Part shown: positions 1 to 38,412 of the stretch, piece by piece
Position numbering within the stretch: the stretch's first letter is position 1
Layout: the number at the start of each line of letters is the position of its first letter
Assembly (NCBI GenBank): GCA_027858735.1
Contig: JAQICC010000124.1
Location: 1-38,412 of the forward strand
Direction of reading: 5' to 3'
Source: Salinivirgaceae bacterium
GTDB lineage: Bacteria > Bacteroidota > Bacteroidia > Bacteroidales > SZUA-534
DNA: 38,412 bases
Program-made: the position numbers and the translations under genes
The notes under the pieces: model-generated
The model's database searches: none
The model's input: the letters and a program-made list of their open reading frames with translations, nothing else
Told to the model about the DNA's origin: nothing

Positions 1-17
1 AAAATAATTCGTGTATT

Positions 18-36
18 CCCCGAATCAAGTTCGGGG
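18..36. repeat. Short perfect hairpin, CCCCGAA stem
   Basis: CCCCGAA at 18-24 and TTCGGGG at 30-36 form a perfect 7-bp stem around a 5-base loop, TCAAG. It could be the end of a transcription unit to the left of the window, but no T-run follows, so a dispersed intergenic palindrome is equally likely. Only the inverted repeat is directly seen. Confidence 0.5.
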
Positions 37-551
37 CAGGCTGTGGTTTAAAGTATAAATTCAAATAGTCGTATTTATATTTAACTTGATCACCAGCACC
101 TCAAAATAATATTTTGCCAATTTTCATAATTCATAGGCTATTCTTGCAGTTTTCCGGTCTTTTCCTAAAACTTACTTCAAATCCTTATTTCTAAAGCCCA
201 ATGATCGATGACTTAATAACAATGACTATTTGGCAATTAATATGCTATTTGTGAATATTAGGAAAGTTCGTTCTTTAGCAGCGAGGTTAAGCACCGACAT
301 TAATCTTTTTTAAAATTAACGCCGTGTAAAACAATTGAATATCAGTTAATAGATTCTTTTTGCCATGGTTTTTCCAATGTATTTTCTTATAATTGCGGCA
401 TTGTATTATTAACCATAAGCCAACAATAATTGCATAATTACTTTGAGTCACTTTACCAGATATTCGAAACAACATTTTTTAAGCCATAAAGGGGTCGTGA
501 TTCAAATCAAATTAGGAATGCAAAATTTTGATAAACCACATTTAACGAGAT
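37..551. other. Non-coding stretch before the first gene
   Basis: This AT-rich stretch of about 515 bases contains no open frame that I believe is a gene. The only sizeable frame is 62 codons on the minus strand (287-475); its translation shows no signal peptide or recognisable domain. No convincing TAnnTTTG promoter box was found upstream of the gene at 552, so the promoter of that gene remains unassigned. Confidence 0.5.
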
Positions 552-3500
552 ATGCCCATAATAAATATTTTCTATAGCCAAATAAAAAGGTGTAAATACG
601 TGTTTTTGTTTTTGCTAGTAATTTCTCACCTTTCTTTAAAATCACAGTTTGTTAGTAAGGGAGGAAATATAAGCGCTAACGAAATTTGGAGTGATACCGT
701 TAAAGTAACCAGTGATATTACCATTGAAAATGGAGTAATTTTAACCATTTCAGCAGGTTGTGTGGTCGAATTTCAGGACCATTATAGTTTTAATGTACAA
801 GGAAAGGTAGTTGCTGAGGCAGCAAAAAATAATCGCATCATATTTCGTGCGAAAGATACAGTACTAACGTCAAGTTCTGGCGGTTGGCAAGGAATTAGGT
901 TCGACAATACCGATACGGCAAATGACACTTCACGATTTAGCTATTGTAAATTTTTTCATGGCAATGCTTACGGATTAGATTGGTTCGACCAGCAAGGAGG
1001 TGCTTTTGCTTTTCGCGATTTTGATAAAGCACTTATTAAAAATACTGTATTTAAGTATGGAAAGGCAACCGGGAATAATGCAATTATTTATGTTCGAAAT
1101 TCATCGCCTAGTTTGTTAGGTAACCTTATAGCCAATAATGTAGCTTCAGCAATTGAACTTAGTAATGCAGCCAATCCCTTAATAATTAATAATACCATTG
1201 TTAATAATACAGGCTATGGTATAAATAGAAATAGTTATACTCCTGTTGTAAAGAACTGTATACTAATCAGTAATAAAGCGGGTAACCTTCGCGAATTTTC
1301 GAATCAGGGTAATTATATTTCGTATTCCAATATTAAAAATTCTGGTTTTAATAATAATGGTAATATCGATGATAATCCAGAATTTAAAGACTTGTATTCA
1401 CAAAACTATGAGCTTCAAAATATTAGTCCATGTATTGATGCGGGCAGTTTAACGGAGGAACATTATGGATTGGAATTTGATATTTTGGGAAATGTACGTG
1501 TTTTTGAGGGGCAAAGAGATACGATTGTTGATATGGGTGCTTATGAAGTTACCGAAGAGCAGGTACCTTTATTTCAGGTAAACCCTGATACCTTATACTT
1601 TGATAGTTTAATGATAGGGGAATCACGGTTACTACAAATAGCAGTTGCGAATAACGAAGCTTATCCAATAACAGTGTCCAAAATAAGTAGCTTAAGCGAT
1701 AATTTTATTGTTCATAATTTTGAAACGCTAACCATAGATACTAGCGAGCAGAAGGTTTATATGATTGAATTTAAGCCAAATACAGTAGCTGAATATCAAT
1801 CGTATATAGCTATAGAAAGTAATTATAGAAAACAGAATTTCGATTCGGTAGTATTAATAGGCAAAGGGTTGGATGCACCAACTTTTGTTGTGAACGCATC
1901 AAAAATTGAAGAGGTTTTAAATTGCACCACTTTTGTTGAATCAAATTTTACAATACAGAATCAGGGAACCGGTGTTTTGTACTATAACATTCCAAGTGAA
2001 ATTGCTGATAACTTTGAAAACGATCTGGGACAATGGAAAATTACGGGCAGTTGGGGTTTAGAGTTTGATGAACAAAGAGCTTCAAATGTTCTATCAGAGC
2101 GTCCTGGTGATAATTACCAGCCAAATGCAGACATGCACATTGAGATAAAAAACAAAATGTTTGTGTTTGATCCTAAGAATTGTGCGTTGAGCTATTCGCT
2201 TAAAACAGAAATGGAAAACTGTTGCGATTTTTTCAACACCGAGTTTAAAATAAATGATAGTAACTGGCAGATTCTGGATAGCCGGAATGGATATTTGGAT
2301 TGGGCTTCCTATGTTTTTGATCTATCAACCTATGTAAGTCAAGGTGATTCATTAGCAATTCGTTTTAGCTTTAGTTCCGATAATTCCAATAATTTTCCTG
2401 GAATAAAAGTCGATAATTTTCTACTGACTGGTTCAGGCTCAGAGTACTTAACCTTTAATAAAACCAATGGTGCAATAAATCCTGGCGATAGTGATGAAAT
2501 AACAATAAACTTTGATGCAAATGGATATGAAGGCGCCATGTATGATACTAAATTCAAAATAGAAAGCAACGATCCATTAAAACAAGATGATACTATTTCA
2601 ATGGTTTATAATTTAAATCGTTTTAGTACTTGCGAAATTATCAATCAGCAAATTGTTTTTGACACTATTGATGTTTTAAATCACGATACATTACCATTAT
2701 TCATTACTAATTTTGGTTGTGATACATTATTAATTAAAAAATGTTTTACTACTAGTTCCTATTTTAGTGTTGATAGTATCTTGGCTTTAAAAGTTGCACC
2801 AAATGACACATTGGCATTGCAAGTTGTCTTCAATCCAACCGATTCATTACTGTACCTTGATAAGGTTAACTTGGTACTAGATAGTGAGAATAATGATACT
2901 ATTTTGGTTGATATAAGCGGTAAAGGAAACAATTATCCAATTTTTTCAATATCGCAAAACGTTATTGACACAACATTATTTTGTGATGAAATCGTTATAA
3001 ACAAAACAACAATTAAAAATACCGGAACCGATACCCTTTTATATATGATTCCAGGTAATTTTAATGATACTTTTAATAATGAACTTGCAAACTGGGTATC
3101 TTCTGGAAATTGGGGAACTATTTATGACGAGGAAATTCAGAGCATGGTATTAAGCGATAGCCCAAGTGGGGATTATAGTGGTTCATCAACAAACTCAATT
3201 TCTTTAGAAAACAAGTTTTTTATTTTTGATGCTGAGCAAAGTGCTTTATCTTTTAAAATTAAATACGATATTGAAACATGTTGCGACAGCCTTCAATTGG
3301 CCATTAAGGTGAATCAAAAACCCTGGCAGGTAATAGCAACGTTTACCGGTATAAGTAATTGGATGGATTACAAATATGACTTGGCACCTATTGTATCGTC
3401 GGGTGATTCGGTAAATTTTAAATTTTTTTTAGCAACCGATGGGGCAGTAAATAAAGATGGTTTAAGCCTTGATGACTTTCAAATTATGGGTAGCGGACTG

Positions 3501-6500
3501 GGCATTGTATCCATAAATAAAACAAATGGAGTTTTATTGCCAGGTGAGTCTGATGTTATTGAACTTAGCTTCGATGCTAATCAATTCAATATCAGTAATA
3601 TTAAAACAAATTTCAGCATCAATTCTAATGAGCCATTTCAGAATGTTGATATCATAAGTTGCAATTATAACATTAATAAATACAGTACCATTAACGTGTT
3701 GTATGATAGTTTAATATTTGACCAGACGACTGTTTTGATTACTGATACGCTTGCATGCTTTTATGAGAACTTCGGGTGTGATACTTTAAAAATAAACAGC
3801 CTTGTTTCCAACTCGAATGTATTTAGTGTAGTTAGTTCCACGTTACTTGACATTGCTCCAGGAGATACGGGGTTTTTTAATATTGTATTTGAGCCGCAAG
3901 ATTCATTAAACTATGAGGGGGTGCTTACAATAGGCAATAATAGCTTAGCAAATAAAGTTTCAAAAGTTTTTGTATCAGGTAAGGGGAAACCTTATGCTAC
4001 TGCGTATTTAAACACATATTTCATTGATACCACTATTTATTGTGGCAGAAGTGTAAGTACCTTTGTTAATGTAACCAACAAAGGAAACGATACTTTACAA
4101 TATCAGCTTCCGGCCAATTTTATGGATGATTTTAGCGACGGAGTTGCTAATTGGAAATTAAATGGCGACTGGCAAATTGTTTATGATTCCACATTGAATT
4201 TGAATTGCATAACGGATAGTAAATTAGGTGATTATACGGGTAATGAAGAAAAGCATTTTGAACTTGCTCAAGCTTTGAAAATTAACGATGCTAGCAGTTG
4301 TGATCTCAATTATTGGTTAAAATTTGATATTGAAGAATGTTGTGACTTTATATACACAGATATTAAAGTGAATAATGGCAGCTGGCAGCAGTTGCAAAAG
4401 TTAAGTGGTAAGCAAGCTTGGCAAAACTTTAATTTGCCGCTTTCTAATTACCTTACCGATAATGATTCATTATTAATACGCTTTCGTTTTAAAACTGATT
4501 TTACAAATTTTGCAGATGGCGTTTATATTGCTGATATTAATGTTACCGGTATTGGTTCTGAAGAATTGTTACTTAGTAAAAGTCAGGGAACGGTTTCACC
4601 TGGAGAAACAGATACCATTGAAGTTATCTTTCATAGTACTTATCAGTATCGCAACAAGTACCAGGAAAGTATAATTATAACCACAAATAATCCATTAAAT
4701 ATGTTAGATACTTTGTGGTTCAGTTATAATATTGACAAAATGGGTTCGTTAAATCAGGTTCAAAGTGAAGTGGAATTTGGTAATGTTGATGTAATGACCA
4801 GGGAATATGTACCGTTTGATTTTTACAACATTGGTTGTGATACCCTTTTTATAAGCGATGTATTTACAGGTAATTCAGTTTTTTTGGTCGATTCTGGATA
4901 TTCTAAATTTGTTTTACCCGATGATACAGCTACTATTAAAGTACTATTTCAACCAACTGATTCGATATTTTATTCGGATTATTTAACTGTTGTTCATTCA
5001 GGCTTATATGCTGATACTACCCTTATTCAAATATCAGGAACTGGTAATCCTTACCCCATTTTACAGATTGTTAAAGGTTCAATTAAAGAGACGCAGTTAT
5101 GTGGAACAGAGCGTAGTTTTGAATATGAATTATCCAATTTGGGTACCACACCTTTAAATTATTATATACCTGTCGATTTTGTTGAAGATTTTGAAAAAGG
5201 CATACAAAAATGGGAAGTATCTGGCAATTGGGATACCCTAAGGAATGTTTCAACAGGCAGTGCCGTATTGACTGATAGCCCGTTAGGTAATTATTTAAAT
5301 AGCGATGAATCTAGTATTACGCTTAAAAATGGTATTTTAATTTTAAATGAAGCTGAATGCGTATTGAGCTACGATATTAGTCACGAATTGGAAAATTGTT
5401 GCGATTATTTAATTACTGAAATACAAGTAAATAATGAGAATTGGATTGAACTTGAAAAGGTAAATAATACAGTAGATTGGGCAACATTAAGTTTTCAATT
5501 GTCGGAGTATGTCGAACATAATGATCTGTTAAAAGTAAGGTTCAGATTAACTTCTGATATTCAAAATAATTTTGATGGAGTGCTTATTGATAATATAAAA
5601 ATTACAGGTTCAAGTGCACATAATACACAATTGACCACGAACAGGGGAACTATTCAGCCAAATGAAATAAAAACAATTCGCCTGGATAGTAGAATTGCTT
5701 TAGCTACACTTACTTCAGAAACTGGAATATTATATTTATATACGAATGACCCCTATAATTCATTAGATTCACTATCATACACCATTACAAATGATCATAA
5801 TGGAATTGATATATTTCATGGAGGTGGACGAGAAGGAGCCGTAAGTTTTGTTTTAGATTCAAATGTGTTTGTTGCTTTAGGAAAAAACAACGATGGATTA
5901 CTAAATGATGTTTGGATGTTCGATCCAAATGCTGATTTATGGGTTCAAAAAAACAATTTTCCTGGTGGCCATAGAATTAATGCAAGTTCTTTTGTATTAA
6001 ATGGTAATGCTTATATTGGACTTGGATACGATGCCACTACAAATCAGAATTATAAAGATTTTTATAGGTACAATGCAATAACAGATTCTTGGACACAAAT
6101 AGCATATTATCCGGGTAAAGCACGTTCGGCTGCGGTATCGTTTGTTCAAACCAACAAAGCTTATGTTGGAACAGGAGTAAATTATGGTATCGATACTACA
6201 TATTTTAACGATTTTTGGGCCTATATTCCTGACAGTAATAGCTGGGATAGTGTTATGGTAATGGATACCGTTGAACGAGCAGGAACGGTTGCCTTTTCGG
6301 TTTACAATAAGTGTTATGTGGCGGGTGGTTTTAATGCGAAATTAGGTGTTTTAACCGACCTTTGGGAATACCTTCCCGATAGTAATTTGTGGTCGAACAA
6401 GCAAGTTGAAAACTCAAATATTGCTTCGTTTTATAAGACAAAAGCCATTTGTGTTGGTAACAAAGCCATTGTTTCATATGGTAATTCATCTAATATTTAT

Positions 6501-7541
6501 ACCTATCATCCCCAATCCAATTCTCTTATTAATGTGGGTGATAATTTGGTTTTAGGAAAAATTCGTTCACAGGGTATATCATTTATTTATATGAATAAGG
6601 CATATTTTGGATTAGGAAAAGCCATAGGTATTGAAGATAATACAAACCCATATCCATACTTAATTAAACAAATAGATATACCATTTACTCATTCGCCAAC
6701 CGGAATTAATTTATCAAAAAACCAGGTAGATGAAATAAATGAGGGTGTTAATTTGGTAGGGAAACTTTCAACTGATGATAAAACATTTAATGATCAATTT
6801 GAATACAGTATTGTAGATAGCAATAAATACTTTTATATAGATGGATCAAGATTAATGGCAAAGGATATTGATTATGAGCAGATAAAAGAGACTAAGTTAG
6901 TTGTGAAATCAACAGACAATGAGCAAAATTATTTTGAACAAGCCTTTGAAGTGTTTGTGAACGATATACCAGAATGCCCAATTGATTTAACATTATTAAA
7001 AGATACTATAAAGACTAACTTGCCAGTAGGCAGTTTAGTTGGAACATTTATAGTTGATGATCAAGATACTTTAGATACACATACTTTAGCAATAAATTAT
7101 AAAGACGGACCTTTAGATAGTTATTTTTATAATATAGATGGCTTTAAATTAGTTACAAAATTAGAAATAACTAAGAACGATAGACCTCATCGTTTCTTTG
7201 TTGAAGTTACCGATAGTTTTGGTTTAAGCAATATATTCAAAGTGGTTGTCAATATAATTGAAGGAGTTGGAATTAATCAAATTCAAAAATCAGACGATCT
7301 TTTTAATATTTACCCAAATCCTGCAAATAATCAGCTTAAAATAAAAGCGTTAAATATAAATTATGAGGTACAAGAATTAACATTGTTATCCATGAATGGA
7401 GATATAGTAATACATAAAACTTATAATTCGAATAATTTACCGATTATTGAACTGGATGTGAGTATACTTGAAAAGGGAGCTTATTTATTATTAATAAAGA
7501 CATCTAATGAAGAATATTATAGAAAAGTTATGATTGAATAA
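552..7541 (+). CDS. Giant T9SS-exported multidomain surface protein (beta-helix, MAM-like/ASH repeats, kelch, cadherin-like)
   Basis: Predicted secreted or cell-surface protein of 2329 residues. Residues 1-31 are a signal peptide (hydrophobic VFLFLLVISHLSL, cut after KSQ). Residues about 35-335 look like a right-handed beta-helix. From residue 458 comes a tandem array with a 353-residue period; each unit has an ASH-like strand region, a jelly-roll resembling the MAM-type domain of immune inhibitor A proteases (F-x-x-x-L-x-x-W-x-x-x-G-x-W), a vicinal CCD cysteine pair, and further ASH-like domains with GCDTL. Residues about 1755-2030 are kelch-like, about 2050-2240 cadherin-like, and about 2255-2329 a T9SS type A sorting domain (NIYPNPANNQ to the end). 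No catalytic site was seen, so adhesion or matrix binding is inferred. The gene stands alone: a hairpin follows it and a 201-base gap separates it from the next gene. It is AT-rich compared with the operon core. Confidence 0.9.
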   Translation: MPIINIFYSQIKRCKYVFLFLLVISHLSLKSQFVSKGGNISANEIWSDTVKVTSDITIENGVILTISAGCVVEFQDHYSFNVQGKVVAEAAKNNRIIFRAKDTVLTSSSGGWQGIRFDNTDTANDTSRFSYCKFFHGNAYGLDWFDQQGGAFAFRDFDKALIKNTVFKYGKATGNNAIIYVRNSSPSLLGNLIANNVASAIELSNAANPLIINNTIVNNTGYGINRNSYTPVVKNCILISNKAGNLREFSNQGNYISYSNIKNSGFNNNGNIDDNPEFKDLYSQNYELQNISPCIDAGSLTEEHYGLEFDILGNVRVFEGQRDTIVDMGAYEVTEEQVPLFQVNPDTLYFDSLMIGESRLLQIAVANNEAYPITVSKISSLSDNFIVHNFETLTIDTSEQKVYMIEFKPNTVAEYQSYIAIESNYRKQNFDSVVLIGKGLDAPTFVVNASKIEEVLNCTTFVESNFTIQNQGTGVLYYNIPSEIADNFENDLGQWKITGSWGLEFDEQRASNVLSERPGDNYQPNADMHIEIKNKMFVFDPKNCALSYSLKTEMENCCDFFNTEFKINDSNWQILDSRNGYLDWASYVFDLSTYVSQGDSLAIRFSFSSDNSNNFPGIKVDNFLLTGSGSEYLTFNKTNGAINPGDSDEITINFDANGYEGAMYDTKFKIESNDPLKQDDTISMVYNLNRFSTCEIINQQIVFDTIDVLNHDTLPLFITNFGCDTLLIKKCFTTSSYFSVDSILALKVAPNDTLALQVVFNPTDSLLYLDKVNLVLDSENNDTILVDISGKGNNYPIFSISQNVIDTTLFCDEIVINKTTIKNTGTDTLLYMIPGNFNDTFNNELANWVSSGNWGTIYDEEIQSMVLSDSPSGDYSGSSTNSISLENKFFIFDAEQSALSFKIKYDIETCCDSLQLAIKVNQKPWQVIATFTGISNWMDYKYDLAPIVSSGDSVNFKFFLATDGAVNKDGLSLDDFQIMGSGLGIVSINKTNGVLLPGESDVIELSFDANQFNISNIKTNFSINSNEPFQNVDIISCNYNINKYSTINVLYDSLIFDQTTVLITDTLACFYENFGCDTLKINSLVSNSNVFSVVSSTLLDIAPGDTGFFNIVFEPQDSLNYEGVLTIGNNSLANKVSKVFVSGKGKPYATAYLNTYFIDTTIYCGRSVSTFVNVTNKGNDTLQYQLPANFMDDFSDGVANWKLNGDWQIVYDSTLNLNCITDSKLGDYTGNEEKHFELAQALKINDASSCDLNYWLKFDIEECCDFIYTDIKVNNGSWQQLQKLSGKQAWQNFNLPLSNYLTDNDSLLIRFRFKTDFTNFADGVYIADINVTGIGSEELLLSKSQGTVSPGETDTIEVIFHSTYQYRNKYQESIIITTNNPLNMLDTLWFSYNIDKMGSLNQVQSEVEFGNVDVMTREYVPFDFYNIGCDTLFISDVFTGNSVFLVDSGYSKFVLPDDTATIKVLFQPTDSIFYSDYLTVVHSGLYADTTLIQISGTGNPYPILQIVKGSIKETQLCGTERSFEYELSNLGTTPLNYYIPVDFVEDFEKGIQKWEVSGNWDTLRNVSTGSAVLTDSPLGNYLNSDESSITLKNGILILNEAECVLSYDISHELENCCDYLITEIQVNNENWIELEKVNNTVDWATLSFQLSEYVEHNDLLKVRFRLTSDIQNNFDGVLIDNIKITGSSAHNTQLTTNRGTIQPNEIKTIRLDSRIALATLTSETGILYLYTNDPYNSLDSLSYTITNDHNGIDIFHGGGREGAVSFVLDSNVFVALGKNNDGLLNDVWMFDPNADLWVQKNNFPGGHRINASSFVLNGNAYIGLGYDATTNQNYKDFYRYNAITDSWTQIAYYPGKARSAAVSFVQTNKAYVGTGVNYGIDTTYFNDFWAYIPDSNSWDSVMVMDTVERAGTVAFSVYNKCYVAGGFNAKLGVLTDLWEYLPDSNLWSNKQVENSNIASFYKTKAICVGNKAIVSYGNSSNIYTYHPQSNSLINVGDNLVLGKIRSQGISFIYMNKAYFGLGKAIGIEDNTNPYPYLIKQIDIPFTHSPTGINLSKNQVDEINEGVNLVGKLSTDDKTFNDQFEYSIVDSNKYFYIDGSRLMAKDIDYEQIKETKLVVKSTDNEQNYFEQAFEVFVNDIPECPIDLTLLKDTIKTNLPVGSLVGTFIVDDQDTLDTHTLAINYKDGPLDSYFYNIDGFKLVTKLEITKNDRPHRFFVEVTDSFGLSNIFKVVVNIIEGVGINQIQKSDDLFNIYPNPANNQLKIKALNINYEVQELTLLSMNGDIVIHKTYNSNNLPIIELDVSILEKGAYLLLIKTSNEEYYRKVMIE
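1923..5800 (+). repeat. Tandem coding repeat, period exactly 1059 bp, three full units plus a partial fourth
   Basis: The cysteine codons that open each unit lie at 1923, 2982, 4041 and 5100, exactly 1059 bases (353 codons) apart each time. Sequence identity between units is modest, but landmarks recur in the same order: N-x-G-T/N-D-T-L, the F-x-x-x-x-x-x-W-x-x-x-G-x-W opening of the jelly-roll, the CCD pair, and GCDTL. Unit 4 keeps the jelly-roll but lacks the last ASH-like segment, because the kelch region begins at about 5815. The end coordinate is approximate. Confidence 0.85.
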
Positions 7542-7559
7542 AATAAGAAATTTGTCATG

Positions 7560-7587
7560 ATTATTTGTGATGCAAATCATAAATAAT
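7560..7587 (+). terminator. Hairpin after the first giant gene, terminator-like
   Basis: ATTATTTGTGAT (7560-7571) pairs with ATCATAAATAAT (7576-7587), with one G-T wobble, around the tetraloop GCAA. It begins 18 bases after the stop codon. The stem is AT-rich and no clear T-run follows, so it may be a weak terminator or a 3' stability hairpin. Confidence 0.4.
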
Positions 7588-7596
7588 GATAATACC

Positions 7597-7628
7597 TTTG
7601 GTAAAAACTTAATTTTTGATTTAATTTG
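7597..7628 (+). promoter_or_regulatory. Candidate promoter of the Fn3/beta-barrel gene pair
   Basis: TTTG at 7597-7600 is followed after 21 bases by TAATTTG at 7622-7628, one base short of the Bacteroidota -7 consensus TAnnTTTG. A second near-match, TAATTTTTG, lies at 7610-7618. It is the best candidate in the 201-base gap, but imperfect. Confidence 0.25.
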
Positions 7629-7742
7629 CTGAAAACCACGGGGCTAAAATTTTTACAAAAGACATTGGACGGATAGGAACTTTGATTTTAAAAACTCAAG
7701 GGTGTTGAGTCTTACTAAAAGTTAACCCATAAAATATTTTGA

Positions 7743-9791
7743 ATGGTTAAATTTTGTGTGTTGATGGTACTGTTATGCTTTTTAACAACAGCTAACGGAC
7801 AAACCGACGGTGTCGAACTTATAGCATCGCCTCGTCAAGATTCTATAATGCTACGCTGGGCTCCCAGAAACCCCTATACATGGCAACTAGCCAACAAATA
7901 TGGTTATTTAGTAAAACGCTATACCATTGTCCGCGGTAAAAAAGTTGTTAAAGAGGTTACTGTTGTCGATTTAACCAATACACCCATAAAGCCTGCACCA
8001 TTAAATGAGTGGGAACCCTATAGCGATGACAAATTTGTAAGCATTGCAGCCGAATGTATTTTTTCTACGGTTTACGGTGAGGTACCCACGGGCATAAATC
8101 CACATTTTGCCTATAAAAAGTATAAAGAACAAGAACACCGTTTTGGTTTTGCCTTGTATGCTGCCGATCAATCACCACAAGTGGCAAAATTATCGGGACT
8201 ATATTTTGCAGACAAAACTGCATTAGTAAAGGAAAAATATTTATATAAAGTATTTGTAAATGCACCTGATACTTTAGCTGTTGATACAGCAAGTGTATTT
8301 ACAGGCATTAGTGATTATGCTCCCTTACCCAAGCCGCTCGATTTACATGCGGAATGGGGCGATAAAGAAGTTCAACTGAGTTGGAACATACTTTATCTTA
8401 GCCATCACTACAATGCCTACTTTCTTGAAAAATCGTTTGATAATGGAAAAACTTACAAACGCATTAGCGAAAATAATGCTGTTCAGGTTGCCGATAAAGA
8501 TGTAACACCCGAGTATCAATACCTTACCGATACCTTGAAAGATAACAAAGAAACTATTTACTATAGAGTAAGAGGCATTACTCCCTTTGGCGAAACGAGT
8601 CCCCCATCCGATTCTGTTTTTGGTAAGGGACAATTGCCTTTATCTAGCGCGCCGGTGTTTTTCAAAGAAGATGTGTTAGAAAATAAATACATCAAATTAG
8701 AATGGATGTATCCACAAGAAATGAATGAGTATATATCTGGATTTAAGATTTATCGCTCATCGAAACCAAAATCAAAAAAGGAATTAGTTTATAATGGACT
8801 TATTCCTGCAGCACGAGAATATATCGATAGTGTACCCGGCATCACTAATTATTACCTTATTTCAGTATATAACCAAAAGGAAGAAAATGTTACTCCGTTT
8901 ATCACATTTGTTCAGCGTATCGATAGTTTTCCCCCAGAACCTCCTCTTGGTTTTGTTGGTGAAATCGATTCTCTTGGAGCCGCACATTTTCATTGGAAAG
9001 CAAATACAGAAGAAGATATTGACGGTTATAGAATTTACCGAGCAAATAATCCCAAATTTGAATTTGCATTAATCCATTCGGCGGTTATTAAAGACACCAC
9101 ATTCATTGATAGCGTGAGCTTGAAAGTTTTAAACAAAAACATTTATTATTGTATTAAAGCAGTTGATGTGCGCGATAACCAATCGAAATTCTCACCCATA
9201 CTTACTTTAAAACGCCCCGATATTATTCCACCGGTGCCTCCGGTTATTAAAAACCTTGCCTTCGATTCTAAGAATTATGTAGAACTTTTGTGGGTTAACA
9301 GTTCAAGTATTGATGTGGTCAATCATCAGATTTTTCGAAAAGAATTAAACGACTCTGTATTTGAGAATATTGCAACCGTGGGTAAAGGAGATAGCATACG
9401 ATCAACATTTGTTGATAAAACGGTTAAACCTGGAGTCAAATATGTGTATTATTTATCAGCTAAAGATGATAGCGATCTGGTTTCGGCACCTTCAAATTCA
9501 GGATATATAAATACGCCAAGCGATAAGGAAGAAATTATTAAGCTAAAAAGGCGCGTATTGACCGATCGTGTAAAGCTTACCTGGAATATTGAAATGCAAA
9601 AGGAAGTGAAAAAAGTGATAGTTTACCGAAGTATAAACAATGGAGGGATGCAGCTATTGGGCTACTCGGAAACAAACGAATATATCGATAATAAATTGGC
9701 ACCTGAAAAAACATATGAATATTGTATAAAAGCAATATTTATCGATGGTTCGAACTCGGTGTTAAGCAAACCGGTAACTGCAAAAATGTAA
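7743..9791 (+). CDS. Secreted fibronectin type III repeat protein
   Basis: 682 residues. Residues 1-20 are a signal peptide (VLMVLLCFLTTANGQ, cut after GQ); there is no lipobox at the cut site. The N-terminal part (about 22-190) carries PRQDSIMLRWAPRNPYTW, which I recall as typical of a conserved Bacteroidota Fn3 family. It is followed by about five Fn3 modules starting near residues 195, 300, 396, 495 and 595, each with the pattern V-x-L-x-W followed by Y-x-I/V-Y/F-R. There is no enzyme motif and no T9SS sorting domain, so it should stay in the periplasm or at the outer membrane unless carried by a partner. Its stop codon is one base from the start of the beta-barrel gene, which points to co-translation and a joint function. 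The exact role is unknown; a binding or scaffold role for the barrel is inferred. Confidence 0.85.
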   Translation: MVKFCVLMVLLCFLTTANGQTDGVELIASPRQDSIMLRWAPRNPYTWQLANKYGYLVKRYTIVRGKKVVKEVTVVDLTNTPIKPAPLNEWEPYSDDKFVSIAAECIFSTVYGEVPTGINPHFAYKKYKEQEHRFGFALYAADQSPQVAKLSGLYFADKTALVKEKYLYKVFVNAPDTLAVDTASVFTGISDYAPLPKPLDLHAEWGDKEVQLSWNILYLSHHYNAYFLEKSFDNGKTYKRISENNAVQVADKDVTPEYQYLTDTLKDNKETIYYRVRGITPFGETSPPSDSVFGKGQLPLSSAPVFFKEDVLENKYIKLEWMYPQEMNEYISGFKIYRSSKPKSKKELVYNGLIPAAREYIDSVPGITNYYLISVYNQKEENVTPFITFVQRIDSFPPEPPLGFVGEIDSLGAAHFHWKANTEEDIDGYRIYRANNPKFEFALIHSAVIKDTTFIDSVSLKVLNKNIYYCIKAVDVRDNQSKFSPILTLKRPDIIPPVPPVIKNLAFDSKNYVELLWVNSSSIDVVNHQIFRKELNDSVFENIATVGKGDSIRSTFVDKTVKPGVKYVYYLSAKDDSDLVSAPSNSGYINTPSDKEEIIKLKRRVLTDRVKLTWNIEMQKEVKKVIVYRSINNGGMQLLGYSETNEYIDNKLAPEKTYEYCIKAIFIDGSNSVLSKPVTAKM

Positions 9792-9792
9792 T

Positions 9793-11523
9793 ATGACCGA
9801 ATTGCGTGAACATATAGGCTTATTATTGTTGCTACTTTTAGCAAAGCCGCTGGTAATGATTGCGCAAGATATCGAACAAGTTGCTAAATCACCATGGATA
9901 AATGCTAACGGAGGAATAACCATGAGCCACATCGGCAATTTCTCTACCGATAGCTTATTTACGCAGCAACCTTATTCCATGTTTCTATCAGGTAATATAA
10001 ATAATCAATTATTTGGCGTGGTTGATTTGCCCATTTCCTTTTCCTATACCAACGACGAGGTAACCAAAAACCTGCCCCAACCATTTAATCGCTTTTCCAT
10101 GGCTCCATCGTACAAATGGGTTAAAACTTACATGGGGTACGCGAGTATGAGTTTTTCGCCATACAGCTTATCGGGACATGAGTTTTTTGGAGGTGGTGTG
10201 GAACTTACGCCAAAATCGAACTTTAAATTTTCGGCAATGTATGGGCAGCTTAATAAAGCAGTGTCGCCCGATACATTGGGTTCAGAACCTTATTTTAAAA
10301 GAATGGGCGGAGGATTTAAAGTAGATTACGGCCATGAGATGTTTGATGTAAGCTTTAATGTTTTTAAAGCCAAAGATTATAAAAACTCCATTAGCATTAG
10401 TAACGATGATAGCTTGCTAATTAAGCCAAAGGATAATATAGCCGGTACAGGTATGGTGCGACTAAAGCTTATTGATAATTTATCGCTTATGGTTGAATAT
10501 GCTATGAGTGCCATGAATCATGATATTACCAGAACCGATAGTTTGGAAGGGAAATCGACTTTTTTACTTGATTCAAGAGGCGATGTATCGGTTTACGATG
10601 CCTTTAAAACCAGTGTAGCACAAAGCTCAAAAATTGGTAAAGTTGGAGCTACTTATGAGCGCGTATCACCAAATTATGCAACTCTTGGCGCTTACTATTT
10701 TAATAACGACTTTGAAAATATTACAGCTGATTTCTCTACATCGCTAATTCCAAAAGTTAATCTTTCAATGAACGTGGGGTTTCAGCGCGACAATTTAAAA
10801 GAGCAAAAAACAAATAACAGCCGCAGGTTTATTTACTCCATAAACGGAAGTTTTGCAGCAAGCAAAAAACTATCCTTGAATACCTCGGTAACCAATGTTC
10901 AAACCTATGTTCATATTCGCGATATTTACCAAGAAGTTTCTCAAACAAATCCGTATCAAAATTTAGATACCCTCAGTTTTACACAAATCAATTTTACTTC
11001 GTTTGGAAACGCCAACTATGTTTTGCAAAGCTCTAGTAAAATTAGGCAAAACTTAAATGTCGGATTTACCTACCAACAGGCATCTGAAATTCAGTTCGAC
11101 GATACTCGTTTTATTGGAAACCAGATTTATAATGGGATGCTTTCGTACCAAAACTCTTTAATTCCACAAAAGCTAAATTTTTCATCAACAGTAAATTACA
11201 ATTACAATATAATGCCGCAAATGGAGGTAAAAGTATTTACCGTAAATATGTCAGTACGGAAAGCTTTTTACGAAAAGTTTAATACTTCCATCGTAACAAC
11301 GCTGAGTAATGCCAGCAATTCAACCAAGGTTGTAAATGTGCGCTTATCGGGCGGATATATTTTGTTGGAACGTCATAATTTTAATCTGGGCTTAACCATG
11401 GTAAACAATAAAGGGAATAAAAGAAATACAACACAATATGGAGGCAATTTTACTTATAGCTATATGTTTAATTGCAGCTTAAAACGAGAGAACAAAAAAT
11501 TTGAATTTGAGGGTAATTTTTAA
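9793..11523 (+). CDS. Outer-membrane beta-barrel protein partnered with the Fn3 protein
   Basis: 576 residues. Residues 1-25 form a signal peptide (seven consecutive leucines, then VMIAQ). The mature part is a run of short amphipathic strands alternating hydrophobic and polar residues, with frequent aromatic ends and glycine-rich hairpins such as HEFFGGGVEL, and the final residue is phenylalanine. These are hallmarks of outer-membrane barrels. It is longer than typical PorP/SprF T9SS accessory proteins (about 300 residues), and I do not see their signature, so I do not call it SprF. It lies one base after the Fn3 gene and before the surface-protein operon. A role as an outer-membrane anchor, assembly platform or channel is inferred from position only. 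After it comes a 463-base gap with two hairpin repeats. Confidence 0.8.
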   Translation: MTELREHIGLLLLLLLAKPLVMIAQDIEQVAKSPWINANGGITMSHIGNFSTDSLFTQQPYSMFLSGNINNQLFGVVDLPISFSYTNDEVTKNLPQPFNRFSMAPSYKWVKTYMGYASMSFSPYSLSGHEFFGGGVELTPKSNFKFSAMYGQLNKAVSPDTLGSEPYFKRMGGGFKVDYGHEMFDVSFNVFKAKDYKNSISISNDDSLLIKPKDNIAGTGMVRLKLIDNLSLMVEYAMSAMNHDITRTDSLEGKSTFLLDSRGDVSVYDAFKTSVAQSSKIGKVGATYERVSPNYATLGAYYFNNDFENITADFSTSLIPKVNLSMNVGFQRDNLKEQKTNNSRRFIYSINGSFAASKKLSLNTSVTNVQTYVHIRDIYQEVSQTNPYQNLDTLSFTQINFTSFGNANYVLQSSSKIRQNLNVGFTYQQASEIQFDDTRFIGNQIYNGMLSYQNSLIPQKLNFSSTVNYNYNIMPQMEVKVFTVNMSVRKAFYEKFNTSIVTTLSNASNSTKVVNVRLSGGYILLERHNFNLGLTMVNNKGNKRNTTQYGGNFTYSYMFNCSLKRENKKFEFEGNF

Positions 11524-11553
11524 ATAGAATAATAATGAATTGGATGAGAACTT

Positions 11554-11688
11554 ATAAACTTTTTTTATGAAAAGAATATTTTTTCCACGAATTAACACGA
11601 AAAGGGTGTTTAAATCAACTTTGATTGATTTTGAATTAGTGTTAATTCGTGTAATTAGTGGACAGTTTTTGTTTTTATATTTTAAATG
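11554..11688. repeat. Intergenic hairpin repeat, copy A
   Basis: This 135-base element runs from ATAAACTTT to TATTTTAAATG. Its outer arms are CCACGAATTAACAC (11585-11598) and the complementary region at 11639-11661, which encloses an inner inverted repeat of the AATCAA/TTGATT type. It matches copy B at 11741-11884 nearly throughout but lacks 9 bases in the left arm, so the stem has a bulge. It holds no open frame. Confidence 0.8.
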
Positions 11689-11740
11689 GTAAATAAATGA
11701 AACTTGAATATTATATATTGAACGCAGAGCACCTGCATTT

Positions 11741-11884
11741 ATAAACTTTCGCTTATGAAACGATTATTTTTTCCACGAATTACACCAATTAACACGAAAA
11801 AAGTGTTTAAATCAAATTTGGTTGATTTTGAATTAGTGTTAATTCGTGTAATTCGTGGACTAATTTTTTTTTATATTTTAAATG
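11741..11884. repeat. Intergenic hairpin repeat, copy B
   Basis: 144 bases. The left arm 11773-11795 (starting CCACGAATTACAC) and right arm 11836-11858 (ending GTAATTCGTGG) pair over 23 bases with a single mismatch. The inner part AATCAA-ATTTGG-TTGATT adds a second small hairpin. It shares its borders with copy A (ATAAACTTT at the left, TATTTTAAATG at the right), so the whole element, not just the stem, was duplicated. A non-autonomous mobile repeat or an RNA processing hairpin are both possible. Confidence 0.8.
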
Positions 11885-11986
11885 CATTTGCCTAATGTTG
11901 AGTGATGAATGTTTTTTAAATGCTTAAATATTCAATATACAACGCACAACACTCAATAAACAAGTCAAAAAAAAAGGATACAATAA

Positions 11987-12898
11987 ATGAAAAAATATTT
12001 CTACCTAATTTTAGTAATACTTAGCTCGCTTACAGCGACCGCTCAAACCGATTTGGGTACTTATATGAATACTTATCGGGTTAAGGGTGAAAGCAGTATT
12101 GGTACTGAGCAAAAAATACTATCTGAAACAAACTTGCGTAAACTTATAAAGCAGCTGGAACCATTTTATGTAGATTCGCTAATAACTGTAAGGCGTAAAG
12201 CCTATTACTTAACGTATAAAAAGGCCATAATTGAACCCGATAAAAACCAGTTGCCCGCCATAAATAAAATGGTTAGTGCTTGCTCCGATAAAAACAGCAG
12301 TATTATTAACCAAAACATGGACTATTTAAAGCAATTTCCTATAGAAGCTTTTAATAGCAAGGCCAAAGATGAAATTAAAAAATTATTGATTTTACCTAAA
12401 TATCTTCAATTTAGTGACATTTACCTTATTGCTGCTTTTTTACAAATTGGTAGGGAACCCATTTATAAACTTTTATTAAGCGACAATACGCCTCAAAAAT
12501 TTAAATGGAAACTACAATTGGCATTGGCCCGACTTGGTGATCCAAAAACAATTGGAGATGTAATGAAAAATGCCCATACCTTGACAACCGATGACAAAGT
12601 GGTGGCTTACCTGGTACCTGATTTGATTTACACCCGCCAAAAACCTGCCATTGATTACTGCATAGCAATAATTAACGAAAAAGAAAGCAACTGTTCATCT
12701 CCTAATGCCGAATCGTCGGCCAAAATGGTTTGTGGTTATCGTGTTATGGAGCTAATAGCACCTGTTATTGTTGATTTTCCTTTAGTGACCGATGCCTCAG
12801 GAACTGTTGTTACCAATAGTTATCCCCAAGCATTAGAACAAACACGTAAGTGGTTTGAGGAAAATCCCGGTTTCGAAATTAATACCACTACGTTTTAA
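11987..12898 (+). CDS. Secreted helical protein of unknown function, HEAT-like
   Basis: 303 residues, first gene of the six-gene run. Residues 1-20 are a signal peptide (FYLILVILSSLTATAQ). The mature protein is predicted to be mostly helical; segments such as KWKLQLALARLGDPKTIGDVM resemble HEAT-repeat helix pairs, which usually act as protein-binding scaffolds. No catalytic motif or sorting domain was seen. The start is supported by AAAAGGA about 10 bases upstream. Only 10 bases separate it from the 1490-residue gene, so the two are almost certainly co-transcribed, and a chaperone or adaptor role for the large secreted proteins is a reasonable guess. I do not recognise the family beyond the fold. 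Confidence 0.75.
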   Translation: MKKYFYLILVILSSLTATAQTDLGTYMNTYRVKGESSIGTEQKILSETNLRKLIKQLEPFYVDSLITVRRKAYYLTYKKAIIEPDKNQLPAINKMVSACSDKNSSIINQNMDYLKQFPIEAFNSKAKDEIKKLLILPKYLQFSDIYLIAAFLQIGREPIYKLLLSDNTPQKFKWKLQLALARLGDPKTIGDVMKNAHTLTTDDKVVAYLVPDLIYTRQKPAIDYCIAIINEKESNCSSPNAESSAKMVCGYRVMELIAPVIVDFPLVTDASGTVVTNSYPQALEQTRKWFEENPGFEINTTTF

Positions 12899-12908
12899 AT
12901 AATTAAGT

Positions 12909-15900
12909 ATGAAGCAAAGGCTACTCGGTATATTTTTATTTTGCATGGTTTTGGGGCTAGGGCTACAACTTACGGCTCAGGACGAAGTGCTTGATTTAGA
13001 TGCGCTATTACAAATCGATGAACAAAAACAGGCAAAAATTGATGCCGCTTTTGCCCTAATGGATCAGGTTCAGCAGGCCGGTGCTTATATTGATGCCATT
13101 TCGGAACTTCTAACCAACCAAGCTATTACATTACCTGTTGGGATTAAACAAGGCGAGTATGAATTAATCATTCAAAAAATTGAATACAATAACGAAATAA
13201 GTAAATTTCAGATTTATGCAAGCTGTGCTTTTAAGTTTAAAGAAGACGGGCAGCTAATAGCATTTGAAGGAATGGCTGAAATTGAAGGGCAAAAGGGACT
13301 AGGAACCACCGGATATTTAAAGCTTATTGCTCCTATTAAACGAGATATGGGGGATCAGGCTACTTTAATTGTAATGGATGAAACACAAGTAAATTTTGGC
13401 TGTGAAGGTATTGAATCCTTTGATGCCAAACTTGGATTGGTACTAACATCGGATAAAATTATTGCTGTAAATGATGATGGTATTCCTACAAAAAAACCCA
13501 TATCAACGAAGTTTGAAACCTCTTTTGCCAGTTTCGATCAGTTTACCGCATCATTTACCATTGATAATTCCTTTATGTTTAAAGGATTGGATGACGTGAT
13601 TTTCACCCTTAAGGGTGCTGTGATTGATCAGGATGATTTGACCACACCTTCGTCGATACAATTCCCTGAAAATTACTTTAGCGGCGATAATAATGCTGAA
13701 TTAAAGCTGTGGCGAGGCATTTCCATTAGCGAAGCATCGGTAGCCTTACCAAAGGCATTAAAAAAACCTATAGAAGGAGGAGCTACCAGCAATGAACGTA
13801 TTACGTTAACTCTTAATAAAGTATTGATTGATAACAATGGCTTCTCGGCTTTTGTTGAAGCCAATAATGTATTGCACAGCGATCTCTTACAGAAAGACCA
13901 GTGGGCCATGTCTATTGAAGATATTCTACTCCAGATGGAGAAAAATAACATTGTAGGATTTGGCTTTGGCGGTAAATTAAATATACCGCCCTTTGGCAAA
14001 AATTCGCTTACTCCCTATCGTGCAACTTTTCATCCCAGTGTAAATGAATATGAATTTGTAGCAGGCTTAAAAGGTTCTTATGAATTTCCTGTATTTAGGG
14101 CTAAATTAGAACTTCTTGAAACTTCAACCCTTGAAATACTAATTAAGGATTCTGATATATACCCAACTATCAATGCCACAGGAAAAATTTCTATTGATGC
14201 ACCCATAAATGAAGACGATAAAACTAAAAAATTCACTTTACCCGATGTTAATTTTGAACAGTTGAAAATATCGCGTGTCGATCCTTACGTAGAAATTGGA
14301 GCCATTGGAGTTACCGGTGAAATTAAATCGCCCGAAGTAGCAGGTTTCCAGCTCACTATCAGCGAAATAGGCTCATTTGATAACGAAACCGGAGCCGGTT
14401 TAACATTTAACGCAGGCATTAAAATTAGCGAAATGTTTAAGGGCGATGCAGGTTTGCAACTATATGGAGATTATAAAAGCTTTAAATTCAGCCGAGTTAA
14501 CATTGATGAAGCAAGTATATACTTTAAATCAAATGCTTTTATCATTGAAGGATCGGTTGCTTTCAAAAACGGTGATGCAATGTATGGCACCGGTTTTAGG
14601 GGCGAACTTGGACTGACGGTAGTTGATAAATTTGAATTAGAAGCCATAGGTGTGTTCGGTAAAGTGAACAATTACCGCTACTTTTTAACCGATGTATTTT
14701 TGACTCTGGAACCTTCGGCAGGTATCGTAGTCGGACCACTTTCTTTTTACGGCTTTGGTGGTGGCATGTATCGCCATATGCAGCAATCCACCTTAGGGGT
14801 AGAATCGGATTTCGGGAAAGCTCTATCGGGCATAAACTATGTACCCGACAAAAAAGTAAGCATGGGATTTATGGCTGCAACCAAATTCGGTTTGGTAGGT
14901 ACCGAAAGTGCATTTAATGCCAATGTAAGTTTCGAAATGCAGTTTAACGAACACAACGGACTTAACTTTATGCAACTAAGAGGCGATGGTGCTTTCATGA
15001 CCGCACCGGGAGCTCTGGGTAACATGGCCGATCAAATTAATGAAAAGGTTAAAACCATGGAAAAAACTTCGGGCAAACTTAAATTAACTGCCAAATCCGA
15101 TCTTAAAGAGCCCGAAACCAAGGCTAGTGCTATACTTTCAGCATCAATGAATTTTAAATACGATGTAGCTAACAAAACATTTACAGCCGATTTATCAACC
15201 TATTTGGATGCCGGTTTTATTAAAGGTATTGGCCCCAATGGCAGAATGGGCTGGGCTTCGGCCTATGTATCACCGGATAGCTGGTATACCTACATTGGAA
15301 CACCGAGTGATCGTTTGGGCATTGATATTATAGGACTTGTAAAAGCAACCAGTTATTTCATGATTGGCGATAAAATTCCTGAATTGCCTTTACCTCCAGA
15401 AAAAGTACTTAAAAACTTAAGCGAAGAACGAAAAGCAAAACTGGAACGTAACAATTTTGGTGATTTAGGCTCAGGAAAAGGTATTGCCTTTGGACAATCA
15501 CTTGAAATAGGCTTTGATGCTACACTATTTCCTTTTTATGCCAGTATGCATGTGGGTTTAGGAGGTGAGTTTTTACTTAAAAACTATGGTAAAGAAGCCT
15601 ACTGTGCAGGCAGTTCAGGTACCTTAGGTATGGATGGCTGGTATGCCAAAGGCCAGGCCTGGGCTTATGTGGAAGCAGAAATTGGAATGAGGGCAAAAAT
15701 TTTCAGAAAAACACATACGTTCTCCATATTAGATATTTCAGCAGGAGCACTATTAACGTGTGCAGGGCCTAATCCGTTTTACTTTAGCGGTTCTGTAGGA
15801 GGGCAGTATAGCGTAATGGGTGGAATGATCTCTGGCCAATGCGATTTCGATTTTGAAATTGGTGAGCAATGTATAATATTGGGTGGCAGCCCCTTTGGTG

Positions 15901-17381
15901 AAGATGTAATTGCTTCAATCACACCCGGTGATGGTGAAAAAGACATAAACGTGTTTACCACACCACAAATGGTATTAAATATACCGGCCGACTTTGAAAT
16001 GCGTATTGAAGAGGCCGAAGGCCTGTATGCCAATTACAAAGTAAGTATTGAAGAATTTACGGTTCGTTATAAAGACAACAATCAGGTAATTACCGGATTA
16101 TTCCAGTTAAGCGATGACGGAAAAACTTATATGCTTGACCCTGATGAACCTTTTGAAAGTCAAAAACAAATTGAAATGATTGCCAAAGTAGGCTTCCAAA
16201 GGAAATTAAACGGCCAATGGGAAAATGTAAAAAGTGAAGATGGTACACCGGTAATTGAAGAGAAAACCTACACCTTTACTTCAGGCGACAGGCCAGATTA
16301 TATTTTACCGCAGCATGTAAAATATAGTTACCCTATCGACCGCCAGTTTAATTTTTACCCCGATGAATATGAAACAGGCTATGTGATGGTTACAGAAAAC
16401 TATGCTTACCTGTTTACCACCGATAAACCTGAGGGTTTTACTCAGGTAGTGCGTGTTACCCAAAATGGCAATGTACTAAAAGATGTGAGCTTTACGCATA
16501 AAACCGGAAGTGCAGGTAGCGAAATACGTTTGGAAGTAGAGTTTGACATGAGCAGCATACCCTATATAAACAATACTATTTACAACTTAGCTCTAATTAA
16601 TAAACCCATTGAAGCAGCTGGTGCCATTAACAGCAATATTAAAAGCACAGAAAGTACAGCCAGTGTAGGTGGTACTGACATGACCATAACCACTCAAGAA
16701 GCTGAAGGCAACAAAGAGGTTTTGGAGGTTAAGGAGATTTATGGAGTGGATTTTAGGGTAAGTGACTATAATTCATTGGAAGCCAAACTTGATAAGATAA
16801 ATCCGAGAAGTAATGGTGCTAGGTCATATGTTTCAGTAAACATTCATGATATAAAAACTAATGTATATGTAGCTGAAGGTTTTGATAAGTTTGAGTTTGA
16901 CGAAACGAATCCTATTTTAATACTTGAGGCAGATTTAACGGATAATAATTGGTACAAAAGCTGCATTTATAAGAAAATGTATGAAGAAGTCGATAAAAAT
17001 AATATTTCAAGAGGCTCAACATTGGATAAATTGGGTTATCCGCCTGTGGGTGGTGTCGAAATAAGAAATGCAAATACTTTGAAGCTATTAACAGATGATG
17101 AAATTAAAGTAGGTGGTTCAAATTTCAATGCCAGTACAGGAAACTTTACTTATTCTATACCATATTGGGCTTCAAAAGATCTGGCAAAGATAAGAACTTA
17201 TGCAGCGAATAAGAAAGCAAATGGTAAATCGGTTAGCGCGGTAGAACAACAAACCTTAACGCTTAATGAGTATCCAAAAGTAAAAAAAGGAGATTACGAA
17301 ATTGTTGTAAAATACAAATTACCTGGGAAGAATACATATTCTTCAGAACTTTTTGAAACAATGTATAATCCACTTGATTAG
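12909..17381 (+). CDS. Large secreted beta-rich protein of unknown function
   Basis: 1490 residues with a signal peptide at 1-23 (LGIFLFCMVLGLGLQLTAQ). After a short helical part (about 26-65), residues about 70-980 are a long run of alternating beta strands rich in K/D/E and glycine (for example GPLSFYGFGGGMYRHM). I cannot assign this to a named family, but it resembles large conserved hypothetical proteins I associate with Bacteroidota Fn3 loci. Residues about 995-1110 (starting ITPGDGEKDINVF) look like a bacterial Ig-like (Big_5/SbsA) domain. The last 220 or so residues (from about 16.74 kb) are encoded by more AT-rich DNA and may be a variable end. There is no T9SS sorting domain and no enzyme motif. 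The gene lies 10 bases after the HEAT-like gene and 15 before the SprB gene. A structural role in a surface assembly is inferred. Confidence 0.8.
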   Translation: MKQRLLGIFLFCMVLGLGLQLTAQDEVLDLDALLQIDEQKQAKIDAAFALMDQVQQAGAYIDAISELLTNQAITLPVGIKQGEYELIIQKIEYNNEISKFQIYASCAFKFKEDGQLIAFEGMAEIEGQKGLGTTGYLKLIAPIKRDMGDQATLIVMDETQVNFGCEGIESFDAKLGLVLTSDKIIAVNDDGIPTKKPISTKFETSFASFDQFTASFTIDNSFMFKGLDDVIFTLKGAVIDQDDLTTPSSIQFPENYFSGDNNAELKLWRGISISEASVALPKALKKPIEGGATSNERITLTLNKVLIDNNGFSAFVEANNVLHSDLLQKDQWAMSIEDILLQMEKNNIVGFGFGGKLNIPPFGKNSLTPYRATFHPSVNEYEFVAGLKGSYEFPVFRAKLELLETSTLEILIKDSDIYPTINATGKISIDAPINEDDKTKKFTLPDVNFEQLKISRVDPYVEIGAIGVTGEIKSPEVAGFQLTISEIGSFDNETGAGLTFNAGIKISEMFKGDAGLQLYGDYKSFKFSRVNIDEASIYFKSNAFIIEGSVAFKNGDAMYGTGFRGELGLTVVDKFELEAIGVFGKVNNYRYFLTDVFLTLEPSAGIVVGPLSFYGFGGGMYRHMQQSTLGVESDFGKALSGINYVPDKKVSMGFMAATKFGLVGTESAFNANVSFEMQFNEHNGLNFMQLRGDGAFMTAPGALGNMADQINEKVKTMEKTSGKLKLTAKSDLKEPETKASAILSASMNFKYDVANKTFTADLSTYLDAGFIKGIGPNGRMGWASAYVSPDSWYTYIGTPSDRLGIDIIGLVKATSYFMIGDKIPELPLPPEKVLKNLSEERKAKLERNNFGDLGSGKGIAFGQSLEIGFDATLFPFYASMHVGLGGEFLLKNYGKEAYCAGSSGTLGMDGWYAKGQAWAYVEAEIGMRAKIFRKTHTFSILDISAGALLTCAGPNPFYFSGSVGGQYSVMGGMISGQCDFDFEIGEQCIILGGSPFGEDVIASITPGDGEKDINVFTTPQMVLNIPADFEMRIEEAEGLYANYKVSIEEFTVRYKDNNQVITGLFQLSDDGKTYMLDPDEPFESQKQIEMIAKVGFQRKLNGQWENVKSEDGTPVIEEKTYTFTSGDRPDYILPQHVKYSYPIDRQFNFYPDEYETGYVMVTENYAYLFTTDKPEGFTQVVRVTQNGNVLKDVSFTHKTGSAGSEIRLEVEFDMSSIPYINNTIYNLALINKPIEAAGAINSNIKSTESTASVGGTDMTITTQEAEGNKEVLEVKEIYGVDFRVSDYNSLEAKLDKINPRSNGARSYVSVNIHDIKTNVYVAEGFDKFEFDETNPILILEADLTDNNWYKSCIYKKMYEEVDKNNISRGSTLDKLGYPPVGGVEIRNANTLKLLTDDEIKVGGSNFNASTGNFTYSIPYWASKDLAKIRTYAANKKANGKSVSAVEQQTLTLNEYPKVKKGDYEIVVKYKLPGKNTYSSELFETMYNPLD

Positions 17382-17396
17382 TAAAAATATTTAGGT

Positions 17397-20300
17397 ATGT
17401 TAAAAAGGATTCAAATAAGTAGGATATTATGCAAAGTAAATAGCAAACTAGTTTTGTTATTCCTTTGTGTTTTTTGGACATCTAATGTTATAGCCCAAAT
17501 AAATATTAACTATTATATAGGTACCAATGTTAATGCTGATATGGATTTTAAGCTTAGTGTTTTTTATGCTTATAATACGCATGTATTTGAACATACTGGT
17601 TCCTCCGCGAATGATGATGACGTATGCTACGACTTCATGAGAGATGATTATAATGAAATGAGCTATACGAAAACAAATACATCTATTTTACCCATTACTA
17701 TGAAGCTCTCTGTGAAAACCGGTCCTTATACATGGACTGAAGTTTCAACTGTTAATTTTAATGTAAATAAAGTCAAATATAGCTTTGATGTACTAGTTGA
17801 AAGTAACGGAAATTATTACGGTGGTAATGTAGATGTATTCGTTGATGCTCCAGTCAATATTAAAGAGATAACTAAATACATGGTTGGTAATTTTGTACAA
17901 GAATGCATTGATAAGCTAAACAGTTGTTATATTAGTAGTACTTCGTATTTAAATGAAAACGATTATGTCCTTGATTTTAAACTATACAATAAATATGGTA
18001 GCTGGGTAGATATTCCTAGATCTTTTACTGCTGCCAACCTCATTAGTGCTGGATATAGACCTAATGAAAAATTAAAATTAAGGGCAGTTGCAGAGCGAAT
18101 GATACCTGAATCAGATGGGGATTACGAAACGGTAACTACAGAGTATACCGATGGACCAACAATTAATGGGCCTTTAACTGGCGTTACTGTTACAAAAGAA
18201 AAAGTTTGTAATGGTAGGACAGCCAAAATAAATTTTAAATTCCAATATACCGGAGAATATGATATTACAGTTGAAGATCCAGGCGGAGTTGGAGAAACAA
18301 AGAATAGAACATGGAATATTACAAGCAGTAATCAAACAAAATCGTTATCCGGTCTAACATCAGGTACGTTGTACGAAATAACAGTAGAATGTGATGGTTG
18401 TCCTACACCATGTGGTATGGAACCTGAAATTACAACAGAAAGTACTTTTTATACCAATCCTTCTATTACGGGTGTGTCACCAGAAGGTGAAACTTGCGCT
18501 GGAGATGGAGATGGAGAAATAACCATTTCATATGACGAAGGCGATGGTAATGTAAACAGGTATGTGGCTAGTAGCCCCTATAATGACTATGCGAATAGTA
18601 CTACAAATCCTGTTGGTGGATTGAATCCAGGTTCTTATGAAGTTTATATTTATGATGATAATGGTTGTTCGGCAAAATATGAGAGTAATGTTACTGTTGA
18701 TGCACATACGGATCCTGTTCTTGATCCTCGTGAAATTGCGCCTACAGATCAATTTTGTTTGCCTGGGGGGGTTAGCGGAAATACAAACGGAGCTTTAACC
18801 TATACCACAGGAAATAAAGATTACACCTTACACATTTCCTCAAAGCCTGACAATAATTCAAAGGTATTAAGCTTACCACCTGGATCGTATAGAGCTTATG
18901 TAAAAGATGAAAATGGTTGCGAATCAAACGAGGAAGGAAATTACGTTATTAAAGATGCAAAAGCGATTACATTTGGTGTACCACAAGTTTCTTATAGCTT
19001 ATGTAAGAATAAATTGACTGCTAGTGCTTCTGGTGGAAAAGGGAGTTTTACCTATAAAATAAATGGAGATTATGATGACGGTACAGGTGTTTTTACTGGT
19101 TTAACACCTACCAGTCAAGGATATACGTATGCTGTTTATGCAAAAGATGGCAATGGATGCGTAGTTTCAGCGACATCTCAAAAAGTGTATACCTATACTT
19201 CTCCATCAATTTCAATTAGCAGTGGCAATGTTAAAGCAGTAACCTGCCATGACAAAGATGATGGATATATTTGGGTGAGAGATACAGATATTACTTTAGG
19301 TGGACCAAATAATAATTCAAGTGGAACTATTAGTTATGTTTCAGCTGTGATAAAAGGTTATACACCAAGTTATGATGCCTATTCGAAAGAGAAAAAATAT
19401 GATAAGAGAAATGGAAACAAAACATATACAGTCACCATTAAAGATAAATATAACTGCCCGGTTTCAGATGATGTGTATTTTGATGAACCAACCGAGCTTA
19501 AACCCGAGACAGATAAAACCCAAACAAAAGACGTTGTATGCTATGGTACAAATGATGGGGAAATAACATGGAATGTTACTGGAGGATCTGGAACTTATAC
19601 AAAAACTATATTGAAAGAAAATGCTAGTTCTGTTTATAAAGCGAATAATTATATAAGCGGACAATTAGATAAAGGGAATTACAAACTGCAGGTTGAGGAT
19701 GGAAGAGGCTGCATTAAAGAATCTGATGTTGAAGATATTGAAGCCCCAACTGAATTAAAAGCTTTAGTAACAAATACCAGACTTGTTGATTGCGATGCGC
19801 AAACAACACATATATTTGAAAACGGACATAGAAATGGAACAATTGGAATCACTGGAAATCCAAGTACTGATCCTGTATCTGGCGGATATGGTGGTCTTTA
19901 TACGTACTTAGTTAAAGAAGATAAACTTGGAAAAGACTACGAAACATGGACATCTGATAAGCCATTTGAAGAAGGTGATTATATAGTTAAAATTCAGGAT
20001 AAATTAAAAAAATGCGATGAATATGAATTTCCCGTTATTGTTGATTCAAACGATCCGTTCACAATTAATCAAGATACAGAACATCAAAAATGTGCTGGCA
20101 CAAATAGCGGTAAATATAATCATATTACTTCAAGCGGAGGTATGGGATCTCATTCATATGTACTCAGTAATTCGGATGCTACAATTTCATTTGAAGATGA
20201 TCCAATAATTGAAATTGGAAATACTTATTTTCAAAATTTACCACCTTCTTCGAGCTATAAAATGACAGTTAGTGATGGGTTTTGTTACAGTAAAGATAAA

Positions 20301-23300
20301 ATTGACATGCCGACGATAGTAGAGTATATTAACCCAAGCTTCTTAGCTCAAGATACATTAACACCCACCAATGCCAGTTGTAACGGTGATGATGACGGAA
20401 GTATAGTTGTACCTTCAATTACCAAGGGGACATATGGGGGTATTCCGGTAAATCTGGCAACATTATATTTGGAATATGATGATAAGGATTCGGATACGGA
20501 TCCGAAAGCAAAAATCAAGGATGATTATACCGGTAATTTTGAAAGCGGATATAGTTACACTGAAATCCTGGATTCGAATTATTACAGGGTCTATGCAGAA
20601 GACATTTATGGTTGTCCAACGGGAATTTTAGGTGTCACGGTCGATGATCCGGCTCCTTTAGTAGTAGATACAACTGCTACGAAAGATGTCAAATGTTTCG
20701 GAACAGATGACGGCAATATTAGTTTCACGATTGATGGAGGAAATGACAGTAAAGGAGTATATGCTAAATTATTTAAAGAAGGAGTAGTTGGCGAGATAAC
20801 GGGTAAAAGAACTGATATCGATGAACGTTCCGGTCAATTTACGACTTTGCCAAAAGGAAACTATACCCTTACATATACAGATCATAAAAAATGCTTCGCC
20901 GATTTTGGACCTTTCTTAATCGATGGCCCGTCTGATTCCGTTAGAGCAAGTATTCATACCACATTTGTTGATTGTCATCCGGCTACACGTAAGGATTCCG
21001 GTGATCATCGTAATGGAACTATTTATTTAACCGATGTTCGAGAGGGTTACGACCCCAATAGTGGCAATGGTTATCCAGATTACAAATTTGCAATTAAACG
21101 AAATAATACCGCAGACTTTACTGACAATAACCCCATTACCAATTCTAAATTTATCGATAAGACTGTAGGGAGATATATTATTCAAGTTACCGATAGGCTT
21201 GGTTGTAATTATTTCTTTGAAGATACTATAAAAGCACACGCCGAGTTAACAATTTCGGGAACCCCATACCATGAAATATGTCAAGGTGATTCAAATGGTG
21301 TAATTACCTTTACATCAAAAGGTGGTTTTAATAACAATCACTCCTATTTTTTGAATAGCAACCTAGCTTCGTATGAAAATTTGTCACCGAATCATTCTGA
21401 AATCGATACGGCCTATATGAACTTGCCACCTGTTTCCGATTATCAGTTAACGGTGGTTGATGATAAAGGCTGTGCCGATACAACAAGTATGAATTATTTG
21501 GAAATTCTCCCCTACCAGGACCCAATAATATATCCGAATGATATTAAAATGGATTCCGTAGATTGCTACGGGCAAGCCAATGGAACCTTACTTGTAACAC
21601 AAATGATAAAAGGTCAAAATACCGGCGGAGGTGCTTCTTTTGGGTATGACTCAATATTCTTATTAGCACACAAAGCAGATATTCAAATAATGAGAAGTAT
21701 TAGAAATTTGCCGGATACCAATATATTATTTGAAGGATTAAGCTACGATGATTACGATATCTACGTTAAGGATATTAATAATTGTGTTTCAAATGTAATT
21801 CTTGATAGTGTTTTACAACCCGACTCGCTTTACATTCGCATCGATTCCATTAAAGACGTAACATGCTACGGAACCAATGATGGTGCAATAAAATATTTTT
21901 ATCATGGTGGAAACGATACGGCTTATATGCCTTCAGTAACATGGAATGGTATGGATACGGTTCCGAACCACAGCGATAAAATATTTGGCGACTTAGCAAA
22001 AGGCACATATGCCTTAAATATTGTGGATTATTTGGGTTGCACGGCAACCGATACCGGTTTTGTCGACGGCCCCAATGACAGTATACGCATCACCTATGAA
22101 ACTACTTTGGTGGATTGCCATATAAACGATACCGGTGAACATGTTAACGGTACCATAAAAATAAAAACAACCGCGCATGGCTATGATTCTGCTGTTAATA
22201 ACGCTTATCCTTCTTATATCTATAATATTTGGTTAAACGATAGTGCCGATTATTCACGTTCGCAAACCGATACTTTATTTGCAAATCTACCCGTAGGTAA
22301 GCATACTATTCAAATTGTTGACAAAGAACAGTGCCAAAACTACATTTTTCCCATAACCGTGAGCTCAAACGATTCGCTCACCTTTAATCCGACCCTGTGC
22401 GATGAAACCTGTGCGAAAACCAATACCGGTAGAATTGAAATGGCCACGGGTGGTGGTGTAGGCCAACATGCCTACCTTCTTCAATCAAAAGATACCATCT
22501 TATTCGACTCACTTCCGGCAAATGCGCCGCTTAATAACAATCTTGCATTTTTTGATTACCTACCACCTAGTTTTACTTATCAGGTATCGGTAACCGATGC
22601 CAATAATTGTTGGCAACAAACGCATATAGACTCTCTACCTATATTTGCTTATACCAATCCGGAAATTAAACCCGAAAATATATGGTTCGATTCCGTTCAC
22701 TGCTACGGCGAAGTAAACGGTTCGGTGCAGCTGCACGGTAATTATGGTTGGCACAATACCTTTAAAATACCTTATGACAGCATTTTTGTTACCGATAGCA
22801 ACAGAGTCGTTTGGTATGCAAATGATGTAGATGATTCTTTACCTAACAAAGGCTTTTTTAACGATACGTCTTTCCGCCGTAACGATTTTGCCCATGGCAA
22901 ATATACTTTTGTGGTAAAAGATGACAGCGCATGTACATCAGCACCTATTTCCATTGAGGTTAAACAACCCGATACCCTGCTTATTCAACTTGAAGATAAG
23001 CAAGACGTAATAGCCAAAGGCGAAAACAGCGGAATTATTGAGTTTAGCACCTCAGGTGGCAACATGGGTGTGCAAACGGTAAGCACCTTTACTTCCGATA
23101 GCCTATATGCAAGCTTGAATCCCATAAAAGGCATAAAAAATAAAGAATGGAGTGCTTTTGTAGCCGCTAAATATACACTTCGGGTAAACGATTACCATAA
23201 ATGCACGCATCAGATAGACAGCATTGTAATTCACGAACCCTATTTGCCTTTAAGCTTTATTGTTGATACCCTAAACGGAGCCTTATGCAAATCGAATGTG

Positions 23301-26300
23301 GGTAACTTTACGGTAAAAGGCATTGGCGGTTGGGGAAAATACGAATTTGTTGGGGCTGAGCGTGAAAGCTATTCATCAGTAACAAGTTTTGCCGATTTGC
23401 TTGCCGGAAACTACATGGTTACGGTAATAGACAGCTTGGGAGCCACGTTTACCGATAGTGTGCTTATTTACGAGCCCAAAGATTCCCTGTTGGTAACCCG
23501 TTCTTTGGTGAAAAACCCCGAATGCGGCAACGACGGACAAATCAATTACACCATGAGCGGCGGAACAGCGCCCTACCGTTTAAGTTATATTGAAAAAGAC
23601 ACCTTTAACGTATGGTCGCCCTATGTTTACGAGGCCAAACATTTAGGCGAAGGTTTGTATAAAGCTTCGGTATTCGATTCCAATTTGTGCCGTTATAATG
23701 TCGAAACTACCTTAAACGGCGATAGTCGACTACTTATAACAAGCATTGATATTAAATCCTATGCCACAGTAGATACCCTTCCGGGCAACGGAGCACTGGA
23801 AGCGCAAATAAGCGGTGGAGTAAACAATACTTATGCCTGGTATGCTTCAAGCGATACGCTAAGTGCTATAAGTACAAGCACCGAATTAAATGCCGTTACG
23901 CCCGGTTTATATGTGTTCGAGGCACATTCCGATTTGGGTTGCGGCCTGGCCCGCTCGGCCTATTTACCCCACATGTACGATCACCCCATGCAGGTAAGTC
24001 GTTTAAGGCACGAAAGTGGTTTTGAAGCGGCCGATGGTTCGGCAGAATTCGTATTACCCATTGATACGGCTACGCATGTTATTTTAAAACACGAAACAAA
24101 TGCCGATGTGGAGTACTATCTCGAAGATTACCCCGACATGTACAATCCTTTATCGGATACCTTACGCATTGATAGGCTTGCGGCAGGTTCCTACATTGTT
24201 ATTGTTACCGATACCACCGACAGGGTGGCCTTTGCCGAATTTGAAATTAAACGCTACGAGCGTTTCGAAATAACGGGTGAAAGAATAGTCGACGTTATTA
24301 AACACAACGAAGCAAGCGGTAGCATTGAGGTGGGCTGCGCCGGAGGTGCCGGAAACAATATTTTCCTTTGGGAATGCACAAGCAACCCGGCACTCAACGA
24401 TAGTTTAAACCCGAAAAATTCAGAGTACACTACGCTTTTGGATAGCATTCCGCCGGGCTCTTATCATTTAACCATAACCGACGAAAACGGTCACAGCTTG
24501 TTTGCCAGTTATACCCTCGAAAATCCGCCACGCTTACTTATAAGCTTTAGCAAGTTCGATGCGCGTTGCAAAGATTCTACCGACGGTTACGTGCAGCTTA
24601 CTGCACAAGGGGGTTGGGGCAACTATCAGTTTAAGGTCGATACGGCCGATAACTATGCCAACAGTCCCTATATTTTCGATCTGGAATCGCGACCTTACCT
24701 CTTTTACGTGGTCGATAAGCGCGGTGCCGTGGAATCGGTTCCAGTGTATATTAGCGAACCCGAGTATCTGCGTGCAGCGGTTGATTTTATCGATAGCGTG
24801 AACTGCTACGGCGAAAGCAACGGTAGTTTTCATTTTGGCCTTAGCGGCGGTACACAGCCCTACAAATTCAGGCAAACGGTAAATACACTGTGGAACACCG
24901 ATACCATTGTTTACAATCTGGCAGCAGGTACTTATATCTTCGAGTTTTCCGATAGTAACAGTTGTACAGGTATAGATACCCTTACACCTGAAATGCTGCA
25001 ACCCGATTCCATGTACTTAAGCACCATTGATTTTACCCAGGCTAGATGCGGAACCGATAATGCAGCCATGCAAATGCAAGTAAGCGGCGGTACCGAGCCT
25101 TACCGCTACCAATGGACCGATAACTCGGGAATTGTTGTGGGCACTGAAAGTGAAATTGACAGTCTGGTACAATTAGGACAGTATTATTTTGTGGCTTTCG
25201 ACTATAACAATTGTTTGGTAAAACACAATCAGGTAGTGAACCGTTCCACTCCCCCAAGTGTCGATTCCCTATTCATTACTCCGGTGCTATGCTTTGGCGA
25301 TAGTACGGGTACGGCGAAGGTGGCCGGCTTTACACCCGCATCGCCTCCGGCGCCCTATAGTTTTGAATGGTCAAATGCCGACACGGGGCAATTTACATCA
25401 CGATACACTTACGGCGATCATTATGTTATTATTAAGGATACCAATAACTGTGAGTCGAAACGATGGTTCAATGTGGCGCAACCCGATTCATTGCATGCCT
25501 TGCTTACAGGTTTCAACAATGCCGAATGCTACAATACGCCAAGCGGATTTATTCAGCTAAAACCCAAAGGCGGAGTAGGCTCGTATCGTTTTGCATGGGC
25601 AATAGGCGACAGTACAAGCACCCTAAACGATTTATATGCAGGAACTTATGCATATTCACTGAGCGATTCAAACTCCTGCGTTTATACCGATACCCTTATT
25701 ATTAGCGAACCTAACGCACTTATTAGTGAAGTGGCTCATATAGAGCATTTGAAATGCAAAGGCGATCGTAACGGGGAAATTGATTTTAACATAAACGGCG
25801 GTACGCGCCCTTATAAGTATAAACGAACGGAACATAACTATTGGATACAGGGTGCATCAGCCGATAATTTGGATGAAGGAAGCTATACCTATCATTTTGC
25901 CGATGCCAATGAGTGCATCAGTGACGATACCCTTGTGATGGCGGTTACCGCGCCCGATTCCTTACAGTTCGACAGTATGGACATTACGCATACCACTTGC
26001 GCCGAGAATAATGGCAGCATTGCCGTAACGGTTCAAGGGGGTGTTAAACCATACCGCTACCGCTGGACCGACATGCAAAACACCTTAGTGGACACCCTGC
26101 CTTTTGTTGACGGCTTAGAACAGCTGGCGCAATACCGAATAAGAGTAACGGATAGCAACGACTGCATTTTGAGCACGGTAGAACAAATTGACTATTCAAC
26201 ACCGCCAAAGGTGCTTGAAATTGACACAAAAGCCGTGCTTTGCTGGGGCGATACCACGGGGAATGCAGAAATTGCCAGAATGGTTACTGCCTATCCTCCG

Positions 26301-28397
26301 GCTCCAGTAAGTTATACCTGGTCAAACAACGATACGGGAGAGGCATCCGATCGCTTTTTCGAGGGCAATCATTATGTGGTGGTCAGCGATACGAACGGTT
26401 GCAGTTCCAAACGCTATTTTACCATTGCTTCACCCGATCCGCTTATGGGTAGGTTGAGTGCTTATGCCGAGCCGAGCTGTAACGGATACGATGACGGTTC
26501 CATGGAAATTTATGCGCAAGGCGGAGTGGGATGCTATGCCATTACGTGGTCCGACGGCAGTACAACTTTTGATGCTGACAGTTTGGTTGCAGGATATTAC
26601 GACTATGTTTTAAGCGATTCCAACAATTGTATTTTCGAAGAGGGTGCCGAGATGACGGAACCGGAATTATTGCGTTCCAAGGTCACCAAAATTGACAGCT
26701 TATTGTGCGCCGGCGATTACAACGGGCAAATTACTTTTAATGTTTCCGGAGGTACCGAACCGTATTATTATCGTCCGCTCGATTCACTAAAATGGATTTG
26801 GGATACCAAAATATATCAGGTAAGAGCAGGTTTGTATACCTATGAATTTTCCGATGCGCATAATTGTATCGGGGAAGATACATTGACCGTGCATATGACC
26901 GAACCCGATTCGCTGGCTTTTGATTCTTTAAATGTAATACATACCACCTGCGCCCATGATAACGGTTCTATTTATTTTGAAATGAAGGGAGGAACAAAAC
27001 CTTACAGTCATGAATGGACAAATGTATATAGAGATGTGATGGGTTCTGATAATTATATCGATAGTCTAAAGCAAGAAGCCCAATATTTTCTAGAAGTATA
27101 CGACAAAAACAACTGCCAATTTAAGTACAACGAGCAAATCAATCGTTCCTCGGGTCCTCGAATCCAACAAATATCAACCACCGAAGTGCTTTGTTCCGAC
27201 GATCCTACTGGAGCAGCTGCCATAGATAGTGTAGTGCCAGCAACACCATTTTCGCCTTACCGCATTATATGGAGTAATGGCGATAAAGGATTGTTTACCG
27301 ATAGATACTTTGCAGGAACACATTATGCTACGGTCATCGATTCAAATGGGTGTAGAAGTATGCGTTATTTTGATATTACCCAGCCCAACCCATTAACGGC
27401 TGAATTAATTGATTCGTCAAATGCTGTTTGTTATAATGATACCAGTGGGTACTTAAATGTTCGTGCAACAGGTGGTGCTGAAAATTATACGGCATTGTGG
27501 TCACATGGCGACACCAGTCTTGTTGCAAAAAATCTTGCGAAGGGTGAATATAGTGTGGTTATTTCTGACACTAACGGCTGTAGCATTGAATTGAGCTACG
27601 AAATTACAGAACCCGATTCCATTATTATTGATTTGGGCGATGATATTGAAGTATGTCCGAATACAGTGTATACGCTTGATGGATTTGACTTTTATGGCCA
27701 TGAATGGCGCCTCGATACTACCTTCTTTTCCGATGAACGTTTTGCACATCTTGAAGATGAGGGTACCTACAATCTGGTAGTAACCAACGATAAGGGATGT
27801 ATGGGGTCGGATGATTTTATACTTACCATAGGTAACAGTGCGCTGAAGGCCGATTTCTTAATGACATCGCAAGCCAGCATGGGCGATACCCTGCATGTTA
27901 TGGAGCTATCGAACCTGCCATTGGATAGTATGGAATGGGTTTACGATCAGGATGCTTTTATTGCGTATTCCGAAGAAGAAGATCCGGCTTACCTGCTTAG
28001 ATTAAAGAATTACCTAATCGGGATGTATAATATTGGTTTAACGGCTTATTCGGGAGGATGTATATCTACACAAACCAAAACAGTTGAAATTGTTGAAATG
28101 AGCGATACTTCCGACACCTTCGAATATATGGGTTACAATCCTTTGATTCAAAGTCTGGTGGTAGGGCCGAACCCAACCGATGGCGAGTTTAAGGCAACCA
28201 TTACCCTGCGCGAGCAGGCCGATATTCAGCTAACCGTTTACAGTGTAGATTATGGGAAAGTGATTGATATACAAGAACAAAGTGGCTTTGATTATTACGA
28301 AGTGCCCTATAATATTGGTAATCAACAATCGGGCATGTATGTGCTGGTAATAACAGCAAGCAACGAGCGTAAACAATCAAAAATAATTTTAAAGTAG
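17397..28397 (+). CDS. Giant SprB-repeat adhesin with T9SS sorting domain
   Basis: 3666 residues. Residues 1-33 form a signal peptide (LVLLFLCVFWTSNVIAQ). From about residue 360 to 3400 the protein is a chain of SprB-type modules of 75-110 residues, each opening with C-[YF]-G-x-x-[DN]-G followed by G-G-x-x-P-Y, then L-x-x-G-x-Y and V-x-D-x-x-x-C. These modules are known from the mobile gliding adhesin SprB and many T9SS-exported surface proteins. A PKD-like segment follows (from about 3450), and the last 85 residues are a T9SS type A sorting domain (VGPNPTDGEF to the final KIILK). The expected product is a long flexible surface filament. No PorP/SprF gene lies in this window. The first 3.2 kb are clearly more AT-rich than the rest. 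The gene lies 15 bases after the upstream gene and 7 before the metallopeptidase gene. Confidence 0.92.
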   Translation: MLKRIQISRILCKVNSKLVLLFLCVFWTSNVIAQININYYIGTNVNADMDFKLSVFYAYNTHVFEHTGSSANDDDVCYDFMRDDYNEMSYTKTNTSILPITMKLSVKTGPYTWTEVSTVNFNVNKVKYSFDVLVESNGNYYGGNVDVFVDAPVNIKEITKYMVGNFVQECIDKLNSCYISSTSYLNENDYVLDFKLYNKYGSWVDIPRSFTAANLISAGYRPNEKLKLRAVAERMIPESDGDYETVTTEYTDGPTINGPLTGVTVTKEKVCNGRTAKINFKFQYTGEYDITVEDPGGVGETKNRTWNITSSNQTKSLSGLTSGTLYEITVECDGCPTPCGMEPEITTESTFYTNPSITGVSPEGETCAGDGDGEITISYDEGDGNVNRYVASSPYNDYANSTTNPVGGLNPGSYEVYIYDDNGCSAKYESNVTVDAHTDPVLDPREIAPTDQFCLPGGVSGNTNGALTYTTGNKDYTLHISSKPDNNSKVLSLPPGSYRAYVKDENGCESNEEGNYVIKDAKAITFGVPQVSYSLCKNKLTASASGGKGSFTYKINGDYDDGTGVFTGLTPTSQGYTYAVYAKDGNGCVVSATSQKVYTYTSPSISISSGNVKAVTCHDKDDGYIWVRDTDITLGGPNNNSSGTISYVSAVIKGYTPSYDAYSKEKKYDKRNGNKTYTVTIKDKYNCPVSDDVYFDEPTELKPETDKTQTKDVVCYGTNDGEITWNVTGGSGTYTKTILKENASSVYKANNYISGQLDKGNYKLQVEDGRGCIKESDVEDIEAPTELKALVTNTRLVDCDAQTTHIFENGHRNGTIGITGNPSTDPVSGGYGGLYTYLVKEDKLGKDYETWTSDKPFEEGDYIVKIQDKLKKCDEYEFPVIVDSNDPFTINQDTEHQKCAGTNSGKYNHITSSGGMGSHSYVLSNSDATISFEDDPIIEIGNTYFQNLPPSSSYKMTVSDGFCYSKDKIDMPTIVEYINPSFLAQDTLTPTNASCNGDDDGSIVVPSITKGTYGGIPVNLATLYLEYDDKDSDTDPKAKIKDDYTGNFESGYSYTEILDSNYYRVYAEDIYGCPTGILGVTVDDPAPLVVDTTATKDVKCFGTDDGNISFTIDGGNDSKGVYAKLFKEGVVGEITGKRTDIDERSGQFTTLPKGNYTLTYTDHKKCFADFGPFLIDGPSDSVRASIHTTFVDCHPATRKDSGDHRNGTIYLTDVREGYDPNSGNGYPDYKFAIKRNNTADFTDNNPITNSKFIDKTVGRYIIQVTDRLGCNYFFEDTIKAHAELTISGTPYHEICQGDSNGVITFTSKGGFNNNHSYFLNSNLASYENLSPNHSEIDTAYMNLPPVSDYQLTVVDDKGCADTTSMNYLEILPYQDPIIYPNDIKMDSVDCYGQANGTLLVTQMIKGQNTGGGASFGYDSIFLLAHKADIQIMRSIRNLPDTNILFEGLSYDDYDIYVKDINNCVSNVILDSVLQPDSLYIRIDSIKDVTCYGTNDGAIKYFYHGGNDTAYMPSVTWNGMDTVPNHSDKIFGDLAKGTYALNIVDYLGCTATDTGFVDGPNDSIRITYETTLVDCHINDTGEHVNGTIKIKTTAHGYDSAVNNAYPSYIYNIWLNDSADYSRSQTDTLFANLPVGKHTIQIVDKEQCQNYIFPITVSSNDSLTFNPTLCDETCAKTNTGRIEMATGGGVGQHAYLLQSKDTILFDSLPANAPLNNNLAFFDYLPPSFTYQVSVTDANNCWQQTHIDSLPIFAYTNPEIKPENIWFDSVHCYGEVNGSVQLHGNYGWHNTFKIPYDSIFVTDSNRVVWYANDVDDSLPNKGFFNDTSFRRNDFAHGKYTFVVKDDSACTSAPISIEVKQPDTLLIQLEDKQDVIAKGENSGIIEFSTSGGNMGVQTVSTFTSDSLYASLNPIKGIKNKEWSAFVAAKYTLRVNDYHKCTHQIDSIVIHEPYLPLSFIVDTLNGALCKSNVGNFTVKGIGGWGKYEFVGAERESYSSVTSFADLLAGNYMVTVIDSLGATFTDSVLIYEPKDSLLVTRSLVKNPECGNDGQINYTMSGGTAPYRLSYIEKDTFNVWSPYVYEAKHLGEGLYKASVFDSNLCRYNVETTLNGDSRLLITSIDIKSYATVDTLPGNGALEAQISGGVNNTYAWYASSDTLSAISTSTELNAVTPGLYVFEAHSDLGCGLARSAYLPHMYDHPMQVSRLRHESGFEAADGSAEFVLPIDTATHVILKHETNADVEYYLEDYPDMYNPLSDTLRIDRLAAGSYIVIVTDTTDRVAFAEFEIKRYERFEITGERIVDVIKHNEASGSIEVGCAGGAGNNIFLWECTSNPALNDSLNPKNSEYTTLLDSIPPGSYHLTITDENGHSLFASYTLENPPRLLISFSKFDARCKDSTDGYVQLTAQGGWGNYQFKVDTADNYANSPYIFDLESRPYLFYVVDKRGAVESVPVYISEPEYLRAAVDFIDSVNCYGESNGSFHFGLSGGTQPYKFRQTVNTLWNTDTIVYNLAAGTYIFEFSDSNSCTGIDTLTPEMLQPDSMYLSTIDFTQARCGTDNAAMQMQVSGGTEPYRYQWTDNSGIVVGTESEIDSLVQLGQYYFVAFDYNNCLVKHNQVVNRSTPPSVDSLFITPVLCFGDSTGTAKVAGFTPASPPAPYSFEWSNADTGQFTSRYTYGDHYVIIKDTNNCESKRWFNVAQPDSLHALLTGFNNAECYNTPSGFIQLKPKGGVGSYRFAWAIGDSTSTLNDLYAGTYAYSLSDSNSCVYTDTLIISEPNALISEVAHIEHLKCKGDRNGEIDFNINGGTRPYKYKRTEHNYWIQGASADNLDEGSYTYHFADANECISDDTLVMAVTAPDSLQFDSMDITHTTCAENNGSIAVTVQGGVKPYRYRWTDMQNTLVDTLPFVDGLEQLAQYRIRVTDSNDCILSTVEQIDYSTPPKVLEIDTKAVLCWGDTTGNAEIARMVTAYPPAPVSYTWSNNDTGEASDRFFEGNHYVVVSDTNGCSSKRYFTIASPDPLMGRLSAYAEPSCNGYDDGSMEIYAQGGVGCYAITWSDGSTTFDADSLVAGYYDYVLSDSNNCIFEEGAEMTEPELLRSKVTKIDSLLCAGDYNGQITFNVSGGTEPYYYRPLDSLKWIWDTKIYQVRAGLYTYEFSDAHNCIGEDTLTVHMTEPDSLAFDSLNVIHTTCAHDNGSIYFEMKGGTKPYSHEWTNVYRDVMGSDNYIDSLKQEAQYFLEVYDKNNCQFKYNEQINRSSGPRIQQISTTEVLCSDDPTGAAAIDSVVPATPFSPYRIIWSNGDKGLFTDRYFAGTHYATVIDSNGCRSMRYFDITQPNPLTAELIDSSNAVCYNDTSGYLNVRATGGAENYTALWSHGDTSLVAKNLAKGEYSVVISDTNGCSIELSYEITEPDSIIIDLGDDIEVCPNTVYTLDGFDFYGHEWRLDTTFFSDERFAHLEDEGTYNLVVTNDKGCMGSDDFILTIGNSALKADFLMTSQASMGDTLHVMELSNLPLDSMEWVYDQDAFIAYSEEEDPAYLLRLKNYLIGMYNIGLTAYSGGCISTQTKTVEIVEMSDTSDTFEYMGYNPLIQSLVVGPNPTDGEFKATITLREQADIQLTVYSVDYGKVIDIQEQSGFDYYEVPYNIGNQQSGMYVLVITASNERKQSKIILK
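19530..23210 (+). repeat. Higher-order array 1 in the SprB gene, units of about 1.15 kb
   Basis: Four different SprB modules recur in fixed order: a DVxCYGTNDG module (near 19530, 20690, 21860, with a degenerate fourth near 22995), a VDC...NGTI module (near 19785, 20970, 22110), a C-x-G/K-T-N-S/T-G module with an NLPP or YLPP tail (near 20080, 21270, 22395), and a C-N/Y-G-x-x-x-G module (near 20375, 21560, 22695). The period is 1.13-1.19 kb. Limits are approximate. Confidence 0.75.
24790..27600 (+). repeat. Higher-order array 2 in the SprB gene, units of about 0.95 kb
   Basis: A second four-module unit, different from array 1. One landmark is the module C-x-G/D-D-x-T-G followed by P-x-x-P-x-x-x-W-S-N at about 25283, 26232 and 27184. 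The others are C-A-x-N-N-G-S-like at about 25041, 25990 and 26944, a C-x-G-D/E-x-N-G module at about 24797, 25750 and 26700, and a module with PDPL, PNPL or PDSL preceding it at about 25510, 26470 and 27418. The period is about 950 bases. Copies are more alike than in array 1, which suggests later amplification. Confidence 0.8.
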
Positions 28398-28404
28398 GCG
28401 CAAC

Positions 28405-31400
28405 ATGATAAAAAAAATATTCACTTACCTAATTATTTTATTTGCTGCGCTAGGGTTGGCAAAACCACTTATGGCTCAAAACAATGTGCCGATATCGTGC
28501 TCACCCATACTTACACCACCTTACACCCTTAATTTAAGCGATTTTAGTGCCTTGGGCTCGCAAAAGCTTATGGTGTATTTGCATACCAACGATCTGGACA
28601 TTTCGAGGCTACCCGTAAAATTACAGCTTAAAATAGAATCGGTGGGCATAAGCATCGAGAATCAGCCAAGCATAGTAACCACCCCTATTTATTTAGATGG
28701 CGGTGCAACAAATGTATTGTACGGTAGCGATTTAGCTGACTATTTCAATATTAATAACCTCACCTTTCAAGGATATTCAAAAGATGCCTACCGTAGGGCG
28801 GGACAGTTGCCCGAGGGGTTTTACCGCTTTAGCATATCGGTAATACATTATTATACCCACAGGCTGGTTTCCAATACAGGTACCCTTAGTGCATGGATAG
28901 TGGTAGGTAAACCGCCAACATTAAAATTCCCCTTAAACGAAGATTATATTGGTGATAATGTAGGTATGCCTATAACCTTTTCCTGGTTGTCGAGTAATGC
29001 CGGTAGTCCTGCAGCAGTGGGTAGCATACAATACACCTTGCAGTTATGGGAAATGCGCATTGATAACATAAACCCTAATTTGGTGGTAGCAACCATTCCG
29101 GTGTTTTTTGAAGAAACCGTATTCAATACAGCCTATACCTTTTATACCAGCACCATGATCATGGAACCGGGCATGCGCTATGCATGGCGGGTAACAGCCA
29201 GCGATGCTGCCGGTTTGGTGCCTTTCGAACAAAAAGGGCAAAGTGAAGTGCGTACCTTTACTTATAAAGCATCGTGCGATTCGGTTAACAGCTTACAAAG
29301 TCAGGTCACTGGTCGCGGTGGTAAATTTACTTGGGATGGTATGCCCAACCATACCTCGTACAATGTGGAAATGAAAAATCCGAAAACAGGTTGGTTAAAG
29401 CAAAGCGAAACCTTTGAAAATAGCGCCAGCTTTTTTGGATTGGAATATGGATCGGTGTATGAAATGCGGGTGCAATCGGTGTGTAACTCCGATCCCACTT
29501 CGGTAAGTGACTTTAGCCATTGGCAACACCTTGAAATTTCGTTGCCCGAACCTGCTTACGATACCGCTAGCTGTCCGAATTGTGGTTGCGATGACAATAT
29601 GTCGGATCTTGATATCGAAAATTTCGAGATTCGCACCGATCTTATCGACGGCGATACCATACACAACAAACAGGGTACTACGCGTTTAATTATTAAAGAA
29701 ATTACTTCCAATAGTGGTGGAACCTACGAAGGAATATGTTATTTCTGGGCCGAAATTTGGGCTTTAAAAATACCTTGTAATTTTTCAAGTCTTCAGGTAA
29801 ATACCGAAAATGTAATTGTAAACCTTACTCTGGAAAGCATAAACGACCCCACCTTTTTAATTGATGTAGATGAGGTTATTGATGACATTGCTGATAATCT
29901 GGATATATTATTTGATGATTTACCTAACGATACCATTGAATACGACGGTGAAATTGAAACCGTTTATGTAAACGAAGAGGGTGAGGTAATTGCGGTTGAG
30001 GTAAATGAAGATGGCACCGTTACAGAACATAATATCGGTAAAGACGATGATCTTGAAAAAGTGGTAATTCAAGATAAAGAAGGAAATGAATATGTGGTGA
30101 CCAAAAAAGGCGACGTAATGGGCGCCAAAGAATATGTGGCCACCGAAGGCGGTAAGCGAAGCGATGTAGAAGATTATAATGAAGAGCTTGAAGAAAAGAC
30201 CAGCGAGACCCCAAGTGTGGTGTTTAGTGCCGAAGTCAATCAAAATTATGGTTTTGATGCTTATGTCGATATAAAAAGCAACATACAAGATCAATATCCT
30301 GTTTTAAAAGGAACTTACCGACCCGCCTATAAAAGTGTTGCCAGCTTTAAACCCGATGCCGTGAGCGTAAGCGGCAATAACAATAATACCTTGTTTAAAG
30401 ACGAAATGGGTATTAAGGCAGCTTTGCAGGGAAGCAAAATTACCTTTATTGGTGGCAGCAACGAGCAACAAAAAAGCTTATATGCTATTGATACCCTAAC
30501 CGATCCCGACCAGGTGATCGGGAAACTTAATGTGGTAAGCTATGCGGAACAAACCACTAAACTGGTTATGGTTTCGGTTAACGGGGCAACTTTACCAAAT
30601 GCCACTAGCCTAAGCACCGACCTTAATACCATTTACAAACAAAGTGTAGTACAATGGGAGGTTGTTGCAGGTAATGCCCTAACTAATATTGCCTTCGAAG
30701 GCGAAAAAATGAGCCATGGAGGCAGTGGCGTAACCTCGCCTTATAATGCCGACCAAAAAACCCTTATTAATGCTTATGATGAATCTATAGAAGGCGGCCT
30801 TGAAGACGATGCTTGCTACCTGTTTTTTATAAGCGAAGTAGTTGACAAAGATGCCAACATAGCAGGTTATATGCCCCTAAAATACAACTGTGGATTTATT
30901 TACGGCCTACCCAACAATACCACCATTGCCCACGAATTAGGCCACGGTACCTTTAACCTCTACCACACCTTTAGCAGCAAACTGAATATAGCTGCCGAAG
31001 GCAAAACTCAAAACCTGATGGATTATGCTGGTGGTAGTGAACTATGGCATTACCAATGGGACTTAATTCATGATCCGCAGAATATGCTGTTTGCTTGGAG
31101 TCAGGATGAGAGCGAGGCGGAGATGGCAATTTTAAACTCAAATCTTTCATTGGTATTTTATAATGATAGTGGTCTGGTGCATAACAAAACAATTTACTTT
31201 TTACCTGATTTAAACGAAAAAATCACATTAAAGGCAAAACAAACAAATGATAATATATTAGAAGATGTTAAGGTAAATTGGAGTTATAATAACCAAAAAG
31301 AAGTAACAGAAATAGCTTTAACTACTAATAGTGAATTATTTGGGGAGAAAGAAAAGATCCAAATTGATGTTACTGAAAATGTATTACTTGGAGCAGATTC

Positions 31401-31884
31401 AACACTTACATACTTTATTGGAAAAGTTAATGTATCACCTAACTATGTAATTGACAGTGTTCTTTCTAACATTAAGAATATACGAGAAGAATTTGATAGC
31501 CTTGCTTTAGTGGTGTCTGAAATTCAAATTGAAAATCTAGATGAAATTTCATTAAAGACAATATCAAAATACATTACACAAGATTTAAGCAAATATTACG
31601 ATTCGCCACCAAGTGAACTTTTAACAGAACTGGATAGGGTTTTGGCAAGGATGTATACTTTGGATTTACTTATTAAAGAACTGGAAAACTTTGATGACCT
31701 TGCAGTAGAAATCGCTTCCATTTATTCCCAAGAATCCAGCAAACAAGAGTTTTTTAATTCTGTGATTGAAAGCCTAGAAACCATTAACCCATTAGACACA
31801 AAGGAAAAACTGGGAACGCTGTATAAAGAACAAATTGCCAATACCACCTTTGAGAAATTAGCAGGGAGGTTAAATAATGAATAG
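28405..31884 (+). CDS. Fn3-like secreted protein with zinc metallopeptidase motif and variable C-terminal tip
   Basis: 1159 residues; signal peptide at 1-24 (IILFAALGLAKPLMAQ). Residues about 25-290 (LPEGFYRFSI, PGMRYAWRV) resemble the Bacteroidota TANFOR/Fn3-type N-terminal region; about 290-375 is an Fn3 domain. A CPNCGC cluster (C390, C393, C395) opens a further beta domain, followed by a very acidic linker (about 485-570). The catalytic candidate is H843-E844-L-G-H847 with H854, then NLMDY at 870-874 as a possible Met-turn, and a QWD-x-x-H-D-P segment. HELGH-x-F-N-L-x-H-T-F is a motif I recall from the pre-tip region of Bacteroidota polymorphic-toxin-like proteins. From about residue 909 the DNA falls from about 45 to 27 percent GC and the family resemblance ends: a helical tip of about 250 residues, unrecognised. 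The stop overlaps the amidase gene by 8 bases. Self-cleavage to release the tip is inferred, not shown. Confidence 0.85.
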   Translation: MIKKIFTYLIILFAALGLAKPLMAQNNVPISCSPILTPPYTLNLSDFSALGSQKLMVYLHTNDLDISRLPVKLQLKIESVGISIENQPSIVTTPIYLDGGATNVLYGSDLADYFNINNLTFQGYSKDAYRRAGQLPEGFYRFSISVIHYYTHRLVSNTGTLSAWIVVGKPPTLKFPLNEDYIGDNVGMPITFSWLSSNAGSPAAVGSIQYTLQLWEMRIDNINPNLVVATIPVFFEETVFNTAYTFYTSTMIMEPGMRYAWRVTASDAAGLVPFEQKGQSEVRTFTYKASCDSVNSLQSQVTGRGGKFTWDGMPNHTSYNVEMKNPKTGWLKQSETFENSASFFGLEYGSVYEMRVQSVCNSDPTSVSDFSHWQHLEISLPEPAYDTASCPNCGCDDNMSDLDIENFEIRTDLIDGDTIHNKQGTTRLIIKEITSNSGGTYEGICYFWAEIWALKIPCNFSSLQVNTENVIVNLTLESINDPTFLIDVDEVIDDIADNLDILFDDLPNDTIEYDGEIETVYVNEEGEVIAVEVNEDGTVTEHNIGKDDDLEKVVIQDKEGNEYVVTKKGDVMGAKEYVATEGGKRSDVEDYNEELEEKTSETPSVVFSAEVNQNYGFDAYVDIKSNIQDQYPVLKGTYRPAYKSVASFKPDAVSVSGNNNNTLFKDEMGIKAALQGSKITFIGGSNEQQKSLYAIDTLTDPDQVIGKLNVVSYAEQTTKLVMVSVNGATLPNATSLSTDLNTIYKQSVVQWEVVAGNALTNIAFEGEKMSHGGSGVTSPYNADQKTLINAYDESIEGGLEDDACYLFFISEVVDKDANIAGYMPLKYNCGFIYGLPNNTTIAHELGHGTFNLYHTFSSKLNIAAEGKTQNLMDYAGGSELWHYQWDLIHDPQNMLFAWSQDESEAEMAILNSNLSLVFYNDSGLVHNKTIYFLPDLNEKITLKAKQTNDNILEDVKVNWSYNNQKEVTEIALTTNSELFGEKEKIQIDVTENVLLGADSTLTYFIGKVNVSPNYVIDSVLSNIKNIREEFDSLALVVSEIQIENLDEISLKTISKYITQDLSKYYDSPPSELLTELDRVLARMYTLDLLIKELENFDDLAVEIASIYSQESSKQEFFNSVIESLETINPLDTKEKLGTLYKEQIANTTFEKLAGRLNNE
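31130..31884 (+). other. Compositionally foreign C-terminal tip of the metallopeptidase protein
   Basis: Sixty-base counts give about 52 percent GC at 30901-30960 and 43-45 percent at 31021-31140, then 22-28 percent at 31141-31380. The break falls just after the QDESEAEMA segment that ends the protease region. The encoded tip begins with a beta-rich 100 or so residues and ends with predicted helices (from VIDSVLSNIKNIREEF). It looks like a domain joined to a conserved carrier by recombination. The family is unknown. Confidence 0.6.
31864..31870 (+). promoter_or_regulatory. Strong Shine-Dalgarno inside the upstream gene
   Basis: GGGAGGT ends 6 bases before the ATG at 31877. It lies inside the last codons of the metallopeptidase gene and supports the 8-base overlapping start rather than the ATG at 31889. 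Such a strong site is uncommon in Bacteroidota and suggests that the amidase is translated at a high rate or by reinitiation. Confidence 0.6.
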
Positions 31885-33346
31885 AGCCATGAAATTATAT
31901 ATTACCATAGCAGCAATATTTCTTACTTGCACTTTAATAAATGCCCAGCAGATTGATGTACAGGTAGTTTACAACAACACAGCAGATATAAAGGCCAATA
32001 CTGAAACGATAAACAAGATAAAATCTGCCGTTAAAACATCAGAGTTGCAAGCGGCATTAAATAGCAATGGTCATATTACTGATAAAAACCTTATTATCAG
32101 GGTGACTTTTTTTGACCGGGGAGTTATTGGACAGCTAAAACTTAAAGCTGAACATGAACTTACACCGGAAGGATACATTGAAAAATGGCAGGAAACGGTT
32201 AAAAACAAGAGTGGTATATTATTTCTATTTATTAAAAATAAAGGTAAGAGTCAATATGACTTTAATAAGCTGTACGTTTCAGATCAATTAGAACTAGAAC
32301 ATTTATTTCCCCTGGTGGTTGAGTTTGTTAATGAGAATTTGAGTGGTGATTTTACTACCATAATAGGAAATGGAACGAAATATTTAGCAAAGGCAATGAC
32401 ACCGATATGGAATGTAGATGATGAGGGGGATGTTGGATTAAAGAAAGAAGTGGTTGATATAACCAATATTAGCAGCTACCCAGAGTTTCATAAGGGCTAT
32501 AGTAATAGTGTTTACAATTGTTATGATTTTGAACCATATCATTTCATTTGGCCTGATCATGAAGATTTAGGAGCAGAAAGAGATTATGATTACATTCATA
32601 AACTTAGCAGTTATACGAATTATAATGGTAGAGTTGATGATCAAATTCTCAAAATTGAGGAATGGGGATATCATGGAGACGTATTAGTCTCAGGTTGGCC
32701 GTGGAATGTAAATGGTGATTTAGAAAGTGTTAGCGAAGAGGGAGATTATCATGCTAAACTTTCAGAGCATTCAGAAAATGAATCTTCAGGAACAAGAGAT
32801 TTTGAAGAAGGTGAAAATTATTGCCGATTGAATATGATAAGTTCAACAACTCAAAAAGGTGAGCAATTATCAATTTATAAATATAAACAGATATGGGGTT
32901 ATCAGCCTACTTGGTGTAATCAGTTTGCAAATTATATTTCGCAGAATTTGCTATTTAATCATATTCCTTGGCAATCTTCTGGTTATAGGGCAAGCCAAAT
33001 ACATGATTATGTGAGTAACAGCAAACAGTTTAAAAAAGTCACGTTTGAGGAAGCGTGGGAATATACTAATGTCGGTTATGTGGTGTATTTCACATCCTAC
33101 CATTCGTCAGGGGTAAACTATAATTCGGATGGGACGGTTAATTATTGGAGCAGTAGTCCAGGCCATATAGCAACATGCTTTCCTACAGGTGGAGAATTTG
33201 AATTTTTAGAAGGATACCTTGTCCAAGCTGGAGGATTTGATAAAACTAGGCGCTTGATTTTTAAGGATGCTTGGAGTGCTAATTATGGTGTTGAAAGAGA
33301 AAAAGTATCTGCACACATTTATATGGGTTATTTAAAACTTGATTGA
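31877..33346 (+). CDS. Exported papain-like (NlpC/P60-type) amidase, candidate effector
   Basis: 489 residues with a signal peptide ending at INAQ (residue 24; hydrophobic core TIAAIFLTCTL). Residues about 25-175 look like a TPM-like alpha/beta domain (weak call). The C-terminal 160 residues carry the arrangement of NlpC/P60-superfamily peptidoglycan amidases: P-T-W-C347-N-x-F at the start of the catalytic helix, an intervening S-x-x-I-x-D-Y and V-x-F-E-E-A segment, and G-H430-I-A-T for the catalytic histidine. Such enzymes cut peptide bonds in the cell-wall stem peptide. The gene overlaps the metallopeptidase gene by 8 bases and has a strong ribosome site, so it belongs to the same unit; it is followed after 2 bases by the YARHG gene. 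With its own signal peptide it would first reach the cell's own periplasm, so a protector might be needed. A housekeeping wall hydrolase is the alternative. Confidence 0.8.
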   Translation: MNRAMKLYITIAAIFLTCTLINAQQIDVQVVYNNTADIKANTETINKIKSAVKTSELQAALNSNGHITDKNLIIRVTFFDRGVIGQLKLKAEHELTPEGYIEKWQETVKNKSGILFLFIKNKGKSQYDFNKLYVSDQLELEHLFPLVVEFVNENLSGDFTTIIGNGTKYLAKAMTPIWNVDDEGDVGLKKEVVDITNISSYPEFHKGYSNSVYNCYDFEPYHFIWPDHEDLGAERDYDYIHKLSSYTNYNGRVDDQILKIEEWGYHGDVLVSGWPWNVNGDLESVSEEGDYHAKLSEHSENESSGTRDFEEGENYCRLNMISSTTQKGEQLSIYKYKQIWGYQPTWCNQFANYISQNLLFNHIPWQSSGYRASQIHDYVSNSKQFKKVTFEEAWEYTNVGYVVYFTSYHSSGVNYNSDGTVNYWSSSPGHIATCFPTGGEFEFLEGYLVQAGGFDKTRRLIFKDAWSANYGVEREKVSAHIYMGYLKLD

Positions 33347-33348
33347 TT

Positions 33349-34575
33349 ATGAAAAAATTTGTTGTAGGGATTTTGGCATTAATAACTTTAGCGTCTAATG
33401 CTCAAACTAGATCTGATTGTATGCTTAGTGTAGCAGAATCTGATATTGAATTCTGTTCTGTGATTAATGGTGATACCATATTACAAAAGAAAGTTGACAA
33501 AGCCTTAAGAAGGAAAAAAGCGGACAACAAAACTAGCTATATCTTTTTTAATGGGGAGCCTATTGATTCTACGGGGATTCGATTCTCTTCTTATCCATTT
33601 TTGATTGGTAAAGAAATTTGTTTTTATCATGGGAAGCAAGATGAAATATATGGGTACATACCAGAGGAAAGGTTGGAAGTTAAAAGTGGTGATATGCAGA
33701 ATTTGAATTATCATAGAAACTTTATAACTACTAGAGTTGATGATAAAATATTTTTGGTTAATTCTTCTTTTAGTGAATATGTGGAAGAAATGGATGTTAA
33801 AGAGTTTGTAAATAAAGAGGTAACGCTTGGAGGGGATTATGAATCTCTTGCGTCTTATTACAAACTTTGTGATATTGAATATGCCTTGATAAAAGCGACA
33901 TGTAATATTAGTTGTTGGGATTATGAGGTTTACATATACAATCTTGCCAATAAAGAATACAAAAGGATTGATTGGATTAGTAAAGGCGAAGGAGTTCCTG
34001 GTGTTAAGTTTGGTATAGTTTTGAGTAATCGAGAAAGCACCTATTGTTTGGCATATATTGTAAATAGCAATGATAGTAACAAAAACGGGGAATGGCTTTT
34101 AGATGACCAACTCAATCCCATAAGTAAAACGTTATCAAAACATCAAATCAGGTTTGACGGTTATAATGGTAATTTAAATAAGGATTATAACTTTCCAAAA
34201 GTAGCGGGCGTAAATTACAAGCAAGATCAGATAGACTTCTATTATTTATCAGTAGTCCTTGATAATAAGGATGTGGTTTTTGTACCTTATGACTTGAATG
34301 TGAGTCTTGAATTATTGCTTTATAATGCATATCATAACAGGATTTTAACCAAAGAAGATTTAAAGGGCTTTGGAGAATATGAATTCGGTATAATTCGAAA
34401 CCTTATATTTGCCAAATACAATTATGATTTTACCTCGGAATTTTATCAGGCATATTTTAACCTGTTTGCATTTTATAATGCTCCTGAAATGCGAAAATCA
34501 AGAACTAAAGATGTAAATAGTAAACTAACTGAGGCAGATAAAGCCAATTTGGAATTAATAAAGAGTATGGAATAA
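33349..34575 (+). CDS. Exported YARHG-domain protein, candidate immunity or partner of the amidase
   Basis: 408 residues from the ATG at 33349; a TTG at 33343 would add two residues, but the ATG gives a normal signal peptide (MKKFVVGILALITLASNAQ) and sits 2 bases after the amidase stop. The C-terminal 75 residues match the YARHG domain: I-I-R-N-L-I-F-A-K-Y-N-Y-x-F, then Y-F-x-x-F-x-F-Y, and the usual end L-T-E-A-D-K-A-N-L-E-L-I-K. This extracellular domain occurs in Gram-negative and Gram-positive proteins thought to work at the cell wall. The remaining 300 residues are beta-rich and unrecognised. As the last gene of the operon, directly behind a wall-cutting enzyme and also exported, it fits an immunity or regulatory partner, but this is inference from position. 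AT-rich like the amidase gene. Confidence 0.8.
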   Translation: MKKFVVGILALITLASNAQTRSDCMLSVAESDIEFCSVINGDTILQKKVDKALRRKKADNKTSYIFFNGEPIDSTGIRFSSYPFLIGKEICFYHGKQDEIYGYIPEERLEVKSGDMQNLNYHRNFITTRVDDKIFLVNSSFSEYVEEMDVKEFVNKEVTLGGDYESLASYYKLCDIEYALIKATCNISCWDYEVYIYNLANKEYKRIDWISKGEGVPGVKFGIVLSNRESTYCLAYIVNSNDSNKNGEWLLDDQLNPISKTLSKHQIRFDGYNGNLNKDYNFPKVAGVNYKQDQIDFYYLSVVLDNKDVVFVPYDLNVSLELLLYNAYHNRILTKEDLKGFGEYEFGIIRNLIFAKYNYDFTSEFYQAYFNLFAFYNAPEMRKSRTKDVNSKLTEADKANLELIKSME

Positions 34576-34615
34576 GTTAATGCAACCGCTGCCACCAGAT
34601 TTTTTGATGGGTATA

Positions 34616-34951
34616 TTACAATGCAAAAGCTTTTCTGCCTCTTGATTCTCTAATGAAAGTATCAATCACATCAAACAGGGTTCTTTTTTTATCGTCGTCC
34701 AATAGTTCAATTTCTTCGATGCGCTTAAGCGTGTTTTTATCAAACTTGCTGTTCATGCCTTCGCCTACAAGGTAATCAAGTGAAACTTCCAGAGCATCTG
34801 CAATCCTTTTGGCTACTTCAATAGATGGAATGGCATCACCACGCTCGTATTTGCCTACCATAACTTGCGAAATACCAGTTTGCTTGGCTAAATCACCTTG
34901 CGACAGGTTTTTAGATTTTCTTAAATCAGCTATAATTTTACCTACTTCCAT
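34616..34951 (-). CDS. XRE-family helix-turn-helix repressor
   Basis: 111 residues, read leftward and convergent with the YARHG gene. Residues about 4-60 form the five-helix XRE DNA-binding fold with the classic L-S-Q-G-D-L-A-K-Q-T-G-I-S-Q-x-x-V-G-K-Y-E-R-G recognition part and I-P-S-I-E-V-A-K-R-I-A-D-A-L. A short helical tail (about 70-105) probably serves dimerisation. It faces the broken primase gene across 156 bases that contain a good rightward promoter and three direct GATAGTTTT repeats. It is therefore the likely switch of the mobile element, comparable to phage or conjugative-element repressors. Confidence 0.9.
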   Translation of the reverse strand: MEVGKIIADLRKSKNLSQGDLAKQTGISQVMVGKYERGDAIPSIEVAKRIADALEVSLDYLVGEGMNSKFDKNTLKRIEEIELLDDDKKRTLFDVIDTFIRESRGRKAFAL

Positions 34952-35026
34952 AACTACGAGATACTTAAATAAACTAAAGTTCTTGAATGTTGCGAAATTA
35001 CATAATTATAGGATATAAATAAAGCG

Positions 35027-35079
35027 GATAGTTTTTGGTGTTTTGAAAATTATAAGATAGTTTTGTATCTGATAGTTTT
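35027..35079. promoter_or_regulatory. Three direct GATAGTTTT repeats, candidate operator
   Basis: Identical GATAGTTTT copies lie at 35027-35035, 35056-35064 and 35071-35079. The first overlaps the -33 box and the second the -7 box of the rightward promoter; the third is just downstream. They sit between the XRE gene and the primase gene, the expected place for the repressor's sites. They are direct rather than inverted repeats, which is less usual for an XRE dimer. Confidence 0.45.
35034..35065 (+). promoter_or_regulatory. Bacteroidota-type promoter of the primase gene
   Basis: TTTG at 35034-35037, 20 bases, then TAGTTTTG at 35058-35065, matching the Bacteroidota primary sigma factor consensus TTTG-N(about 20)-TAnnTTTG. 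It lies 43 bases upstream of the ATG at 35108. Confidence 0.6.
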
Positions 35080-35107
35080 AAACAAAAAAAATTAAAATAT
35101 TTTTCAA

Positions 35108-36679
35108 ATGCAAATCCCCGACATTAAAAAGAACTTGCCAATAACAACTGTTTTGGCACATTACGGAATTAAAATTGATAAGAACAGTCACATAAAATGT
35201 CCTTTTCATAAAGATGAAAAGCCAAGCTGTAAAATATACCTGGATACCAATACATACAACTGCTTTGGCTGTGGCAAAACTGGAGACCAAATACAATTTA
35301 TACAAGACAAAGAGAATTGCAGCAAACACCAAGCTTTGAAAAAGGCAACGGAGTTAATAGGAACTAAAGAAACAAACAATACAGATGCAATGGGGATTGC
35401 AGCAAAGCGGGGCAGCGTAAAGGAGGTGGATTTTGCAAAGCTTTTTAGCAAGCAAAAAGAAAGCCTCCCGCGCAGCCCTAAAGCTTTGGAATACCTTAAA
35501 AGCCGTGGCTTATCCCAAGATTTAGAAATAGGCTACAATAGTGGCATTGCTTGGAAGAAGCTCAAACAATGTGTTGTTTTTCCACTAAAAGACAAAAGTG
35601 GCAACATAGTAAGCATGTATGGTCGGCGAGTTGAAGAAAGCGCAGGGCATAAACTGGAATATGGCACGCATTTTTATAGCGAAAACAGAAAAGGACTTTA
35701 CCCAGCTTACCCACCACAAGAAACAGAAACCTTAATAATTACCGAGGCTATTGTTGATGCTGCAAGTTTGTTGCAAATCGAAGAACTAAATCAATTTACA
35801 ATCCTATCAGCTTACGGATCCAACGGCTTAACAACAGAACACAAAGCAGCCATAAAGGAATGGGCTTCGAGCGGAGTCGAGAAGCAGGAAATTATTTTCT
35901 TTTTTGATGGCGATACAGCTGGTCGTGATGGGGCAAGCAAATACGCTGAGGAATTAAAAGAGCTTTTACCAAACGGGTTACTGAGCGTAGTCGAAGTACC
36001 CGATGGTGAAGACGTAAACAGTTTGTTTGTAAATTATGGAAAGGAAGCCATTTTGCAATTGGTAAGCGAAAGGCAACCAAGCGGCTCAGAAACACCCAAA
36101 CTTAACTCCCCTGCAACCTTTGAACCTTGCCACCCTGAAACCTTATCTCCATTAAACACAGAACAAGCGAACAAGATTATTTATGAAACCCAAACCGCTC
36201 GCTACATCGTTAAAGGCAGCTTACCCAAAACCTTTGATAAAATGGTAATTAGTCTAGATGTGCAAGATTTAGAAACCGCTACAAAATATCGTTGCCGACT
36301 GGATTTGTACGAAGAAAAGCAAACCCGGAAAGAAGCCAGGCAAGCAAGCGAGAAACTAGAGCTTAGAAGCGATTTAGTAGAAAATGACCTTTCACAATTA
36401 ACTGACCTTTTGGAAGAATACCGAGATAACCAACTGCAACAAACCACCGAAGAAGCCAACAACGATAAAGCGTTAAGCTTTGCAGAACAAGCCAAATGCA
36501 AAGAGTTTTTAAGTTCTAGTGATTTAGTTACCAAGCTAAACGAATTGGTTGGTAAAGCGGGCATTGTAGGCGAAGAAAATAACCGTCTGTTTTTATTTGT
36601 CATTGCCACCAGTCATAAAATGCCTGACACTTTGCATGCTTTAATACAAGGTAGTAGCGGAAGTGGAAAAACACATTAA
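35108..36679 (+). CDS. N-terminal part: CHC2 zinc-finger and Toprim primase, ending at Walker A
   Basis: 523 residues are translated as one frame. Residues 31-55 are the zinc finger (C31-x2-H34, C52-x2-C55) of DnaG-type primases. The Toprim catalytic core has the glutamate in I-I-T-E-A-I-V-D-A (about residue 213), the F-F-D-G-D-T-A-G-R-D-G aspartates (about 266) and P-D-G-E-D-V-N-S-L-F. A charged helical linker follows (about 370-480), then the P-loop G-S-S-G-S-G-K-T at 515-522, where the frame stops. A truncated product could still be a primase but would lack the motor. The ATG at 35108 has no clear ribosome site, as usual here. Confidence 0.8.
   Translation: MQIPDIKKNLPITTVLAHYGIKIDKNSHIKCPFHKDEKPSCKIYLDTNTYNCFGCGKTGDQIQFIQDKENCSKHQALKKATELIGTKETNNTDAMGIAAKRGSVKEVDFAKLFSKQKESLPRSPKALEYLKSRGLSQDLEIGYNSGIAWKKLKQCVVFPLKDKSGNIVSMYGRRVEESAGHKLEYGTHFYSENRKGLYPAYPPQETETLIITEAIVDAASLLQIEELNQFTILSAYGSNGLTTEHKAAIKEWASSGVEKQEIIFFFDGDTAGRDGASKYAEELKELLPNGLLSVVEVPDGEDVNSLFVNYGKEAILQLVSERQPSGSETPKLNSPATFEPCHPETLSPLNTEQANKIIYETQTARYIVKGSLPKTFDKMVISLDVQDLETATKYRCRLDLYEEKQTRKEARQASEKLELRSDLVENDLSQLTDLLEEYRDNQLQQTTEEANNDKALSFAEQAKCKEFLSSSDLVTKLNELVGKAGIVGEENNRLFLFVIATSHKMPDTLHALIQGSSGSGKTH
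35864..35885 (+). repeat. Intragenic GAGCGGAGTCGA palindromic repeat
   Basis: The core GAGCGGAGTCGA with flanking GCTTC on the left and GAAGC on the right forms an imperfect palindrome inside the Toprim coding region. I recall this sort of sequence as a dispersed repeat in Bacteroidota genomes. It encodes part of W-A-S-S-G-V-E-K-Q. Confidence 0.45.
35980..35997 (+). repeat. Second intragenic repeat, GAGCGTAGTCGA core
   Basis: ACTGAGCGTAGTCGAAGT shares the core GAGCGKAGTCGA with the copy at 35864 and lies 116 bases from it in the same orientation and reading frame class. It encodes part of G-L-L-S-V-V-E-V. Confidence 0.45.
36677..36679 (+). other. In-frame TAA within the ATPase domain
   Basis: The codons around it read ACA CAT TAA CTT AGC AGA CTA. 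A single T-to-A change from TTA (leucine) would explain it, because related proteins as I recall them continue the P-loop with hydrophobic residues here. The downstream reading frame is unchanged and open for 711 bases. Confidence 0.7.
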
Positions 36680-37390
36680 CTTAGCAGACTAGCCGCTTTA
36701 ATCCCCAGTGAAAGAGACGTACAGTTTACCAGAGTTACCGAAAATAGCTTTTACAATTACGATGAATATTATTTTAGAGGAAAGCTGGTTTGCTTAGAAG
36801 ATATTGACGGCTTAAAAGAAGAAGCACTGTTTGCTTGGCGTGAGCTCATAAGCAATAACCAGTTAAGTAGCTCTACCAGTCAGAAAGATGAAAACGGAAA
36901 TATAAGAAGTGCACAGCGTATTGTCCGCGGACCAATGGCAAGTATTTGCGCTACAACCCACGGTCAAATTTATGAGGACAATATGAGTCGTATGTTTATT
37001 GTTGCCGTTGATGAAAGCTTGGAGCAAACCCAAAATATTATAGCGTACCAAAGCAAAGCAGCCAGCGGAATAGCAGAGAAAGAACAAGAAAACGAAGCAA
37101 AAGAATTTCTGCAGAACTGCATTAGAATGCTGAAACCACAAAAGGTAATTAATCCATACGCCGACAAAATAAAACTACCACTGCAAGCCCATAAAATACG
37201 ACGATTGCACGAGCTGTTTTTAAGCTTCGTAAAGCAAGTAACACTCATTAACCAGTACAATCGAAATAAAGACCAGCAGGGCAGACTTATTACTGAACCT
37301 GAGGATCTAAAAATTGCAGTAGAAATCATGTTCGATAGTATTTTTCTGAAGGTTGATGAATTAGACGGCAGCTTGCGCCAGTTTTTTTGA
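36680..37390 (+). pseudogene. Central ATPase fragment after the stop codon
   Basis: Open in the primase frame for 237 codons without a start of its own; the first ATG is at 36935. It encodes the rest of the AAA-like motor: L-V-C-L-E-D-I-D-G as Walker B, the segment A-S-I-C-A-T-T-H as a sensor-like strand, and N-M-S-R-M-F as a possible arginine finger. From about 37180 it also contains the helical region shared with the gene at 37784. It ends at TGA 37388-37390, created by the T7 run. Confidence 0.6.
37382..37390 (+). other. T7 run causing a frame change
   Basis: The reading is CAG TTT TTT TGA; with six T's it would be CAG TTT TTT GAA AGC, which continues the protein. A P-site tRNA on TTT could re-pair on the next TTT, and TGA in the A-site is a slow stop, so +1 recoding as in prfB is formally possible. 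A homopolymer sequencing error is also possible. Confidence 0.6.
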
Positions 37391-37394
37391 AAGC

Positions 37395-37649
37395 TTGAAA
37401 GAATACGTTTTAGAGAAAGAAAATCCACAGAACTATGAGTTTACCCAAAGAGAAATTAGGCAAGCATTAAACCTTAGTAAAACCAGTCTTTTCAGGTATT
37501 TAAACAACCTAATTGAATTGGAATATATATCGTCAAGTGGTGGTTATTATAACAAGGGATTAAAGTATAAGATTAGCTATTGGGATAATATTACAAAACT
37601 TCGCAGTGAAATACAGCAATATCTTTTAAATCAACTAGATAAGCTATAA
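37395..37649 (+). CDS. C-terminal winged-helix fragment of the primase/ATPase
   Basis: 84 codons, open but with no ATG start; the true coding frame enters from 37389 (GAA AGC TTG). It encodes a winged helix-turn-helix: F-T-Q-R-E-I-R-Q-A-L-N-L-S-K-T-S-L-F-R-Y-L-N-N-L as helices 2-3, and S-S-G-G-Y-Y-N-K-G as the wing. Probably not made as a separate protein. The same domain occurs in the 188-residue protein encoded at 37784. Confidence 0.5.
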   Translation: MKEYVLEKENPQNYEFTQREIRQALNLSKTSLFRYLNNLIELEYISSSGGYYNKGLKYKISYWDNITKLRSEIQQYLLNQLDKL

Positions 37650-37667
37650 ATTAAATTTAACAATATT

Positions 37668-37752
37668 CTAGCGTTCCACCCCCTTGGAACGCTAGATGGA
37701 ACGCTAGAATCCATGCTGCGACTGATAATACCCCCTAGCGTTCCGCGTTCCA
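37668..37752. repeat. Cluster of GCGTTCC repeats, candidate iterons or operator
   Basis: CTAGCGTTCCA (37668-37678) and TGGAACGCTAG (37685-37695) form a perfect 11-bp stem around CCCCCT. A second TGGAACGCTAG is at 37697-37707, a forward CTAGCGTTCC at 37735-37744, and an overlapping-series GCGTTCCA at 37745-37752. Five copies fall in 85 bases of non-coding DNA between the primase fragment and the small winged-helix gene. This suits a replication-initiator binding region or an operator for the adjacent protein. Confidence 0.65.
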
Positions 37753-37783
37753 CAAAAGTGTTAAGGGGGAAAATAAAAAATCA

Positions 37784-38350
37784 ATGAACAGTCGTTACCA
37801 AAAAATCACATCGTTAGTTATTGCTTTAAAAAACATTTATCCCAATGCTACTACGGTTCATGATCCAACACAGCAGATAGAAAGCGACAGTTTTTTACAA
37901 AATGATGTACGAATACTTTTTGAATCACTAACCCACTCACTAACCATCATAAATAAGCTTTACAGGCAAAAGGACAAAGACGGTAACTACATTAGTCAAA
38001 GAGAAGATTATGCCACGGCTTTAATGTTAATCAGTCCTTTGTTTGCTTCTAAAACCCTTGATGTATCACAAAATGTTAGAAATTATTATCAAATCTTAGT
38101 TGATGAAATAGGCTTTTCTATTTCTTTCAATTGGAAAGATTTTCAAATTTTAATTGGTAAATCAAAAACCAGTTGTAACCGAATATTGCACAACCTCCAG
38201 GAATTAAATTTAGTGCGAAGAGTTGGAAAAGGTTACCGAAGTCTTTACCAGTATGAGTTAATACCACAAACTGAAGCTCAGGAAACTACCGAAATTTGGG
38301 AATCAGCTTTTGAAGATTGGAATGAATTTAAAGGTTTTGAGGAATTTTGA
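37784..38350 (+). CDS. Small winged-helix protein related to the primase C-terminus
   Basis: 188 residues, ATG start, intact. Residues about 40-160 align by eye with the C-terminal 150 residues of the broken primase/ATPase: L-x-x-S-L/F-x-x-x-x-T-x-I-N-x-x-x-R-x-K-D-x-x-G in both, then a helical spacer, then a winged helix with the recognition part S-K-T-S-x-x-R-x-L-x-N-L and a Y-R/N-x-x-x-Y strand. It has no ATPase or primase domain. It therefore looks like a stand-alone copy of the DNA-binding module. It starts 31 bases after the GCGTTCC cluster, which may be its target. A role in replication initiation or control of the element is inferred. Confidence 0.7.
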   Translation: MNSRYQKITSLVIALKNIYPNATTVHDPTQQIESDSFLQNDVRILFESLTHSLTIINKLYRQKDKDGNYISQREDYATALMLISPLFASKTLDVSQNVRNYYQILVDEIGFSISFNWKDFQILIGKSKTSCNRILHNLQELNLVRRVGKGYRSLYQYELIPQTEAQETTEIWESAFEDWNEFKGFEEF

Positions 38351-38373
38351 AACTAAAAGTGAGTAATAATCGT

Positions 38374-38381
38374 TAATTTTG
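38374..38381 (+). promoter_or_regulatory. Candidate -7 box for a gene starting at the right edge
   Basis: TAATTTTG matches TAnnTTTG. The nearest TTTG upstream (38346-38349) is 24 bases away, longer than ideal. An ATG at 38407 begins a possible next gene, of which only two codons are in the window. Confidence 0.35.
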
Positions 38382-38412
38382 TAGAAGTTTTAAAATTAAT
38401 ATCATCATGGAT

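Follow-up and report, generated by a model that had tools for sequence, protein, structure and literature searches.

A YARHG-domain protein as the probable antidote to a predicted cell-wall-cutting toxin in Bacteroidota

The last genes of the operon

In a 38,412-nucleotide contig of a Salinivirgaceae bacterium (the window), an operon ends with a YARHG protein, W9, encoded directly behind a putative toxin, W8, raising the question whether W9 protects its host from W8. The open reading frame given in the preliminary description agrees with the coordinates in Table 1: the ATG of W9 lies 2 bp past the TGA of W8, and W9 is the final plus-strand gene of its run, in which the genes for W8 and the carrier protein W7 overlap by 8 bp. 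The N-terminus of W9, MKKFVVGILALITLASNAQ, is by inspection a typical exported-protein signal, in keeping with the export proposed earlier. The C-terminal YARHG assignment also holds, as Pfam family PF13308 matches residues 325–408 (E = 7.3e-10; 39.1 bits versus a cut-off of 27). Residues ~20–320 match no family in Pfam or NCBIfam, which confirms a part of about 300 residues without a family. A PDB sequence search returned a single match, 4g2a, at E = 0.066 and lying in the YARHG part, and a scan of viral contigs found no relatives. AlphaFold2 prediction for this protein (three sequences) reached a mean pLDDT of 37, too low for a fold search.

Table 1. Positions of the genes, domains and motifs discussed, in window coordinates
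Feature	Coordinates	Strand	Description
SprB-repeat protein, 3666 aa	17397..28397	+	sorting tail for type IX secretion; surface-protein gene lying upstream in the operon
W7, carrier protein, 1159 aa	28405..31884	+	TANFOR-type N-terminus (divergent), FN3, metalloprotease-like HELGH site (residues 843–847), C-terminal module after ~912
HELGH motif of W7	30931..30945	+	just ahead of residue ~910, beyond which the cassettes of relatives differ
W8, predicted exported toxin, 489 aa	31877..33346	+	signal peptide, conserved N-module (residues ~1–181), variable C-terminal toxin domain
Toxin domain of W8	32903..33343	+	predicted to be a papain-like peptidoglycan hydrolase; Cys347 and Gly429-His430 invariant
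W9, predicted periplasmic immunity protein, 408 aa	33349..34575	+	signal peptide, then a variable N-domain of ~300 residues, then YARHG at the C-terminus
Immunity N-domain of W9, residues ~21–324	33409..34320	+	varies with the cognate toxin domain; without Pfam family
YARHG domain of W9, residues 325–408	34321..34572	+	FAKYNY at residue 354; kept among otherwise divergent immunity proteins
HTH repressor	34616..34951	-	right after the cassette, convergent; backbone gene also found after the C266 cassette (97% identical) and the G231 cassettes

A type IX C-terminal sorting domain is missing in W7, W8 and W9, and the 3666-residue neighbor has one (24.1 bits versus a cut-off of 23); further large exported genes lie upstream in the window. 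The FN3 match in W7 is weak, and W7 does not match the TANFOR model (TIGR02542). The carrier at L099, a 33% identical relative of W7, scores 30.6 bits with this model, below the cut-off of 67. On the other side of the cassette, the primase-type gene at 35108–37649 is interrupted twice, once by an in-frame stop near 36677 that directly follows a GSSGSGKTH motif and once by a frame change near 37385; its relative at L049 is one long frame. The split could be real decay or an assembly error.

The predicted toxin domain of W8

The last ~150 residues of W8 share with its relatives an invariant cysteine, in the motif WCNQF, and an invariant Gly-His pair, in GHIATC. The toxin domains form two classes that align weakly with each other (hhalign probability 58%, E = 1e-4), and the cysteine and Gly-His are invariant in both. 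At L123, a related domain sits downstream of SLT transglycosylase and LysM domains in one protein. Because of the invariant residues, and because relatives are fused to transglycosylase/LysM domains, W8 is likely a cell-wall hydrolase; at the level of motifs, our best guess is a papain-like peptidoglycan hydrolase. The name amidase, used for W8 in the preliminary description, was not confirmed: neither Pfam nor NCBIfam has an amidase family that W8 matches, and W8 and its relatives give no match to Pfam NlpC/P60 or CHAP. The wording is better replaced by predicted cell-wall hydrolase.

The same type of domain is found at the C-terminus of RHS proteins (L097 and L107; Rhs_assc_core above cut-off, 74 bits in L097), which is the usual position of a toxin domain. 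Another RHS protein (L016) has a weak NLPC_P60 match (E = 0.014), and a YARHG protein is encoded 5 bp behind it. Stand-alone, small secreted versions of 212–224 residues with no apparent immunity gene also occur (L110 and L111); proteins of this kind are possibly housekeeping wall enzymes and the source of the toxin domain. AlphaFold2 prediction for the toxin (two sequences) gave a mean pLDDT of 35, too low for a fold search. The toxin profile also hit picornavirus capsid proteins weakly (E between 0.005 and 1), which looks like chance.

Pairing and co-divergence of toxin and follower

Full-length relatives of W9, the window included, were found at 11 loci. In eight of them the toxin domain lies directly upstream (window, L005, L013, L014, L017, L097, L098 and L099; at L098 the upstream gene is partial and the toxin was assigned by eye). 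The remaining three (L018, L100 and L101) have no toxin neighbor, which is compatible both with an orphan immunity gene and with another role. Among 29 generic YARHG genes sampled from other Bacteroidia genomes, none has the toxin domain upstream (8/11 versus 0/29, Fisher p = 2e-6). From the toxin side, a search of 393 genomes of the order with profile A5 gave five strong matches, every one beside a W9-like gene; with L005 and L017, which came from other searches, seven of seven strong homologues have such a neighbor. These counts bear out the co-occurrence expected of the two proteins. The preliminary description had also named wide occurrence without the amidase as refuting its idea. Such wide occurrence was found for the generic YARHG domain alone, and not for the W9 subfamily.

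Of 295 Bacteroidia genomes, 40 contain YARHG, for the most part not near any such toxin, which would fit W9 being an ordinary exported YARHG protein that lies beside a toxin by chance. We give this explanation hardly any credence, as the adjacency is conserved across genomes and carriers, the two proteins co-diverge, and the pairing statistics contradict it. The order carrier C-module, toxin, YARHG protein is kept in L005, L013, L014 and L099. At L097, the toxin domain follows the RHS core and a W9-like gene begins 1 bp later, and at L017 a toxin and immunity gene of the window's type lie at a contig end. The predicted pair is adjacent, conserved and portable between two unrelated carriers, the operon type of the window and RHS proteins.

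A second cassette of the same layout is present in the window's own genome assembly (contig C266 of G000, locus L049). It consists of a carrier tail, a 560-residue stretch ending in the other toxin class and, 7 bp later, a 411-residue YARHG protein, followed by HTH (97%) and primase-type (83%) genes. The toxin and the YARHG immunity protein both differ from those of the window, on the same HTH-primase backbone. Given a fragmented assembly (452 contigs, 3.2% contamination), this cassette could come from a sister strain instead.

Not every related toxin is followed by a YARHG protein: homologues of the toxin domain have non-YARHG followers at L106, L107, L108, L117, L118 and L123. J66a, a non-YARHG protein paired with a related toxin, was rejected as proof, its likeness to an immunity N-domain being weak (z = 4.7). 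A separate, unrelated conserved pair is formed by a YARHG lipoprotein-like gene and an adjoining conserved ~213-residue protein with the recurring C-terminal motif WLGW.PNLLIAE (L019, L020, L021, L023, L024, L041, L043, L044 and others); it occurs in many Bacteroidia genomes outside the order.

Variation of the pair can be read in a related complete genome, G231, which carries an array of cassettes made of a carrier tail, a variable toxin and a variable follower gene. Each is followed by the HTH and primase-type genes that the window also has, often along with genes that by inspection are tyrosine-recombinase-like. All seven YARHG immunity proteins of this genome follow Cys/Gly-His toxins, and a papain-like toxin is found in two of the eight cassettes with other followers, one of the same type and one C39-type (p = 0.0056; L118, an extra cassette with the same toxin type and a non-YARHG follower, was found later and stands outside this 7-versus-8 table). 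Among the other toxins of G231 are a C39-type peptidase and one of M15 D-Ala-D-Ala peptidase type. The array extends over ~97–290 kb of C1 (L065, L066, L067, L013, L014 and L118) and comprises at least a dozen toxin-immunity cassettes set apart by HTH, primase-type and tyrosine-recombinase-like genes, the same backbone as the window's downstream genes. One cassette (L067, 18801–19901) ends in a Peptidase_M15_4 domain of D-Ala-D-Ala carboxypeptidase type and has a non-YARHG follower, and L065 contains a tandem duplication of ~14.8 kb. The whole looks like a cassette array driven by mobile elements.

Comparing two of these paralogous cassettes, L013 and L014, DNA identity is 97–100% in the left arm, 36–70% in the toxin domain, 41–57% in the immunity N-domain and 73–91% in YARHG; the two YARHG ends are ~90% identical. 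The predicted toxin domain together with the immunity N-domain is the varying unit, as the break in identity at both sides shows. G231 also bears on which protein W9 would guard against. The C-terminal module of the 1159-residue W7 likewise comes after the HExxH site, in the usual place of a toxin, and in L005, L013 and L014 the carrier C-module belongs to the cassette; W9 might be directed against this module and not against the 489-residue W8. This is very improbable in our judgment, because two C-modules of G231 carriers show no difference over ~185 residues, in contrast to the strongly differing W9-type proteins there, and because RHS carriers have a W9-like protein after the Cys/Gly-His domain with no W7-type module between.

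Across 14 pairs from several genomes, similarity between toxins correlates with similarity between immunity N-domains (r = 0.90; partial on YARHG 0.85, p = 0.0005), and the partial correlation inside each of the two classes is 0.93 and 0.87 (exact p ~ 0.001); co-inheritance of linked genes alone could yield part of this correlation, of which the YARHG control takes out only a part. Immunity proteins diversify with their toxins and move with them between carriers. As W9 is paired with the toxin, co-diversifies with it and moves with it between carriers, it behaves as immunity proteins do. A specific partner would co-diverge too, and W9 might be a chaperone, adaptor or wall-targeting subunit that aids the export or activity of W8, a reading to which the common operon and compartment lend themselves; YARHG, proposed as a peptidoglycan binder (PMC3355149), would then guide the pair to the wall. 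We regard such a role as unlikely: in other G231 cassettes the slot of W9 holds different, unrelated proteins after the toxins, relatives of W9 exist without a toxin, and some carriers of this toxin domain have a follower that lacks YARHG. Taken from comparative genomics, the conserved pairing, co-divergence and carrier switching strongly support the idea of an immunity protein put forward in the preliminary description. W9 is most probably an antidote that guards its Bacteroidota host against the host's own predicted cell-wall-cutting antibacterial toxin, encoded just upstream.

A proposed mechanism and its relation to known systems

In the mechanism we propose, W8 would act in the periplasm as a papain-like peptidoglycan hydrolase, and the variable N-domain of W9 would bind the toxin there and block its active site. 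Nearly all members of the W9 subfamily have N-termini that by inspection are signal-peptide-like or lipobox-like. The N-domain is the candidate for the specific inhibitor because it tracks the toxin and because some related toxins have followers without YARHG. We guess, from its pattern and from the Tsi1 analogy, that it may be a beta-propeller. A single immunity family was rejected, as profile comparison of the two immunity classes gives homology in YARHG only. YARHG is a generic C-terminal module and not the specificity part of W9. At least two classes of unrelated predicted inhibitor domains, perhaps with a third in L016, are fused to this tail. Since YARHG is common to N-domains without detectable homology, its role is likely a general one, for instance keeping proteins at peptidoglycan, which was put forward for the domain on other grounds (PMC3355149); as a shared accessory module, it would hold the inhibitor at the wall or stabilize W9. 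A more speculative extension, which we advance tentatively, is that YARHG is a plug-in wall-retention module on which unrelated inhibitor domains are held where hydrolase toxins cut, and that its conserved DNA doubles as a 3' homology arm through which toxin-immunity pairs are exchanged. The analysis defines, in Bacteroidota, a candidate toxin domain that Pfam lacks, the putative immunity families paired with it, and cassette arrays of the G231 type, in which conserved flanks on either side of a variable toxin-immunity core are directly readable.

In organization, the closest systems are those described for Bacteroidetes by Jana et al. (2020; PMC7073777), namely TANFOR polymorphic toxins and BaCT/BaCTic pairs. 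As in the window, they have an FN3 carrier, a toxin fused to it or encoded by the next gene, an immunity gene directly after, and type IX secretion substrates nearby. The window differs in its carrier, as W7 fails the TANFOR model and its relative scores below the cut-off. In the text available, the toxins they name are nucleases and a few wall hydrolases, and YARHG immunity goes unmentioned. Zhang et al. (2012; PMC3482391) surveyed polymorphic systems whose papain-like toxins, Tox-NLPC/P60 among them, are comparable to the toxin domain of W8. Like it, they are predicted Cys-His wall hydrolases that occupy the toxin position at the C-terminus of RHS proteins and further carriers. The W8 domain differs in giving no match to Pfam NlpC/P60 or CHAP. 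In the portion of that paper available, no immunity family is listed for the NlpC/P60 toxins and YARHG is not mentioned.

For the inhibitor, the nearest parallel is Tse1/Tsi1, a type VI secretion NlpC/P60-type amidase and its periplasmic inhibitor (PMC3391265), together with the further, related inhibitors X-Tfi and PliI-Ah (PMC10933484). Like W9, as predicted, these are periplasmic proteins that block a cysteine peptidoglycan hydrolase. They differ from W9 in that no sequence similarity was found between them and in the delivery system, and no YARHG tail is described for Tsi1. The fold of those inhibitors is a partial beta-propeller. YARHG proteins themselves were described by Coggill and Bateman (2012; PMC3355149) without a function, peptidoglycan binding being hypothesized, and among the five papers returned by a full-text search for YARHG, none has toxin immunity as its subject by title or abstract. 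W9 resembles those proteins in being exported, with a C-terminal YARHG and an N-terminal part without a family, and differs from them in that its N-domain is tied to a specific toxin. A domain to which no function had been assigned since 2012 thereby gains a testable setting, immunity to cell-wall hydrolases.

What the first reader, a model, noticed from the sequence alone, without database searches (positions are those of the whole stretch)
37668..37752. Iteron-like GCGTTCC cluster in a mobile element
Five copies of the same 7-11 base unit in both orientations, including a perfect 11-bp inverted repeat, in a 134-base non-coding gap. The position between two proteins that share a DNA-binding domain suggests an origin or an autoregulatory site.
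Basis: partly seen in the sequence, partly recalled or inferred. Interest (0 to 1): 0.55.

Follow-up and report, generated by a model that had tools for sequence, protein, structure and literature searches.

The report
Origin repeats in toxin-swapping mobile element
A short cluster of repeated DNA words beside a broken replication gene looks like the replication origin of a small bacterial mobile element that carries exchangeable toxin ends, and its letters seem to change together with the part of the replication protein that would read them.

Summary
The repeats are real and non-random: five GCGTTCC copies, with a perfect 12-bp inverted repeat (6-bp spacer), in the 134-b gap 37650-37783. They lie just after a broken primase-helicase gene (35108-37649) and before a 188-aa winged-helix protein.

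Related Bacteroidota elements share the layout: toxin tip, immunity-like gene, XRE repressor, primase-helicase, repeat array, usually two tyrosine recombinases. The array's position and geometry recur, but its letters differ between elements. The letters vary with the recognition helix of the primase's own C-terminal winged helix: best of 468 columns, 0 of 300 permutations (weaker with purely mechanical site calls). They do not follow the integration sites, and arrays persist in three copies without recombinase genes.

Best reading: an iteron-type origin bound by a DnaG-primase/MCM-like-helicase/winged-helix initiator. This is the SaPI/SCCmec plan (origin directly downstream of its helicase gene), found here in mobile cassettes that exchange tips of RHS and other polymorphic toxins. 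Binding and replication are untested, this copy's initiator gene is broken, and autoregulation is not excluded. The kind of origin is known; the element family was not found in the papers searched.

The parts
37650..37783 (.). 134-b gap holding the repeat array, the proposed origin
37667..37678 (+). repeat 1, TCTAGCGTTCCA, left arm of the perfect inverted repeat
37685..37696 (-). repeat 2, right arm, TGGAACGCTAGA on the + strand
37697..37708 (-). repeat 3, direct copy of repeat 2, 12 b on
37709..37734 (.). spacer between the two repeat groups; not A+T-rich here
37735..37744 (+). repeat 4, CTAGCGTTCC
37745..37753 (+). repeat 5, shortened copy GCGTTCCAC directly after repeat 4
35108..37649 (+). 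broken gene of a primase (CHC2, Toprim), MCM-like helicase and winged-helix protein; stop at 36677-36679, frame change near 37388-37390
   Evidence: fold from the relative L033
37476..37514 (+). codons of the predicted recognition helix (SKTSLFRYL...) by alignment to L033 residues 826-838
37784..38350 (+). 188-aa winged-helix protein, related to the end of the primase-helicase; possible regulator (inferred)
34616..34951 (-). XRE/RstR-type repressor gene of the element
31044..31061 (+). word shared with the start of the C266 copy and similar in L033; inferred left end of the element inside the gene 28405-31884
31877..34575 (+). two cargo genes (489 and 410 aa), likely toxin- and immunity-related by position only

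Best explanation
The cluster is an iteron-type replication origin of a small integrating element. Inferred mechanism: the element excises as a circle through its recombinases, or those of a sister copy. The C-terminal winged helix of its primase-helicase binds the repeats just downstream of its own gene. The MCM-like AAA+ part assembles there and opens the DNA, and the DnaG-type primase part starts synthesis, so that the circle is copied before it reintegrates, often in tandem. Shown here: the repeats, their recurrent position and geometry, and their statistical link with the recognition helix. Inferred: binding, unwinding, priming, excision, and any regulation by the 188-aa protein. In this window the primase gene is broken, so this copy could replicate only with help, for example from the C266 paralogue, which has the same recognition-helix letters (SKTSLFRYL).
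For: (1) Position: repeats follow the primase stop and precede int1 or the solo winged-helix gene across the family. 19 of 40 post-primase 140-b stretches pass shuffles at 1 in 100 or less, against 0 of 40 helicase-coding, 0 of 37 int1-coding and 2 of 32 downstream stretches. (2) Density: 121 site matches in 6,828 b of gaps against 53 in 198,678 b outside, 38 elements; sites were defined in the gaps, so part of this is built in. (3) Geometry: direct copies about 10-12 b apart, an inverted copy, then another copy 38-60 b on in the 22 elements where it could be measured. (4) Covariation: L033 residue 831, in the predicted recognition helix 826-838, is the top of 468 columns (z 7.25, 0 of 300 permutations, 32 representatives; still 0 of 300 without the three elements seen first). 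(5) Natural swap: in L094, two tandem elements differ in repeats; their C-terminal 110 aa are 55.9% identical while the rest is 87.6%. L097 shares repeats and helix with the first, although its Int1 is nearer the second. (6) Arrays persist in L023, L047 and L122, which lack int genes. (7) The window and C266 share their attachment-type word with L033, which has different repeats, so the letters do not follow the integration site. (8) SaPI helicases use this layout, and SCCmec has a like putative origin (passages of PMC7581432).
Against: No binding or replication data. Permutations ignore ancestry. With mechanically chosen sites (22 representatives) residue 831 falls to fifth (85 of 300) and the best column is 839, just after that helix (13 of 300). 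One Int1 column reached 2 of 300 with all elements, though not in the checks. Distance correlations were not decisive: sites correlate with the helicase as a whole at least as well as with the helix, and within site classes Int1 windows score like the helix. 21 of 40 gaps do not pass 1 in 100 in the repeat test, and two elements (L092, L093) have no clear site. The window's spacer is not A+T-rich. The window's primase gene is broken. A multicopy state was not shown. The contigs with overlapping ends, L034 and L044, could also come from tandem arrays.
Confidence: 0.72

Rival explanations
1. Autoregulatory operator: the primase winged helix or the 188-aa protein binds the array to control the genes downstream (188-aa gene, int1, int2), without origin function.
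For: The covariation only shows which domain probably reads the site, not why. The array lies directly upstream of the next genes. A short Rep form acting as a negative regulator is known in plasmid pIGRK (passages of PMC6854812).
Against: Array size, direct copies at about one helical turn and a far copy across a spacer fit an origin better. The presumed binder carries helicase and primase domains. Both roles can coexist.
Confidence: 0.15
2. Recombination site: core or arm sites of the element's tyrosine recombinases. The 12-6-12 inverted repeat resembles a dif-like core (resemblance recalled).
For: Spacing of the perfect inverted repeat; two tyrosine recombinases follow in most relatives; one Int1 column reached 2 of 300 permutations.
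Against: Crossovers map elsewhere, in the toxin core: 8-b overlap TATGGATT in Aureibacter and 6-b TACGAG in Aureispira. The same type of attachment word goes with different repeats. Arrays exist without int genes. Int1 is not significant in the checks.
Confidence: 0.06
3. Hairpin or transcription terminator after the primase gene.
For: As RNA the gap folds at z -4.0, with 0 of 200 shuffles as good. One terminator-like hit on the - strand at 37696-37667, against 0.3 expected.
Against: On the + strand no terminator was called, no Rfam family matches, and a terminator explains neither the direct copies, the distant copy, nor the link with the helix. A side role is possible.
Confidence: 0.04
4. 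Chance repeats in decaying DNA.
For: The neighbouring gene is broken; no other copy of the array was found in the genome.
Against: Shuffle tests and recurrence across the family.
Confidence: 0.03

Closest known systems
SaPI replication origin with self-loading Rep helicase (seen as passages of PMC7581432)
   Same: Origin directly downstream of the helicase gene, made of several short repeats read by the helicase's C-terminal domain.
   Different: Here the helicase is fused to a DnaG-type primase and is MCM-like by fold; the element carries toxin tips and a recombinase pair, and no tie to a phage was found.
SCCmec putative origin between cch2 and ccrC (passages of PMC7581432)
   Same: Repeat-bearing intergenic region between a replication helicase gene and a recombinase gene.
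   Different: There the primase is a separate protein and the recombinase is ccrC; here tyrosine recombinases and toxin cargo.
Phage P4 alpha protein and its origin (section 18, part 1, of PMC4234260)
   Same: One protein with Toprim primase, helicase and a winged helix that binds origin repeats.
   Different: The helicase part is nearest to MCM by fold here, and the primase has a CHC2 finger.
Crenarchaeal plasmid pRN1 (abstract, passages and section 18 part 1 of PMC4234260)
   Same: Primase-helicase-winged-helix protein with the origin just 3' of its gene.
   Different: pRN1 uses a stem-loop, not iterons, and another primase type.
Polymorphic toxin systems with standalone cassettes (passages of PMC3482391)
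   Same: Toxin tips replaced by recombination with cassettes; XerC/D genes noted beside polyimmunity loci.
   Different: The passages seen describe no replicating, integrating cassette that inserts at a core motif.

Membership tests
SaPI-type iteron origin | repeat array directly downstream of the Rep helicase gene | tested here: met
SaPI-type iteron origin | Rep helicase with a C-terminal DNA-binding domain | tested here: met
   AF2 model of L033: helices 815-822 and 826-838, wing strands 842-848 and 852-857; not a test of binding
SaPI-type iteron origin | A+T-rich stretch between iteron groups (recalled) | tested here: inconclusive
   spacer richer than element in 18 of 22 measured, mean 0.673 against 0.601; not in the window
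SaPI-type iteron origin | sequence-specific binding by Rep | not testable with these tools
   covariation only
SaPI (the island family itself) | phage satellite induced and packaged by a helper (recalled) | not tested
   only indirect: no relatives confirmed in viral contigs in two scans with two primases
P4 alpha-type initiator | Toprim primase, helicase and winged helix in one chain | tested here: met
P4 alpha-type initiator | SF3 helicase (recalled) | tested here: inconclusive
   nearest solved folds listed are MCM; no SF3-named family in the Pfam scan of 20 members
tyrosine-recombinase attachment site | strand exchange occurs in the repeats | tested here: not met
   junctions of two tandem arrays lie in the toxin core gene
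tyrosine-recombinase attachment site | site present only with, and covarying with, the recombinase | tested here: not met
   arrays in three int-less copies; Int1 best column 36 and 42 of 300 in the checks, but 2 of 300 with all elements
autonomous theta replicon | array plus initiator sustains replication | not testable with these tools
   none

The most novel reading that the evidence does not exclude
The array is the origin of an undescribed class of self-copying cassettes that insert at a conserved motif of RHS and zincin-type polymorphic toxin genes, give the host toxin a new tip plus immunity gene, and push the old tip downstream. Origin and initiator specificity change together, through a few residues of one recognition helix, so that several cassettes can sit in tandem in one toxin gene without cross-talk. 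Copies that lost their recombinases but keep a solo winged-helix protein would be dependent or interfering members.
Probability: 0.4. Interest if true: 0.78.

Novelty: new variant of a known kind. Interest (0 to 1): 0.58.

Why it matters
Iteron origins downstream of a self-loading helicase are known from staphylococcal islands. Finding one with a DnaG/MCM-like initiator inside Bacteroidota cassettes offers a concrete, testable route for how polymorphic toxins exchange their tips. The family also offers natural variants for working out how one winged helix reads its repeats.

Tried and rejected
Recombination site, terminator and chance were considered and ranked low (see rivals). A phage or satellite home was looked for: two viral-contig scans confirmed no relative (4 and 19 stretches matched a pattern, none confirmed); in the phages collection 34 records matched, none over at least 80% of the query. 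Solved relatives by sequence cover only the primase half. The AF2 model of the 188-aa protein is too poor to use (mean pLDDT 47.8). Distance-based Mantel tests and sliding-window correlations did not separate the helix from the rest of the helicase or from Int1 and are not used as support. Sigma-70-type promoter scan: 0 found. Rfam: 0. No other copy of the array in the genome; the C266 contig ends before its own array would start. Papers: ten searches; none of the listings showed this element family, which is no proof of absence. Seen only as listings or abstract starts, except PMC4234260 (abstract, passages, section 18 part 1), PMC3482391, PMC7581432, PMC5862659 and PMC6854812 (passages).

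Rows dropped: of the 36 loci, 25 were used for the array; L028, L030, L032, L045, L048, L050-L053, L060 and L063 were not (gap cut off, masked, or gene broken or rearranged). L096b was left out as a duplicate in the tests; L092 and L093 had no called site; L091 and the window's own fragment were too short for the covariation tests.

Full report
What was checked. The window is the whole contig C116 of a 452-contig genome. The gap 37650-37783 holds five GCGTTCC words, three on one strand and two on the other, in units of 7 to 12 bases with a perfect 12-bp inverted repeat. Shuffles reach five copies of any 7-mer in 16 of 5000 cases and four copies of any 10-mer in 5 of 5000.

What flanks it. Upstream, frames 35108-36679, the next stretch and 37395-37649 are parts of one protein: CHC2 finger and Toprim, an ATPase part, and a winged helix. 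It is broken by a stop at 36677-36679 and a frame change near 37388-37390. Reads were not available, so sequencing error is not excluded. A paralogue on contig C266, 86% identical over the first 523 aa, is open to the end of its contig. Downstream, the 188-aa protein matches the last part of that protein (residues 43-152, E 5.7e-4 to C266; alignments).

What the element is. A scan of genome contigs with the primase gave 36 loci, and 12 of 395 Bacteroidota genomes carry a match at E 1e-60 or better (a second query in a like sample of 395 found 11). The usual order is tip gene, small gene, XRE repressor on the other strand, primase-helicase, gap, two tyrosine recombinases. In two complete plasmids the unit is in tandem: Aureibacter 8169 b and Aureispira 7652 b, each behind a full RHS gene and followed by a shorter RHS or toxin gene with another end. 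The units overlap by 8 and 6 bases within conserved RHS core words. Further tandem copies are seen in L042 and in L092, L093, L094, L096 and L097. In L042 the backbone is nearly identical and the tip and immunity genes differ. In the window's type, the word ATGGCATTACCAATGGGA lies at 31044-31061 in the 1159-aa gene, and its match lies near the start of C266. This is an inferred left end; no empty site was examined.

The array in relatives. At the same place the relatives have repeats with other letters: GGCGACCC, CGAACACTAA, TGGACGCTAG, GTGGATAAT, AGTATAACA, AGTAGCTCA, AGTGGTTCA and more. A mechanical search found the same words in most, with direct copies about 10-12 b apart, an inverted copy and a further copy beyond a spacer. 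In the 22 elements where it could be measured, inverted and far copies start 38-60 b apart. Of 40 post-primase stretches, 19 pass the shuffle test at 1 in 100 or less; control stretches give 0 of 40, 0 of 37 and 2 of 32. So about half of the family shows the array strongly by this test, and the rest weakly or not. The spacer is A+T-richer than its element in 18 of 22, but not in the window.

Who reads it. In the table, like repeats go with like recognition helices; for example the GACCC type goes with SK...QR[YH] and the GGATAA type with NP[SN]N.KYY. In L094 two tandem elements of one genome differ in repeats; the C-terminal 110 aa are 55.9% identical against 87.6% for the rest and 86.4% for Int1. 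L097 has the first one's repeats and helix, while its Int1 is nearer the second (85.0 against 78.7%). A mutual-information scan with permutations inside the two main site classes put L033 residue 831 first of 468 columns (z 7.25, 0 of 300, 32 representatives). In the element set shared with Int1, residues 831, 828 and 830 were the top three. Without the three elements seen first, 831 stays first, 0 of 300. With mechanically called sites and 22 representatives the best column is 839, just after the same helix (13 of 300), 830 is second (25 of 300) and 831 fifth (85 of 300). Int1 reached 2 of 300 in the full set, and 42 and 36 of 300 in the checks; Int2 reached 42 of 300. Simple distance correlations did not single out the helix. 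These tests ignore ancestry.

Independent of recombinases. Three copies with a solo winged-helix gene after the array, L023, L047 and L122, show no recombinase by tblastn or by profiles built here, while L033 as positive control does. L023 and L122 are short contigs, but they reach from the array to an RHS-type stretch downstream. Whether the window belongs to this type cannot be seen, because the contig ends.

The initiator. The predicted L033 protein (mean pLDDT 78.9) has a winged helix at its end with the recognition helix at 826-838. Foldseek and VIA-align 2 match its ATPase part to MCM helicases (for example Z 19.7, rmsd 3.3, 269 aligned with 6mii_B) and its front to DnaG. A shared fold shows no function.

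Comparison with the known. SaPI origins lie directly downstream of rep, consist of iterons and are read by the Rep C-terminal domain; SCCmec has a putative origin between cch2 and ccrC (passages of PMC7581432). P4 alpha and pRN1 are further analogues (PMC4234260). MCM-like helicases in bacterial integrative plasmids are noted in PMC5862659 (passages). Ten paper searches listed no description of the carrier.

Verdict. An origin read by the primase's own winged helix is the best-supported account (0.72). Autoregulation is the main rival (0.15) and may be true as well.

Noticed in passing
L066 13826-22002; L067 9582-17239: Mobile cassettes inserted at a core motif of RHS toxin genes in tandem, giving a new tip and pushing the old one downstream.
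   Followed up: partly
L042 2262-6687 and 10299-14725: Two neighbouring cassettes with nearly identical backbone (99.9%) but different tip and immunity genes.
   Followed up: partly
L023 1376-1921, L047 4478-5071, L122 (minus strand), window 37784-38350: Solo winged-helix gene right after the array; the three copies with visible downstream DNA show no recombinase genes.
   Followed up: partly
window 35108-37649; G155, G163, G197, G244: Primase-helicase genes of this family often carry in-frame stops in the search output; decay, split genes or sequencing error were not separated.
   Followed up: no
L056, L057, L058, L062, L123: Repeat copies appear to overlap the 3' coding end of the primase gene in Flavobacterium-type copies.
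   Followed up: no
L033 primase residues 480-787: DnaG-type primase fused to an MCM-like AAA+ fold in a bacterial element.
   Followed up: partly
L059, L061: Short contigs with high assembly coverage in their titles (498 and 250); may mean multicopy, but no genome baseline was available.
   Followed up: no
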